Assembly: GCA_016192075.1 (NCBI GenBank)
Contig: JACPUU010000012.1
Location: 186,001-250,000 of the forward strand
DNA: 64,000 nucleotides
Direction: 5' to 3'
Source of the DNA: Bacteroidota bacterium
Lineage (GTDB): Bacteria; Bacteroidota; Bacteroidia; Flavobacteriales_D; Crocinitomicaceae
Within the stretch, counting starts at the first letter, position 1. Each line of letters begins with the position of its first letter. The notes beneath the pieces are model-generated. The model searched no databases. It had not been told where the DNA came from and worked only from the letters and a program-made list of their open reading frames with translations. Positions 1 to 64,000 of the stretch are shown piece by piece. The translations under genes were made by a program, and so were the position numbers.

Positions 1-90
1 ATTTAGGTTACACAGTAAGGTTACTATTGCCGGCTCATACCATTGGGCAATATGGTCAGGCAAAAAAATCAACGTACATTTGGCATAACA

Positions 91-1314
91 ATGAATTGGA
101 TGAAAAAAATTAGTTTACCGCTTTTACTGCTGCTTGGTATTCAGGCAGAGGCACAGCTGACAGATACGCTCAAAGTGATGTCCTATAACCTGTTGAATTT
201 TCCCAGTGTTGATCCGGAGCGGATTGATACGCTGAAAGGAATTCTGACCTACGCCAAACCGGATATTCTGATGGTGTGTGAACTGACAAGTGCTGTCGGC
301 GGTGATGATATTCTTTTCAACGCGCTGAATGTTGACGGGGAAACCAATTATGACATGGCCGTATTTTCAGATGGCCCTGATACCGATAACATGGTTTATT
401 TTAATTCAGCCAAACTGGGATTAAAAGAACAGAATGTAATAACCACCGCGTTAAGAGACATCAACGAATATGTGCTTTATTATAAGAGCACAGACCTGGC
501 AACAACAACAGACACCACCTTCTTTTACATTTATGTCTGCCATTTAAAGGCAAGCACCGGTTTTGAAGCAGAACGCAACGGTGAGGCACAACTGCTTAAA
601 GCCTATATGGCCGGCCGCGCAAACCTGCAGAATGTGCTTATTGGCGGAGACTTTAATTTTTACGGCAGTGATACTGAACCAGCCTGGAATACTATTTTGA
701 CCGGATCGGCGGTAACCATTGTTGACCCCATCAATTCACCCGGACACTGGAATTCCAATTCATCGTTTGCTGCCATTCACACGCAAAGCACACGTACAGC
801 CAGTTTTGGAGGCGGCAGCACCGGTGGTATGGATGACCGGTTTGATTTTATTTTTATGTCGCCTGATCTGAACAGTTATGGAAACGATGCCAAATACGTA
901 ACCGGTACCTATAAAGCATTTGGGCAGGACGGACTTCATTACAATGCCGCATTTATTGATGCCCCAACCAATACCACGGTGCCGCTTTCAGTGGTAAATA
1001 ACCTCTACCACATGTCTGATCATTTGCCGGTGTTTATGAAAATTGCAATCAATACGGTTTCAAATTCAATACCTGAAATACTGGCCGGTATGAAAATCTG
1101 GTACAGCAAAGACAGTCAGAAAATCATTTTTACGTTTGAAAATCCCTTACCGCAAACCGGCAGCTTTACCATTGTGGATCTTTCCGGCAAAGTAGTGAAG
1201 TCTTATGCACAGCTTGATGAAGGAAATGCCCTGAATGTTGCTGACCTGGATTCCGGCATGTACATTCTTCAGATGGAACAGTTTGAATATTCCATGAAAT
1301 TTGTGAAAGAATAA
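91..1314 (+). CDS. Exported endonuclease/exonuclease/phosphatase-family protein with T9SS type A sorting domain
   Basis: Signal peptide MNWMKKISLPLLLLLGIQAEAQ; VMSYNLLNFP, GGDFNFYG and SDHLPVFM motifs of the EEP superfamily; C-terminal DLDSGMYILQMEQ..MKFVKE typical of a T9SS CTD. ORF opens at 43; start at 91 preferred. Confidence 0.85.
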   Translation: MNWMKKISLPLLLLLGIQAEAQLTDTLKVMSYNLLNFPSVDPERIDTLKGILTYAKPDILMVCELTSAVGGDDILFNALNVDGETNYDMAVFSDGPDTDNMVYFNSAKLGLKEQNVITTALRDINEYVLYYKSTDLATTTDTTFFYIYVCHLKASTGFEAERNGEAQLLKAYMAGRANLQNVLIGGDFNFYGSDTEPAWNTILTGSAVTIVDPINSPGHWNSNSSFAAIHTQSTRTASFGGGSTGGMDDRFDFIFMSPDLNSYGNDAKYVTGTYKAFGQDGLHYNAAFIDAPTNTTVPLSVVNNLYHMSDHLPVFMKIAINTVSNSIPEILAGMKIWYSKDSQKIIFTFENPLPQTGSFTIVDLSGKVVKSYAQLDEGNALNVADLDSGMYILQMEQFEYSMKFVKE

Positions 1315-1321
1315 ATCCGGA

Positions 1322-2107
1322 TTAGTTGACAACAGGGGTGCCTGTTTTGTCTAAACCAAAGGTAACTGTATTGGATGTGTCTGAAATTTCTTTCACCCGG
1401 CTGGTTGCTTTCAAAAAGGCCGGCGATCCGTAAGAGTCCAGTGAGTCTTTGGCGTAAAGGTTCAGTGCAAATTCGTTTGGTGCCGTATAAAGCATCGTGT
1501 CCAAATGTGTTAGCAAAGAGTCACCGCTGTCCGAATTATAGATGTTATAGCCATTGATGCTGATGTAAATAAGGTAGTTTTTGTCCAGCAGTTCCCTGCC
1601 AATTTTCAGCGTTGTTTTTGTTTTCATGCTTTCAATTTTGTGCATGGCAAAGCTGTATATTTTTGTTTCTACGGCATAATATTCATCCACGTCACTTTCA
1701 TGCAAAAAAGTCATTCCGGAATTGTTTTTGTCAATGTATTTACCATCTGCAATCAACCGTATAGATGTTCCTCCACGATCATACACTTCCTGTTCTTCAA
1801 TCAGCCTGATTTTGTCAAAATTATTGTCGCGGCATACCTGGTAAATTTCGTTCAGTTCCTGTTCTGAGGTATTAAAATACAGCTTCTGGCGGGTTTGATC
1901 TTTCCACATGTAATAATACGAGCTGTCTGTTGAAAGATAAATGGTTTCTCCTTCAGGCAGCATACCGCCGCCCTCATTCCATTCGATCACTATTTTTTCA
2001 GGATTTTCCGGCAGCGCTGTTCCGCCAAAAAGGGTTCCGCCTCCCTCGCCGGTGCAGGCAAGGAACAGAGAGGGAATAACTAGTACAGGCAGCAGGTTGT
2101 TTTTCAT
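1322..2107 (-). CDS. Putative lipoprotein of unknown function
   Basis: Lipobox-like MKNNLLPVLVIPSLFLACTGEGG; no recognised domain. Confidence 0.7.
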   Translation of the reverse strand: MKNNLLPVLVIPSLFLACTGEGGGTLFGGTALPENPEKIVIEWNEGGGMLPEGETIYLSTDSSYYYMWKDQTRQKLYFNTSEQELNEIYQVCRDNNFDKIRLIEEQEVYDRGGTSIRLIADGKYIDKNNSGMTFLHESDVDEYYAVETKIYSFAMHKIESMKTKTTLKIGRELLDKNYLIYISINGYNIYNSDSGDSLLTHLDTMLYTAPNEFALNLYAKDSLDSYGSPAFLKATSRVKEISDTSNTVTFGLDKTGTPVVN

Positions 2108-2249
2108 AAGATGGATTTTAGGAATGAAATTCTACGCTTACTACAATGTTAGGCTGAAAAAGGTTCAAACTAAAACAGATCTGAAACAACCGGAATTCAG
2201 AATCAGGATCGTCTTAACCGGAATGGTTTCTTTGGTGGGCAGGCGGGGA

Positions 2250-3014
2250 TCAGATTAAAACATCTGCTTCAATGGCAACCAGTTTATCACCCTGCAGAAT
2301 TGGTATTACCGGGGCCTGGTTTGGATTGAGACAGTATTTAATGTCAATGTTCAGATTCAGATTTTTAAGGCGTCTGCGGTGTGATGAGGCTTTTAAATAG
2401 CCCAGTATGTTGTCTTTGGCACTTAAAAACAGGTATTTTGCAGCAATGGAGGCATCTTCTACCGAGTGAAATTTGCCGGTACCCAGCAGGTGATCACAAA
2501 TGGCGCCGGCACAAATGGTATCTTCCAGGTTAAATTTATTTTGCCAGCCTGAACAAAGGCATAAAATATTTTTGTCTTGTTTAGCCAGCCAGTTTTGTAA
2601 AACTTCAAGGTTAGAAAGGGCTCCAATTACAACCTGTCCGCATTCTTTGGCCAGGTTTATGGCTTTGGTTCCATTGGTTGTTGTAAGCACAACGGTTTGA
2701 TCTTTTACCTCGGGAACCATGTAGGCATAGGGTGAATTCCCAAAATTGAATCCATCCACAATCTGCCCGCCCCGTTCAGCACCAACCAGAAATCCCCTGC
2801 GCTGATATTCCTGCGCCTCTTCAACCGTTGAAACGGGAATAATTTCTTTTACGCCGTAATGAAAAGCGGCACAGATAGCTGAAGTGGCACGCAATACATC
2901 GATAACAACAATGATCTCAAACTCCTCTTTGTAAAGCGGAAATAAATAAGGTGAAAAACAAACTTCAACACGTTTGCGCGTTTCGTTTGGGTCAATATAC
3001 GCTTGTCCTTCCAT
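2250..3014 (-). CDS. 2-phosphosulfolactate phosphatase (ComB family)
   Basis: VIDVLRATSAICAAFHYGVKEIIPVSTVEEA and TTNGTKAINLA motifs. Confidence 0.85.
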   Translation of the reverse strand: MEGQAYIDPNETRKRVEVCFSPYLFPLYKEEFEIIVVIDVLRATSAICAAFHYGVKEIIPVSTVEEAQEYQRRGFLVGAERGGQIVDGFNFGNSPYAYMVPEVKDQTVVLTTTNGTKAINLAKECGQVVIGALSNLEVLQNWLAKQDKNILCLCSGWQNKFNLEDTICAGAICDHLLGTGKFHSVEDASIAAKYLFLSAKDNILGYLKASSHRRRLKNLNLNIDIKYCLNPNQAPVIPILQGDKLVAIEADVLI

Positions 3015-3095
3015 AAAGCTAAATTAGGAAAAAGTTAAGAAATTGCTAACTCCTTCGATTTAGATTGAAAGTCAGCAGGTTGTAAAGAAACAGAT

Positions 3096-3446
3096 TTAGT
3101 CCAGGTGCATCAGATCTTTTTTGGCCAACAGCGTGTCCAGTGATTCCCGGTGATCCTGGTCATCCACGCAGCAGTCTACCGGACATACCGCCGCACACTG
3201 TGGTTCATCGTGAAAACCTTTACATTCAGTACATTTATCGGGAACAATAAAATAAACATCCATGTTCACCGGTTGATGTGCTTTTGAAGCATCTTCCTCC
3301 CGTCCGTCCAATAATTTGAAAAGCCCGGTAAGTGAAGTACCATCGGAATACCGCCATTCGGCACCACCTTCATAAATTGCATTGTTGGGGCACTCTGGTT
3401 CACAGGCTCCGCAGTTAATGCATTCGTCGGTAATGATAATTGCCAT
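3096..3446 (-). CDS. 4Fe-4S dicluster ferredoxin
   Basis: [12 protein letters not shown] and [22 protein letters not shown] cysteine clusters. Confidence 0.92.
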
Positions 3447-3495
3447 TGTTTCTATCTGATCATTGATTAATTTTGCAAATATAGATGGTCTAGGA

Positions 3496-4545
3496 ATGAT
3501 AATCAGCGAAAAAATAAAATTATTGTCAAAACTTGGCGGAATTCTCGATCACCTTGCAGAAGGAAAAGAATGGCCGGGATTTGAGATTGGGCTTAGTAAA
3601 GCCGAGTACCAGGAGTTCAGCGCACTCATGGACAAAGTGCATATCCACAACGGCTGGTTTACAAAAAGTGCTGTACAAACAGCCTTTAAGGGCATAGCTG
3701 CCTGGCTTACCGAAGAAAACCTGCACAACTGGGTTAAGTCATACAACATCAGGGAGGTAAAACCCAAACGCATTGCCATCATTATGGCAGGGAACATTCC
3801 GTTGGTGGGGTTTCATGATTTTTTGTCTGTTTTTTTAAGCGGACATAAGGCCATTATTAAATTGTCATCCGGTGATCAGCACCTGTTTAAGGCCCTGGTA
3901 CATTACCTGGCGGTAATTGACTCCAGAATTACGGATTTGATTGAGATTAAAGAGCGGTTTTTGGGTGATTTTGATGCTGTTATTGCTACCGGCAGTGATA
4001 ATTCATCCAATTATTTTGAATCGTATTTTGGAAAATATCCGCACATCATTCGTAAAAACAGAACCTCTGTAGCCGTTATTGACGGCAGTGAAACCAAAGA
4101 AGAACTGACCGAACTGGGCAAAGATATTTTTACCTATTTTGGCCTGGGCTGCCGCAATGTATCACAACTGTGGATTCCAATGGATTTTGACCTGAACCGT
4201 TTTTTTGAGGCCATTTATGAATACAACCCCATTATTCACCACAACAAATACGGCAATAATTACGATTACAACAAGGCCGTTTACCTCATGAACAAAGCCA
4301 ACCTGCTTGATAACGGCTTTTTGTTGCTGAAAGAAGATTTTGCACTCAGTTCACCGCTTGGCATGCTGCATTATGTGCGCTACCAGGACTCTATTGATGC
4401 CGAACATTTTTTGCAGGATAACAAAGACAAAATACAGGTTATTGTAGGTAAAAATTACATTCCGTTTGGTATGTCTCAAAAGCCTGGCCTTGCTGATTAT
4501 GCAGATGGGGTAGATACCATGCGGTTTTTGACAGGCCTTGAGTAA
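3496..4545 (+). CDS. LuxC-like acyl-CoA reductase
   Basis: [33 protein letters not shown]; overall LuxC-like pattern; divergent from the ferredoxin. Start at 3496 preferred over 3463. Confidence 0.75.
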
Positions 4546-4548
4546 GTG

Positions 4549-4596
4549 ATGCCCCCTTTTACCCCGGGATTTAAATCCTGGGGTAAAAGGGGGCAT
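4549..4596. repeat. 48-bp loopless palindrome (24-bp arms, one G/T mismatch)
   Basis: atgcccccttttaccccgggattt / aaatcctggggtaaaagggggcat, read directly. Confidence 0.9.
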
Positions 4597-4649
4597 TCCC
4601 CAACAATTTCCTATTTTCGTAAGGAAATTAATTGCATACTTTATATTCA

Positions 4650-6065
4650 ATGACAAAAATCAAATTTGGAACCGATGGCTGGAGAGCTATCATTGCAGAA
4701 GATTATACAACTGAAAATGTCGCTCGTGTATCGCACGCAACAGCCCTTTGGGTAAAAAAGAATTTTAAAGATCCGTCGATCGTGATAGGGCATGATTGCC
4801 GTTTTGCCGGTGCCCTGTTTGTTGAAACAGCCATTAAGGTTTTTGTAACAAACGGCATCCGGGTTTTTACCACAGATAAAGGCTTTGTTTCAACCCCTAT
4901 GATTTCACTGGCAACACGTGAGCTGAAAGCATCATTGGGTGTTGTTATTACAGCAAGTCACAATCCGCCGTCATACAACGGCTTCAAACTAAAGGGGTCT
5001 TTTGGTGGCCCGCTTTCACCTGCTGAAGTAGATGAAATAGAAAAAATAATTCCGGATAAAAATCCGCTTGATCTGAAACTGGTGTCAATTGAAAAAGCAC
5101 AATCAGCCGGTTTGATTCAGTATCATGATTTTGAAAAAATGTATTGTGACAAAGTAGCATCTGTTTTTGACCTGGACCTGATTCGCAAGGCAAACATTGG
5201 TCTTGCTTACGATGCCATGTACGGTGCCGGACAAAATGTGCTGAAAAAACTAATGCCTGAAATTACGTTTTTACATTGTGATTATAACCCGTCTTTTATG
5301 GGGCAGGCACCTGAACCCATTGATAAAAACCTGCAGGAATTTTCACAGCTCATAAAAAATAATCCATCCATTAAATGCGGGCTTGCTACAGACGGTGATG
5401 CTGACCGGATAGGACTTTACAATTCAAAAGGCGAATTTGTAGATTCACATCACATCATTTTGCTGACCATTCATTACCTGGTTAAATACAAGGGGCTCCG
5501 TGGTAAAGTAGTTACCGGCTTTTCAAGTACACCGCGCATTAAAAAATTATGTACGCTCTATAAATTAGAACACGTTGAAGTGCCAATTGGGTTTAAATAC
5601 ATTGCCGGGTTAATGGCAGATCCTGAACAGGATGTATTGCTGGGAGGTGAAGAGTCAGGTGGAATAGCACTTAAAACACACATTCCCGAACGTGATGGAA
5701 TCTGGATGGGGCTTACCATTTGGGAGTACATGGCAAAAACCGGAAAAACACTGGAACAGCTGATTGATGAGGTGTATGACCTGGTTGGCCCGTTTGCTTT
5801 TGAACGCAATGACATGCATATTGAAGAATCAAAAAAGCAGCATATTATTGAAGAATGTAAAAAGGGAGCTTATACCATTTTTGGAAAATACCGTGTACAG
5901 TCAACTGAAAACATGGACGGGTTTAAATATATTTTTGATGAAAACCGCTGGTTAATGATTCGCCCGTCTGGTACTGAACCCGTTTTACGCACATACGCTG
6001 AGGCGCCTACGCTGAGTGAGGTGCGCACAATTTTAGATGCATGTAAATTAACCATAGGCGCATAA
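4650..6065 (+). CDS. Phosphoglucomutase/phosphomannomutase family protein
   Basis: [38 protein letters not shown] motifs. Confidence 0.93.
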
Positions 6066-6069
6066 AAAA

Positions 6070-7140
6070 ATGGCAGGTAACACATTTGGACATACATTCA
6101 GATTAACCAGTTTTGGTGAATCGCACGGCATTGCAATTGGCGGTGTTATTGATGGCTGCCCATCCAATGTGGAAATTAATTTTAAAAAAATTCAGCATGA
6201 ACTGAATCGCCGTAAACCGGGTCAGTCAGCTATTACAACACAACGTGATGAGGCAGATGAAGTGGAATTTTTATCCGGAATTTTTGAAGGAAAAACACTG
6301 GGTACACCCATTGCTTTTCTCATTAAAAATAACGATCAGAAAAGTGAAGATTACGATGTGCTCAAAAATGTTTTCAGACCATCGCATGCAGATTATACCT
6401 ACCAGGAAAAATACGGCATTCGTGACCACCGTGGCGGCGGACGCAGCAGTGCCCGTGAAACAGTTGCCCGTGTGGTAGCCGGTGCCATTGCCCGGCAGAT
6501 TCTGGCCAAGTTTAAGATTGACATAAAGGCATTTGTTACCCAGGTAGGTACTGTGCGAATGCAAAATCCGTTTGAATTTTTTACGACTGAACAGATTGAA
6601 GCAAACGCAGTGCGCTGCCCTGAAAAAGACACGGCTGATAAAATGATTTCACGGATTGAAGAAGTTCGTGCGGCAGGTGATAGCATTGGCGGAGAAATAC
6701 ACTGCATTGTATCCGGCGTTCCGGCGGGATTGGGAGAACCCGTATTTGACAAACTGCATGCTGACCTGGCTAAGGCTATGTTGGGTATTAATGCAGTGAA
6801 AGGTTTTGAAATCGGCAGTGGTTTTGCAGGAGTTAAAATGCTGGGCAGTGAACAAAACGATGAACTGTTGCCTGATGGAAAAACCAGGACGAACAACTCA
6901 GGTGGTATACAAGGCGGTATTTCCAACGGACAGCCAATCTTGTTCAACGTGGCGTTTAAACCGGTAGCATCCATTCTTCAAAAGCAGCAAACCATAGATG
7001 TACATAACAACCCGGTAATGCTTGATGTAAAGGGCCGTCATGATCCTTGTGTGGTGCCGCGCGCTGTTCCTATTGTTGAAGCCATGGCAGCACTGGTTAT
7101 ACTGGATCACCTGCTCAGGCAAAAAGCGTCGCGGCTATAA
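6070..7140 (+). CDS. aroC: Chorismate synthase
   Basis: [58 protein letters not shown] signatures. Confidence 0.97.
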
Positions 7141-7173
7141 CTGATAAATCCTGATTTTTTATCCTGAAAACAA

Positions 7174-8832
7174 ATGTCTGACCGATCTTACACCGTTGAA
7201 ATTCTGAATGAGCCTATCAGCTTTGAAACAATTTCATACCTGAATTCGGTTAAGCTGTGTGAGTATGCTGCCAATAAAAAAATCAGGGAACATAAACTGG
7301 GCTACCTCACCAAAGAAGATATTTATTTCAACATTGAACGTGGCTATAGCATTAACATAGACCAGGCTTACGTTAAGGATTTTTCACTTTCTGAATACCG
7401 CACACAGCGTAATTTGCCGGCAACAGAAAAAGTAGTGATTGCAGGTATTTCAAGCCGGTTTACGTTTTTTGACTGCGATTCGGTCATTGATTTTTCGTAT
7501 GCCGTTTTTGAAGAAGAGGTAAATTTTAAAGAGAGCATTTTTCCACACGGGGCACTCACGTTTATGCATGCTGAATTTGTTGCTTCAACCGTTGATTTTT
7601 CAGAGTGCAAATTTCATTCGCATAATACAACGTTTGAACATGCTTCATTCAAAGCGTCTGAACTGACCTTTGAGCACGCCAGGTTCAGTGGTGACGGTGT
7701 TTCGTTTATCAACGCCCTGTTCAGTGCTGATGAAGTAAATTTCAAGCGGGTGAATTTTGGCAATGCACGGGTTAAATTTCATTTTGCTGAATTTGGAAAC
7801 GGTGTCAAACTTTTTGAACGCATTCGGGTAAATGGCGCGTTGTTTGATTTCAGACGGGTTGTTTTTGGATGCGGTAAAATTGACTTCAGACGTGCTATGT
7901 TTGGAGACGGCTATGTTACGTTTGAAGAATCTGAAATTACAGAGGGAAAACTGACGTTTCGCATGGCCCGTTTTGAAGGGGGAGATTTGTCTTTCAGGAG
8001 AATGGATTTTGGAAAAGACGAAGCAACCTTTGACCATGTAGATTTTAATAACCGGTCCATATCGTTTGAAGGAGCTGATCTGAGTGTGCTTTCTGTTTCA
8101 AATTCATTCGTGCGGGGCAACCTTGATCTGAGAATAAAAAAAGCCGATAAAATAGATCTCAGTCACAGTTACCTGTATTCGATTACAGATTTGAATTTTC
8201 AAAAAGAGGAATCCTTAAAGGTATTATCACTGCTGGGCGTCAGAAATCTTGGAAAAATTATCATCCGCTGGAAAGAAAATCACGTGCGCCGTCTGATTGA
8301 AAGCAACGGCGGTGAGGCGGATGATCTGGCTGATCAGTTCAATATTCTGAAGGCTAATTTTTCAGCAAACGGTCAGTACAACGATGAAGATTATGCGTAC
8401 CTGCATTTTAAACGGCATGAACACCGTTATATGAAAAAGCGGGCGCTTGAAAAAAGTAAACCATCATTCCGCCCGCTGATACACCTTGGGTATGCACTTC
8501 GTTTGCTGGTGTTTGATAAAATGGGACTGTACGCAACTAATCCGGCACGGGTACTGGTGAGTATGGTGGTAGGCATTTTTTTCTTTGCCGCTGTTTATGT
8601 GTTATTTCATGTTTTTGGAATTGGTGAAATTGTTAATTCAGTAGATGCAGCAGATAAACTGAATCTGGCCGAACGTTCTGTTTACCATTCTGCCATTACA
8701 TTTTTTACCATTGGTTACGGTGATTTTTATCCAACCGGATTCAGCCGTCTCATTTCCGCTCTTGAAGGCTGGAGTGGTGTTTTTCTGATGTCGTATTTTA
8801 CCGTGGCGTTTGTACGCAAAATTCTGCGTTAA
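7174..8832 (+). CDS. Beta-helix (12-residue, pentapeptide-like repeat) protein fused to a C-terminal two-TM potassium channel module
   Basis: About 16 tandem units such as TFEHASFKASEL/TFEHARFSGDGV/SFINALFSADEV, then TM, SAITFFTIGYGDFYPTGFSR selectivity filter and second TM. Confidence 0.85.
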   Translation: MSDRSYTVEILNEPISFETISYLNSVKLCEYAANKKIREHKLGYLTKEDIYFNIERGYSINIDQAYVKDFSLSEYRTQRNLPATEKVVIAGISSRFTFFDCDSVIDFSYAVFEEEVNFKESIFPHGALTFMHAEFVASTVDFSECKFHSHNTTFEHASFKASELTFEHARFSGDGVSFINALFSADEVNFKRVNFGNARVKFHFAEFGNGVKLFERIRVNGALFDFRRVVFGCGKIDFRRAMFGDGYVTFEESEITEGKLTFRMARFEGGDLSFRRMDFGKDEATFDHVDFNNRSISFEGADLSVLSVSNSFVRGNLDLRIKKADKIDLSHSYLYSITDLNFQKEESLKVLSLLGVRNLGKIIIRWKENHVRRLIESNGGEADDLADQFNILKANFSANGQYNDEDYAYLHFKRHEHRYMKKRALEKSKPSFRPLIHLGYALRLLVFDKMGLYATNPARVLVSMVVGIFFFAAVYVLFHVFGIGEIVNSVDAADKLNLAERSVYHSAITFFTIGYGDFYPTGFSRLISALEGWSGVFLMSYFTVAFVRKILR

Positions 8833-8839
8833 AAACGGA

Positions 8840-10756
8840 CTACCTGATTTTGATAATCTTTTGCAGACTTACCAGGTTGCCGTTATCATCAAGTATTTCC
8901 ACAAAATAGATTCCGGCCGGCAGGTGTTCAAAAAGCGCAGAACCTGTTGCATGTGTCTCCTCGTTTACATCCATGTACTCCAGGTATTCTTTGCCCATGC
9001 TATCTTTGAACGTAAGGTGGTATGAGCCGTGGCACGACACCGGAAATTGAAAGGTGAGTTCACCGGATGACGGATTCGGGTAAACGGATATCACATCTGT
9101 CTTGCGGTTTGCTGATACAATGGCCGAATAACTTATCGTGCCGTCATAGTCAATCTGCTTTAAACGATAGTATGTCAGGTCAGCAGTATAATCCCGATCA
9201 ATGTATTCGTATTGCAATTCAGTACTTGAATTGCCTGATGCGTCTACCGTTCCGATGGTGTTAAAATGAATTCCGTCAGTTGAGCGCTCAACCGTAAAGA
9301 AATCATTTGCAATTTCAGACAAGGTAGTCCAGCGCAGGGTATTGGAGGCATATTCGGCAGTTACCGAAAAGGACAACAATTCAATGGGCAGAATGATGGA
9401 ACAATCTGTCAGGGCGGTATTACCTGATGCTGAATTCAGGTCAATCACCTGGGTTACATCTGCGTAATTGGTTACCAGCAATACGTAGACCTCACCTGCA
9501 ATTGCGCTGGGTACATTGGCCTGTTCTGTTGGTGACGTGGAATAACTGCAATCAAACGGGGCAGGGTATGAGTTGCAGTCAGCTTGTGCGGTTGCCAGAT
9601 CAGCATAAGGTCCCCAAAGTGCAAAATCAATGTCTGAACCAGCAGACATGTCAATCGAAATAACACCTCCTGCGGCAAGTTCAAGATAATACCAGGTTGG
9701 GTTGGGTGAGGTGAACAGGCAGCCGTAATCATTCCCCGGGTTGGCAATGTCTGCATCTGTTCCACCGGTTGAAGCAGTGAACGTAATAGGTGTATCTGAA
9801 CAAATAGGTTCCATACCACCGCAAGTCACGTTTCCGGGTGGCGGTGGCGGCGGTGTATTTTCGTAAACACACAAATCAAATGTTCCGTTGTTGTCGTTCC
9901 CGTATTCCCACATTCTGATCCAGATTGTGGCCCCGGGGGTCAGCGTATTATCAGCAATGAGTGACATTGCTCCGTTTAAGCTGCCATCATCATCGCATGA
10001 TATTTCGGTGAGTGCACCACAGGTTCCGGAGTAAATGGCCATACCCCCGTCAAGTATGACACCTGTATTGGAGTCAAACGTAAGCGCACCGGCTGCAGGA
10101 ACAGTAATCTGGAACCAGACATCACCACCTGCGTAGTTGGCACAGCTTGGATCTGCAACCCCGGTTGTTGAAGTGGCATTTTCGTTGGTGTATGTACTGA
10201 ACGAGCAAGAAGCGCCTACAGCAATAGTGGTTGCATTACAGGGGTCGTCATTGGCTGGTGCGCTTCCGCTGCTGCTGTTATCCTGTACGCAAATGGTAAA
10301 CGTTCCGTCGATGCCATCAAAGTCCCAAACCCGTATGAAATAGGTTTGTCCTGCGGTAAGTCCCGTGGCGGTAATCTGAGACATGGTGCCCGTCCCTCCA
10401 TCATCATTACACGTAATTTCTGTAAATGCGCCACAGCTGCCACTGTAAAGCGACATACCACTGTCAGTAATTGTTCCGGATCCCAGGTCAATAGTTACAT
10501 CTCCACCGGCCGGTGCGGTAAACATAAACCATACATCGGCAGCTCCCGGCGATGCGCAAGAGGGGGTACCACCATTGTTGGCATTGCTCTGATAGGTTTG
10601 CCCCGCCGTCGTTCCTGCCGAATACGTGCAGGTTGCACCCGGTGTAAGTACCGTTGCTGCCGGTGATCCTGAGGTACAAGGTGTATTGGTTCCCTGGGAA
10701 AATAAATTTGCAGCTAAAACCTGCGCAAAAATTATACTAATGTATTTTTTCATCAC
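8840..10756 (-). CDS. Large exported protein with pre-peptidase-like beta domains and T9SS type A sorting domain
   Basis: Signal peptide; two similar beta domains (DVWFMFTAPAGGDVTIDLG / DVWFQITVPAAGALTFDS); CTD ISVYPNPSSGELTFQF...IIKIR. Confidence 0.85.
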   Translation of the reverse strand: MMKKYISIIFAQVLAANLFSQGTNTPCTSGSPAATVLTPGATCTYSAGTTAGQTYQSNANNGGTPSCASPGAADVWFMFTAPAGGDVTIDLGSGTITDSGMSLYSGSCGAFTEITCNDDGGTGTMSQITATGLTAGQTYFIRVWDFDGIDGTFTICVQDNSSSGSAPANDDPCNATTIAVGASCSFSTYTNENATSTTGVADPSCANYAGGDVWFQITVPAAGALTFDSNTGVILDGGMAIYSGTCGALTEISCDDDGSLNGAMSLIADNTLTPGATIWIRMWEYGNDNNGTFDLCVYENTPPPPPPGNVTCGGMEPICSDTPITFTASTGGTDADIANPGNDYGCLFTSPNPTWYYLELAAGGVISIDMSAGSDIDFALWGPYADLATAQADCNSYPAPFDCSYSTSPTEQANVPSAIAGEVYVLLVTNYADVTQVIDLNSASGNTALTDCSIILPIELLSFSVTAEYASNTLRWTTLSEIANDFFTVERSTDGIHFNTIGTVDASGNSSTELQYEYIDRDYTADLTYYRLKQIDYDGTISYSAIVSANRKTDVISVYPNPSSGELTFQFPVSCHGSYHLTFKDSMGKEYLEYMDVNEETHATGSALFEHLPAGIYFVEILDDNGNLVSLQKIIKIR

Positions 10757-11079
10757 AATTCCGTCCCACTGATTTTAAGGTAGTCAATAGCATATTTTGA
10801 AATGATGTACAACACGTCGTCAAGTGCAAACCCGGGGACATAATAAACAGTGAGGTAGTGGTTGGAGGGGTTAAAATAAACATCGGTCACTTTGCTTTCG
10901 TGACTTCTCAATTCATCCATCAGGTCATCTAATTGGGCCTCATCGTATTTGGGGAATTGTATGGTCAGGTAGTTATTTTTTGCCTGTACAATGCACGTTT
11001 CAATTTCAGATCCCACGGCAGCTGTATGAATAAGCAATACCGCCGGGATTAGCAATGAGGTTAATAATGGACGAAACAT
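10753..11079 (-). CDS. Small exported hypothetical protein
   Basis: Hydrophobic N-terminus (SLLIPAVLLIHTAAVGSE); overlaps the downstream start by 4 nt. Confidence 0.65.
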   Translation of the reverse strand: MFRPLLTSLLIPAVLLIHTAAVGSEIETCIVQAKNNYLTIQFPKYDEAQLDDLMDELRSHESKVTDVYFNPSNHYLTVYYVPGFALDDVLYIISKYAIDYLKISGTEL

Positions 11080-11283
11080 TAATTATATTTTAACATTTTA
11101 TACCAGTAAAGTTAAAAAAAATCAATGAACGAAACTATTTTGGGCACGTGTTAAATGCGTAATTTTTTGAAAACAAAGCGGTAATGGCACACGACAACCA
11201 CTTAATCACCCTTGTTTAAAAGATTGAAGCAGAATTTAACATTATTCGCAAAAGCCCCCTTTCAGCGGAAAGATTGTTAACAA

Positions 11284-12345
11284 TTATTTGACACGGTTCA
11301 AGCCCATCGCTCTGAGCATCCAGTTTGGAAGGCGTTTTCCGGGTTTGCGTTTTTTCAGGTTGATATACCACCCCCATTTTTTCATCACCGGTACCTTGTG
11401 TGTTTCCACAAATTCAATCCAGTTTCCATCAGGGTCTTCAATGTATGAAAATCTGCCACCGGCTTCACCCATATCAAAGGTGCTTCCGCTGTCTACCGTA
11501 AAAGGGAAACCGGCTGCTTCACATTGTTGCTTTAATACGTCCATTCCCTGTACATCAAAACACAGGTGAATAAAGCCCCAGTCACCCCAGAATCTGTTTT
11601 CAAAAATTCTGCGCGGCGTGCGGTCTAATGCCTGAACGAGTTCAATTTTTGTTGGTCCCAATAATCTGGAGAAAGGCCCCATGCGTTCTTTTTTGTGACT
11701 GAGTAAAACACGTCTGAAACGTTGGGTTCCTGAAGGTAATCCGCTAAAGCAGCCAAATGTTCCGGTTTCATCGTATTCGATTATGTCGTAATCCAGAATA
11801 TCACGGTAGAGTTTTAACGAATTTTCGATATTGCTGACACCAATTAACGCACCGGCCACACCACCACATTTTGACGGATGCCCGGTATCTTTAAACCAGC
11901 CTGAGCCCTGTACTACATTGAAAATATTTCCGTTGGGGTCCTCGAGAAAATAATTGAATTCACCCGTTGGTGTTGTTCTGAGTTCTCCCAGAATTTTGAC
12001 ACCTTTTGATTTGTGATATTCAAAGCTGGCACGTACATCTCTTGATTTAATGCGGCATGCATAGGTTCCCAAATCACCCAGTTGAATTTCAAATTCAGGT
12101 TTGCAGGTTGGTCTGCTGGTAAACTGCCAGATTTCGAATCCGCCGCCGCTTTCCATACTCAGTGCCAGTGTTGCTGTACGGCTGTGTACAACTCCCCCGG
12201 TATAGCGGGTCATAAGCGGTGCTTCAGCAGCTTCTTCAAAAATACGGACATCGTTTCCAAACATCTCACGGTACCATTTCCAGATTGTTTGAACATCCGG
12301 TACACCAATTCCCATTTGCTGAATTCCAGAGATAATTTTTTCCAT
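11284..12345 (-). CDS. VOC (glyoxalase/dioxygenase) superfamily protein with two VOC units
   Basis: QMGIGVPDVQTIWKWYREMFGND; FNYFLEDPNGNIFNVVQG; ISNIENSLKLYRDIL; FSYIEDPDGNWIEFVETHK. Confidence 0.85.
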   Translation of the reverse strand: MEKIISGIQQMGIGVPDVQTIWKWYREMFGNDVRIFEEAAEAPLMTRYTGGVVHSRTATLALSMESGGGFEIWQFTSRPTCKPEFEIQLGDLGTYACRIKSRDVRASFEYHKSKGVKILGELRTTPTGEFNYFLEDPNGNIFNVVQGSGWFKDTGHPSKCGGVAGALIGVSNIENSLKLYRDILDYDIIEYDETGTFGCFSGLPSGTQRFRRVLLSHKKERMGPFSRLLGPTKIELVQALDRTPRRIFENRFWGDWGFIHLCFDVQGMDVLKQQCEAAGFPFTVDSGSTFDMGEAGGRFSYIEDPDGNWIEFVETHKVPVMKKWGWYINLKKRKPGKRLPNWMLRAMGLNRVK

Positions 12346-12387
12346 GCAGTAGATTTCTTTTTTTTTGACAAAGATAAATGTTTTAGG

Positions 12388-12590
12388 GAAGAGATTAAGG
12401 AGTAAGAATTTAAGGCGTAAGGGAGTAAGAAGTAAGGGGGTAAGATATTAAGGAGTAAGAAGTAAGGGAGCGAAAAATTAAGGAGTAAGAAGTTAAGGGA
12501 TAAGATATTAAGGAGTAAGAAATAAGGACTGTCTCTTCTCTCATCCCTCATGGCTCTTCCCTCATTCCTTATCCCTTCCAGCTCATTGTG
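12388..12590. repeat. Degenerate purine-rich direct repeats (aaggagtaagaagtaaggg-like) followed by a pyrimidine-rich tract
   Basis: Recurring aaggagtaagaa / gtaagaagtaaggg / gataagatattaaggagtaag units, then ctgtctcttctctcatccctcatggctcttccctc. Confidence 0.8.
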
Positions 12591-12616
12591 GTTCAATTTT
12601 TGTTACTTTTGGTTTT

Positions 12617-13087
12617 ATGAAAACGCTAATTGTCTGCCTTTTGTTATTACCTGCTGTTACCTGTATTTCGCAGGTTAAGCTATACCGGGGAGATTCTACC
12701 TTTGATTCAGATATTGCCTATACCATTGAGAATGGTTTTGTTTATCACGGTAATTCCACATTTAGCCGGAAAGTATTGTTTACCGTTTCAGACAACAAGG
12801 TTTACCTGGGGCAATCTACGTCATCATTTGATTGTCTTTATTCGTTTACAGATAAAAGTGTCTACCGCGGAGAGTCTCACTTTATTTCAGACCTCATTTA
12901 TACCATTGAAGACGGAAAAGTGTACCGCGGTAATTCTACCTTCTCAACCAACTGCGTATTAACGCTCGATGACACCCGCTTGTACATGGGTGATTCTACC
13001 TTTTCGTCAGACCTGATTATGACTATTTCTGGTACTGACACTGTGCTCTCACTGGCATTGCTTGCCTGTATTGCAGGACCTTATTAA
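12617..13087 (+). CDS. Exported protein of six approximately 20-aa tandem repeats
   Basis: Signal peptide; units KLYRGDSTFDSDIAYTIENG, FVYHGNSTFSRKVLFTVSDN, KVYLGQSTSSFDCLYSFTDK, SVYRGESHFISDLIYTIEDG, KVYRGNSTFSTNCVLTLDDT, RLYMGDSTFSSDLIMTISGT. Confidence 0.8.
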   Translation: MKTLIVCLLLLPAVTCISQVKLYRGDSTFDSDIAYTIENGFVYHGNSTFSRKVLFTVSDNKVYLGQSTSSFDCLYSFTDKSVYRGESHFISDLIYTIEDGKVYRGNSTFSTNCVLTLDDTRLYMGDSTFSSDLIMTISGTDTVLSLALLACIAGPY

Positions 13088-13101
13088 ACTGGTAAAGTGA
13101 C

Positions 13102-15066
13102 ATGAAAGCGGTTTACCTGATTCGGAGTTTAGCGGTTTTTTTTCTTCTTGTTCCGTTTACGTCACATGCGCAGGTAATGATTGCAGAACCTGCAAAAGAG
13201 TTAGGTGAAATTTATGAAAACGGCGGAAAAATTACCACCACGTTTACGTTACGGAATCCTTATCCTGTTGACACCATTCACATTCTGAATATTGAAACAT
13301 CCTGCGGCTGTACAGCTATTTTAACCCAGGATACACTGATCAGACCCAATTCAACTCTTGAGCTGGAAGTAAGTTATGATCCCTCAGGCCGACTGGGACT
13401 TTTTGTTAAAAGTATTGCTGTTGAAACCCGCACCGGCAAATCTGATTTCAGCACGCTGTATCTCAAAATTTCAGGCAATGTCATTTCTGAAACGGCTCTT
13501 GTAAAACCGGAACTCACCCAGTTGCTTGATTACAAAGTAGCCCCCATTTACTTTTATCCCATAACGGCTTTTGACACATCTTACCTTGATTTCAGTTATA
13601 TTATTTCATTTGTGAACGACCTTACCTATGAGATCGATTTCTATCAGTTTACCACCATTGGATTTGAAATTGGTGTCAGCAGTCAGAAAGAGATTGAAAC
13701 ACTTGAATACCTGTTGAATTATTCGCGCGCCAAATTATTACGTGAATTCAAACGCAGGGGCTTTTTTGTGTCAACCGTGTTTTTTGATGAACCTGTTTTT
13801 AAAATAGAAGAGATACCGGTTTGGGCGGCAGCGCGCATCAAAGTTTACTCCTCTAATTTTAATACCGAATTTGAGGAAGAAAGTGTGGTACGTATTTCAG
13901 GCAGTGATTTTGTGGAGAATATTGACATGGCGCTCGATCACCAGCGGTTTAATATGCCAGATTATGAAACACTGCTGAATGAAGTGAATTTTGAAATGCT
14001 GGAGGGAAAACTCTTTATGAACAGCAGGCTTGAACTGCGCGGTGTCATTCTCACCCCCGCAAATGTTTCAGACGACGAACGGCAGAAACTAAAAAACAAA
14101 CTATCAAAACTGCTGTTTAAAAGACTCAAAAAATTAACCGGCATAACGAAAGAAAATGTTTCCATTGCGTTTGATTCGTTAGGCGTGCATCCTGAAAATA
14201 AATACCGGTTTATGTTGTGGGACAAAGATGATGAACAGGATCAGCAGAAATATCGTTTTGAGGTAAAAGAAGATGTGATAACGCCGCCGCTTTTACCAAC
14301 CTTTAAACAATCCATGCTTACCCGAACCACGCTGGATACAACCAGCCAGGACTTCAAACATTTCTGGAAAAACCTGGTACTGAATTACCAGGCAGGACAC
14401 GCTATTAACATCGTTATTGAATCTTCCGTTTCTCAGATTCCACGCAACGCCGGAGATGACAACCTGGTTATTGCCCGCAAAAGAGCGACTGAAATCAGTG
14501 AAACACTTTCACAGCTGTTCAAAAATGAAACAAACGGAGGGGAGCTCAATTTTATTCTGAAACCGGTTGTGCAAGGTCCCGGGTATACACCGCAATTAAA
14601 AAAGCTGGTAGATTATGCGCAGTATGAATACATTAATCTGATTCCAACCACCCATGCCAATGGTAATGACAAAGACCTTAACCCACAGCCATACCAGGTG
14701 AATTTTGATTACTATTTCAATGGGGTAGATACGGCGTCGTGGCTGTTTGACAAGTTTGCAACCTATCTGGCAGCGGCGGTAGAGCAGGATGGTTACGTAG
14801 AGCTGCGCATCGAGTCCAGCATTTCAAAGGTACCGGTAGAACATGATTTGCCAAATGAATACCTGGTTTACAGCCGTGCATACGAAAGTGAGAAACGTTT
14901 GCGGCTTTACCTGCGCAGAAAATTAATTGATGACAACCGGATTTTGTTTACAGAACAACGTTACCTTGTACAGGGACCTGAATATGACGGAACCATCCCA
15001 ATACTCCAGTTCCGTAAATTTCAATATGTAAAAATTGTCCCACAAAAATTTTTAACGCAGGAATAA
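13102..15066 (+). CDS. DUF1573-like N-terminal domain protein with repeated C-terminal modules
   Basis: AEPAKELGEIYENGGKITTTFTLRNPYPVDTIHILNIETSCGCT matches the DUF1573 pattern; repeated (I/V)IESS(V/I)S(Q/K)(I/V)P...VQGPxY modules. Confidence 0.7.
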   Translation: MKAVYLIRSLAVFFLLVPFTSHAQVMIAEPAKELGEIYENGGKITTTFTLRNPYPVDTIHILNIETSCGCTAILTQDTLIRPNSTLELEVSYDPSGRLGLFVKSIAVETRTGKSDFSTLYLKISGNVISETALVKPELTQLLDYKVAPIYFYPITAFDTSYLDFSYIISFVNDLTYEIDFYQFTTIGFEIGVSSQKEIETLEYLLNYSRAKLLREFKRRGFFVSTVFFDEPVFKIEEIPVWAAARIKVYSSNFNTEFEEESVVRISGSDFVENIDMALDHQRFNMPDYETLLNEVNFEMLEGKLFMNSRLELRGVILTPANVSDDERQKLKNKLSKLLFKRLKKLTGITKENVSIAFDSLGVHPENKYRFMLWDKDDEQDQQKYRFEVKEDVITPPLLPTFKQSMLTRTTLDTTSQDFKHFWKNLVLNYQAGHAINIVIESSVSQIPRNAGDDNLVIARKRATEISETLSQLFKNETNGGELNFILKPVVQGPGYTPQLKKLVDYAQYEYINLIPTTHANGNDKDLNPQPYQVNFDYYFNGVDTASWLFDKFATYLAAAVEQDGYVELRIESSISKVPVEHDLPNEYLVYSRAYESEKRLRLYLRRKLIDDNRILFTEQRYLVQGPEYDGTIPILQFRKFQYVKIVPQKFLTQE

Positions 15067-15069
15067 ATT

Positions 15070-15573
15070 ATGAAATCACGTATTATTTTGATCACCTTTC
15101 TGGTGTTTGCCACCGGCCGTATGTTTGCCCACAGTTATTTTGTATCTACCGCCAATATGGAGTATGACGCAGTTACCAAATCCATGGAAGTTTCACTGAA
15201 AATGACGGCGCATGATTTTGAACACATTCTTGAAAATAAGTTTGTGCAGCGCATTCATATAGAAAATGTGGCTGACACATCTGAGATAGGCTTATTTATA
15301 CAGGCTTACCTGAAAGAACATTTTGTAATTACGTCCGGCGGAGAGCAGCCTTTATTTGGATACGTTGGCAAAGAAGTAACGCTTCGGGATGAGCTTTTTT
15401 TCTACATTACCTTCAGTGGAATAAAAGATCCTGAAACCATTCAAATAAAAAACACACTGCTCTTCACAGAATTTCCCCAACAGCAGAATATTGTGCATTA
15501 TAAGTGGGGAGAACGGGCCAAAAGCGTAACTTTAGTCGCCGCTAAACCCGAGGCCGAACTCAAATTAGACTAA
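15070..15573 (+). CDS. Exported DUF6702-like hypothetical protein
   Basis: Signal peptide then HSYFVSTANMEYDAVTKSMEVSLKMTAHDFE. Confidence 0.65.
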   Translation: MKSRIILITFLVFATGRMFAHSYFVSTANMEYDAVTKSMEVSLKMTAHDFEHILENKFVQRIHIENVADTSEIGLFIQAYLKEHFVITSGGEQPLFGYVGKEVTLRDELFFYITFSGIKDPETIQIKNTLLFTEFPQQQNIVHYKWGERAKSVTLVAAKPEAELKLD

Positions 15574-15577
15574 CCCC

Positions 15578-17845
15578 ATGAAACGAATAAAGCTCCAGCT
15601 TTTGCTCATTCTGTTGCCTGTAATACCCTATGCACAGGCCGATAAATTTGCCCAGTTGTACGATGAATTTGCTACCCCCAACGGGTACAGGAATGCTTCC
15701 GGCGCACCGGGACCAGACTATTACCAGCAGCAGGCCAATTACGTTATTCAGGTAACGTTGAACGATGAAAAACAGCAGATTCAGGGTAAAGAAACGGTTA
15801 CCTATATCAACAACTCACCGGATCCGCTTGCCTATTTATGGTTGCAGCTTGATCAGAATATTCAGAAACCCGACTCAGACAATAACCTGACCGAGACCGG
15901 TGATATTGAATCACTGGCGAGTCCCTGGGCACTGAACGGAAGGCTTAAATCAATGGAGTTTGATGGCGGTTATAAAGACCTGGAAGTGACAGATGCCGAA
16001 GGTAACAAATTGCCTTTTACCGTTGTTGGAACCATGATGCGCATTGACCTGGACAAGCCGCTTTTGAACGGCAGCAGTTTTTCGTTCAACGTAAAATGGT
16101 GGTTTAACATCAATAACCGCATGGAACTGGGAGGCCGTTCAGGCTATGAATATTTTAAAGAAGAAGACAATTACCTCTATACCATTGCCCAGTTTTTTCC
16201 GCGCATGTGTGTATACAATGATGTTGAAGGCTGGCAGAACAAACAGTTTTTAGGTGCCGGTGAATTTACACTGCCGTTTGGAAATTACGATGTTCAGATC
16301 ACGGTACCCGAAGATCATATTGTTGCAGCAACGGGTGAATTGCAGAATGCTACCAAAATATTAACCAAAGAGCAGCAGGAACGCTGGAAAAAAGCACTCA
16401 CATCCGATGAGCCTGTTTTTATTGTAACACCCGAAGAGGCCATTGCCAATGAAAAAGACAAATCCAAAGCAACCAAAACCTGGCATTTTAAGGCAACCAA
16501 CGTGCGCGATTTTGCTTTTGCCTCATCCCGCAAATTTATGTGGGATGCACAGGTGGTAAAACAAGAGAGTAAAAATGTAATGGCCATGTCGTATTACCCG
16601 AAAGAAGGTAATCCGCTGTGGGAAAAATATTCAACCCGTGTAGTTGCCCAAACACTGAAAACCTATTCTAAATATACCTTCGATTACCCGTATCCGGTAG
16701 CCATTTCTGTTCATGCCGCTTCCATTGGTATGGAATACCCGATGATTTGTTTTAACGGCGGCAGACCTGATGAAGATGGAACGTATAATGAACGGACCAA
16801 ATATGGAATGATGTCTGTTATCATTCACGAAGTAGGTCACAACTATTTTCCCATGATTATCAATTCCGATGAGCGTCAGTGGACCTGGATGGATGAAGGG
16901 TTGAATACCTTTCTGCAATATCTGACTGAACAGGAATGGCAGCGCGATTATCCATCACGCCGCGGGCCGGCGCACCTGATTGTAGATTATATGAATGGCA
17001 GCAATACCAACCAGGTTCCTATCATGACCAATTCAGAACAGCTGGTCCAGTTTGGAAATAACGCATACGGTAAACCAGCAACAGCACTTAACATTCTGCG
17101 TGAAACCATTCTGGGGCGTGAGCTTTTTGATTTTGCATTTAAGACGTATGCCAACCGCTGGATGTTTAAACACCCAACGCCTGAAGATTTTTTCAGAACC
17201 ATGGAAGATGCCAGTGGTGTTGACCTTGACTGGTTCTGGAGAGGGTGGTTTTATACAACAGATTATGTCGATATTTCAATCAACAGTGTTAAATGGTATC
17301 AGTTGAATACACATAATCCTGAAATAGAAAATCAATTTGCTGAAACGCAATACAACCAAAGTGATAAAAACATTTCTGAAATCCGTAACAAAGAAGATAT
17401 CAAACAAACGGAAAATGAAAAAAATCCGTCGCTGAATGATCAGTACAATACAGCTGATCCGTTTGCCGTAACAGAAGAAGATAAACAGAACTATGAAAAA
17501 TTTTTGGGTGAACTTTCTGACGATGACAAAAAAATGCTGAGTGCTGGGTATCATTTTTACCAGGTAGATTTTGAAAATAAGGGAGGCCTGGTGATGCCGC
17601 TTATTGTAAAGTTTACATTCAAGGATGGAACAACTGAAATGATGCGGATTCCGGCTGAGGTATGGCGCTACAACAATGTGGCTATATCAAAAGTATTCAT
17701 CTTCAAAAAAGAAGTGGCAACCGTTGAACTGGATCCTTTGCTGGAGACTGCAGATTGTGACGTGGAAAATAATAACTGGCCGCGCAAATCAGTTCCTTCA
17801 CGTTTTGATGCCTTTAAAGAAAAAGGCTGGGACGGTAAGTGGTAA
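15578..17845 (+). CDS. M1-family metallopeptidase
   Basis: HEVGHN zinc motif followed by WMDEGLNTFLQY; GMEYPM motif; signal peptide. Confidence 0.93.
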   Translation: MKRIKLQLLLILLPVIPYAQADKFAQLYDEFATPNGYRNASGAPGPDYYQQQANYVIQVTLNDEKQQIQGKETVTYINNSPDPLAYLWLQLDQNIQKPDSDNNLTETGDIESLASPWALNGRLKSMEFDGGYKDLEVTDAEGNKLPFTVVGTMMRIDLDKPLLNGSSFSFNVKWWFNINNRMELGGRSGYEYFKEEDNYLYTIAQFFPRMCVYNDVEGWQNKQFLGAGEFTLPFGNYDVQITVPEDHIVAATGELQNATKILTKEQQERWKKALTSDEPVFIVTPEEAIANEKDKSKATKTWHFKATNVRDFAFASSRKFMWDAQVVKQESKNVMAMSYYPKEGNPLWEKYSTRVVAQTLKTYSKYTFDYPYPVAISVHAASIGMEYPMICFNGGRPDEDGTYNERTKYGMMSVIIHEVGHNYFPMIINSDERQWTWMDEGLNTFLQYLTEQEWQRDYPSRRGPAHLIVDYMNGSNTNQVPIMTNSEQLVQFGNNAYGKPATALNILRETILGRELFDFAFKTYANRWMFKHPTPEDFFRTMEDASGVDLDWFWRGWFYTTDYVDISINSVKWYQLNTHNPEIENQFAETQYNQSDKNISEIRNKEDIKQTENEKNPSLNDQYNTADPFAVTEEDKQNYEKFLGELSDDDKKMLSAGYHFYQVDFENKGGLVMPLIVKFTFKDGTTEMMRIPAEVWRYNNVAISKVFIFKKEVATVELDPLLETADCDVENNNWPRKSVPSRFDAFKEKGWDGKW

Positions 17846-17923
17846 CACACCCCTGATTTAGAAAAGGTTGTATTGGTGAACCTGCCAAAAAACAACTGTT
17901 TAGGTTCGTTCACAGAAGGTTTG

Positions 17924-17931
17924 TACATTTG
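17924..17931 (+). promoter_or_regulatory. Possible Bacteroidetes -7 box (TACATTTG) upstream of 17961 CDS
   Basis: Matches TAnnTTTG; -33 element not clear. Confidence 0.4.
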
Positions 17932-17960
17932 AAAGAATCAAACCGGTTTCACCTGTTTCT

Positions 17961-20900
17961 ATGCGTCTGATTTTAGGATTGGTCTTTTTTGCGCATGTTT
18001 CTGCTTTTTCGCAGGAGTATCCGGTTACTTATTATTCTTCCAAAGAAGGTCTTGCAAATTCAGGTGTAACTGCTATCTGTCAGGATAAGAAAGGCAATCT
18101 CTGGTTCGCTACATTTGGTGGCGGTGTATCTCAATACAACGGTAATTCATTCCGCAATTTTGGATTTGAACAGGGGTTAACCGAATTGTTGACCAGAACT
18201 GTGGCGGAAGATTCAAAAGGCCGGCTCTTTGCAGGAACTTCCGGCGGCGGCGTTTTTGTCATTGAAAATGATTCGGCACGCCCGTTCAGGAATGAGCAAT
18301 TACCCGATGAAGTATTCATGATTCATGTGGCAGAAAACGGAATTATCTGGTTAGGAACCAATGAGGGTGTTTTTACCATTGATGAAAAAGACTCTGTAAC
18401 AAATTTTACAACAGCACACAACATGCTGGCCGGTCCCATTACACACATCAATTCAGATGCTGCGGGCAATGTCTGGTTTGCGTATGATGAGTTTATCGGC
18501 TTGTTTTGTTATACCGGCACTGAACTTATTCAATTCAACGCTGCCAATGGATTAACAGATGGACGAATCAACAATACGTTTCATGATTCGGCTGAAAACA
18601 CCTGGGTTGCGGCGTATGACGGATTGTATAAAATATCCAAAGGCAGCACAAATGCAGTAAAAATTAACGCAGCCGGAATTCCGGATTATTATTTGTTTGA
18701 TTTTGCAGAGCCGGTTAAGGGCATATTGGCTATTGGTACACAGGCTGACGGAATTCTCTTTTACGATGTCAGCACCAACCGGGTGATTCGTAAAATCGGT
18801 CTGCAGAACGGACTCAAAGGAGCTATTGTTTTCAGGGTATTTGCAGACTATGAGAATAACCTCTGGGTCAGTAACTGGGGCGAAGGGATTGCCTGTTTTA
18901 ATTTTAGTGGCTTTACAAAATATGCTGAAGGTAACGGACTGAACGCGCGAATTATCAATCACCTGTTCAAGGTTGAAAATGGATTTTTGGTTTCTACCTC
19001 ACAGGGACTTTTCAGTTTCCAGGGAAATGCATTTTCACCCTTGCTGCCAGGTAAAATTACAGGTGGAATCAGCTGCACATACAAAGCAGGCGAAACATTT
19101 TTTTGTGCCCGTGAACGTGATTTACTGGTGTATAAAAACGGTGCGGTTAAAACATTTGAACAACCCTGGAATCTGAATGTAAGAGCGATTATAGCAGACC
19201 GCCAGGGTACTGTTTATACAGCAAGCAGATCAGGTGGCATTGCTTATTTTGACGGTGAGCAGTTTGTGCCCGTTCAGGATACTGCCATAGCTTCTATTGG
19301 CTTTTACTACACAGCTATCTGTGATTCAAAAGGGAATTTGTGGTTTGGGTCGTGGGGCGCAGGACTCGTTTGTTTTGACGGAAAAAAATGGTTTCGGCTT
19401 ACAACTGCCGATGGGTTGCCATCGGATAAAATTACGGCACTGACTGAAGACAAAAACGGAAACATGGTAGTGGGCACCGCCGGTGGCGGAATTGCAATTC
19501 GTACCAATGAGGGGTTTCATATCATTCAGGTGTCAGATGGGCTGGCGTCAAACTCGGTTTATTCACTTTCAACCGATGCTGATAATACCATTTGGGCCGG
19601 ATTTTCAGGTAGCATTTCACACATCATTATGCCCGGTTACAAGGTGATAAATTATTCTACGGAGGCTGGTTTTGAGGGGGATTGTCTTTACAACAGCATC
19701 CTGGCTGACAGCAATTCCGTCTGGTTTGGGACCAATAATTTTTTGTGGCGATACAGTGACGCTGATGTTATTCCCCGCAAACTAAGTCTGCGAATTTACC
19801 TGGAAGAGGTGTGGGCAAATACCCGGTCAATTTCCAGGTTGGTTCAACCGGATCTGGCTTACACTGAAAATAAAATCACATTTAAATTCAGCAATACGCA
19901 GATCTATGACAATGCCAGCGTAAAATATGTCTACCGACTGATTGGGATTGACAGTGCCTTTTCAAGCCCTTCCACGCAGGATGAAATTACATTTCATGAA
20001 CTGGCACCGGGTTCGTATACTTTTGAGGCGAAGGCTTGCCTGGATGGCACGTGCTCTGAATCTCCGGTCTTGTTTCCATTTACCATTTCACCCCCGTTCT
20101 GGAAAACCTGGTGGTTTATTTCGCTCACAGTTATTTTAAGCGTTGTACTGATCTGGATTTTTGTGCGCTACCGCGAATATAAATTAGTGATGCGCCAGCA
20201 GGAACTTGAGCAAACAGTAGCTGAACGTACCATTGAAATAAGGGAGCAAAAGAAAATTGTAGAAGAAAAAAACAAAGAAATTATTGACAGTATTTCGTAC
20301 GCAAAGCGCTTGCAGGATGCGATATTGCCTCCGTTGAAACTGGTGCGTGAATACCTGAACGAAAGTTTTATTCTGTACAAGCCCAAAGACATTGTTGCCG
20401 GTGATTTTTACTGGTTTGAATCCTTCGCTGAAGCTTCGGATTCGAAACGTCCTTTTGCTGGAGCTTCGGATTCGAAACATCCTTTCGCTGGAGCTTCGGA
20501 TTCGAAACATCCTTTCGCTGGAGCTTCGGATTCGAAACGTCCCTTCGCTGGAGCTTCGGATTCGAAACATCCCTTCGCTGGAGCTTCGGATTCGAAACGT
20601 CCTTTCGCTGGAGCTTCGGATTCGAAACATCCCTTCGCTGGAGCTTCGGATTCTGGTGAAGCGAATAGTACTGGTAATTCAGATTCGCGGGAATTGATTT
20701 TGTTTGCTGCGGCAGATTGTACAGGTCACGGTGTGCCAGGCGCTATGGTGAGCGTGGTTTGTAATAATAGTCTGAACCGTGCTATCCGTGAGTATGGAAT
20801 CACCGATCCTGGAAAAATACTGGATAAAACGCGGGAACTGGTTATCCGTGAATTTGAAAAATCAAGTGATGAGGTGAAAGATGGAATGGATATTTCACTT

Positions 20901-21287
20901 TGTTCACTTTCTCTTTCAACACGCACACTTCAGTGGGCAGGGGCTAATAATCCGCTGTGGCTCATTCGTAATGGCACGCAGGAGATATGTGAAATTAAAG
21001 CAGATAAACAACCCATTGGAAAATATTCAGACCCGCTGCCGTTTACAACACATACCCTGAAACTGGAAAAGGGCGATACGCTTTATATTTTTACAGATGG
21101 ATTCCAGGATCAGTTTGGGGGTGATAAGGGCAAAAAATTCAAGGCGTCAAAATTGAAAGAAGCGCTTTTGGCTATCCAGTCTGAAAGTATGGATAAACAG
21201 TGTCGCCTGTTGGATCAGACATTTGAATTATGGCGGGGATCATTGGAGCAGATTGATGACGTTTGTCTGATAGGTGTGCGTTTATAA
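17961..21287 (+). CDS. Two-component-regulator-type propeller / Y_Y_Y sensor with C-terminal SpoIIE (PP2C) phosphatase
   Basis: Repeated GNLWFATFGGGVSQYNG-like blades; Y_Y_Y region; TM SLTVILSVVLIWIFVRY; IVAGDFYWFE...LFAAADCTGHGVPGAMVSVVCNNSLNRA...DGMDISLCSL. Confidence 0.9.
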   Translation: MRLILGLVFFAHVSAFSQEYPVTYYSSKEGLANSGVTAICQDKKGNLWFATFGGGVSQYNGNSFRNFGFEQGLTELLTRTVAEDSKGRLFAGTSGGGVFVIENDSARPFRNEQLPDEVFMIHVAENGIIWLGTNEGVFTIDEKDSVTNFTTAHNMLAGPITHINSDAAGNVWFAYDEFIGLFCYTGTELIQFNAANGLTDGRINNTFHDSAENTWVAAYDGLYKISKGSTNAVKINAAGIPDYYLFDFAEPVKGILAIGTQADGILFYDVSTNRVIRKIGLQNGLKGAIVFRVFADYENNLWVSNWGEGIACFNFSGFTKYAEGNGLNARIINHLFKVENGFLVSTSQGLFSFQGNAFSPLLPGKITGGISCTYKAGETFFCARERDLLVYKNGAVKTFEQPWNLNVRAIIADRQGTVYTASRSGGIAYFDGEQFVPVQDTAIASIGFYYTAICDSKGNLWFGSWGAGLVCFDGKKWFRLTTADGLPSDKITALTEDKNGNMVVGTAGGGIAIRTNEGFHIIQVSDGLASNSVYSLSTDADNTIWAGFSGSISHIIMPGYKVINYSTEAGFEGDCLYNSILADSNSVWFGTNNFLWRYSDADVIPRKLSLRIYLEEVWANTRSISRLVQPDLAYTENKITFKFSNTQIYDNASVKYVYRLIGIDSAFSSPSTQDEITFHELAPGSYTFEAKACLDGTCSESPVLFPFTISPPFWKTWWFISLTVILSVVLIWIFVRYREYKLVMRQQELEQTVAERTIEIREQKKIVEEKNKEIIDSISYAKRLQDAILPPLKLVREYLNESFILYKPKDIVAGDFYWFESFAEASDSKRPFAGASDSKHPFAGASDSKHPFAGASDSKRPFAGASDSKHPFAGASDSKRPFAGASDSKHPFAGASDSGEANSTGNSDSRELILFAAADCTGHGVPGAMVSVVCNNSLNRAIREYGITDPGKILDKTRELVIREFEKSSDEVKDGMDISLCSLSLSTRTLQWAGANNPLWLIRNGTQEICEIKADKQPIGKYSDPLPFTTHTLKLEKGDTLYIFTDGFQDQFGGDKGKKFKASKLKEALLAIQSESMDKQCRLLDQTFELWRGSLEQIDDVCLIGVRL
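20431..20653 (+). repeat. 30-bp in-frame minisatellite, seven units plus a partial eighth, encoding (AG)ASDSK(R/H)PF
   Basis: gagcttcggattcgaaacatcctttcgctg repeated with few substitutions; read directly. Confidence 0.97.
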
Positions 21288-21426
21288 GCCCAGGTCAACT
21301 CTTTCTTTAAGTGTCTGTTTGGTTGTATGAATTGAAAATTAGTGCTTTACACAGGATATTTGAAACAACTGCTGATAGCTCGTCAAAACAAGTATCTTTA
21401 GGTAATCAATTTTCAGAATCAATTGT

Positions 21427-23988
21427 ATGTCACGCTATCTCGGTTTAATACTGGTTATTTTTTTTCCGGTGGTTTTTTTCGGCCAGGTTTCAAAAGAAAT
21501 TGACAGCCTCAAAAAAGAGATCGTTTACCTGGATAACCAGGAACTGTCCGGGAATAAAGTTCAGGACAGCACCTATGTAAAAACACTCAATTACCTGAGT
21601 GATGCCTATATTACAAAAGGAGATTATGACAGTGCTATTTATTTTTCGCAGGCAGCGCGTCAGCGTGCAGAAAAAGCCGGCTATGGAAAAGGATTGGGAT
21701 TGTCCTACATTCGCACGGGAACTGCATTTGAAGAGCAGGGAGAGTATCCGGTTGCCCTTGAAAATTACCAGAAAGCCCTGGAGGTATTTATCGAAATCGG
21801 AAACAGAAGAGAAGAGGCGGGGGTGTACCTGAGCTTTGGAAATACACTCATGGCCCAGGGCAACCTGGATAAAGCGCAGTCCTACTATTTTCTGGCCCGT
21901 GAAATTTGTGATTCACTAGGTGATGAAAGAGGGCTGTTATCCATTTACGGAAATATCGGAAGCATTCATTTTCGTCAGAAAAGATATGACCAGGCGCTGG
22001 ATTATTTTCTAAAAGTTATTCCTCTTGCTGAAAAATTTCAGGATCAGATAGGGCTCGCAATTGCACTGGGCAATATCGGGAGTATTTATACGCAGCAGGA
22101 AGATTACGAACAGGGTATTTTTTATTTTGAACGTTCCCTTGCCATTAAAGAACAATTAGGAGATGTCAAGTCAATAGCATTGACCAACTACAACATTGGA
22201 TCACTTTATTTTAACCGGCAGATGTATGAAAATGCAATTGGTTATTTCACCCGGTCGTATGAAATTTTTCAGAGTATTCATGCAGTTAAATGGCTCAGGT
22301 TGGTTTGTATGTCCATGTTCCAGGTAAACCGCAAACTTGAAAATCATACCAATGCGCATAACTATGCCTTGCAATTGCTTGAGATGAACCGGAAGGCGGT
22401 TGAACTGAATTTCAGCATTTTTTCTGAAAAGGAAAAAGAACTCTACCTGAAAATGATTGGTGCCGATTTTGAAAAATTCAATGCATACGCCTATGAACGA
22501 AATGGCGCAGATGATACCTTAATCCATGTGGTTTACAATACCGTTCTTTTTTACAAGGGGTTACTTCTGAAATCTTCAACAGCAATGAAAAATGCGGTGC
22601 TATCCAGCGGTAATACAGCGTTGATAAATGATTACCAGACCTGGATTGAACTCAAAAAACAAATTGTCAGTGCCTACACCACCGGTCAGGAAATTAAGCA
22701 GCTGGAAGAAGAGGCCGATGCGCTGGAAAAAGAATTGATGAAACGATCTGCTGACCTCAGTAATTTTGCTTTGTATCGCAATATTACCTGGGAAAATGTA
22801 AGAGACGTGTTAACCAAAGAAGCAGCAGCTATTGAATTTATCCGTTTTAAGCATGAGATTGATTCGGCAGAGTTTATCCGTTACTGTGCTCTGGTGGTAA
22901 AACCCGGCAGCAAAAATCCGGAAATGATTGAACTTTTTGAAGAGCATGAACTGGAAGCTGTGCTGGGAAACCTGCAGGCCAATAACCTGGATTTTGTGAA
23001 TGCGGTTTATGGAAAACAAAATACAGCAAACACGCAATTGTACAAATTGATCTGGGAGCCCCTGGAGGCTTCGCTGGCCAATACAAGGAAAGTCTACATT
23101 TCGTCTGCGGGCTTGCTGCATAAGGTTTCTTTTGCTGCGCTTAGCCCGGGTGAAAATTCATTTTTGTGCGACAGGTATGACATCCGGATGGTTTCCAGCA
23201 CCGCCAAAGTAGCTTTGCCCGAGCAATTTGAACTGACCAGGACTTCTGCAATTACGCTTTTTGGCGGCATTGCTTACAGCAATGATCAGACAGAAAAAGA
23301 AATATGGAATTACCTGGAGGGAACACTTGCTGAAACCGAAACAATAACTGAAAATTTAGAAAAAAAAGGAATACCGGTTTCACATTATAAAGGTTCAGCG
23401 GCTATGGAGCAAACATTTAAGCAGGTTGCTTCAACGTCAGGTATTCTGCATATTGCAACGCATGGTTTTTTCTATCCTGATCCAAAAGAAACGCAGATGA
23501 AACCAGAGCAATCGGGTAGTGAAAGCGGTGATTTGAAATTCAGAGGACGCGGGTTTGGATATACTGCTTTTGTTGAAAATGATAATCCGCTGATGCGTTC
23601 AGGACTCGTTTTTGCCGCGGCTAATAATGTTTGGTCGGGTACTGATTTTGAGGGAGAAGATGGAGTACTGACAGCGCAGGAAGTGGCACACATTGACATG
23701 CGCGGAACACAGCTTGTGGTATTGTCAGCTTGTGAAACCGGGTTGGGAGATATCAGGGGAAGTGAAGGCGTTTACGGACTGCAGCGTGCGTTTAAAATGG
23801 CCGGTGCAAAGTTCATTATTATGAGTTTGTGGCAGGTACCCGATAAAGAAACGGCCGAATTTATGACCCTTTTTTATAAGAAACTGCTGAAGTATAAAGA
23901 AATTCATCGCGCCTTTAATGAAACACAGCTGGCGCTGCGAAAAAAATACGATCCGTATTACTGGGCAGCCTTCGTGTTAATTGAGTAA
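21427..23988 (+). CDS. TPR-repeat protein with C-terminal CHAT (caspase-like) protease domain
   Basis: TPR units (YDQALDYFLKVIPLAEKFQDQIGLAIALGNIGSIYTQQEDYEQ); CHAT HIATHGFF and VVLSACETGLGDIRGSEGVYGLQRAF; N-terminal signal peptide. Confidence 0.93.
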   Translation: MSRYLGLILVIFFPVVFFGQVSKEIDSLKKEIVYLDNQELSGNKVQDSTYVKTLNYLSDAYITKGDYDSAIYFSQAARQRAEKAGYGKGLGLSYIRTGTAFEEQGEYPVALENYQKALEVFIEIGNRREEAGVYLSFGNTLMAQGNLDKAQSYYFLAREICDSLGDERGLLSIYGNIGSIHFRQKRYDQALDYFLKVIPLAEKFQDQIGLAIALGNIGSIYTQQEDYEQGIFYFERSLAIKEQLGDVKSIALTNYNIGSLYFNRQMYENAIGYFTRSYEIFQSIHAVKWLRLVCMSMFQVNRKLENHTNAHNYALQLLEMNRKAVELNFSIFSEKEKELYLKMIGADFEKFNAYAYERNGADDTLIHVVYNTVLFYKGLLLKSSTAMKNAVLSSGNTALINDYQTWIELKKQIVSAYTTGQEIKQLEEEADALEKELMKRSADLSNFALYRNITWENVRDVLTKEAAAIEFIRFKHEIDSAEFIRYCALVVKPGSKNPEMIELFEEHELEAVLGNLQANNLDFVNAVYGKQNTANTQLYKLIWEPLEASLANTRKVYISSAGLLHKVSFAALSPGENSFLCDRYDIRMVSSTAKVALPEQFELTRTSAITLFGGIAYSNDQTEKEIWNYLEGTLAETETITENLEKKGIPVSHYKGSAAMEQTFKQVASTSGILHIATHGFFYPDPKETQMKPEQSGSESGDLKFRGRGFGYTAFVENDNPLMRSGLVFAAANNVWSGTDFEGEDGVLTAQEVAHIDMRGTQLVVLSACETGLGDIRGSEGVYGLQRAFKMAGAKFIIMSLWQVPDKETAEFMTLFYKKLLKYKEIHRAFNETQLALRKKYDPYYWAAFVLIE

Positions 23989-24831
23989 TCACGCTTTCAG
24001 AAAACCGGGTTCAGGTTCAAGTTTCCAGCTCATTTTTTTTCCGGTAACGGGGTGAAGAATTTCCAGTGAATAAGCCATCAAACGAATTTGTGTTTTAGTG
24101 GTGTCACCGTATTTTTCATCCCCGATAATGGGGCAGCCAATGTGCGAAAGGTGAACGCGAATCTGGTTTTTCTTCCCGGTTTCCAGCGTAACTTCAACCA
24201 GCGAATTTTTTCTTTCAAAACGCAGCCACTTGTAATGTGAAATAGCCTCAATAGCCCCTTCTGTTTGTTTTGGAACCACATTCATTTTCAGACTCCGTTC
24301 TACCAGCCAGGTGTGAATGGTGCCTTCAGGTTTCTCGGGTACACTGCGGGTGAGTGCCAGGTATTTTTTGGTGTATTTTTTCCAGTTGGTCTGCAGTGTT
24401 TCTACAATGTGCTCAGATGTAGCAAATAAAACCAGTCCAATAACTTCTTTGTCGAGCCGGTGAACAACATGAGCGTGAACTTTGCCCTTTGTTTTCTGCT
24501 GAAGGTAGGTGTCCACAAGTTTATGCAGCGTTGGCCGTTTGGTAATTCCCTCACCCGATGTCAGAATGCCAACCGGTTTTTCAACCACCAGGATGGAATC
24601 ATCTTCATAAACAAGTTTAAAAGGGAGTTTCTTTTTGTCTTTCACGCCTTCTTTCAAAACTTCAACAGAATCACCCGCTTTTACCTGTTCTTCCGGTAGT
24701 TTAACCAATTGCCCGTTAAGCATGATCTGTTGATTGCGGAAAAAATTTTTCAACGTTGAATTGGATGCGCCCGCGTAATGAATTTTTAAAAAATCCTGGA
24801 TTGTACTGTTCTTTTTTACTGTGTATTTCAT
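23989..24831 (-). CDS. RluA-family RNA pseudouridine synthase
   Basis: HVVHRLDKEVIGLVLFATSEH; LETGKKNQIRVHLSHIGCPIIGDEKYG; S4-like N-terminus. Confidence 0.93.
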   Translation of the reverse strand: MKYTVKKNSTIQDFLKIHYAGASNSTLKNFFRNQQIMLNGQLVKLPEEQVKAGDSVEVLKEGVKDKKKLPFKLVYEDDSILVVEKPVGILTSGEGITKRPTLHKLVDTYLQQKTKGKVHAHVVHRLDKEVIGLVLFATSEHIVETLQTNWKKYTKKYLALTRSVPEKPEGTIHTWLVERSLKMNVVPKQTEGAIEAISHYKWLRFERKNSLVEVTLETGKKNQIRVHLSHIGCPIIGDEKYGDTTKTQIRLMAYSLEILHPVTGKKMSWKLEPEPGFLKA

Positions 24832-24852
24832 AGTTGAATGTCAGTTTACAAT

Positions 24853-24976
24853 TTCAAAATTCCAAATGATTGAACCGTCATCCTGAACTCGATTCAGGAT
24901 CTGCCTAACCGCTAACAGATGCTGAATCAAGTTCAGCATGACCTACAGCGGGTAACCCGCATTTGGAATTTTGAAA
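24853..24976. repeat. Nested palindromic intergenic element: 17-bp outer inverted repeat around two REP-like hairpins
   Basis: Outer arms tttcaaaattccaaatg/catttggaattttgaaa; inner hairpins tcctgaactcgattcagga and atgctgaatcaagttcagcat. Confidence 0.9.
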
Positions 24977-24983
24977 CGCTGTT

Positions 24984-25895
24984 TTATCTTTTAAACCGTA
25001 AAAAAGTCCCTAACGGCAATTTATGTCCCGTCCGGCTGTTTAAAAAAAACTCACCGTATTCCATGCTTTCGGGTTTAAAAAAGGCATCTGCAAGATTAGC
25101 AGAAACAACCGATGATAAGCCCATGGAATAAAGGTTAAGCACCAGGAAACTTTGTTTAGGAGCCAGCAGCAAACTGCATTGTTCAAGCAATTCTGTCAGT
25201 CCTTCTTCAAGTACCCATTTTTCACCATCTGGTCCGCGGCCATAGGCTGGTGGATCAAGGATAATACCGTTGTAGGTTTTTCCTCTTTTTACTTCGCGTT
25301 TAACAAATTTAAGTGCGTCTTCAACAATCCACCGGATGTTTGAAAGATTACTGGCCTGCTCATTTTCGCGTCCCCAGTTGATCATGTTTTTGACAGCATC
25401 TACGTGCGTTACATCGGCGCCGGCTGCTTTTGCCACCAGTGAAGCACCGCCGGTATAGGCAAAAAGATTCAGCACATTTCCCGGTTGATCCCAGGTTTTG
25501 ATCGTGTCTGCAATAAAGTCCCAGTTGTTGGCCTGTTCCGGAAAAACGCCGATGTGACCAAACGAGGTAAAATTCAATTTGAGTTTAATGGCAATGTCTT
25601 CATAGGTATAGGCAATCCACCAGTTTTCTTTGATTTTTTTGCCCGCATTGAGCAAAGCCGAAGTGTTGAATTTCCAGCCGTCGTTGTTACCGGTTCGTTG
25701 GCGTGACTTAGAGCTGTCTCTTACAAAACGGGCTGCCGCCATTTGCTGCCATTCTTCGTTTTTAAGTGTTTTTTTCCAGATGGCTTGTGGTTCGGGTCTG
25801 ATCAGAATGTACTCACCAAATTTTTCGAGTTTTTCAAAATCGCCCGAATCAATGAGTTCATAATCTTTCCAGTGTAGCGGTGAAAGCAGTTTCAT
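24984..25895 (-). CDS. Class I SAM-dependent methyltransferase (RlmI-like)
   Basis: NVLNLFAYTGGASLVAKAAGADVTHVDAVKNMINWGREN; IILDPPAYGRG. Confidence 0.88.
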   Translation of the reverse strand: MKLLSPLHWKDYELIDSGDFEKLEKFGEYILIRPEPQAIWKKTLKNEEWQQMAAARFVRDSSKSRQRTGNNDGWKFNTSALLNAGKKIKENWWIAYTYEDIAIKLKLNFTSFGHIGVFPEQANNWDFIADTIKTWDQPGNVLNLFAYTGGASLVAKAAGADVTHVDAVKNMINWGRENEQASNLSNIRWIVEDALKFVKREVKRGKTYNGIILDPPAYGRGPDGEKWVLEEGLTELLEQCSLLLAPKQSFLVLNLYSMGLSSVVSANLADAFFKPESMEYGEFFLNSRTGHKLPLGTFLRFKR

Positions 25896-25945
25896 AAGGC
25901 CGTAAAATTAGGAATAATAATTAATTTCGCCTTTCAGACTATTCC

Positions 25946-26734
25946 ATGGCACTTGAAATAACAAGCCTCAAAAATCCGCGCCTGAAGTTACTGGCCTCAC
26001 TTGAAAAATCGAAAGACCGGAGAGAGCTGGGGTTATTTATCATTGAAGGGGTGCGTGAAATTTCGCTGGCACAACAGGGAGGCTTTGAAATAGAAGCATT
26101 TTACGTATGTCCTGAAATTTTTATTCAGGACAGTGCTTACTCCATTGATCTGGTGGCAAAAGATGTACTTCATTTACCCGCTGCAGTTTTTTCAAAAGTG
26201 GCATACCGTGAAAATACCGGGGGAATTATAGCCATTGCAAAAACCAAAAGTACCGGGCTTGGTGATCTTCCGGTTCAGACAAATGGGCTGTACCTGGTGC
26301 TTGAAAAAGTAGAAAAACCCGGAAACATTGGGGCAATGCTCAGAACGGCAGATGCAGCCGGGTTGAATGGCGTGATTGTCTGCGATCCGGCAACCGATTT
26401 TTATAATCCCAATGTGGTGCGCTCAAGTGTTGGCTGTTTATTTACAGTGCCTATTGCATCTGCTACAAATCAGCAAGTGCTGGACTGGTGCAGGCTGCAT
26501 GGTATTCAAACCTGCGCTGCGGCATTAACAGCCAGACAGGCGTATGACCAGGTTAATTTCAAAACAGCGTCTGCTATTCTGATGGGGTCAGAATCAGAAG
26601 GGTTGTCTGATTTTTGGTTGAAGCAGGCTGATCAGCAAATTATTATTCCCATGAAAGGCCGCATAGATTCTATGAACGTATCAAACGCAGCGGCTATTCT
26701 CATTTTTGAAGCGGTAAGGCAGCGGCGATCATAG
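25946..26734 (+). CDS. TrmH/SpoU-family RNA methyltransferase
   Basis: VEKPGNIGAMLRTADAAGLNGVIVCDP; ILMGSESEGLS; IPMKGRIDSMNVSNAAAILIFEAVRQR. Confidence 0.93.
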   Translation: MALEITSLKNPRLKLLASLEKSKDRRELGLFIIEGVREISLAQQGGFEIEAFYVCPEIFIQDSAYSIDLVAKDVLHLPAAVFSKVAYRENTGGIIAIAKTKSTGLGDLPVQTNGLYLVLEKVEKPGNIGAMLRTADAAGLNGVIVCDPATDFYNPNVVRSSVGCLFTVPIASATNQQVLDWCRLHGIQTCAAALTARQAYDQVNFKTASAILMGSESEGLSDFWLKQADQQIIIPMKGRIDSMNVSNAAAILIFEAVRQRRS

Positions 26735-26845
26735 AGACATGCTGTTTAAAAACGGAACATACCCCAACACTGGACTTACATCTGAGGCACTTGTCTTTCT
26801 GAGCACAGCGAAGAAGCTAACGCTAAAAAATAAACAGTACTTCGT

Positions 26846-27409
26846 TTAATTGCGCGGATAGCGCCACACCACTTCCATTGTTACGGTATTGGAGCAGCCG
26901 TTGGCATCCGTAGCAGTTAACTGCACCAGGTAGGTTCCTTCTGTTTTATAGTGATGTGTCGGGTATTGATCTGTACTGGTTGATCCATCTCCAAAATTCC
27001 AGGTCCAGGAAAGATCAGTGGTATTGCTGGCGGTCAGATTTTTAAATTTAACAGCGCCTGCAGCGTACAGGTAATCGAAACCAAAATCGGCTTTTGGTCC
27101 GGGCAAAGTTGCCAGTTTAAACGAGTCAGTAAAAATGATTTTGCCGTTTGTGTCGGTCTGTGTTACTTCATAATTTCCCAATCCGTACAAAGCCATGTTT
27201 ACTTTAGCACCCGTTTCATTTGAAAGAACAGTACCATTGTATTTCCATTGCCAGGTACCTTCTTTTTTTACGGACAGAACAACCAGGTTGTAGGTACCGC
27301 TGCACCAGTCACCTTCAATTTTAAGATTTTTAGTTACTTTTTCAGCCACGTGCGCAGATGCTGTTGTGGCAAAAATAACCAGCGCGATAAAAAGGAATGT
27401 ATTTTTCAT
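26846..27409 (-). CDS. Exported PKD-domain protein
   Basis: Signal peptide; LSWTWNFGDGSTSTDQYPTHHYKTEGTYLVQLTATDANGCSNT is a PKD signature. Confidence 0.85.
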   Translation of the reverse strand: MKNTFLFIALVIFATTASAHVAEKVTKNLKIEGDWCSGTYNLVVLSVKKEGTWQWKYNGTVLSNETGAKVNMALYGLGNYEVTQTDTNGKIIFTDSFKLATLPGPKADFGFDYLYAAGAVKFKNLTASNTTDLSWTWNFGDGSTSTDQYPTHHYKTEGTYLVQLTATDANGCSNTVTMEVVWRYPRN

Positions 27410-27493
27410 GAGACAGTACATTAACACTAACCAAGACGAAGATACGCTTTGTTTGGTTGTTCAAGGTACGTAAAAAGCATGAAGAATGCTTAA

Positions 27494-28696
27494 TTAATGG
27501 CTGGTTTCTGAAATTGATTCCAGAATCAGGTGGGCTGCTGCTTCTATTTCCTCTGCAGTAATGCAAAGCGGCGGAGATAGTCTGAAACTATCAGGGCATG
27601 AGAGAAACCAAAAACCAATCAGGCCTTTTTCAAGGCAGCGGCTGACAATCTGCTGCACTCTTTCGGCAGAGGTCATTTGAATGGCAAAGAGCAAACCGGC
27701 GCGGCGTATTTCAATAACTTCAGGTGATTCTCTGAGCAGCGCTTCAAGCAAGGCCCCTTTCAATTCTGTTTCATGAATCCAGGGTTCATTTTTGAGTACT
27801 GTCAGGCAGGCATCAGCAGCGGCACAAACAAGCGGATGCCCGCCAAATGTTGTAATGTGTCCCAGCATGGGATTGTGCGTGAGGCAATGCATAATCTGAT
27901 GAGATGAAATAAAGGCACCGATAGGCATTCCGCCGCCAAGGGCTTTTCCTAAAGTGAGAATATCGGGCACAATATCAAAATGCTCAAAAGCAAACATTTT
28001 TCCGGTGCGCCCAATACCAACCTGTACTTCATCAAATATCAGCAAGGCACCTGTTTCAGTACATTTTTGACGCAATGCAGTTAAAAATTCAGGAGTAGGT
28101 ATGCGCACGCCTGCGTCTCCCTGGATGGTTTCTAAAATGACACCAGCCGTTTCGGTCGTTATTACTTCCAGTGATTCCAGGTTATTGAGTTCAAAGAAAT
28201 GAACAGCAGGGAGCAAAGGTCTGAAGGGGGCCTTTTTTACTTCATTCCACGACACGCTCATAGAGCCGTGTGTGTTACCGTGGTACGATCCTTTGCAGGC
28301 AACAAGTTCATGCCTGCCGGTATAGCGTTTGGCCAGTTTAAGTGCTGCTTCATTGGCCTCTGTACCTGAATTCACAATATAGGAGCATTGCAGATTTGCG
28401 GGAAGCAGGCCGGCCAGGTTACGGGCCAGTGCCAATTGTGAATCCTGGATGTATTCACCGTAAACCATTACATGCAGGTGTTTGTCAGCCTGGTATTTAA
28501 TAGCTTCAATAACGTAGGGGTTCCGGTGTCCGATATTGGTGACGGCAACACCGGCAATCATGTCCATGTACCGTTTGCCGTTTTTATCCCAGATATAAAT
28601 GCCTTCGGCACGGTCGACGTCAATGAGGTAGGGGCTATTGTTGGTTTGCCCCTGAAGGTTTCTGAAATCAGTCGCGCGGTGGTGGAGGTCCGTCAT
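27494..28696 (-). CDS. Class III (acetylornithine/GABA-type) aminotransferase
   Basis: SGTEANEAALKLAKRYTGRHELVACKGSYHGNTHG; LIFDEVQVGIGRTGKMFAFEHF; TLGKALGGGMPIGAF. Start at 28696 preferred; overlaps the upstream CDS. Confidence 0.92.
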   Translation of the reverse strand: MTDLHHRATDFRNLQGQTNNSPYLIDVDRAEGIYIWDKNGKRYMDMIAGVAVTNIGHRNPYVIEAIKYQADKHLHVMVYGEYIQDSQLALARNLAGLLPANLQCSYIVNSGTEANEAALKLAKRYTGRHELVACKGSYHGNTHGSMSVSWNEVKKAPFRPLLPAVHFFELNNLESLEVITTETAGVILETIQGDAGVRIPTPEFLTALRQKCTETGALLIFDEVQVGIGRTGKMFAFEHFDIVPDILTLGKALGGGMPIGAFISSHQIMHCLTHNPMLGHITTFGGHPLVCAAADACLTVLKNEPWIHETELKGALLEALLRESPEVIEIRRAGLLFAIQMTSAERVQQIVSRCLEKGLIGFWFLSCPDSFRLSPPLCITAEEIEAAAHLILESISETSH

Positions 28697-29147
28697 TATT
28701 TTTTTCGTGTTCCTGAATATTTCTGAGTAACTCACGCTTGAATTTTTCTTCAGCCATAAACACTTTGGCTGCTTTCTTTTTATCAAGCACTTCAGCAAAT
28801 TTACTCAAATACTCCGTGCGCAGCTCTGCCTCACGCCGGTCACAATCAAGAATTTTTTCAGTGAGTTCATACGCGCGGTCGTCTGAAAGTTCATTGATGG
28901 TTTTCAGTTCTTTCATATAACTCTTCCGCTCCTTGCGTAATACTTCCATTTTGGCGTCATACTCATTGTACACTGGCCAGAATTTTTCAGCCTCTTCTGG
29001 CGTCAGCGCCAGTTCGGTTGAAATAAAAGCAATTTTCTGCGCTTTGATATACTCTTCTTTGTCCTGCTTAGGACCGTCTTTTGGCTGCGCGGCGGCAAAA
29101 CTGCCCAGTCCGGCTACACCAATCAGAATGAATAAATATTTTTTCAT
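28668..29147 (-). CDS. Exported Spy/LTXXQ-like helical protein (candidate periplasmic stress sensor)
   Basis: Signal peptide; FISTELALTPEEAEKFWPVYNEYDAKMEVLRKERKSYMKEL; third gene after an ECF sigma. Confidence 0.65.
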   Translation of the reverse strand: MKKYLFILIGVAGLGSFAAAQPKDGPKQDKEEYIKAQKIAFISTELALTPEEAEKFWPVYNEYDAKMEVLRKERKSYMKELKTINELSDDRAYELTEKILDCDRREAELRTEYLSKFAEVLDKKKAAKVFMAEEKFKRELLRNIQEHEKNNDGPPPPRD

Positions 29148-29158
29148 AAAAAAGGTTT

Positions 29159-29782
29159 TTAAAGATCTAAATAAGCGTCTTCAATTTCACTGTCTACGTA
29201 ATCGTAAATTTCATCTTCGGCTTCATTTTCACCTACGTTGATATCATTTTCAATAATGTAGTCAACCAGTGATTCTTCATCGAGGTATGCAACACAGGCA
29301 TCCAGCGACTCATCGTCAACAGAAAGGGTATTGGTTTCTGCTACCGGAATTTCAGATGCAGGCTCTTCGGTATTCAATGTAAACAACAAGGTGAGGGTTG
29401 CCGCAACAGCCGCAGCGGTTGACCAGAACGAAATTTTTAAAATGCGTCCGCGTGAAGGCCCTGGTTTAATACGTGACATCAGTTCAACCTTAAAGTCTGC
29501 GAAAAAGTTTGCAGGAACTTCAGGCTTTTGACGTTTAACCAGGTTCAGATCAGCCAAAACGTTTTCAGTTTCAATTTCAGCTTTCAGATTGGCATGAAAG
29601 GTCTTAAAAAAATCAGCCGGTACTTCAGGTTTTGCTGTTTTTTCAAAGGCGGGTTCAGCAGATTCATCTGAACTTTCCACTTGTCTGGTTATGTCATTGC
29701 TGAAAGACCTGAAAAAGTTTTCCGGAACGTCTGGTTTTTTACGTTTGATTAACCGGGACAATATGTCAAAATTTTCTTCCAT
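29159..29782 (-). CDS. Putative anti-sigma-like one-TM protein with triplicated KPxVPxxFFxxF motif
   Basis: KPDVPENFFRSF, KPEVPADFFKTF, KPEVPANFFADF; one TM (ISFWSTAAAVAATLTLLFTL); acidic C-terminus; next to sigma factor. Confidence 0.65.
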   Translation of the reverse strand: MEENFDILSRLIKRKKPDVPENFFRSFSNDITRQVESSDESAEPAFEKTAKPEVPADFFKTFHANLKAEIETENVLADLNLVKRQKPEVPANFFADFKVELMSRIKPGPSRGRILKISFWSTAAAVAATLTLLFTLNTEEPASEIPVAETNTLSVDDESLDACVAYLDEESLVDYIIENDINVGENEAEDEIYDYVDSEIEDAYLDL

Positions 29783-29818
29783 TTATTTAGTAGTAAGACT
29801 TTGAAACAATTCAATGGT

Positions 29819-30364
29819 TTAATACGCTTTTAAAAAGTCTTCAATTTTTTTTGCTGCCAGGTGATATGACGCTTTTAATGCACCAACACTGGTTCCTAGC
29901 ATGGCTTCAATCTCCTGGAATTTGAGTTCATCAAAATAGCGGAGAGTAAAAACCAATTTTTGCTTTTCCGGCAGTGTCTCCAGCGCCCTGTTAAAAAGCT
30001 CTTCTATTTCTTCAGGGCTGTAATTTTTTCCGCTTACCTCCACTGCATTTTCAAACAGCGGCGGATCCATGTCAACCGTTTTCTTTTTTGATTCACGGCT
30101 CAGAAACGTGTGGGTTTCATTAAAGGCAATGCGATAAATCCAGGTATACAGGGCAGAGTCCCCCCTGAAATCAGGTAAGGCTTTCCACACCTTAATAAAT
30201 ACATTCTGCATAACATCGGCAGAATCGTCGTGATTTTTGACAATACGCCGTATTTGCCAGTAAACACGTTCCTGAAATTGCTCAACAATCAACTGAAACC
30301 CTGATTCAGGATTGGTTTTGAATTTGTCTAAAAGTTCGTTGTCTGATACCATGCCTTGAGCCAT
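29819..30364 (-). CDS. ECF RNA polymerase sigma factor
   Basis: DDSADVMQNVFIKVWKALPDFRGDSALYTWIYRIAFNETHTFL; LPEKQKLVFTLRYFDELKFQEIEAMLGTSVGALKASYHLAAKKI. Confidence 0.95.
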   Translation of the reverse strand: MAQGMVSDNELLDKFKTNPESGFQLIVEQFQERVYWQIRRIVKNHDDSADVMQNVFIKVWKALPDFRGDSALYTWIYRIAFNETHTFLSRESKKKTVDMDPPLFENAVEVSGKNYSPEEIEELFNRALETLPEKQKLVFTLRYFDELKFQEIEAMLGTSVGALKASYHLAAKKIEDFLKAY

Positions 30365-30380
30365 GTTTCAGGCAGACCTG

Positions 30381-31334
30381 TTATTTGCGTTTAATCACCC
30401 GTTCTGCTGCGGCAATAATATCAGGTGTGTTGATGTGATATTTGGTAAGCAATTCTTCACCCTGTCCGCTTTCACCAAATTTATCATTAACAGCTACCAT
30501 TTCAATTGGTGCAGGCATTTTGCGAACTAAAAGCTGCGCAATTGAATCACCCAAACCACCATTCATCATATGCTCTTCAGCGGTGACAACGCATTTTGTC
30601 TTGCCTATTGATTGTAAGACTGCTTCTTCATCCAAAGGTTTAATGGTGTGAATATTTATTATTTCAGCATCAATTCCTTTTTCAGCAAGTGCCTGACCTG
30701 CTTCAATGGCTTTCCATACCAGGTGGCCGGTTGCAATAATGGTCACATCGGTACCTTCGCTTAAAATATCGGCTTTGCCAATCACAAATTTTTTGTTTGG
30801 ATCCGTAAAATTCGGAACCTTTGGCCTGCCAAACCGCAAATAAACGGGCCCCTGGTGGGCGGCAATGGCTATGGTTGCGGCTTTGGTTTCGTTGTAATCA
30901 CACGGTGAAATAACGGTCATATTGGGCAGCATTTTCATCAGCCCTATATCTTCCAGAATCTGGTGTGTGGCGCCATCTTCACCCAGCGTAAGGCCTGCAT
31001 GTGAGGCACATATTTTGACATTTTTGTTGGAGTAGGCAACGGACTGGCGAATCTGATCATATACCCGGCCGGTAGAAAAATTAGCAAACGTTCCGGTGAA
31101 CGGAATTTTGCCGCCAATGGTTAGTCCGGCTGCTATTCCAATCATATTTGCCTCAGCAATTCCAACCTGGAAAAAACGTTCAGGATGGCTTTTCTGAAAA
31201 TCATCCATCTTTAATGATCCGGTAAGGTCAGCACACAGTGCAACAACATTTGGATTGGTTTTACCAAGCTCAGACAAACCGGCACCGAATCCGGAACGGG
31301 TGTCTTTTTCATCAATAATTTTAAATGCTTTCAT
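30381..31334 (-). CDS. Transketolase, C-terminal subunit
   Basis: GFGAGLSELGKTNPNVVALCADLTGS; GIAEANMIGIAAGLTIGGKIPFTGTFANFSTGRVYDQIRQSVAY. Confidence 0.93.
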   Translation of the reverse strand: MKAFKIIDEKDTRSGFGAGLSELGKTNPNVVALCADLTGSLKMDDFQKSHPERFFQVGIAEANMIGIAAGLTIGGKIPFTGTFANFSTGRVYDQIRQSVAYSNKNVKICASHAGLTLGEDGATHQILEDIGLMKMLPNMTVISPCDYNETKAATIAIAAHQGPVYLRFGRPKVPNFTDPNKKFVIGKADILSEGTDVTIIATGHLVWKAIEAGQALAEKGIDAEIINIHTIKPLDEEAVLQSIGKTKCVVTAEEHMMNGGLGDSIAQLLVRKMPAPIEMVAVNDKFGESGQGEELLTKYHINTPDIIAAAERVIKRK

Positions 31335-31342
31335 GAATTGGA

Positions 31343-32704
31343 TTAAAGGGTAATTAACGTGTTTTCACCAGCCATTATCTGAAATGGTTTTACAATTGTA
31401 TAGTCTGTTGATACGGCAGATTTAAGGCGATATACCAGTTTGTAGAATCCGGGTTGCAGGTAAAACTGATCGGTAAGTTTAGCCGGATCAAGGTCACACA
31501 CCCACTCATCTTTGCTGCCTTCATGCGTCAGAAAAATTTGCCCGACAATTGATTTGCTGCTGCTGTATTTGAATATTCCTGAACCGGGAATATCGATATA
31601 GGTATAGTCACTCTGGTTAATCTTTACATCATCAAAATAAATGCGCGGCAGGGTTAGAATTTCGAGATCGTACGTGCCCACAATATAATTCTGAAGATCA
31701 GCAATGGATTGAACATTCAGTGTAAGTGTTTGCCCGTTTTGCGTAACCCTGACGTTTACATTTTCGGTTTTGGTAGGTCCCTTGATACGAACACTCAAAA
31801 TGCCTTGCGGACAATCTACTTTAATGGTGTTGTGTGTGCCTTTATAAATGGTAACACCTTTGATTTCTGCTTTTGGCAATGTGTTCACCACTACATCGTA
31901 TTTCATCGCAGGGTCAATAATAACAATGGTATCCGGGTTGTTTTTGATATTGAGCGTGTGCATGAAGGTATATTTCAGGTTTTTGGTTCCTGCTTCATAC
32001 AAAAAAACGGTTGTGTTGGTCTCGGTCGGATTCCCCATAATGTCATTGAGATTAATCTGCACCGAGGTTGCCAGCAGCGCATCAATCACTACGGACTTCA
32101 TTACTTTTTCAAATGACTGCAGGTTAGAGGCTTCGTAAACGCGGCCAATGCATTCAAAATTTTTGAGGTATTCAAGGTCAATTCCAAGGCCAACCACAAA
32201 CGGTGTTACGGCAATTTCTTTTTCTTTCAGTTTGCGGGCCGATTCGCACGGAAATTCATCACAGGCCTCCAGACCATCGGTGATCAGAATGATAATGTTT
32301 CGTGCGTTGGCATCCGGAAAATCATCTGCGGCAGCTTCTAATGACCGTGCAATAGGTGTGGTTCCTTTACATTCAACCGTATTTATAAAGCCTCTTACAG
32401 CAGCAAAGTTGTTGGGACCAAAAGGTACCTCGAGTTTGGTGTCATTGCAATCCTGAAAAGTAGGGGTGATGGGAGACTGGTGCCCGTAAACGCGAAGTGC
32501 TACCTCCAGGTTTGGAACACCTTCCAGTTCATTAATGGTTTCAGTAAAAATACGCCGTGCATGTTCTATTTTGGTAGCTCCTTCCCATTTGCCGTTCATA
32601 GAGTTGGATGCATCAAAAACAAAAAGAATACGGGTTAATTGTTGCGCATTTGCGCCAGTCACCCATGATGCGGCCAGAAAAAATATGAAAATGAATTTTT
32701 TCAA
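31343..32704 (-). CDS. Exported von Willebrand factor A (VWA) domain protein
   Basis: Signal peptide; ILFVFDASNSMNGKW (DxSxS MIDAS); GTTPIARSLEAAADDFPDANARNIIILITDGLEACD. Confidence 0.9.
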   Translation of the reverse strand: MKKFIFIFFLAASWVTGANAQQLTRILFVFDASNSMNGKWEGATKIEHARRIFTETINELEGVPNLEVALRVYGHQSPITPTFQDCNDTKLEVPFGPNNFAAVRGFINTVECKGTTPIARSLEAAADDFPDANARNIIILITDGLEACDEFPCESARKLKEKEIAVTPFVVGLGIDLEYLKNFECIGRVYEASNLQSFEKVMKSVVIDALLATSVQINLNDIMGNPTETNTTVFLYEAGTKNLKYTFMHTLNIKNNPDTIVIIDPAMKYDVVVNTLPKAEIKGVTIYKGTHNTIKVDCPQGILSVRIKGPTKTENVNVRVTQNGQTLTLNVQSIADLQNYIVGTYDLEILTLPRIYFDDVKINQSDYTYIDIPGSGIFKYSSSKSIVGQIFLTHEGSKDEWVCDLDPAKLTDQFYLQPGFYKLVYRLKSAVSTDYTIVKPFQIMAGENTLITL

Positions 32705-32705
32705 A

Positions 32706-33548
32706 TTAATAGTCTCCTAAGGTTTCTTCTAACTGGGCCAAAGCCTTTTCAGCCTGCTCTTTGCTAGGGGCTGATCCATGCCATTTGTGGGTTCCCATCA
32801 TATAATCAACACCATTACCCATAATGGTTTTCATGATAATAATAACGGGTTTGCCTTTACCGGTCATTGTTTTTGCTTTTGCCAGCGTTGTTCTCAATGA
32901 ATCAAAGTTGTGTCCGTCCATTTCAAGAACATCCCATCCAAAAGCCTGCCACTTTTTAACAAGGTCTCCCAAGGGCAGCACATCATCAATGTCACCGTCA
33001 ATTTGTTTGTGATTATAATCTACTGTTGCAATGAGGTTGTCAACCTTATTTGCGGCAGCATACATTGCCGCTTCCCAAATCTGCCCCTCCTGAAGTTCAC
33101 CATCACCGTGAAGTGAGTAAACCAGTTTAGGGTCTTTGTTCAGTTTTTTTGTCAGCGCAGCTCCAATAGCTACTGAAAGTCCTTGTCCCAGAGAGCCTGA
33201 GGCAATTCTTACCCCGGGCAGACCTTTTTCGGTGCATGGGTGTCCCTGCAGGCGTGAACCCAGTTTGCGGAAAGTGGCCAGTTCCGCTTTCGGAAAATAG
33301 CCCCGGTGTGCCAGAACGCTGTAAAAAACAGGGGAAATGTGCCCGTTTGAAAGAAAAAACAAATCTTCACCCTCACCATTCATTGAAAAGGCAGGTGGAT
33401 TTATTTCAAGGGTCTCGAAGTAAAGTACGGTTAAAAAATCAGTGCAGCCAAGCGACCCTCCGGGGTGACCAGACTGAACATCGGTTACCATTCGGATAAT
33501 GTCCCGGCGTACCTGGGAACAGATTTGATTTGTGCTGAAACTACCCAT
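32706..33548 (-). CDS. Transketolase, N-terminal subunit
   Basis: GHPGGSLGCTDFLTVLYF; LSNGHISPVFYSVLAHRGYF; GSLGQGLSVAIGAALTKK; GDGELQEGQIWEAAMYA. Start at 33548 preferred. Confidence 0.94.
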   Translation of the reverse strand: MGSFSTNQICSQVRRDIIRMVTDVQSGHPGGSLGCTDFLTVLYFETLEINPPAFSMNGEGEDLFFLSNGHISPVFYSVLAHRGYFPKAELATFRKLGSRLQGHPCTEKGLPGVRIASGSLGQGLSVAIGAALTKKLNKDPKLVYSLHGDGELQEGQIWEAAMYAAANKVDNLIATVDYNHKQIDGDIDDVLPLGDLVKKWQAFGWDVLEMDGHNFDSLRTTLAKAKTMTGKGKPVIIIMKTIMGNGVDYMMGTHKWHGSAPSKEQAEKALAQLEETLGDY

Positions 33549-33744
33549 TTTTTGTGGTTTTGCGTGCGAAATTAGGCCATTTTCAATCCCCATAACGGTT
33601 TCTGACCAAATAGTTATCCCCAAAGTTTTACACAGTATCAAGGTTTGTTAACGACTTTGGCCGGTATTTGAAAAAAAAATCACAAATTTGCGAAGCCTTA
33701 TGCAACCTTGAGAAACATTAAGGCGTCAACGAATTATAAAACAA

Positions 33745-34071
33745 ATGACGATGAAGCGATTAATTCTAAGTACATCTTTCCTGCTTGGTGTTGGAATGAT
33801 GAGTTTTGCCCAACAAAACGGAACCCAGGTTTCTCCCATGAAAATATACCGGATGGAAACCACTTCAAACCCGGAACAAAAAGCCGAATTGACCAAAGAG
33901 CAGGAAATTGAACAATGCAAAAATCTGTTGAATGCACTGGATGTAAAAGAGGCATGGATTCGCTCTAATCCTGAAGAATTGAAAGTTGCCACAGAAAGCG
34001 GTTGGTTTGAAGACGCGGCTGCAACCCGTGCCCAGCTTCAGGCACGTATTAAAGAACTTGAATCAAAATAA
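33745..34071 (+). CDS. Small exported hypothetical protein
   Basis: Signal peptide MTMKRLILSTSFLLGVGMMSFAQQ; helical remainder. Confidence 0.7.
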   Translation: MTMKRLILSTSFLLGVGMMSFAQQNGTQVSPMKIYRMETTSNPEQKAELTKEQEIEQCKNLLNALDVKEAWIRSNPEELKVATESGWFEDAAATRAQLQARIKELESK

Positions 34072-34093
34072 TTGATCTTAACGGATAGAACTT

Positions 34094-37000
34094 ATGTTGA
34101 ATTTAATTAAAAAAATTAGCGTTGCTGCTGCTTTTGCCCTGATCGCTCAGCCCGCATTTTCTCAGGGAAATGAGGATTGTGATCAGATGGAGCCAATCTG
34201 TACCGATGCAGGTTTGGCCTTTACGGCACAGACTGGTGTTAGTATTGAACCGGGAAATGACTACGGATGTCTTTTCTCTCAACCCAATCCAACCTGGTAT
34301 TACTTTGAAATTGCAACAGCCGGTATCATTAACATGGAACTTTTTGCTCCGTCTGATATCGACTTCATTATCTGGGGACCCTTCACAGATTTGACTGAGG
34401 CAATATCGTATTGCGGTCAGATGGGTGTTAGCCCCAACGCACCTGAAGTAGATTGCAGTTATTCCGGAACAAATGATGAGTTTCCGGTAATTCCAAGCGC
34501 TCAGGTAGGTGAGGTTTATGTTATGCTGATTACAAATTACGCATCTGTTGTTCAAGATGTTACGCTGACGGCACTCCCTTCTTCTACCGGAGCTACCGAT
34601 TGTGATATCATTGTTCCTGACCCGTGCGTTTCAAACCCCGGAACCTACACTGTAGAGAAAAACGGAGCCCTGACAACTGCACCTATTTACCTCTGCGAAG
34701 GTGAGACATTTGGCGCTAACTCAAACGGAGATTATATTCTGCCAAACGATACCATTCCTGCACCAACCGGTGACGGTGGTTATAGTGCCCAATTGATGTG
34801 GCTGGTTTATGATGCTGCACCAACCGGTGCTGATCCTTCAACTGATCCGGGCTTTTTAAATGTAATTATTCCTTCAGAAGATCTGGCTGATGTTAACAAT
34901 GGTACAAGTCCGATTGTTGCTGCATTTGGTTGCGGTACATACTGGTTTGTGCCAGTTGCCGGTGATGATGGAATAGGAGCCAATGGCAATGTTGCAAACG
35001 GTACAACCGATAATGGTGGACTTCATTGGGATAAAAACAGCAATGACTGCTATTTGCTGGGAACTCCGCTGGAAGTGACATTTGCCTGTGAAATTCAAAC
35101 AACTACGGCGCTTGATTGTAACCCGCCAACAACCATTAACGGAATGGATATTTTGGTTTCCGGTGGTACTGGCCCTTACACCATTGTTAACCAGGGTGGC
35201 GGAAATCTTACACCAACATCATTGCCACTTGGCGGCGGAACAGCCAATGTAAATAACCTGACAAATAATGAGGGCTGGGAAATTGATATTACCGATTCTG
35301 AAGGTTGTACAACGACTGCTTCAGGTGTTTTCTCTGCTCCTATTATCAGCAATATCACCATTACTCCGGCGCCTACCTGTCCGGGTGCTTCACCAGGACA
35401 AGTTGATGTAACCGTAAACGGAACTTCAGGTAACGGTGCTCCTTACACCATTGTTATGGCTGGTGATCCGCCAACAGCAGGTACTACTGATTCGTATTCT
35501 GACCTTGCAGGAACACTTGTAAATATTGTTGTTTCTGACCAGGAAGGTTGTATTTCAGATTCTGTGGTTACAATCACATCAGCAGGTCACTTTATTGATG
35601 TTCAGGTTGTAAGTCTGCAGGGCGAACTTTGCTACGGTGACGGAAACGGCGCTGCTCAGATATCTGCCGTGCCTACACCTACCGGAAATCTTGTCAGCAT
35701 TACCTGGAATGGACCTTCAGGTCAGACTCCGGGCGGAAATCCGGGCGGACCTGCAAATAACAGCCAGTCAGGTTTAGAGCCAGGCAACTGGTCTGTAACC
35801 ATTATTGATGACCTGGGATGCGAGGTTACCATTCCAATCGTTATTACATCACCACAGGAACTGGACTTGTATGTGTCTAACTCAAACGAGCCTACCTGCT
35901 ATGCTTACAGCGATGGTTCAATCACCGTTCAGTCAACCGGCGGTTCAGGTGGATTAACCTATTCATGGGTGCCTGCCAATACCGTTCCGGGTAATACATT
36001 TAATAACCTGGATGCCGGAATTTACTGGGCTTATGTAACAGATGCGAACGGTTGTGAAGATTCAGTTATGTACGACCTTGGACAACCGGATTCTCTTTAC
36101 GGAAACTTTACCATTAAAGATGTTTTGTGTTACGGTGACAGCACCGGCGCGATTATTGTTGACAGCGTATCCAATGCCGTTGGAAACGTTAGCTATTTCT
36201 GGAACCTTTCAGGTGTAGTACCAAATCCGCCGTCAACATCAAACATTGCAAATGGTCTCCCTGTAGGAACATACGTGCTGACTATTCAGGATGCATTGTG
36301 TTATAATCAGTATGAATTTACGCTGACACAAAATCCTGAAATTACGTTTGCCGAGCTGGGAACTGAACCTGCTTATTGCAGAATGTTCAGTTATCAATCA
36401 GGCAACGGTGTTGTTTACGCCTCGGCAACCGGTGGTGTGCCGGATTATACGTACGAATGGATAAACCTGGCAACGGGTGCAAATACCAACAACACTACCT
36501 GGGGAGGTTTAAATCCGGGATCATACCAGATCACTGTTACAGATGATGTCGGCTGTACGCTGGTTCAAACTGTAGAACTTGACTCTGTAAGCCCGATTGC
36601 TGATTTTACAATTGTTTCATCACAACTTGATTTAGCAACTTTGTCAGGAACAGCGGTGGTTTGTGCGCAATACCAGAATAACTCACAGTATTTTGCAAAT
36701 CCGAATGACCCGAATGCAGATACAACATTCTTCTGGGAACTTGGTTACAATCAGCCTTGGCAAATCAGCCATGATGTAAACGAAGTGTTTGATACATGCT
36801 ATTACACCGAAGCACAGTATACAGTTTGCCTCGTTGCATTAAATAAAAACGGATGTTCTGACACCTCGTGCCAGGTACTTACGATCTATGATTTTCCTCA
36901 ATTAATTGCACCAAACGTGTTTACGCCTGGGGCAGCTGACGGAGCCAACGATGTATTTACGTTTGACTATAGGCAGATAGCCATTGTGGAGTTTGAGTGT

Positions 37001-37180
37001 ACAATTACCGATCGCTGGGGTCGTGAGATGTTTGTTTTTGACGACATCACAGATGAGTGGAACGGGGATACCAAAAACGGAAAACCAGCTTCAGCCGGTG
37101 TGTATTTTTACACCTACCGCGGCGTTTCATCAAACGGTACCGAATTTAAAGGGATGGGAACCTGTCACCTGATTCGCTGA
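34094..37180 (+). CDS. Large exported repeat adhesin-like protein with gliding-motility-type (T9SS type B) C-terminal domain
   Basis: Repeated LPxGxYxxTVTDxxGC (SprB-like) motifs; CTD APNVFTPGAADGANDVFTFDYR..ITDRWGREMFVFDD..WNGDTKNGKPASAGVYFYTYR. Confidence 0.92.
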   Translation: MLNLIKKISVAAAFALIAQPAFSQGNEDCDQMEPICTDAGLAFTAQTGVSIEPGNDYGCLFSQPNPTWYYFEIATAGIINMELFAPSDIDFIIWGPFTDLTEAISYCGQMGVSPNAPEVDCSYSGTNDEFPVIPSAQVGEVYVMLITNYASVVQDVTLTALPSSTGATDCDIIVPDPCVSNPGTYTVEKNGALTTAPIYLCEGETFGANSNGDYILPNDTIPAPTGDGGYSAQLMWLVYDAAPTGADPSTDPGFLNVIIPSEDLADVNNGTSPIVAAFGCGTYWFVPVAGDDGIGANGNVANGTTDNGGLHWDKNSNDCYLLGTPLEVTFACEIQTTTALDCNPPTTINGMDILVSGGTGPYTIVNQGGGNLTPTSLPLGGGTANVNNLTNNEGWEIDITDSEGCTTTASGVFSAPIISNITITPAPTCPGASPGQVDVTVNGTSGNGAPYTIVMAGDPPTAGTTDSYSDLAGTLVNIVVSDQEGCISDSVVTITSAGHFIDVQVVSLQGELCYGDGNGAAQISAVPTPTGNLVSITWNGPSGQTPGGNPGGPANNSQSGLEPGNWSVTIIDDLGCEVTIPIVITSPQELDLYVSNSNEPTCYAYSDGSITVQSTGGSGGLTYSWVPANTVPGNTFNNLDAGIYWAYVTDANGCEDSVMYDLGQPDSLYGNFTIKDVLCYGDSTGAIIVDSVSNAVGNVSYFWNLSGVVPNPPSTSNIANGLPVGTYVLTIQDALCYNQYEFTLTQNPEITFAELGTEPAYCRMFSYQSGNGVVYASATGGVPDYTYEWINLATGANTNNTTWGGLNPGSYQITVTDDVGCTLVQTVELDSVSPIADFTIVSSQLDLATLSGTAVVCAQYQNNSQYFANPNDPNADTTFFWELGYNQPWQISHDVNEVFDTCYYTEAQYTVCLVALNKNGCSDTSCQVLTIYDFPQLIAPNVFTPGAADGANDVFTFDYRQIAIVEFECTITDRWGREMFVFDDITDEWNGDTKNGKPASAGVYFYTYRGVSSNGTEFKGMGTCHLIR

Positions 37181-37201
37181 TTACCGGTCTTTAAAATACC
37201 G

Positions 37202-37236
37202 AAAGGGATATTCAGAAATGAGTATCCCTTTTTTCT
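37202..37236 (+). terminator. Rho-independent terminator downstream of the 34094..37180 CDS
   Basis: aaagggata-ttcagaaatgag-tatccctttttt stem followed by T tract. Confidence 0.75.
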
Positions 37237-37250
37237 TTTGATATTAGCAC

Positions 37251-37258
37251 TATCTTTG
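37251..37258 (+). promoter_or_regulatory. Possible -7 box (TATCTTTG) for ychF
   Basis: TAnnTTTG match 18 bp before the preferred ATG; no convincing -33. Confidence 0.4.
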
Positions 37259-37276
37259 CACAAAAAAATCTGGATC

Positions 37277-38377
37277 ATGTCACTGAAATGCGGAATTGTT
37301 GGATTGCCTAATGTTGGAAAATCAACCTTGTTTAATTGTCTGTCAAATGCAAAAGCACAGGCGGCCAATTTTCCGTTCTGTACCATAGAACCCAATGTAG
37401 GTGTAATTACAGTTCCTGATCCCCGGTTAAGTGACCTGGAACGTATTGTTAATCCTGAACGGGTGGTTCCGACAACGATTGAGATTGTCGATATTGCAGG
37501 CCTCGTAAAAGGTGCCTCCAAGGGAGAGGGGCTGGGAAATAAATTTCTGGCAAACATTCGGGAAACAGATGCTGTTATTCACGTGCTGCGTTGTTTTGAT
37601 GATCCAAATATTGTTCACGTAGATGGTTCAATAAATCCGGTCAGGGATAAAGAGGTGGTTGATTTTGAACTGCAGTTGAAAGACCTGGAATCGGTTGAAT
37701 CCAAAATTCATTCCCTTGGCAAAGCGGCCAAATCAGGAGATAAAGATGTGTTGAAACAACTTGACTATTGTCAGCGGTTGAAAGCATTGCTTGAGCAGGG
37801 AAAATCAGCCCGCACAGCACCTGCTTCCAATGACGCCGAAGAAAAAATATTGAAAGACTTACAACTGCTCACTTCCAAACCGGTTTTATACCTGTGTAAT
37901 GTCGATGAAGGGTCTGTAAAAACAGGCAATGCTTATGTTGATCAGGTGCGTGAGGCTGTGAAAGCTGAGCATGCCGAGGTACTTGTTATTGGTACAAAAA
38001 TAGAATCAGACATTGCTGAGCTGGAGACCTATGAAGAACGGCAAATGTTTCTGGATGAACTGGGGCTTGAAGAAGCCGGTGTAAACAGGCTCATTCGTGC
38101 AGCGTATAAGTTGCTGAATCTGCAAACCTACTTTACTGCCGGCGTAAAAGAAGTACGTGCCTGGACAATTCCTGTTGGAGCAACCGCACCGCAGGCGGCA
38201 GGTGTTATTCACTCTGATTTTGAAAAAGGATTTATTCGCGCTGAAGTAATGAAATACCAGGACTTTATTTCATTTGGTTCAGAACTTGCAGTCAAAGAAG
38301 CCGGCAAGCTTGGTGTTGAAGGGAAAGCATATGTGGTTGAAGACGGAGACATCATGCATTTCCGTTTTAACGTCTGA
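37277..38377 (+). CDS. ychF: Redox-regulated ATPase YchF
   Basis: [51 protein letters not shown]; start at 37277. Confidence 0.97.
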
Positions 38378-38513
38378 TTCGCACCTGGTCATTTTTTTTT
38401 GCCGCAGCATAACGCGGGCCCCGCTTATCACCAAAAAACAACATTTAATTGTTCAGCGGTCCACCAATCCTATTCAGTTTGAGATAAAACAGCGGGTTTC
38501 GTAAGTTTGTGTT

Positions 38514-39566
38514 ATGGAAAGAAAGCTTGTTTTATATTGGTTGGCCCAGGTAGCTGGCTGGAGCGCCTATTACGTTTTCTCAATTTTGCTGCTGCTTTCA
38601 ACTACTGAATATACTTCTACGCTCAATCTTTTTCTTTGGGTATCTGCCTGCATTCTTTTCTCCATTATTCTCTCACACGGTTTACGCTGGGTTATTTTAA
38701 AAATGGACCTGTTGTCGCGCAAGCTGCCTGAACTGTTAGGCTATACAATTCTGTTCACCTTTATTGCCGCATTTACCCTGGAAGCGTTTCAGTATTTTCT
38801 TGATACAACCATTGAGCTTGATTTTGTGGTTGAGCAGGAGGAGGAAGTTTTTACATGGGCCATTTACCTGCTGGCAACAACGCGTTCCATGATCTTGTTT
38901 TCATTGTGGAGCGGATTTTATTATGTTTTTGTGATTGTAGAAAAATCAAGAAAACAAGAACTTTTGAACCTGCAATGGCAGGCTTCTAAAAATGAAATAG
39001 AATTAAAAAATCTGCGTGCTCAGCTGAATCCGCATTTTCTGTTTAATTCGCTGAATTCTATCCGCGCACTGGTTGGTCTGAATCCTGACCAGGCAAAGTC
39101 TGCCATTACTCAGTTGTCAGGTTTGTTGCGTAATTCAATTAACTTAGGTAAATTGAGGTTGATACCGCTCAGGGATGAATTAGAGTTGGTTGATCATTAC
39201 CTGAAGCTTGAACAAATTCGTTTTGAAGAGCGGTTAAACGTAAAAATGCTGATTGATGATTCTGCCCGGAACTGCCAGGTGCCCCCGCTGATGTTACAGA
39301 CTATTGTAGAAAACGCGGTCAAACATGGTATCTCCAGGTCGATTACCGGCGGGCAGATTATTATTGCAGCAAAAAAAGAAGCTGATAAACTGACATTAAC
39401 AATTGACAACACCGGAAAATTAGATGCGCGGCCGGGTGATGAAGAAGGGGTGGGAATTGCAAATACCAAAAAAAGGCTGGCAATTTTGTTTGGTGAAAAT
39501 GCTGAATTCGGGTTATTTCAGCACGGTGAATTTGTCAGGGCCATGATTCAAATAAAATGTGTATGA
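38514..39566 (+). CDS. LytS-type sensor histidine kinase
   Basis: Four hydrophobic segments; LRAQLNPHFLFNSLNSIRALVGLNPDQA; VPPLMLQTIVENAVKHGIS; GVGIANTKKRL. Confidence 0.94.
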   Translation: MERKLVLYWLAQVAGWSAYYVFSILLLLSTTEYTSTLNLFLWVSACILFSIILSHGLRWVILKMDLLSRKLPELLGYTILFTFIAAFTLEAFQYFLDTTIELDFVVEQEEEVFTWAIYLLATTRSMILFSLWSGFYYVFVIVEKSRKQELLNLQWQASKNEIELKNLRAQLNPHFLFNSLNSIRALVGLNPDQAKSAITQLSGLLRNSINLGKLRLIPLRDELELVDHYLKLEQIRFEERLNVKMLIDDSARNCQVPPLMLQTIVENAVKHGISRSITGGQIIIAAKKEADKLTLTIDNTGKLDARPGDEEGVGIANTKKRLAILFGENAEFGLFQHGEFVRAMIQIKCV

Positions 39567-40279
39567 GAACGATTATTGTAGATGACGAAAGACTTGCCCG
39601 GGAAGAATTGAAAGCGTTGCTTTCAGAATATCCCGATATTGAATTGATTGGCGAATATAAAAATACCGTTGAGGCAAAAGAGGCAATTGAAAATGATGCT
39701 CCTGATCTGGTATTCATGGATATTCAAATGCCCGGAGAAACAGGTCTTGAGCTGCTGGAAAAAATTAAAAATCCGCCGCGTACAATTTTTGTTACCGCGT
39801 ATGATGAATATGCCATTAAGGCATTTGAACTAAAGGCTTATGATTACCTCATGAAGCCCATTGACCCTGAGCGGTTATCAGAGGTATACAAACGGCTTCA
39901 TGAAGAAAATCAAACACCGGCAAGCGTTGTCAACAATGATATTTTACGCGCCGGAGAGCGGGTACTCATTAAAGACGGAGACAAAGTCTGGTTCATAAAA
40001 GTAGATGACATCCGTTATTTTGAGTCAGAGGGAAATTACGTAAAAGTACATTTTGACAAATTCAGGCCGCTTATTCTGCGATCGCTGAACAGCCTGGAAG
40101 AACGCATGGATGAAAAACTTTTTTTCAGGGCAAACCGTAAATTCATTATCAACCTGCAGCATGTTGTGAACATTGAAAACTGGTTCAACGGCGGTTTGCA
40201 AATAGAGCTTTCGTGCGGAACAAAAATTGAAATTTCAAGACGGCAAACCATCCGGTTTAAAGATCAGTTCAGTCTTTAA
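39557..40279 (+). CDS. LytTR-family response regulator
   Basis: TIIVDDERLAREELKALL, VFMDIQMPGETGLELL, VTAYDEYAIKAFELKAYDYLMKP; LytTR C-terminus; overlaps kinase by 10 nt. Confidence 0.96.
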   Translation: MCMRTIIVDDERLAREELKALLSEYPDIELIGEYKNTVEAKEAIENDAPDLVFMDIQMPGETGLELLEKIKNPPRTIFVTAYDEYAIKAFELKAYDYLMKPIDPERLSEVYKRLHEENQTPASVVNNDILRAGERVLIKDGDKVWFIKVDDIRYFESEGNYVKVHFDKFRPLILRSLNSLEERMDEKLFFRANRKFIINLQHVVNIENWFNGGLQIELSCGTKIEISRRQTIRFKDQFSL

Positions 40280-40293
40280 GTTTTCCGTTTGTC

Positions 40294-41307
40294 TTAATTC
40301 AATGTGTTAAGCTGATAAGGAGCCGGCGCAAATTCTTTGGTTGATGTCTGGTAGAAATAAAGCACCGATTTTCCGGTGGTTGAATTGCACACTAAAACAC
40401 ATTCCAATCCATCCTGATCCAGGTAAGGAGCAAAATAAATTTTACCGGTATCGCCGGTTGGGTTTGCAGGTAGCTGATAAGGCGCTGCTTCAAATGTTTT
40501 GGTTGATGCCTGGTAGAAATATAATTTTGAAGACCCGGTTGTTGCATTAAACGCGAGCACACATTCCAAACCGTCCTGGTCCAGGTATGGTCTCAGGTGA
40601 ATTTCTCCGGTATCACCGGTTGGCAAACTACCCAGCTGATAGGGTGATTTTTCAAATGCTTTGGTGTCAACGCTGTAGTAGTAGAGGACCGATTTTCCGG
40701 TTTTTGAATTATACGCGAAAACACATTCAATACCATCCTGATCCAGGTAAGGCATTGCATAAAAAGTACCTTCATCACCGGTTGGTTTTGCCGGTAACTG
40801 GTAGGGAGCCAATTCAAATGTTTTGGTTGACGATTGATAGAAATAAAGTTTTGAAACACCGCTTGTGGTATTGGTAACCATTACACATTCAAGCCCATCC
40901 TGATCGAGATAAGGTTCCATGTAAAATTTGCCGGCATCACCGGTTGGATTTTCCGGGAGTTGGTATGGAGCTGCTTCAAAGGTTTTGGTAGAAGCCTGGT
41001 AAAAGAAAAGTTTTGATTTGCCGGTAGTGGTGTTCCAGGCTAAAACACATTCCAGACCGTCCTGGTCAAGGTAAGGTGCAAAGGCATAGGTTCCGGCATC
41101 GCCGGTTGGTGCAGCCGATAACTGATACGGGGCTTCAGCAAAAGATTCGGTAGATGACTGATAGAAATAAAGAACAGATGAACCACTGGTTTCATTCCAG
41201 GTAAGTATACATTCCAGACCATCCTGGTCAAGATAGGGACTGGCTTGTCGTTGACTCATTCCATAAAAGGGGGCAACCAGTAGGATCAGGCTCAGAAATT
41301 TTTTCAT
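40294..41307 (-). CDS. Exported protein of six approximately 54-aa tandem repeats (PYLDQDGLECVL...APYQLxxxPTGDxG)
   Basis: Signal peptide; six units counted directly, last truncated. Confidence 0.88.
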   Translation of the reverse strand: MKKFLSLILLVAPFYGMSQRQASPYLDQDGLECILTWNETSGSSVLYFYQSSTESFAEAPYQLSAAPTGDAGTYAFAPYLDQDGLECVLAWNTTTGKSKLFFYQASTKTFEAAPYQLPENPTGDAGKFYMEPYLDQDGLECVMVTNTTSGVSKLYFYQSSTKTFELAPYQLPAKPTGDEGTFYAMPYLDQDGIECVFAYNSKTGKSVLYYYSVDTKAFEKSPYQLGSLPTGDTGEIHLRPYLDQDGLECVLAFNATTGSSKLYFYQASTKTFEAAPYQLPANPTGDTGKIYFAPYLDQDGLECVLVCNSTTGKSVLYFYQTSTKEFAPAPYQLNTLN

Positions 41308-41320
41308 AGTTCAGCTTTAG

Positions 41321-41350
41321 ATACAATCAAATATACTGGTTTGATTGTAT
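41321..41350 (-). promoter_or_regulatory. 11-bp palindrome overlapping a TATATTTG -7-like box upstream of the 54-aa-repeat gene
   Basis: atacaatcaaa/tttgattgtat arms; minus strand reads TATATTTG at 41335-41328. Confidence 0.5.
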
Positions 41351-41374
41351 TTTTAACAGCAAATCAGTACTTTA

Positions 41375-42259
41375 TCACGATTCCAGGAACTGCAGCATTG
41401 CATTTGTGATCAGTTCAGGTTCCTCTTCCTGCGGAAAGTGTCCTGCATTCGAAAGAGAAAACTGTTGTACTTGTTTGAATACTTTTTCAAACCTGTGCAG
41501 GTATTTTTCGCCGGCAAATTTATCGCTTGCTCCCCAGATTAAGAGTGCTGGTTTTGTTTCAAGAACAGGTATCCGTTTTAGTTGTGATTCAAAAAATGCC
41601 TGGTCGTTGAGCAGTGATTTTGCAAATGCCAGCATTCCGTATCGGTCTTTTCCAGAGCCAAAAGGAGAGGTGTATTGACGCCTGAGTATCCGGCTTAATT
41701 TTTTAGTGCCAAATGATTGCGGCATCAGAAAACGCGGAGAAAAATTTAGTTTCAGGTAAAGAAAAGGCAAAAGCGGACTTTGAAGATTTTTTTTTAGTTT
41801 TTGATACTCCGGTTCATTTTCAGAACTGCCAATCCACGAATTCAGAATAATTATTTTTTTGACATTTTCAGCATGTGTTAAAGCATATTCCAATCCAATG
41901 GGTCCGCCAAAATCATGCAGTACCAGCACAATGTCTTTCAGGTTGAGTGCATGAATTAAACGCGTGAGATTAGCGGTGTGATTTGCAAGCGAATAATCGT
42001 AGTCAGCACTTTTTTCAGATAACCCGAATCCCATGTGATCCAATGCAATGCACCGGTAAGAGCCTGAAAGTTTTTTGATCACATTTCTGAAATCAAAACT
42101 CCAGGATGGGGTGCCGTGTACAAATAGAAGTGTTGTGCCTGCACCTTCATCAATGTAATGCTGCCGGCAGCCATTCTGATCAATGAATCTGGATTCAAAC
42201 GGATATTCGGCTTTATCAAGCCATTGTGGTTGCAATGCGTTCATAGATTTTTTTTTCAA
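41375..42259 (-). CDS. Alpha/beta-fold hydrolase (haloalkane dehalogenase-like)
   Basis: LLFVHGTPSWSFDFRNVIKKLSGSYRCIALDHMGFGLS; LVLHDFGGPIGLEYAL nucleophile Asp; LSNAGHFPQEEEPE. Confidence 0.9.
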   Translation of the reverse strand: MKKKSMNALQPQWLDKAEYPFESRFIDQNGCRQHYIDEGAGTTLLFVHGTPSWSFDFRNVIKKLSGSYRCIALDHMGFGLSEKSADYDYSLANHTANLTRLIHALNLKDIVLVLHDFGGPIGLEYALTHAENVKKIIILNSWIGSSENEPEYQKLKKNLQSPLLPFLYLKLNFSPRFLMPQSFGTKKLSRILRRQYTSPFGSGKDRYGMLAFAKSLLNDQAFFESQLKRIPVLETKPALLIWGASDKFAGEKYLHRFEKVFKQVQQFSLSNAGHFPQEEEPELITNAMLQFLES

Positions 42260-42314
42260 AGATCTGCGAAGCCGCTTTTTTAAATCTTGGTATAAACCAA
42301 TACTTGTAAGGTTT

Positions 42315-42890
42315 TTAAATTTTCAGGGTATTGTACAATTTACTGAAATTGGTAGGGTCAATGTTCAGGTAAGAGGCAATGTATTTGTGAGGTACCAGTT
42401 GTAACAAATGTGGGCTGCGGTTTGTAAAGGCACGAAACCGCTCTTCCATACTTAGTGCATGAAGTTCAGTGTAACGTGTGAGCACTCCAACAAGCAGGTG
42501 TTCGGTCATTAGCCTGAACAACCGCTCAAGAGCCTTTGATTGGTTGAGGGCCTCCTGAAGGTGCGTATGTGATAATTCCAGAACAGTGGAATCACGCATG
42601 CATTGCAAAAAATGAGGAGAAGGTTTTTGCCCGATAAACGATTCTGGTATGGCGGCAATGTCTGGCGGGTAAGCAAAAGCCTGTACATGAATCCGCGTAT
42701 CGCTGTCATAATAGGACATGATAACACCAGTAAGCATAAAATAACAGTTTTGCTGAATCATTCCGGGTGTGATGATAGTCTCTCCTTTTTTGAAACTCCG
42801 TTCACGCAGATGATCACCTATCAGTGCAAAATCAGCCTTGCTGAGAGGACTTAAGGAGTTAAACCGTTCATAGTACGACAGCACATTCAT
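42315..42890 (-). CDS. Crp/Fnr-family transcriptional regulator
   Basis: RSFKKGETIITPGMIQQNCYFMLTGV; ERFRAFTNRSPHLLQLVPHKYIASYLNIDPTNFSKL. Confidence 0.88.
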   Translation of the reverse strand: MNVLSYYERFNSLSPLSKADFALIGDHLRERSFKKGETIITPGMIQQNCYFMLTGVIMSYYDSDTRIHVQAFAYPPDIAAIPESFIGQKPSPHFLQCMRDSTVLELSHTHLQEALNQSKALERLFRLMTEHLLVGVLTRYTELHALSMEERFRAFTNRSPHLLQLVPHKYIASYLNIDPTNFSKLYNTLKI

Positions 42891-42925
42891 GCCTTGAATT
42901 TTTAGGCAAGATACAAAGATCCGGC

Positions 42926-43489
42926 TCAGGGTGGGTAAGGTCCCATGTATGAAATGCACGGATTATTGCCTGTAAAACACTGGTCTGAAAAAGTATAACG
43001 AAGGGTCTGTTTTTCTTCAACAGCAGTTACCGTAAATTCCAGGAAGTTGGAAGCCCACCAGTTTTTGTAGCAATCAATGCCCCCGTCTGCATAATAGTCA
43101 CTGCTTTCAATGGTGTAATGTTCCATGAATTTTTCGAAACTGCAGTCTTTGAATGTTTCTTTTAAGCCGTACCGGCCGGGTTTCAGGTTCAGGACCAGTT
43201 CACCTGAAGTGTTGGTTTTTACGGTTTGTTTTTCACCGGTATCCAGATCAATGAGCAGAAAAGGAGCATTGACAATTTTCTGATAATTGTTCATCTGATC
43301 GTCTGTTGGGTATGCGCCGCCGCAGTATGGAAAATAATGATCAATCGCAATAATTACGTTATAGCGAAAAGCGGCCGAATCAGGTGAGGGTAAAATAACA
43401 GTGGTGTTTGGGTTGTAATATTGAGCCACAGAAACAACACCCGTCATGAGCCGGAAAATGAAAATCAGGAGCACTAAGTTATGTTTCAT
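42926..43489 (-). CDS. Exported hypothetical protein
   Basis: Signal peptide then YYNPNTTVILPSPDSAAFRYNV; conserved function unknown. Confidence 0.65.
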   Translation of the reverse strand: MKHNLVLLIFIFRLMTGVVSVAQYYNPNTTVILPSPDSAAFRYNVIIAIDHYFPYCGGAYPTDDQMNNYQKIVNAPFLLIDLDTGEKQTVKTNTSGELVLNLKPGRYGLKETFKDCSFEKFMEHYTIESSDYYADGGIDCYKNWWASNFLEFTVTAVEEKQTLRYTFSDQCFTGNNPCISYMGPYPP

Positions 43490-43521
43490 CAGCATTTGGT
43501 ACAACTGAAATCCATGCAGGT

Positions 43522-44109
43522 TCACCTGGAAATGTAATACCGCACCATGGGACGGTTTGGAGAGGTTTGATCCACAATTTTAAAGCCTGCTTTTTCAAAT
43601 GATTTGTAGAGCCCAATCCAGGCAAAGGCATCGGGTAGTTTTCCGGATGGAATTGTGGGATACGCCTCCAGAACAGCAATTTCATGTTTTCCGGCATATT
43701 CAATGACTCCTTTTAACAGGGCAACTGAAACGCCTTTATTGCGGTAATCTTTGTGAATAAATGTGCAGGGAATTGACCAAACGGGTTTGGCATCAATGGG
43801 CTTGTGAATTCTGGAACGGGCCAGTTTCTGAAAATCATTCCGCGGAGCCAGTGCTGCCCAGGCTATGGCCTTATCTCCTGAAAAAGCCAGTATACCTGTT
43901 GGCTTCTGCTGGTCAGCCAATAGTTTCATTTTGGTTTTGTTGGCCCCGTTTTTTTTACCTGCTTCCCATTCTTTTGCCGGTAACCGGAAAGACATACACC
44001 AGCAACCACCACAGGCTCCTTTTGAACCGAAAAGAATTTCAAAGGCTTGCCAGTTTTTTTCAGTAAGCATTTCAAAACGCAGTGATTGTGTCAGTGAAGG
44101 ATTTTTCAT
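43522..44109 (-). CDS. GNAT-family N-acetyltransferase
   Basis: WSIPCTFIHKDYRNKGVSVALLKGVIEYAGKHEIAVLEAYP. Confidence 0.85.
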   Translation of the reverse strand: MKNPSLTQSLRFEMLTEKNWQAFEILFGSKGACGGCWCMSFRLPAKEWEAGKKNGANKTKMKLLADQQKPTGILAFSGDKAIAWAALAPRNDFQKLARSRIHKPIDAKPVWSIPCTFIHKDYRNKGVSVALLKGVIEYAGKHEIAVLEAYPTIPSGKLPDAFAWIGLYKSFEKAGFKIVDQTSPNRPMVRYYISR

Positions 44110-44120
44110 AGTATTAAAAC

Positions 44121-44194
44121 TACAAAAAAAAGCCCGTTGTATTGGAAAGATCCTGAAACAAGTTCAGGATGACAATAACCAATACAACGGGCTT
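44121..44194 (-). terminator. Terminator-like hairpin downstream of gcvT with a REP-like hairpin in its loop
   Basis: Minus strand: aagcccgttgtattgg ... ccaatacaacgggctttttttt; inner tcctgaacttgtttcagga. Confidence 0.85.
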
Positions 44195-44210
44195 AATGTA
44201 TGAAACCGGT

Positions 44211-45293
44211 TTATTTTTTGTAAAACGGCAGTGTTACCACTTTTGCTTTAAGCGCTTTGTCTCTGACAGCAATAAAAATTTCACTGCCCGGTGCTGAAAA
44301 TTCAGTTGGGACGTAACCCAGACCAATAGCAATGTTCATAGACGGTGACATGGTTCCGGAAGTAACAATACCAATTTTCTTTCCGCCTGCGTCTACAATT
44401 TCATAATCGTGACGTGGAATACCTTTGTCAACCAGTTCAAAAGCTACCAGTTTGCGTTTTACACCGGCTTCTTTTTGCGCTTTCAGGTTCGCTGAATTGG
44501 TAAACTCTTTGGTGAATTTGGTAATCCATCCCAATCCGGCTTCAATAGGTGACGTGGTGTCATTGATATCATTTCCGTAAAGGCAGAATCCCATTTCAAG
44601 GCGCAGTGTATCGCGGGCAGCCAGGCCAATTGGTTTTATTCCATACGCAGCACCTGCTTTGAAAATAGCATCCCAGATATGATTGGCGTGTTCGTTGTCA
44701 AAATAAAGTTCAAAGCCTCCGGCCCCGGTATATCCGGTTGCAGAAATAACCACGTTTGGTACGCCGGCAAAGGTTCCAACCGTGAAGGTATAATATTTCA
44801 TATCTGCCAGGTTAACATCTGTCAGGCTTTGCAAGGCAGCCGCCGCTTTTGGTCCCTGAACGGCAAGCAGCGAAGTAGCCTCAGACTGGTTTGTCATTTC
44901 AACACCAAATGTGTTGTGTTTTGAAATCCAGTTCCAGTCTTTTTCAATATTTGAAGCATTTACTACCAGGTAATATTCCTGGTCATTCACTTTATAAACC
45001 AACAAGTCGTCTACAATTCCTCCTTCGTTGTTGGGCAGGCATGAGTATTGAGCCTGACCGTTTACCATTTTAGAGGCATCGTTTGAAGTCACTGACTGAA
45101 TCAGGTCCAGGGCTTTTGCTCCTTTTAATTTAAATTCTCCCATGTGAGAAACATCAAAAACACCTACAGCGTTGCGCACGCAATCGTGCTCAGCTTTAAC
45201 GCCTTCGTATTGAACAGGCATGTTATATCCGGCAAACGGAACCATTTTTGCTCCCAGAGCGATGTGCTTTTCAGTTAATGCGGTGTTTTTCAT
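44211..45293 (-). CDS. gcvT: Glycine cleavage system aminomethyltransferase
   Basis: [56 protein letters not shown]. Confidence 0.97.
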
Positions 45294-45317
45294 GAGATTT
45301 TGTTTTTATTTATCAGA

Positions 45318-45325
45318 CAAATGTA
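45318..45325 (-). promoter_or_regulatory. Possible -7 box (TACATTTG) upstream of gcvT
   Basis: Minus strand TACATTTG, 25 bp from the ATG. Confidence 0.4.
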
Positions 45326-45473
45326 TAAATAAGTTTGAATCTCTGTTTGCTGCCCGGCAAGGTTTCAGGGGGGCAGCGGTGAATGCCACGGTTGATTAAC
45401 AGAATTTGATAAAAATGTGATTTAAAAATAGCCGGCTCATTTAGTAAGACGTCAGAACATCCGGCGGCAGGTT

Positions 45474-45977
45474 TTACCTTCTCAGCGCATAAACCAGCTC
45501 ATCCACAAACACGCCGTTTTTAAACAGTGTTTTTTCAAAGCGGGCTTCCAGTTTAAAACCTGATTTTTCAAGAACGCGTTGTGAGGCCAGGTTGGTACCA
45601 AACGGACGTGCAAAAATACGATTGATGTCGTACTGTTTAAATGCAATGGGAATAATCTGGCGGATGGCTTCAACAATTATTCCTTTGCCCCAGAAAGGCT
45701 TAGCGAGCCAATAACCTAGTTCTGCATTTTTTTTGTGAATGTCATTTTGCGGGTGAATTCCAATTCCTCCAATAGCCTCGCCTTTCAGATCAATGGCAAA
45801 AATATGAATGGGTTCCTGCATGGCCATGCGTAAAAATGCCTCTCCTTTTTCAGGCGTATACGGGTGCGGAAAACCATCTGTCATATTGCCTGCAATGTTT
45901 GGGTTGTTGGCATAGTTAACCAGCGTGTTCAGGTCTTGTTTGGTCCAGGGGCGGAGAAGAATGGGCGAAGTTGTCAT
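45474..45977 (-). CDS. GNAT-family N-acetyltransferase (RimJ/RimL-like)
   Basis: AELGYWLAKPFWGKGIIVEAIRQIIPIAFKQYDINRIFARPFGTNLASQRVLEKSGF. Confidence 0.92.
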   Translation of the reverse strand: MTTSPILLRPWTKQDLNTLVNYANNPNIAGNMTDGFPHPYTPEKGEAFLRMAMQEPIHIFAIDLKGEAIGGIGIHPQNDIHKKNAELGYWLAKPFWGKGIIVEAIRQIIPIAFKQYDINRIFARPFGTNLASQRVLEKSGFKLEARFEKTLFKNGVFVDELVYALRR

Positions 45978-46022
45978 TTTTTTAATAGTCAGATCCGGAA
46001 TTAATTTTTTTGTACAATGGAA

Positions 46023-46685
46023 TCAGGTTTGTCTGACCAGCAGCCTGATTCCGGCCAGATGCGTAAGAAGAACGACAGGCACAATAAACGCGGGAAGTAA
46101 ATTGTAGGGTGCCTGTAATACCGCCGTATTGGGTTGTTCAAAAGCTAATTGCTGGAAAGGAGATGGTGCCGAAAGTATTCCGTGAATGACCACATTAAAC
46201 AGCAAAATCATTCCGGCAAAATTCCAGATAAGTAAGGCTGTTTTATTTTTTTTGCGACGATAAAAAAAGTAGTAAATCAGCGGAGCTGAAATACCAGTCA
46301 GTATGTCCGGATTTCGTCCCGCAAAGGTCATTAGTTCCGGAATTGTTTTTTGTAAAAAAAGCCAATACAGAAAAAGTTCAACGGGTATTCTCACGGTGTT
46401 TATCAGTATCAGCTGACCGGGATTGAAACCATCAATAAACCGCCTTCCGCGTTGTGTACTGAAAAGAAGAAGAATGGTTAAAACCGGCGGACCAATTAGC
46501 AGGAGAAGGCGCGGAGGTATTGTATTTGTAACGGTATAAAATTGTGAATTTGCCAGCAGGTACTGGAAGATAATCCATCCCAGACATACTGCCAGACAGA
46601 TACGTGATTTTCCAGACGCCAGGTATAACAGAAACAGCGTTAGAAGTGTAGTCACCAAAAATAAAATGGAAATGAAAAGGGTCAT
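46023..46685 (-). CDS. Multi-pass membrane protein of unknown function
   Basis: Several hydrophobic segments; no recognised motif. Confidence 0.7.
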   Translation of the reverse strand: MTLFISILFLVTTLLTLFLLYLASGKSRICLAVCLGWIIFQYLLANSQFYTVTNTIPPRLLLLIGPPVLTILLLFSTQRGRRFIDGFNPGQLILINTVRIPVELFLYWLFLQKTIPELMTFAGRNPDILTGISAPLIYYFFYRRKKNKTALLIWNFAGMILLFNVVIHGILSAPSPFQQLAFEQPNTAVLQAPYNLLPAFIVPVVLLTHLAGIRLLVRQT

Positions 46686-46699
46686 ATGCTTTGCTTAGA

Positions 46700-47149
46700 T
46701 TATTTCTGCTGGTTTACAAAGGCCTTTCTGGTAGCTATCAATGGTATACCAATCATCACCAGAGCAACCAGGTTGATGATGACAACATTGTGAATAGCCC
46801 CGGTGTAAATGGAAATTCCGGAGTCTATTACAAACCAGGATAGCAATGCAATCCAGAGATACCGGTATGCCCATTTCTCTTTTTTCTTAAAGGCATTTTC
46901 TGAAATGCCGATCATCAGCAAATGAAAGCCCACAATGGTTCCGCCAATGACACCCCAATTCCAGTTTTTGAAAAGAAGTACTTCGGCTGAAAGTTCATTT
47001 CCGCCAAAGAAAACCGCTTTGGTAAAGGTGTTGTGCAGGTCAAAAATAAAGCTGTTTCCGGCAAAGGCACAAAGTATTCCAATAGACACCGCCATCCAGT
47101 TGGCGTAGGTCAGCCATTTTTGGTAGAAGTAAAATTTTTGATCTGTCAT
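46700..47149 (-). CDS. Small multi-pass membrane protein
   Basis: Four hydrophobic segments; start at 47149 preferred. Confidence 0.7.
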   Translation of the reverse strand: MTDQKFYFYQKWLTYANWMAVSIGILCAFAGNSFIFDLHNTFTKAVFFGGNELSAEVLLFKNWNWGVIGGTIVGFHLLMIGISENAFKKKEKWAYRYLWIALLSWFVIDSGISIYTGAIHNVVIINLVALVMIGIPLIATRKAFVNQQK

Positions 47150-47420
47150 GATAAAAACAAAAGAGTGATTAAAGATATTTAAATTTTTTTGAAACACGGA
47201 TTTAACCGTTGATTCATAATTCTTTAGATGGCTTTATTAAAAGCGAATAGCCACTGCCCGTTGGACGGAGTTGGAAAGAACATTGTTTGGTTGCTTGTTG
47301 TTATTATCCATAAATTTCCTGGTATAATCCGCGCAGAGCAATTTTTTCAGGACGAATCTATTTGCCTGTTGTCAACAAAATCAGAAACAAAATGACGCAC
47401 CGCATCAATGCTGCTTAACT

Positions 47421-47451
47421 AAAAAAGGGACGCCTGGTAACAGGCATCCCT
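47421..47451 (-). terminator. Rho-independent terminator at the end of the 51.9-47.5 kb gene run
   Basis: Minus strand agggatgcctg-ttac-caggcgtccct followed by tttttt. Confidence 0.85.
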
Positions 47452-47473
47452 TCAGCAAGCGTGTATTAACAGC

Positions 47474-48826
47474 TTATTTGGTGACCAGAATTTTTTTGGT
47501 TATGCTGCCTCCGGAATTGGAAATGCGGACCACGTATTCTCCGCTGTAAAGCGTGCGTACGTCAAAATAAGCAATGGTTGTTCCCTGGTAAAGCGTGGTA
47601 CTTTGTATCAGTTTACCCTGCAGATTGTAAAGATCAAGTGATATATTTTCGTTGTTCAGTGATCCGATTTGGATGGCAACAAATTCGTTAGACGGATTTG
47701 GGTATAGCTCAATGTTTGCATTTTGCAAATCTGTAGACACAATACCAGCCGCAGAAGGATCGTAGGTGGTAACAGCTTCAGAAATGGAAGTGACTTTAGC
47801 CGCTGTTTTATTTCCATAAAAGGTTGGGCCAACCGCATAGGGATAAGCGGAGTTCCATTCGGCATCTACCGTGCAGAAATACGCATAAGTGCCGCCCGGA
47901 TATTCCGGTGTAACACAAAAACGTCCGTTGTGTTCATCCAGGTAATCTGCTGTTGGTCCGGCAACATATTCGTAATCTTCACGGAAATATCCCAGCGGGT
48001 ATGTACTGCTTACTGCTGGTCCGTCAGTTACATCAGTTCCGTCAGCATAAATGGTTCTTACGGTAATGTTTCTCAATTCGTAGCTTGATTTGATGCGTGT
48101 AATTCCACCGGTGCCGTCAGCATTGGCATAGCCATAAGCGCCGTAAATCGGAAAACCATCATACGCGTATCCGATCAGGGGGGAATGAACGGTGCTGTCA
48201 AGCATGTAAAGTCCGTCTGCATCATAAAGTGTACAGATATTTGATAAAACGGCAAGATCCAGATCATACGCACTTGGATTCTGGTGATGGTGATAATTTC
48301 CCATGGCAGGATGTCCTTTGGAACAATCAAATCCGCTCATTTCAGCAACCACCGCGTCGCGGTTCCAGATATTGTCACCGGTTCCTCCCAAAGGGCCTCC
48401 GGCTAATGAACTGGTTGAATTTTTCCAGGATACGCCGTCACGGTAATCAAATAAAGCTACACCATTAATAAATACACCAATGTTGCCCATTGTGGTAGCG
48501 GTGGGCGTACCCGTATTTTCAGATGGGTTTAACGGGAATTTGAAAATTGCATTCTGGTCACTGGCCAGTGAAGGATTGCCATCCAGAAAAGGGCCGGTAA
48601 CGTAAGCCGGAACGCCGCTGGTGGTAATGTATACCCAATTGCTGGAATATTGCACCGTTTCTACATTGGCCAATACCGTTTCAGCAATAGGTGTTGAGTT
48701 GCCAGACACGTAGTGCTGACCTGTAATACCGGTTGTATTAATCATCCACGACGTAATTGCAGGTCCCTGGGCAATTGAGGCAGTTCCAAATACTACTGCT
48801 GAAAGCGATAAAAGTGTTTTCTTCAT
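47474..48826 (-). CDS. Exported YHYH-domain-like protein with T9SS type A sorting domain
   Basis: GNYHHHQNPSAYDL, SPLIGYAYDGFPIYGAYGY, LDEHNGRFCVTPEYPGGTYAYFCT; CTD IELYPNPSNEF...KKILVTK. Confidence 0.78.
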   Translation of the reverse strand: MKKTLLSLSAVVFGTASIAQGPAITSWMINTTGITGQHYVSGNSTPIAETVLANVETVQYSSNWVYITTSGVPAYVTGPFLDGNPSLASDQNAIFKFPLNPSENTGTPTATTMGNIGVFINGVALFDYRDGVSWKNSTSSLAGGPLGGTGDNIWNRDAVVAEMSGFDCSKGHPAMGNYHHHQNPSAYDLDLAVLSNICTLYDADGLYMLDSTVHSPLIGYAYDGFPIYGAYGYANADGTGGITRIKSSYELRNITVRTIYADGTDVTDGPAVSSTYPLGYFREDYEYVAGPTADYLDEHNGRFCVTPEYPGGTYAYFCTVDAEWNSAYPYAVGPTFYGNKTAAKVTSISEAVTTYDPSAAGIVSTDLQNANIELYPNPSNEFVAIQIGSLNNENISLDLYNLQGKLIQSTTLYQGTTIAYFDVRTLYSGEYVVRISNSGGSITKKILVTK

Positions 48827-48871
48827 AAGCTCAAAATATCTTTAGTTTAGTGGTTAGACGATATCACTTGT

Positions 48872-49903
48872 CTAATCCTTCGGTGCTGGTAAAAAAAGTT
48901 CTTTTGGGTAGGCAAATGCAGGGTTGAACAAAAATTCCCTGTCTGACAGCGTGAGTAAAAAAGCAAGCAGGTCTACTTTTTCATTTGAGCTTAGCACCAT
49001 CGGATTCAGGAGTAAAGGTGATAATGTAGAACTTTCTTTAATTCCGCTGGTATAGTGATTGAGTACTTCAGAAATAGTTTTAAACCGGCCGTCGTGCATG
49101 TAGGGAAATGAAAATTCAATGTTGCGCAGCGTTGGCACTTTGAATTTTAAAGAATCCTGCGGGTCTTGTGTAATCTGCATCCGGCCGTAATCGTTAAAAG
49201 AGGAATCAATTGGAAGGCCATTGTTCTCAAATCTGAAATTGCTGAACAAAGGTTCGGTATGACATTTGTTGCAATGCTGCGTGAAAAGAGCATAGCCATT
49301 TTGTTCCTGTGCCGTGAAGCTGGCCTGGTTACGTTTTACCTGGTCGTATTTGGAATTGGCACTTACCAGTGACACCATAAATTGAGCAATGGCTTTCAGC
49401 AGATTTTCTCCGGTGGCCGTGCTGTCTCCAAATGCGTTGTAAAATAGTTGCCGATAAAAATTGCTGGCATTTAATTTTTGCAAAACATGCGCAGTGTTTT
49501 CACCCATTTCATCGGGATGATTGATAGGAGCCAGTGCCTGCATATCCAAGTGATTGATAGCACCGTTCCACATGAAAGATGTGTGCCAGGCAAGGTTCAT
49601 CAACGGGGGAGAATTGCGGGTACCGGTGCTGTCACCAATGCCGTGACTCACATTGTGATCACCGTGTGTAAATGCATTGTAGGGTGAGTGGCAGCTGGCA
49701 CAGGATATGGTGTTGTCTGCCGACAGAATCGGGTCATAAAAAAGTGCTCTGCCAAGTGTTGTTTTTTCTGTGCTCAGCGGGTTTTTTGAAAAATCATAAA
49801 CGGGCTCAGGCCATTCTGCCGGCTTTTCGAATGATGAACTATTTGACCTGCATGCCGCCAGTCCAAAACAAATCACCGCGAGTTTCAGGGGTACATGTAT
49901 CAT
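48872..49903 (-). CDS. Diheme cytochrome c peroxidase-family lipoprotein (MbnH-like)
   Basis: Lipobox LAVICFGLAAC; CASCH and CNKCH heme motifs; KVPTLRNIEFSFPYMHDGRF; adjacent to MbnP-like gene. Confidence 0.85.
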   Translation of the reverse strand: MIHVPLKLAVICFGLAACRSNSSSFEKPAEWPEPVYDFSKNPLSTEKTTLGRALFYDPILSADNTISCASCHSPYNAFTHGDHNVSHGIGDSTGTRNSPPLMNLAWHTSFMWNGAINHLDMQALAPINHPDEMGENTAHVLQKLNASNFYRQLFYNAFGDSTATGENLLKAIAQFMVSLVSANSKYDQVKRNQASFTAQEQNGYALFTQHCNKCHTEPLFSNFRFENNGLPIDSSFNDYGRMQITQDPQDSLKFKVPTLRNIEFSFPYMHDGRFKTISEVLNHYTSGIKESSTLSPLLLNPMVLSSNEKVDLLAFLLTLSDREFLFNPAFAYPKELFLPAPKD

Positions 49904-50592
49904 TCTTTCAGACTGAATTGGGCCGCTACCATCTTTGCCATCTGAACCGCTTCGGCTCCGGGAGACATAATGTTGGGATGGATGGCTGAAAAATCTGCCT
50001 GCAGCAAATAGTCCAGGGCTAAAATAAGAATGTGATTTTGGTTTGGTTTACAGGGAAGTTTCACTTGCTGAATGCCGGCGAAAGGATATGCATATCCGCC
50101 CAGGTGATAAACAAATTGCTGCATTTTGGTTGCACCTGAATGGTAGTGTCCTTCAAGTTTAAAATTGATGTATCCGCTTTGCCAGGTCCAGTACATACCG
50201 GTTGACGGATCCAGCTCACCACCCATTGCACCCGAAACATTCGTTGTACTATCTATACCAAGATTAAATGTCAGCTGATCATATTCCAGACCGGCCAACC
50301 CGGCAAGGGATATATTCAAACTCTGTGGCTTTGCCAGATCAACCAGGTGAAAACTGTTTTTTTCTTTATAAACGCATTCTCCCCGGCTGAAAAATTCAAT
50401 ACCTGAAATGTAGAAACGAAGCGTTTCAATGAGTATACTATCTGTGTGATTATTCAACAAATAGTAAGTGTTCAGTTTCAGGTTTTCAGTTCCAAAAACA
50501 GGCTGAATCTGAATGTGTTCAGGCTCAGGTTTACGGGCCACTAAATGGTGACAGCAAAGCAGACTCAGGCAAAAAATTAAAATCCGGATCAT
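49900..50592 (-). CDS. MbnP-family (copper-binding) exported protein
   Basis: LRFYISGIEFF; YDQLTFNLGIDSTTNVSGAMGGELDPSTGMYWTWQSGYINFKLEGHY pattern. Confidence 0.82.
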   Translation of the reverse strand: MIRILIFCLSLLCCHHLVARKPEPEHIQIQPVFGTENLKLNTYYLLNNHTDSILIETLRFYISGIEFFSRGECVYKEKNSFHLVDLAKPQSLNISLAGLAGLEYDQLTFNLGIDSTTNVSGAMGGELDPSTGMYWTWQSGYINFKLEGHYHSGATKMQQFVYHLGGYAYPFAGIQQVKLPCKPNQNHILILALDYLLQADFSAIHPNIMSPGAEAVQMAKMVAAQFSLKE

Positions 50593-50595
50593 TTG

Positions 50596-51048
50596 CTATT
50601 TTTTTTCCGGCGGACGATGTGAAAACAGTTCTGCCAGTTCACGCGTGAGTAATTCAAATTCATCCTGCTGATCAGGGTTGCACAAGGTGCGAATTGCTTC
50701 AAAGTGTGCATAATGTGTTTCTTCAATGGTTTTCTGAACGTTACAAAGTTCCCAAATCAGCGAATCTTTGCGTGCTGTATTCAGGGTATCAGAGAGCATG
50801 CCGTACAGCTCATTTTTCAGCTGCATGATTTTATCTTCAGCTGTTCGTATGGAGGACCGGTGGTCTTTAATCAGTAAATCGTAAGCTGCAACCTGTGTGT
50901 CATCAAAATGCAGTTTTTCAATAATTTCGTTTCGCGGGCCATCCGGATTCCGATGGGGTGGTTTTCGGAACAGAATAAATGCAATCAGTGCCAGGTTTAT
51001 CACTATCAGGCCTATAACGGTGTAGGTTAAAATGCGGATTTTATTCAT
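50596..51048 (-). CDS. Membrane-anchored Spy/CnrX-like periplasmic sensor protein
   Basis: N-terminal TM; LHFDDTQVAAYDLLIKDHRSSIRTAEDKIMQLKNELYGML helical pattern. Confidence 0.7.
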   Translation of the reverse strand: MNKIRILTYTVIGLIVINLALIAFILFRKPPHRNPDGPRNEIIEKLHFDDTQVAAYDLLIKDHRSSIRTAEDKIMQLKNELYGMLSDTLNTARKDSLIWELCNVQKTIEETHYAHFEAIRTLCNPDQQDEFELLTRELAELFSHRPPEKK

Positions 51049-51310
51049 TGTACAGGTTATTATCAGGGTACAGTTTCATTGATTCTGCAATAGATGTATC
51101 GGGTTGACGGGAGTTCATCACGGCAATAATATTTACGGCAATAATCAGCGCAAAGGAAATTCCAATAGTCCATAGAAAACGGGGTGAAGCCTTTTCAATA
51201 ACGCTGTTTTCAATACGCTGCATAATGCGGGTAAGTAAAAAATCAGGAGCGTCTGCCGGCCTGATTTTATCCAGCAGGTCCATGTCGGTTTTAGGTATTG
51301 GCTGTTTCAT
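51041..51310 (-). CDS. Small one-TM putative anti-sigma protein
   Basis: DLLDKIRPADAPDFLLTRIMQRIEN then TM FLWTIGISFALIIAVNIIAVM; next to sigma factor. Confidence 0.65.
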   Translation of the reverse strand: MKQPIPKTDMDLLDKIRPADAPDFLLTRIMQRIENSVIEKASPRFLWTIGISFALIIAVNIIAVMNSRQPDTSIAESMKLYPDNNLYNE

Positions 51311-51339
51311 AGGTTATGGTTTAGACGATTTATTTGTTC

Positions 51340-51861
51340 TCATCCTTCGTCAGGAATTAATTTTTTTGCCAGGTTTTGTTTAGCGCGCTGTACCAGCGAT
51401 TCAACCGCTTTGGCAGAAAGGTTCATGATACCGGCAATTTCAGCCTGTGATTTGTGTTCGATTTTACTCAGTATAAGTGCCGTTTTTTGCGCATCCGGCA
51501 ATTGGTTGATGAAATGAAAAATGCGCGCAATGCGCTCCTGGTCTTCGAGCTGAACGCCGGGGTGATTAAAATGCTGTTGATCGTATTTAATTTCACCGGA
51601 CTTTTCATAAAACAGCGATGTCATAAAACCAAACCGTTTCATCCGTTTTTTTGCTTTCAGAAAATCAAGTGATTTATTAATGGTGATCCGGTAAATCCAG
51701 GTTGTTAGTTGTGCTTCACCTCTGAAATTATCCTGGGATTTATGAACGGCAAGAAAAACATCCTGAACAATTTCTGAAGCGTCTTCAGCGTTTTGTGTAT
51801 ACTGCAATGCCAGGTTGTAAACCGTGTTTTTGTTGGTATGATAAATTTCTTCAAATGTCAT
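51340..51861 (-). CDS. ECF RNA polymerase sigma factor
   Basis: ENASEIVQDVFLAVH-like region 2 (NAEDASEIVQDVFLAVHKSQDNFRGEAQLTTWIYRITINKSLDFL); region 4 QKTALILSKIEHKSQAEIAGIMNLSAKAVESLVQRAKQNL. Confidence 0.95.
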   Translation of the reverse strand: MTFEEIYHTNKNTVYNLALQYTQNAEDASEIVQDVFLAVHKSQDNFRGEAQLTTWIYRITINKSLDFLKAKKRMKRFGFMTSLFYEKSGEIKYDQQHFNHPGVQLEDQERIARIFHFINQLPDAQKTALILSKIEHKSQAEIAGIMNLSAKAVESLVQRAKQNLAKKLIPDEG

Positions 51862-51946
51862 TGCCCGGGTGGTACGACTCCAAAATACAAAAAAGGTTTA
51901 GTGCGCGGGTAACGGGTTTCTCTGAATCTGGTGAAAAAAAGTGTAT

Positions 51947-52657
51947 TCAGCGAAGTGTTTTTTTATTCTCTACGCTTATTTCTGATCCTTCGGCGAGCAT
52001 TACCGATACCGGTTTCTGACCGTTTAAAAATTGAAAATCATTCCCGTATACGATTCCAAAATCCACATCAATTTCAACGGATTTAACTGCGTAAGCTTTC
52101 CAGCGCGGATGTCTGACTTCATATTCGGTAGTTTTGTCTGCCCGAATGCGCGTGTATCCCCAGTAGTGTTCTGTAATAAATTCGGTTTCACTGCCTGGCA
52201 GCAGGTCTGTTGCTTCATTTTCGGCCAGCACCCTGAACCGGTTCATGTTGTTTTTTGTTTGCCAGCTGTATTGAATGTCGAGCAGGTTGTCTGCCATTTT
52301 CCAATGGTGCGCCATGGGCACTGTTTGGTAATGCTCTTTATAAATGGTGTTTGCGATAAATGTAATGGCTGATTTTGGTACAAGTTCCTTGATAAAAACC
52401 ACGCCGCGTTTCCATTCATCACCATCTTTGTGTTTCACATAAAAACGCAGATTAACTTCTTCAAAATTGCGGTGAAATGGAATAGGCATGCCAAGCAGGC
52501 GCACATTGGTAAACATAAAACCAACCAGGCTTACATAACAGGTGCCGTTCCACAAATCCGGTTCGGTTCGTGCCGGCAAATAATTTTTCAATACTTCCGG
52601 ATCAATGGCATAGTTTGCAATCGCCAGCTTTCGCCATTCAGCTTTGAGAAAAGACAT
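51947..52657 (-). CDS. DUF2071-family protein
   Basis: LKAEWRKLAIANYAIDPEVLKNYLPARTEPDLWNGTCYVSLVGFMF. Confidence 0.85.
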   Translation of the reverse strand: MSFLKAEWRKLAIANYAIDPEVLKNYLPARTEPDLWNGTCYVSLVGFMFTNVRLLGMPIPFHRNFEEVNLRFYVKHKDGDEWKRGVVFIKELVPKSAITFIANTIYKEHYQTVPMAHHWKMADNLLDIQYSWQTKNNMNRFRVLAENEATDLLPGSETEFITEHYWGYTRIRADKTTEYEVRHPRWKAYAVKSVEIDVDFGIVYGNDFQFLNGQKPVSVMLAEGSEISVENKKTLR

Positions 52658-52669
52658 AACGGGTTGATT

Positions 52670-53239
52670 TTATTCATTTTGAAGATTGGGGTCTTTACCC
52701 ATTTTATAATCCCAATATTCCTGCTGATATTGGTGGTTTTGCGGGTTTTCAATTGTGCGCATAAGGAGCCTGGCCATTTCGGGATCGTTACGGTATTGGA
52801 ATTGCACCAGGGAATTGGTTGGTGAAATAACAAGTACAAGTGCTAAGGCCAGAATTACTGCACAACGGCGAACCATGTTTGTATAGTATTTTTTTAGTTC
52901 AATAACTGTTGACTTATTTCGGAAGAGAATTGCCAGAAAAAGAAAAATGGCTGCTACAATGGTTCCGCCCCGTAGCATAGATGCTGATCCCGGCCAATAC
53001 ATTACCTTATAAAGAATTCCTGTAAGAGGCATTGTTAAAAATATGCCCGAGGCAATTGAAAAGGCTAGTTTTTGATTTTTGATTTTCTGATAGGAAAAAA
53101 GATAAAATCCGCCAAAGAGGTAAATGCCCATAAGAAGCACTAAGGAAAGTACTGTGACAATATTCCCGCCGGTTACAGGTGTAAATTTTAAGATAAGACC
53201 AATCAGAAAGGCGCTTAAGAATCCGGTTTCAATTTTCAT
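52670..53239 (-). CDS. Multi-pass membrane protein of unknown function
   Basis: Four or more hydrophobic segments; start at 53239 preferred. Confidence 0.7.
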   Translation of the reverse strand: MKIETGFLSAFLIGLILKFTPVTGGNIVTVLSLVLLMGIYLFGGFYLFSYQKIKNQKLAFSIASGIFLTMPLTGILYKVMYWPGSASMLRGGTIVAAIFLFLAILFRNKSTVIELKKYYTNMVRRCAVILALALVLVISPTNSLVQFQYRNDPEMARLLMRTIENPQNHQYQQEYWDYKMGKDPNLQNE

Positions 53240-53380
53240 GCTAGAGTTTTTACAAATATATTGCATCTTACGTATTAAATACGGCAACTACTGATGGAAT
53301 TGGAGGAAAAGAAAAACGCCGGAATTTGCGATCCGGGAAGGTCGCTGGTTGCATCAAAGAATGTTAAAGAACCTTTTTTC

Positions 53381-54157
53381 TCAGTGAGATGAACTGTTGA
53401 GGTCAGTAGGCTTCGTAAATTTTATCGGGTCGTAGTCCCAGATTTTTACATTGCCTGACCCGTCCACCAGATCAAATGTAACCGTATAGTCATTGGCATC
53501 GTCAACAACAAATGCGCCGGAGCACATGCCGTGTCCAACGGCTACTGTTGTCAGATCTGAGGCATCCAGGTAGTACACCGTGCTGGTGCCTTTTTCAGGG
53601 TTGGTTACGGTTGTGCGCAGTAACAGGGGTGATTCATCGTAAGCAGCAAAACTGAAATGAACATAAACAGCGGGTCCGCAACCGTAATGAACCAATGTCT
53701 TTTTAGCTTCATCGGGTTTTTGTGTCCACGTTGGTGGTGTTGTATCTTCACCCGCAATTACGTTCCACCTGACGGGCTCGTAGGTAGATTCTTCAGCATT
53801 CCAGGTTTGCAGCGGGTTCAGGTAATCAGGTACATTTTCAATAATAAGTTCGTATTCTTTGCCTGCCGTTAATTTTTCGGCCGGTACCAGTATTGCCTGC
53901 GTCATGTAAAATTGGCCTTCGCAGGTTTCTTTCACCACCAGTTTAATAATTTCATCACCTGATTTCAGGTACACCGGATACGTCGAATTCAAATTGCGGA
54001 CAATACCCTGATCATTGGCGTATCCTTCAATCATAAAAACTGGATTTTGGCTGACAACACCGCCACGCGGCCAGAAGTACATGCCGTTACCGGCGCAATC
54101 AGCCAGTGAAAGAGTTGCAGAAGCAAATGTAAAAAGGGCCAGAATAATTGGTTTCAT
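53381..54157 (-). CDS. Exported hypothetical protein
   Basis: Signal peptide MKPIILALFTFASATLSLADC; beta-rich remainder. Confidence 0.7.
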   Translation of the reverse strand: MKPIILALFTFASATLSLADCAGNGMYFWPRGGVVSQNPVFMIEGYANDQGIVRNLNSTYPVYLKSGDEIIKLVVKETCEGQFYMTQAILVPAEKLTAGKEYELIIENVPDYLNPLQTWNAEESTYEPVRWNVIAGEDTTPPTWTQKPDEAKKTLVHYGCGPAVYVHFSFAAYDESPLLLRTTVTNPEKGTSTVYYLDASDLTTVAVGHGMCSGAFVVDDANDYTVTFDLVDGSGNVKIWDYDPIKFTKPTDLNSSSH

Positions 54158-54218
54158 AAGGCTGTTTTTCAACGTTTGATTTTTAGTACAACCGTGGTGC
54201 AAATTGGTTCAGTGTATT

Positions 54219-55109
54219 TCATACAATGCGGTCATTGAGCTGATACTGTGTTTTTAACTCAGCCATCTTTTTTGCAAAGGCTGCCTGATAGCTGGCTGGC
54301 ATGTTTTGGTTTACAGCAAAAAAGCGTTCGTATTTTTCAGATAAATGCGGATAGTGTTTATTTACAGCATTTAAAACCAGGGTTTTGCTGTCTCCTTTTT
54401 CATTTCCAAAAAGGGTAATGGATGAAGGCATAACATAGTCAACCCGCATTGTTTTGAATGTGCTGAAAAATAATTCAAGTTCGGCAGTGGTATCAGAAAT
54501 ATAAGGGAGCAGCGGCATTAGGCTGATTCCGGTTTTGAAACCTGCCGCCTTCATTTCAGCAACAGCATCAAGTCGTTTAGACGGAGGACAGGCTCCCGGT
54601 TCAAAAATTTTTGCAACCGGATCGTGCAGCGTGGAAAAAGAAAATGTAATCAATGTTCCGGTATTCAGTTTTTGTAAATCGGGAGGAAGAATGGCTTTTT
54701 CACCAATTGATTTTAAAAGATCCCGGTCGCGCAGCACAAGATCTGATCGGGTAATAATGTGAACGGGAAAGCGATGTTTCAAAATAATTTCAAGCATGCT
54801 CCGGGTTATCTTTTCATGCTGTTCGGCTTTTTGATAGGGTTCTGTAGCAGAAGAAAGAACAATGAATCCGAACTGATTTTTTCGTGCGCGCAGGGCAAGC
54901 TGTTTATCAAGCAGGGCGGGTGCATTTGTTTTAATGGCCAGGCTTGAATCCATGTGTTCTCCATATTTACTGCCACGGATGTAACAGAATAGACAATTAT
55001 AGGCACAGGCACTGTATGGATTCGTGGTATAGTCGTCCAGAAAAAACGGATCACGCCGTTTTGTTTTATTCAGTATTGTTTTTACTTCGACGCGTTTTGA
55101 CATAAGCAT
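54219..55109 (-). CDS. SPL-family (spore photoproduct lyase-like) radical SAM protein
   Basis: NPYSACAYNCLFCYIRG CxxxCxxC cluster; HIITRSDLVLRDRDLL. Overlaps the upstream DNA alkylation repair gene. Confidence 0.88.
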   Translation of the reverse strand: MLMSKRVEVKTILNKTKRRDPFFLDDYTTNPYSACAYNCLFCYIRGSKYGEHMDSSLAIKTNAPALLDKQLALRARKNQFGFIVLSSATEPYQKAEQHEKITRSMLEIILKHRFPVHIITRSDLVLRDRDLLKSIGEKAILPPDLQKLNTGTLITFSFSTLHDPVAKIFEPGACPPSKRLDAVAEMKAAGFKTGISLMPLLPYISDTTAELELFFSTFKTMRVDYVMPSSITLFGNEKGDSKTLVLNAVNKHYPHLSEKYERFFAVNQNMPASYQAAFAKKMAELKTQYQLNDRIV

Positions 55110-55800
55110 GGCGTTCTAATCCAATGCGGACTTTTGTTCTGAACCAGGGTCCTGCGCTTTCAATTTCTGCTGCAAATAATTGAATAATGGCCGGATGAAA
55201 TTTGGCGGTTGTTTTTGCTGCCCACCCAATTCCGGTTTTTACATGAAAGTCAGTTGTTTTTTTAAGTGATAACAGCAATTCAAAAAGTTGTTTTACATGC
55301 TGTTCGGGCAATCCTTTTTTGATGGCGTAATGCGCGCCCGGACCAATGGACCGCACCACCCAATTGCTTTTATGATGGCTCAGCTTTTTTAATTCAGGAA
55401 TTGCTTTTGTAAAGTGTGTCAGCAATGCTACACCAAAAACTCGTTCACCAATGATGTCTGTTACGTACCATTCAGCCCCATGTTCAATGTATGTTGCTGC
55501 TTTTTCAAAACTTTCAGCAAAGTGATTTTCAAGTCTTTTTTGGAGTATGATTCCCAGGATTACATTACCGCCAAGGGTATTGCGTTCAGCAATCTGGTCA
55601 CAGATGCTGAGCTGTTCTTTTTCAGGAATGGTTTCATACAAACGGCAGGCACCGTATTCCAGCAATGGAAATTTTATTTTGGCCTGTAAAAGACGTTCAT
55701 GCAGGGCAATTAAAAACGCGGCCGGATTTTTTTCATCATACACTGCAAAAGAGCTTTCCAGTTCTTTTTTGATCACTGCTTTTTGTGTAATGACTTTCAT
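55066..55800 (-). CDS. DNA alkylation repair (AlkD-like HEAT repeat) protein
   Basis: WYVTDIIGERVFGVALL..IPELKKLSHHKSNWVVRSIGPGAHYAIKKGLP; FHVKTGIGWAAKTTAKFHP. Confidence 0.82.
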   Translation of the reverse strand: MKVITQKAVIKKELESSFAVYDEKNPAAFLIALHERLLQAKIKFPLLEYGACRLYETIPEKEQLSICDQIAERNTLGGNVILGIILQKRLENHFAESFEKAATYIEHGAEWYVTDIIGERVFGVALLTHFTKAIPELKKLSHHKSNWVVRSIGPGAHYAIKKGLPEQHVKQLFELLLSLKKTTDFHVKTGIGWAAKTTAKFHPAIIQLFAAEIESAGPWFRTKVRIGLERHAYVKTRRSKNNTE

Positions 55801-55810
55801 TCAAAAAAAC

Positions 55811-56185
55811 TTAACTGAACAAAACAATCAGCACAGCCGTCAAACCAATCAGCGCAGGCAATGCCTGAATGATGAGGATTTTTTTTGAGGCCGTCAGTCC
55901 GCCGTAAATACCGGCAATAACCACGCATGCCAGAAAGAAAATGGCAACATACCCTGACCACAGCGGGTCACTGATAAAGTAAGACCAGATTAATCCGGCT
56001 GCCAAAAAGCCGTTGTACAAACCCTGGTTTGCAGCCAGTGTTTTTGTAGGTTTAAAAAGTTCATCCGGCATGGCTCCTTTAAATGCTTTTTTGCCGGCTG
56101 TTTCCCAGGCAAACATTTCAAGCCATAAAATGTAAAGGTGTTCAAAAGCCACCAGGCCAATAAGTATTTTTGCGAATAGTTGCAT
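55811..56185 (-). CDS. DUF1304-family membrane protein
   Basis: AFEHLYILWLEMFAWETAGKKAF; LAANQGLYNGFLAAGLIWSYF. Confidence 0.88.
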   Translation of the reverse strand: MQLFAKILIGLVAFEHLYILWLEMFAWETAGKKAFKGAMPDELFKPTKTLAANQGLYNGFLAAGLIWSYFISDPLWSGYVAIFFLACVVIAGIYGGLTASKKILIIQALPALIGLTAVLIVLFS

Positions 56186-56206
56186 ACGTTTTTGGGTTAA
56201 GATTTA

Positions 56207-56494
56207 TTAAAACATGTCATTCATGTATAGAATGGCAGTAACAATGATACAAATAATTACAAGTGTTATCAGAAGGATAAAGATATCGCGTTTCCGCGAT
56301 TCTTTTGCCTCAGTTTTTAATTTTGATTTGAGCGCTGCCATCTCTTCGGCGGATAGCTTGTGATCAGCTTCTGGTTTATTTTTCTTGCCCTTTTTCGAAT
56401 CCTTTTTAAAAAAAGATTTTCGCTCTTTGCTCAGCGGTTCACGATTCTGCTTCAGTGAATCATTCATGCCGCGGGCAAATCCGCCACCCATCAT
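56207..56494 (-). CDS. Small one-TM hypothetical protein
   Basis: Lysine-rich N-terminus; C-terminal TM IFILLITLVIICIIVTAILYM. Confidence 0.65.
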   Translation of the reverse strand: MMGGGFARGMNDSLKQNREPLSKERKSFFKKDSKKGKKNKPEADHKLSAEEMAALKSKLKTEAKESRKRDIFILLITLVIICIIVTAILYMNDMF

Positions 56495-56607
56495 AAGTTG
56501 TAATTATTTCTGTGAAGGTATAAAAAAAATAGTGCTTCCCAAAGACAGGAAAGAGCAATTTGTGTGTCTGAAAAACTGCTGGAATAAACCTGCCCCCTTT
56601 TGGCCGT

Positions 56608-57066
56608 TCAGTTGGCCCACAGCAAACCGGTACTTACTCCATGACAGGCATTGCAGCTGCCGGTGGTAATTGGATCGGTCATGTACGTTTTGGTTCCGTT
56701 TCCGCTTATTGCTGCATACAACCCATCTCCGAAATGAATGTTTTTGGTTGTATAAAAATTACCATACGCATCTCCCTCAAGTTTGTATTTGAGCCTGCCG
56801 GTGCCATGTACCCCGGTATAAAGCTCAATGGATGTATTGGGGTAGGGTACCGCAGTGTCTTTCTGATAGGCTGTGCCGGCAACCCCAAAACTGAATTCGC
56901 CCTCACCGCCGTTTTGGTGACAAGACATGCAATCCATACCCACATTGTGGCTTCCCTGGCTGTTGTGTGAACTTGCTTTGCGCTCAAAGCTGTCTTCACA
57001 TGCAGAAAATAAAGTTGCCGACAGAAGCAGCGCTGAAAAAAAGTGTTTTGATTTAAAGGCATGCAT
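56608..57066 (-). CDS. Small lipoprotein with two CxxCH heme-binding motifs
   Basis: Lipobox ATLFSAC; CMSCH and CNACH. Confidence 0.8.
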   Translation of the reverse strand: MHAFKSKHFFSALLLSATLFSACEDSFERKASSHNSQGSHNVGMDCMSCHQNGGEGEFSFGVAGTAYQKDTAVPYPNTSIELYTGVHGTGRLKYKLEGDAYGNFYTTKNIHFGDGLYAAISGNGTKTYMTDPITTGSCNACHGVSTGLLWAN

Positions 57067-57176
57067 AGAAAGGGTTTCAAAACCTGCTGCAAAAATCACA
57101 CTTTTAGAAATTCAAAAAGGTAACAAATGTCACTTTCGACGTTTTATTTTTTGTGATTTGGAATCGGGTGAAGCCT

Positions 57177-58328
57177 TCAGGTGTTGAGAACAGGAAGTTC
57201 TATCTGGTAAATTTTTGAAATCTGTTTTTCCAATACGCTTGCGGGTGTTAACCGGAAAGCCAGGTTTCTTATACCAGCAGCGATTGGATTTTGCAGTTGT
57301 GCTATTTTTCCAAGCCGCCAGGATTGATTGACAATACCGTGTGTTCTGGCCATTCGCTTTGTTTCAAAATCGTGGAAAGCAGCCGGAATGGTTTCGTTTT
57401 TTTGAATGGCAGAAGCCAGCACCAATGCATCTTCAATGGCCTGGCAAGCTCCCTGACCCATATTGGGTGTTGTAGCATGGGCTGAGTCGCCAATAAGCAC
57501 AATTCGTTCAAAGGCAAACCGGTCAATGGGTTTCAGGTCTGCAATGTCATTCCAGATAATGTGATCATCGGGTGTGTTGGCAAGTACAGTTTTAATGTCC
57601 TGGTGATAACGGGCGTAATTGGCAAGCAGCTCTTTTTGTTTCCAGCTTTTGAGGGTGGCATCATTGGCCGGTCCGTTTTTACAGGCAAACCAATAGACCT
57701 GGTTTTTTCCAATAGGCACAATACCAAACCTGCCTTGTGTTCCCCAGGTTTCAGAAGTATGTGTGATTTTTAAATTTGTGTTATCGGCCAATCCACGCCA
57801 GCAGGTGTAGCCTGAATAACGGGTTTCACTTTGAGGCAATAACTGTTTGCGGATAGGGGAGTGAATGCCCTCGGCAACAATTAACGCGTTGCAGTCAATG
57901 CTGGTGCCGTCATCAAAGAAAACGGTCAGCGAATGCGTGTCCTGCTTAAACCGGACTGATCGTTTACCGGTTATAATTTGTTTCGGATCTGTTTCTTCCA
58001 GCAAAACGCGGTGCAGTTCAGGTCGTGATATAGCAATATTGGTCAGCCCGTTTTTGAATTTTTCAGCGTTGGCATGGCTGATGATTTTTCCGGTTTGATT
58101 TTTAATTTGCATTTCACCAATACTGTTACCGGCAATCAGAAGTTTGTCATACAATCCAAGTTGGTGATACACTTTCATGGCGTTTGCAGCAAGTGCAATA
58201 CCGGCTCCAACCGGTTTAAACTGCGGCGCGGCTTCAACCAGGGTTGCATTAATTCCAATACGCTTCAATGCAATGGCTGTTGTCAGTCCGGCAATACCGC
58301 CTCCCAGAATCAGAAAATCTGTTTTCAT
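57177..58328 (-). CDS. FAD-dependent monooxygenase
   Basis: LGGGIAGLTTAIALKRIGINATLVEA; IVLIGDSAHATTPNMGQGACQAIEDALVLA. Confidence 0.95.
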   Translation of the reverse strand: MKTDFLILGGGIAGLTTAIALKRIGINATLVEAAPQFKPVGAGIALAANAMKVYHQLGLYDKLLIAGNSIGEMQIKNQTGKIISHANAEKFKNGLTNIAISRPELHRVLLEETDPKQIITGKRSVRFKQDTHSLTVFFDDGTSIDCNALIVAEGIHSPIRKQLLPQSETRYSGYTCWRGLADNTNLKITHTSETWGTQGRFGIVPIGKNQVYWFACKNGPANDATLKSWKQKELLANYARYHQDIKTVLANTPDDHIIWNDIADLKPIDRFAFERIVLIGDSAHATTPNMGQGACQAIEDALVLASAIQKNETIPAAFHDFETKRMARTHGIVNQSWRLGKIAQLQNPIAAGIRNLAFRLTPASVLEKQISKIYQIELPVLNT

Positions 58329-58408
58329 AAACACGTTCTTAATTTCAGAACAAAGGTGATCTGAAAATTCAAAACAGCCGTTTACATATGTTAAGAAATT
58401 AAGTGGAC

Positions 58409-58972
58409 TTATTGAATACCGCTGCGCACGCGGCTTAGACTTACCGGGGTGGTTCCCAGGTAACTTGCCAGGTGTTTCAGCGGAATGCGATTAGCAATTC
58501 CGGGATATTTTTTGCACAATTCAGCATACCGTTCAGCTGCGCTCATAAAGCGGATAGACTCAATGCGCCGCTGCGCTTCAAGAAAAGCAAAGGTTGAAAG
58601 TTTGCGGCCCAGTGCTTCAATTTCATGAATTTCATCACACAGTTTTTCAAAATCGCTGAAGCGGAATGATTGAATCACTGAATCTTCAGTCAACTCAATG
58701 GCCTTGTGTGACGGCTGGTGTGTGAAGAGGCTCTCAACACCTCCCAGGAATTGCCCGTCCATGGCAATATAGTCTGTAATATCCAGGTCTTCTTTCAGGT
58801 AATAAACGCGTCCTGATCCGGTAATAATGAAATGAAAAAACTGATCAACTTCACCAATCTCAAGCAGGTGATGCCCACGGGGTACTTTTTGTTCAAAAAT
58901 GATTTCGCGGAGTTTCTGAATAGATTCCGGTGAGAGTTTCTGAAATTGGTTGATGGTGTCAAAAATATCCAT
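58409..58972 (-). CDS. Crp/Fnr-family transcriptional regulator
   Basis: Cyclic-nucleotide-binding-like fold; AAERYAELCKKYPGIANRIPLKHLASYLGTTPVSLSRVRSG HTH. Confidence 0.9.
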   Translation of the reverse strand: MDIFDTINQFQKLSPESIQKLREIIFEQKVPRGHHLLEIGEVDQFFHFIITGSGRVYYLKEDLDITDYIAMDGQFLGGVESLFTHQPSHKAIELTEDSVIQSFRFSDFEKLCDEIHEIEALGRKLSTFAFLEAQRRIESIRFMSAAERYAELCKKYPGIANRIPLKHLASYLGTTPVSLSRVRSGIQ

Positions 58973-58995
58973 GTAAACAGCCAAATAATGGATTC

Positions 58996-59367
58996 TTATT
59001 TTCGGGAACGTTTGGAATCGTAAAATCCGTAGTTGAACAGTTTTATTTTGGTTCGTTCATGACTTGCTACCCCGGCGGTAATAACAATTGGTATTGCAAA
59101 GCTGGCTGTTGCAATAAATCCGGCATTCCAAAACCAGATAGTGAGAAAAACGCCTAAAATAGCCGACCCAATACCTGCAAGCAGTACAGTCAGATCTGAT
59201 TCAGCATAAACATCATCAACGTGGATCTTAGTATTGGATCCGCATACGGCACAGCGCAAGTCAAATTCAGCTCCTTTTTTCTTTGCAAGCTCAACCCGGT
59301 CTGCGGCAATGAAAGCAGATATTCTATTCACCGTTGAGCAGTCAGGACATTTACAACCTAGTTTCAT
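58996..59367 (-). CDS. Zinc-ribbon-like membrane protein
   Basis: CKCPDC and CAVCGS pairs; two hydrophobic segments. Confidence 0.7.
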   Translation of the reverse strand: MKLGCKCPDCSTVNRISAFIAADRVELAKKKGAEFDLRCAVCGSNTKIHVDDVYAESDLTVLLAGIGSAILGVFLTIWFWNAGFIATASFAIPIVITAGVASHERTKIKLFNYGFYDSKRSRK

Positions 59368-60677
59368 TGGAGTTTTAGTTTTAATGTGGAGTGATCATTT
59401 TCTGTTTTGATTTCAGCAATGTATAATCCTTGTGGAAACGGAGCTGCGATAATTTGCCCGGGAGTTACATTTGCTAAATCAAGCACTATTTTTCCATCCA
59501 GCGAAAACAGGGTCAGGTCAAACGGATCAGAAGTGGTGGAATTGATTTGAAATTCATTTTCTCCGGTTAAACTGATTGTCCAGTTTTGTTGTTTGCTGAA
59601 TGCAGGTGTTTCCAGTACCCCTCCCAAATCTTCCCACCTTTGGCTGAATTCTTCCAGGTATTGCCAGGCAATCAGAGGGTCGTGAATGATCAATGTATTT
59701 TCATCGTATTCTTCTTCAGCTGAATTGGTCCAGTTGTGTGATCCGGTAATAACGGTGGGGTTTGAGTCCACGTGTTTTGCATCAATGATGGCGTATTTGT
59801 GGTGAAAGTCATAGGCAACACCATCGTGTGATAAAGCAGCTATTCCGGCATTTACCAGGTTGTCGTATTCTGAACCAATGTAACTGCTGTTTTCAATAAT
59901 GCAGCGCACTTCAACACCGCGGTTATGTGCAGCAATCACCGCATCGCCAATGTCATTGTTGATGAAGGTGAATAGGGCAATGTCCAGTGTAAAATCTGCG
60001 GCATCAATTTCTTCAATAATCTGTGCTGTTGTCTGGTCAGTTGGTGAAAAATACGATTCTGTCACTACACCGCCAATGGTAATGGAATGAAAGGTGTTGT
60101 CTGATTTATCCGGACCAAATTTGCTGGTGCCGGTATCGTAAGATGCATTGGTTGATCCCCACATTTCTTCAAATTCCAGGGTGTAATTGATGCACATTGA
60201 AGGATCGTGAATCAATACAATATTATTGTAATCATTAAAAATTGCACCATCATTAAAATTCATAGATCCGGTAATGAGCCAGGTTTGATCCACAATAACA
60301 AATTTGTTGTGCATGACATTGCTGGTCAGTCCGGCATTGCGTTCCAAAACAGGAATGGAAGCGTTCATATTTGAAAGCGCTGAATTGGAAGCGTTGGATG
60401 ATGTTATGTATCGTACCCTTACACCACGATTGTAAGCGTCGTTGATGCTGTTTACAACCTGGTCGTTGCCATTATCCCAGACAGCAATGTCAAGTGTTGT
60501 TTGAGCAAGATCAATGTATTTGCAAAGGGTGTCATCCAGGTGAGCAGATGTTTGCGCATCGGTGTAAAGTGAAACGGTATTGTTGACGGATTGATTGAAA
60601 TAGACTTTGATGTCCTGCGCTTTTAAAAAAAGAGGTGAAACAAGCCAAAAGGCAATGCACAGAATATTCCATTTCAT
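59364..60677 (-). CDS. Exported phospholipase D-family protein with T9SS CTD
   Basis: Two HxK motifs: HNKFVIVDQTWLITGSMNFND and HHKYAIIDAKHVDSNPTVITGSHNWTNSAEEEYDEN; C-terminal sorting-like domain. Confidence 0.92.
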   Translation of the reverse strand: MKWNILCIAFWLVSPLFLKAQDIKVYFNQSVNNTVSLYTDAQTSAHLDDTLCKYIDLAQTTLDIAVWDNGNDQVVNSINDAYNRGVRVRYITSSNASNSALSNMNASIPVLERNAGLTSNVMHNKFVIVDQTWLITGSMNFNDGAIFNDYNNIVLIHDPSMCINYTLEFEEMWGSTNASYDTGTSKFGPDKSDNTFHSITIGGVVTESYFSPTDQTTAQIIEEIDAADFTLDIALFTFINNDIGDAVIAAHNRGVEVRCIIENSSYIGSEYDNLVNAGIAALSHDGVAYDFHHKYAIIDAKHVDSNPTVITGSHNWTNSAEEEYDENTLIIHDPLIAWQYLEEFSQRWEDLGGVLETPAFSKQQNWTISLTGENEFQINSTTSDPFDLTLFSLDGKIVLDLANVTPGQIIAAPFPQGLYIAEIKTENDHSTLKLKLQ

Positions 60678-60750
60678 GAGATAGTGTCGCTGCTGATTTA
60701 AGACCAGGTAAAGATACAGAAATCTTTGAAAAAGGTCAGGGTAGTGTGGC

Positions 60751-61737
60751 TTACCATCGCGTTTTCACCCAGTTGAGCTGCTGTTCAGGTGTCAGAAATG
60801 TCCAGGCAACAATCCGGCCTGTTTTGTTGCCCTGTGCCATGGGAATTGTTTTTACGTCTACTGCTCCGGCTCTTTTCAAGGTGTCGTAGACTGTTTTAAG
60901 GTTGGATTGTTTGGAGATTGTAGTGCTGAACCAAAAGCACGATGCAGCAAATTGTTTGCTCTGAAAAATCATGTCTCTTACAAAACGTGCTTCTCCGCCT
61001 TCACACCAGAGTTCGTTGCCCTGCCCTCCAAAATTGAGTACCGGTTTGGTAATTTTTTTGCCTTTAAGATTAGAAACTTTGCGTGTTGATGCGGCCAGTG
61101 ATTCCTCCAGCGATGCATGAAAAGGCGGATTGCAAAGGGTGAGATCAAACACTTCATTTTTCATGAACATGCCAAAGAAAATATTCCGTGGATTGGCCTG
61201 ATGACGAAGCTGAATTGCGTTGCGCAGGTTTTTATTTTGTGCAACAATGGCAGTAGCTGATGCAATGGCTGCTTTGTCAATGTCCGTGCCTACAAAAGAC
61301 CAGCCGTATTCACTGTGACCAATCAGTGGAAAAATGCAGCTTGATCCGGTTCCGATATCGAGTACCCTTATTTTTTCACCGCCCGGTATTTTTCCGTTGT
61401 TTGATGAAGCCAGCAGATCAGCAGCGTGATGAACGTAATCAGCTCTCCCGGGAATAGGAGGGCAGAGGTACCCTTTGGGTATTTCCCAAAAATCAACGGC
61501 GTAATAATATTTCAGCAAGGCTTTGTTGAGCGCTTTAACCGCAGCCGGATTTGAGAAATCAACAGATTCCTGGTCAAATTTGTTTACCAGTACAAAAGGT
61601 GTGAGTTCAGCATTCGCGGCTATCAGCGCCTTAAAATCATAACGTCCGCGGTGTTTGCTTCGAGGGTGTAGTTCTGACTTTTCGGTGCGGATTTTTCGCT
61701 GTGCCGGTTTTGTTGTTTCTTTTTTGAGGTGCTTCAT
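60751..61737 (-). CDS. rlmF: 23S rRNA (adenine(1618)-N(6))-methyltransferase
   Basis: LHPRSKHRGRYDFKAL; VLDIGTGSSCIFPLIG; LTLCNPPFHASLEE. Confidence 0.94.
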   Translation of the reverse strand: MKHLKKETTKPAQRKIRTEKSELHPRSKHRGRYDFKALIAANAELTPFVLVNKFDQESVDFSNPAAVKALNKALLKYYYAVDFWEIPKGYLCPPIPGRADYVHHAADLLASSNNGKIPGGEKIRVLDIGTGSSCIFPLIGHSEYGWSFVGTDIDKAAIASATAIVAQNKNLRNAIQLRHQANPRNIFFGMFMKNEVFDLTLCNPPFHASLEESLAASTRKVSNLKGKKITKPVLNFGGQGNELWCEGGEARFVRDMIFQSKQFAASCFWFSTTISKQSNLKTVYDTLKRAGAVDVKTIPMAQGNKTGRIVAWTFLTPEQQLNWVKTRW

Positions 61738-61816
61738 CCGGCATTTATAGTTACTGGTTTATTACCGGATTCAAAGGTAGAAATTTATTTGGCAGCCGTT
61801 AAAAAAAGTCAGGTTT

Positions 61817-62194
61817 TCAGGCAGACAATCTCCCATTCAGGAAACCGGAAATGGTTGAAAACAGTTCATCTGAGTCAAACGGTTTGCTGATATAGCCTTG
61901 TGCACCCATTCCCATGCCATTTTCAACTTCTTTCTTTTCGACACTTGCCGTGAGAAAAATAAACGGAATATGACTCAGTTCCGGATCGTCTTTCATGCCC
62001 CGGAGTACCGAATAGCCATCGGCTACAGGCATAAAAATATCGCAAAGAACAATATCCGGACGATGCTGCCTGGCCAGTTCAAGTCCTCTTTTACCGTTAG
62101 CAGCCGGAATTACGTTGTATCCGCTTAATTCAATCAGTTCAGCAGTGTTTTCGCGGATGTCGTTGTTGTCTTCAATAAGTAGTATTGTTTTCAT
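61817..62194 (-). CDS. Stand-alone receiver-domain response regulator
   Basis: MKTILLIEDNNDIRENTAELIELSGY; IVLCDIFMPVADGYSVL; IFLTA; YISKPFDSDEL. Start at 62194 preferred. Confidence 0.94.
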   Translation of the reverse strand: MKTILLIEDNNDIRENTAELIELSGYNVIPAANGKRGLELARQHRPDIVLCDIFMPVADGYSVLRGMKDDPELSHIPFIFLTASVEKKEVENGMGMGAQGYISKPFDSDELFSTISGFLNGRLSA

Positions 62195-62646
62195 AAATAA
62201 TGTGTTGTGGGTTCTCCTAAATGTACGGAGCCGTTCTTTGAAAAGCTTCATTTTAAGAGGGAGCAGGACCAGGCTTTTTCCGATCGTTGGTGAGCGGTGT
62301 CGTGTTAAGGCATTAAACAATTTTTTACCGTTCTTACTAATTTTAGTCGTCAAATTCCTTGTTGGGTAAGGTATTTCGTGCAAAAACACAATGCCTGATT
62401 TTTGATGAAGTTATTGTATTCAAACACCTGAAAGAGAACTATTTTGAAACGTTCGGTAACAGTCGTTTTGAACGTCCTTTTTCCAAACGTGCGCTGATTT
62501 CAGCGTCTGACGCAGCATAACGGTTACAAAAACAATTCAGCTATAGGCAAAAAATCTACCGGATGATACAAGTCATTCCCGAAATTGAGGACACTCATTT
62601 GACTTTTTTGCTGTTCGTTTTTTCTTTACAGCAAATTTCCGATTAT

Positions 62647-63744
62647 ATGGAAACCGTAAAGTTCATTAGCGACGATCCGGCGCAAAAACAATTTGCGCTG
62701 GCCCTGAGAAAGAATGTAAATGCCTATTTCAGGGAAAACAATCTTTCTACCAAAGGAGATGCGCGTATGTGGATCAAAGCAGTTCTTATGATAGCTGCTT
62801 ATATTACACCGCTGGTAATACTTTTAACGATTCCAATGAGTGGTGTGTATGCAATACTGCTGGTTGTATTAATGGGAATTGGTGAGGCGGGTATTGGCAT
62901 GGGAGTTATGCACGATGCCTCACACGGGGCCTTTTCAACGAAAGACCGGGTCAATAAGCTTTTTTCATACACCCTGTTTTTGCTCGGAAGCAATACCTTC
63001 AACTGGAAAATTCAGCACAATATACTTCATCATTCATTTACCAATATTCATGGATTTGATCAGGATATTGAGACAAAAGCCGTAATACGTTTGAGTGATC
63101 ATTCACCGTATAAAAAGGGGTACAGGTTCCAATATCTGTATGCCTATTTTTTTTATGGATTGATGACGCTGTCCAAACTGATAACCGATATCGGGCAGCT
63201 CCGTGAATTTAACCAGAAAGGTATCACCGCCGAACAAGGAAAGAAACCCGGTATGGAAGTACTAAAATTGGTACTAACAAAAATTATATACCTGGCTGTT
63301 GCTTTTGCACTGCCGGTTTTATTTACTGATTTTACCTGGTGGCAGATTCTGATTGGTTTTGGAATTATGCATGTTACAGCCGGTATAATTATGAGTACGA
63401 TTTTTCAGATGGCTCATGTGGTTGAAGGAACTGAGCAGCCGCTGCCGGATGAGAATGGTGTCATAAAAAATGAATCAGTTGTGCATCAGTTGCGTACAAC
63501 GTCTGATTTTGCCCGAAATAACAGGCTTTTGAGCTGGTATGCAGGTGGATTGAATTTTCAGATTGAGCACCATCTGTATCCAAACATGTGTCACATTCAT
63601 TACCATAAAATTGCACCCATTGTTGAAAAAACAGCGAAGGAATTTGGGATTGTTTATAATCTGAAACCAAGTCTCTACGCTGCTTTTCGGTCTCACGCAA
63701 AACGGTTAAAGGAACTGGGTGCTAAATCAGAAACAACGACTTGA
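62647..63744 (+). CDS. Membrane fatty acid desaturase
   Basis: HDASHG, HNILHHSFTN and HHLYP histidine boxes; start at 62647 preferred. Confidence 0.93.
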   Translation: METVKFISDDPAQKQFALALRKNVNAYFRENNLSTKGDARMWIKAVLMIAAYITPLVILLTIPMSGVYAILLVVLMGIGEAGIGMGVMHDASHGAFSTKDRVNKLFSYTLFLLGSNTFNWKIQHNILHHSFTNIHGFDQDIETKAVIRLSDHSPYKKGYRFQYLYAYFFYGLMTLSKLITDIGQLREFNQKGITAEQGKKPGMEVLKLVLTKIIYLAVAFALPVLFTDFTWWQILIGFGIMHVTAGIIMSTIFQMAHVVEGTEQPLPDENGVIKNESVVHQLRTTSDFARNNRLLSWYAGGLNFQIEHHLYPNMCHIHYHKIAPIVEKTAKEFGIVYNLKPSLYAAFRSHAKRLKELGAKSETTT

Positions 63745-63831
63745 GTTTTTTATCAAATAAATTTATTCTGCAGGGCAGCAAAATCTTATTCTGTTGAAAA
63801 TGGAGGTGAACAGAAGGTATAGAGGGAGCTT

Positions 63832-64000
63832 TTAGTTGGTCTTTCGTTTATGCCTTTTTCTGGTACCTGCTGGTGTCCCTTTTTTTGATGATTCGTTATT
63901 CTTCTCATATTGCAGCCGCGCCCTTTTCTCACGTTTTAAGCTGATGTATACACGTATAGCAATGTATACTCCAAATGCAATTCCTGTCAGGGCAATCCAG
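63832..64000 (-). CDS. C-terminal part of a small membrane protein, truncated by the window edge
   Basis: Minus strand reads WIALTGIAFGVYIAIRVYISLKREKRARLQYEKNNESSKKGTPAGTRKRHKRKTN*. Confidence 0.5.
   Translation of the reverse strand, partial: WIALTGIAFGVYIAIRVYISLKREKRARLQYEKNNESSKKGTPAGTRKRHKRKTN

Follow-up and report, generated by a model that had tools for sequence, protein, structure and literature searches.

The window, a 64,000-nucleotide stretch of contig JACPUU010000012.1 from a Bacteroidota bacterium, contains on its forward strand a 552-amino-acid open reading frame with an ATG start (7174-8832), which is predicted to encode a potassium channel made of a pentapeptide solenoid and a two-transmembrane (two-TM) pore (Table 1). 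In a Pfam search, the protein scores above the curated cut-offs for both Pentapeptide_3 (PF13576; 42.5 bits, cut-off 27) and Ion_trans_2 (PF07885; 32.5 bits, cut-off 22.5), and among 20 homologues Ion_trans_2 was matched in 19 and Pentapeptide_3 in 14 at E 0.01. A further Pfam match, to Transketolase_N (E 0.22), was discarded as chance, and an NCBIfam search of the protein returned nothing.

Table 1. Features of the channel gene and its upstream neighbour; positions are those of the window, and residue numbers those of the 552-residue protein.
Feature	Position	Strand	Basis
Chorismate synthase-like gene, 33 bp upstream of the channel	6070..7140	+	Named from its sequence
Pentapeptide-solenoid two-TM potassium channel, complete gene, 552 aa	7174..8832	+	ORF; PF13576 7.8e-11, PF07885 8.1e-8
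N-terminal alpha/beta domain, residues 1-92	7174..7449	+	AlphaFold secondary structure and pLDDT, conservation, low hydropathy
Beta-solenoid, residues 93-345	7450..8208	+	AlphaFold pLDDT mostly >90; strands at 12-residue intervals
Sixteen canonical 12-residue units, residues 117-308; F at position 2 throughout and at position 7 in 13	7522..8097	+	Sequence, autocorrelation
Most conserved outward solenoid face, units 225/237/249 (DFRRV.FG.GK / DFRR..FGDG / FEE.E)	7846..7953	+	Per-unit conservation
Solenoid end/cap with conserved W366 and N369, residues 346-381	8209..8316	+	AlphaFold, conservation
Helical hairpin linker, residues 382-427, motif LK..F...GQY.DED.AY..FKR.E	8317..8454	+	AlphaFold helices 382-399 and 402-427; invariant residues
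Slide-helix region, residues 430-456, ends FDKMGLYAT	8461..8541	+	AlphaFold, homologue comparison
TM1, residues 457-483	8542..8622	+	Main hydropathy peak; AlphaFold helix 457-481
Selectivity filter TIGYGD, residues 512-517	8707..8724	+	Sequence
TM2, residues 524-552; the best-conserved segment, with RKILR directly before the stop codon	8743..8829	+	Continuous AlphaFold helix, conservation

An AlphaFold model built with 20 homologues (pLDDT 88.4, pTM 0.75 for the whole protein) places in order the alpha/beta domain, the solenoid, its end cap, helices 382-399, 402-427 and 430-450, TM1, a pore helix, the filter and TM2. The N-terminal region, which an earlier sequence-only reading had taken to be a solenoid fused to a potassium-channel pore, is indeed predicted as such, with residues 1-370 modelled alone reaching pLDDT 92.6 and pTM 0.88, and the linker and two-TM module with TIGYGD that this reading placed after it are likewise borne out, the TM2 helix running to the C-terminus. 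The first 92 residues match no known family, carry no signal peptide (hydropathy is low) and are only weakly conserved in the homologue alignment. Zero residues follow TM2, so that a C-terminal gating domain is absent, and all 38 homologues examined terminate at this same place, exactly after TM2. Across these 38 proteins, conservation is highest in TM2, the filter region and the helical linker and lowest in the turret and the N-terminal domain; the filter reads T[IV]GYG[DE] in 34 and T[IV]GFGD in the other four, and a conserved FDKMGLYAT.P.RV region lies immediately N-terminal of TM1, its FDKMGLYAT part corresponding to YGE.P elsewhere among pentapeptide channels. Within the solenoid, it is the outward residues of the units at 201-260 that are most conserved (motifs DFRR, GK and FEE.E; best-block permutation p = 0.02), which makes the outward face of units 225-260 a candidate ligand or partner site, although the conserved face may instead serve a subunit or protein contact.

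The sixteen 12-residue units noticed from the sequence run uninterrupted across residues 117-308, with phenylalanine at position 2 in 16/16 and at position 7 in 13/16. Between residues 91 and 312 there are 25 phenylalanine pairs at lag 12 and 24 at lag 24, with 14 each at lags 5 and 7 and one to three at lags 6, 11 and 13, and the lag-12 count exceeds every one of 10,000 shuffles (mean 5.7, maximum 15). The 38 homologues show this 5+7 = 12 spacing as well (943 pairs at lag 12, 528 at lag 5 and 529 at lag 7). These lags of 5, 7, 12 and 24, not 10 and 20, depart from the classical Rfr pattern, which has a five-residue period and 20 residues per coil in a quadrilateral right-handed beta-helix. 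The period had been proposed to set the protein apart from pentapeptide proteins, a distinction that does not survive, given both the PF13576 assignment and the annotated pentapeptide proteins of Streptomyces that share the 5+7 period. A plasmid search with the window solenoid retrieved almost only proteins of this Streptomyces type, about 30% identical over the solenoid, and the matched Streptomyces plasmid protein (WP_329583145.1, PF13576), whose existing annotation is pentapeptide repeat-containing, shares the phenylalanine-rich 5+7 unit, with 49 lag-12 pairs among 55 phenylalanines; unlike the window channel, it is without a pore and has hydrophobic N-terminal segments in its place. Since the 12-residue period is shared with annotated proteins, it represents an existing form rather than a new repeat, and the channel's 12-mer is, by its spacing, a pentapeptide repeat in 5+7 form.

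This 12-residue variant appears to be without any solved structure. Neither the solenoid profile of the channel family nor the Streptomyces repeat gave a meaningful sequence match among solved structures, and the Foldseek check that had been proposed for the solenoid gave no match in the PDB at E <= 0.001 when the solenoid model was searched. Its nearest matches are right-handed beta-helices and AlbG, with poor TM-scores; the pentapeptide protein AlbG ranks third (E 0.14, TM-score 0.27). Residue similarity is 0.42 at lag 12 and 0.30 at lag 24, which is compatible with a coil of either 12 or 24 residues, because unit duplication gives the same signal.

Relatives of the channel are patchily distributed. 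Matches were found in 26 of 99 related genomes, about 18 of them over most of the protein and the rest over the pore only. Within the order, full-length relatives were present in 30 of 299 genomes; the class has them in 26 of 395, and one related family in 16 of 25. The 38 examined are scattered through the class. Outside the channel's group, the matches from a sample of the phylum mostly cover the pore only. Two members of the window's family fall among members of other families in the tree, and transfer or old duplication has therefore occurred; patchy presence and a tree that disagrees in places with the families are what an accessory gene would show. A second, diverged copy of the channel is found in two genomes, and the window's genome has only two Ion_trans_2 pores, the channel included. 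Searches of phage and of E. coli sequences with the channel gave no match, a search of a viral fold library gave no significant one, and the PHROGs search matched only two families of unknown function. Among individual relatives, one homologue (G022:C18:23495-25117, L074) has in-frame stops and is a probable pseudogene or sequence error, and in another relative the gene just upstream of the channel is a classical pentapeptide-repeat gene in its own right (L066:931-1479). In other Bacteroidota genomes, solenoid channels (L053:331-1983, L056 and L057) have a signal-peptide-like N-terminus and a solenoid that appears to be exported; a further hydrophobic segment precedes their T.G[YF]G[EN] pore and would restore normal pore topology, and these are a possible outward-facing variant.

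The window shares with its three closest relatives a gene order of LuxC-like acyl-CoA reductase, phosphoglucomutase-like gene, chorismate synthase-like gene and channel, so that the chorismate synthase-like/channel pair is kept in the three nearest homologues; the phosphoglucomutase-like and chorismate synthase-like genes are named from their own sequences. In another clade, the channel sits between thioredoxin-like and citrate synthase genes, and neighbour order is conserved inside clades. By their gene content, these neighbourhoods look like housekeeping settings with no obvious defence island.

Genes that combine pentapeptide and ion-channel parts are already annotated in bacteria and archaea. 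Those of Priestia, Halorubrum, Halorussus and Haloarcula share with the window channel a solenoid, an LK...G...A...Y..E linker, YGE.P.RV and a two-TM pore, and they differ from it in having classical or other solenoids and low identity outside the pore. On one haloarchaeal plasmid (L080:3573-4774), the pentapeptide and channel parts are two adjacent genes, a split or two-subunit form. In the papers searched, no description of a bacterial pentapeptide potassium channel was found, and channels are not mentioned in a review of pentapeptide proteins (PMC8145042).

The closest characterised layout is that of HalA, the channel effector of the Hailong system, which two papers describe second-hand as controlled or held by bound DNA (PMC13275509, PMC12657230). 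A PDB fold search with the model of the entire protein ranked HalA with oligodeoxyadenylate (9nyi) first (E 6.3e-4, probability 1.00, but a low TM-score of 0.34 and an rmsd of 15 A), and like the window channel HalA has a pentapeptide solenoid, a helical linker and a two-TM pore in a single chain. The match vanishes when residues 1-370 are searched alone and therefore depends on the general arrangement of the chain and on the pore. The HalA chain was not reached by sequence search with the window family, only with a profile of HalA-like channels from plasmids. These channels came from a plasmid search with a distant Bacteroidota channel, which retrieved a Priestia pentapeptide channel with a nucleotidyltransferase directly after it, whose best PDB matches are HalB (weak, E 0.007); pairs of the same type lie on one Pseudomonas and two Rhizobium plasmids. 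The HalA-like profile picks up the HalA chain (E 1.1e-6), and its alignment with the window family (hhalign probability 90, E 1.7e-6) spans TM1 to the C-terminus; HalA is therefore a pentapeptide-pore protein, and in layout the window family is its cousin. The HalA-like proteins found have classical five-residue repeats and HalB adjoining, and have mostly lost GYGD in their proteobacterial members, whereas the window channel, which lacks a HalB, has a 12-residue repeat, keeps TIGYGD intact and bears an additional N-terminal domain. The Hailong-like pairs on the Priestia, Pseudomonas and Rhizobium plasmids (L081:3950-5553, L086:2478-4046, L087:2884-4439 and L088:2899-4466) carry no annotation beyond pentapeptide protein and nucleotidyltransferase; TVGYGQ is retained in the Priestia channel, and those of Pseudomonas and Rhizobium have lost the filter. 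In Janthinobacterium, a HalA-like gene (L089:1941-3717) has no annotated nucleotidyltransferase partner and is preceded by an exonuclease gene.

In the well-studied two-TM prokaryotic potassium channels, regulation is mostly by C-terminal domains, and the cytosolic domains of KcsA, MthK and KirBac, whose pore fold and filter are common with the window channel, are C-terminal. The window channel, as opposed to these, has nothing beyond TM2, and regulation must therefore come from the N-terminal side. That the solenoid is a gating or docking scaffold had been suggested from the sequence, a reasonable idea that the analysis supports in part; gating is plausible because a C-terminal gating domain is absent and the best fold match is the DNA-controlled HalA. 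The reading we favour, with a probability of about 55%, is a potassium channel gated from its N-terminal side by a cytosolic ligand that binds the solenoid and moves the linker, slide helix and pore. The regulatory part would be wholly N-terminal and cytosolic, with the alpha/beta domain and a rigid 12-residue beta-solenoid of pentapeptide-superfamily type leading through the helical hairpin into the slide helix and TM1. A cytosolic molecule, be it a small polyanion, a nucleotide or a protein, would bind the solenoid, with the Arg/Lys/Glu face conserved in units 225-260 as a possible site, and four rigid towers would then shift the hairpin and slide helix so that the pore changes. By likeness to HalA, such solenoid-ligand gating is the most likely arrangement for the window channel, which presumably is a tetramer, conducts potassium, is gated by a ligand and has a binding site for it.

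Pure docking is the main rival to this ligand gating. The solenoid would then hold a constitutively active potassium channel near a partner, without gating it, as might be expected from the fact that long solenoids often serve as binding scaffolds; moreover, no ligand pocket has been identified in the window channel, and the Streptomyces proteins show that pentapeptide proteins with a 12-residue period exist without a pore. Docking does not account so readily for the helical linker and slide helix that join solenoid to pore being among the more conserved parts, and HalA itself is reported to be under cytosolic ligand control (PMC13275509); we regard docking as possible but rather unlikely. A further alternative, which we consider improbable, is that this potassium channel responds to tension or osmotic change and that its gating is set by the membrane pulling on the slide helix, not by a ligand: the conserved segment just before TM1 would suit it, and a genome with just two Ion_trans_2 pores might leave a general turgor role to this one, but it leaves the retention of a long solenoid and its conserved face unexplained.

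Least probable is that the channel acts as an anti-phage effector of the Hailong type, kept closed by DNA oligomers. In favour of this, one can cite the fold match to HalA and the plasmid-borne pentapeptide channels beside nucleotidyltransferases, the Priestia one with its weak HalB match. Against it, a search whose positive controls matched found no HalB-like gene in the window's genome, nor was there one among 489 ORFs in the neighbourhoods of the 38 homologues; PADLOC gave no match, the neighbours are housekeeping genes in conserved order, and the repeat is of 12 residues rather than five. On present evidence, the comparison points to a HalA-like design and not to a member of Hailong, and the role of the channel is probably in regulation of cellular potassium, turgor or stress rather than in phage defence.

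Whether the architecture was already known, which the sequence-only reading had left as a question, has a divided answer: the general design, seen in HalA and in annotated pentapeptide channels, and the 12-residue period are known already, and what is new here is a channel family that is itself uncharacterised, as are its version of the repeat and its trigger. In the window family, all of the regulatory mass is on an N-terminal repeat tower, as in HalA, without a defence partner. It is conceivable, though we think it unlikely, that the solenoid senses a cytosolic nucleotide or nucleic-acid signal in ordinary physiology, that channels of this kind are the housekeeping stock from which the DNA-gated Hailong effector was drawn, and that the 12-residue repeat has an unsolved beta-helix geometry. 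The identity of the ligand would reveal what such towers normally sense and a possible origin of the phage-defence channel.
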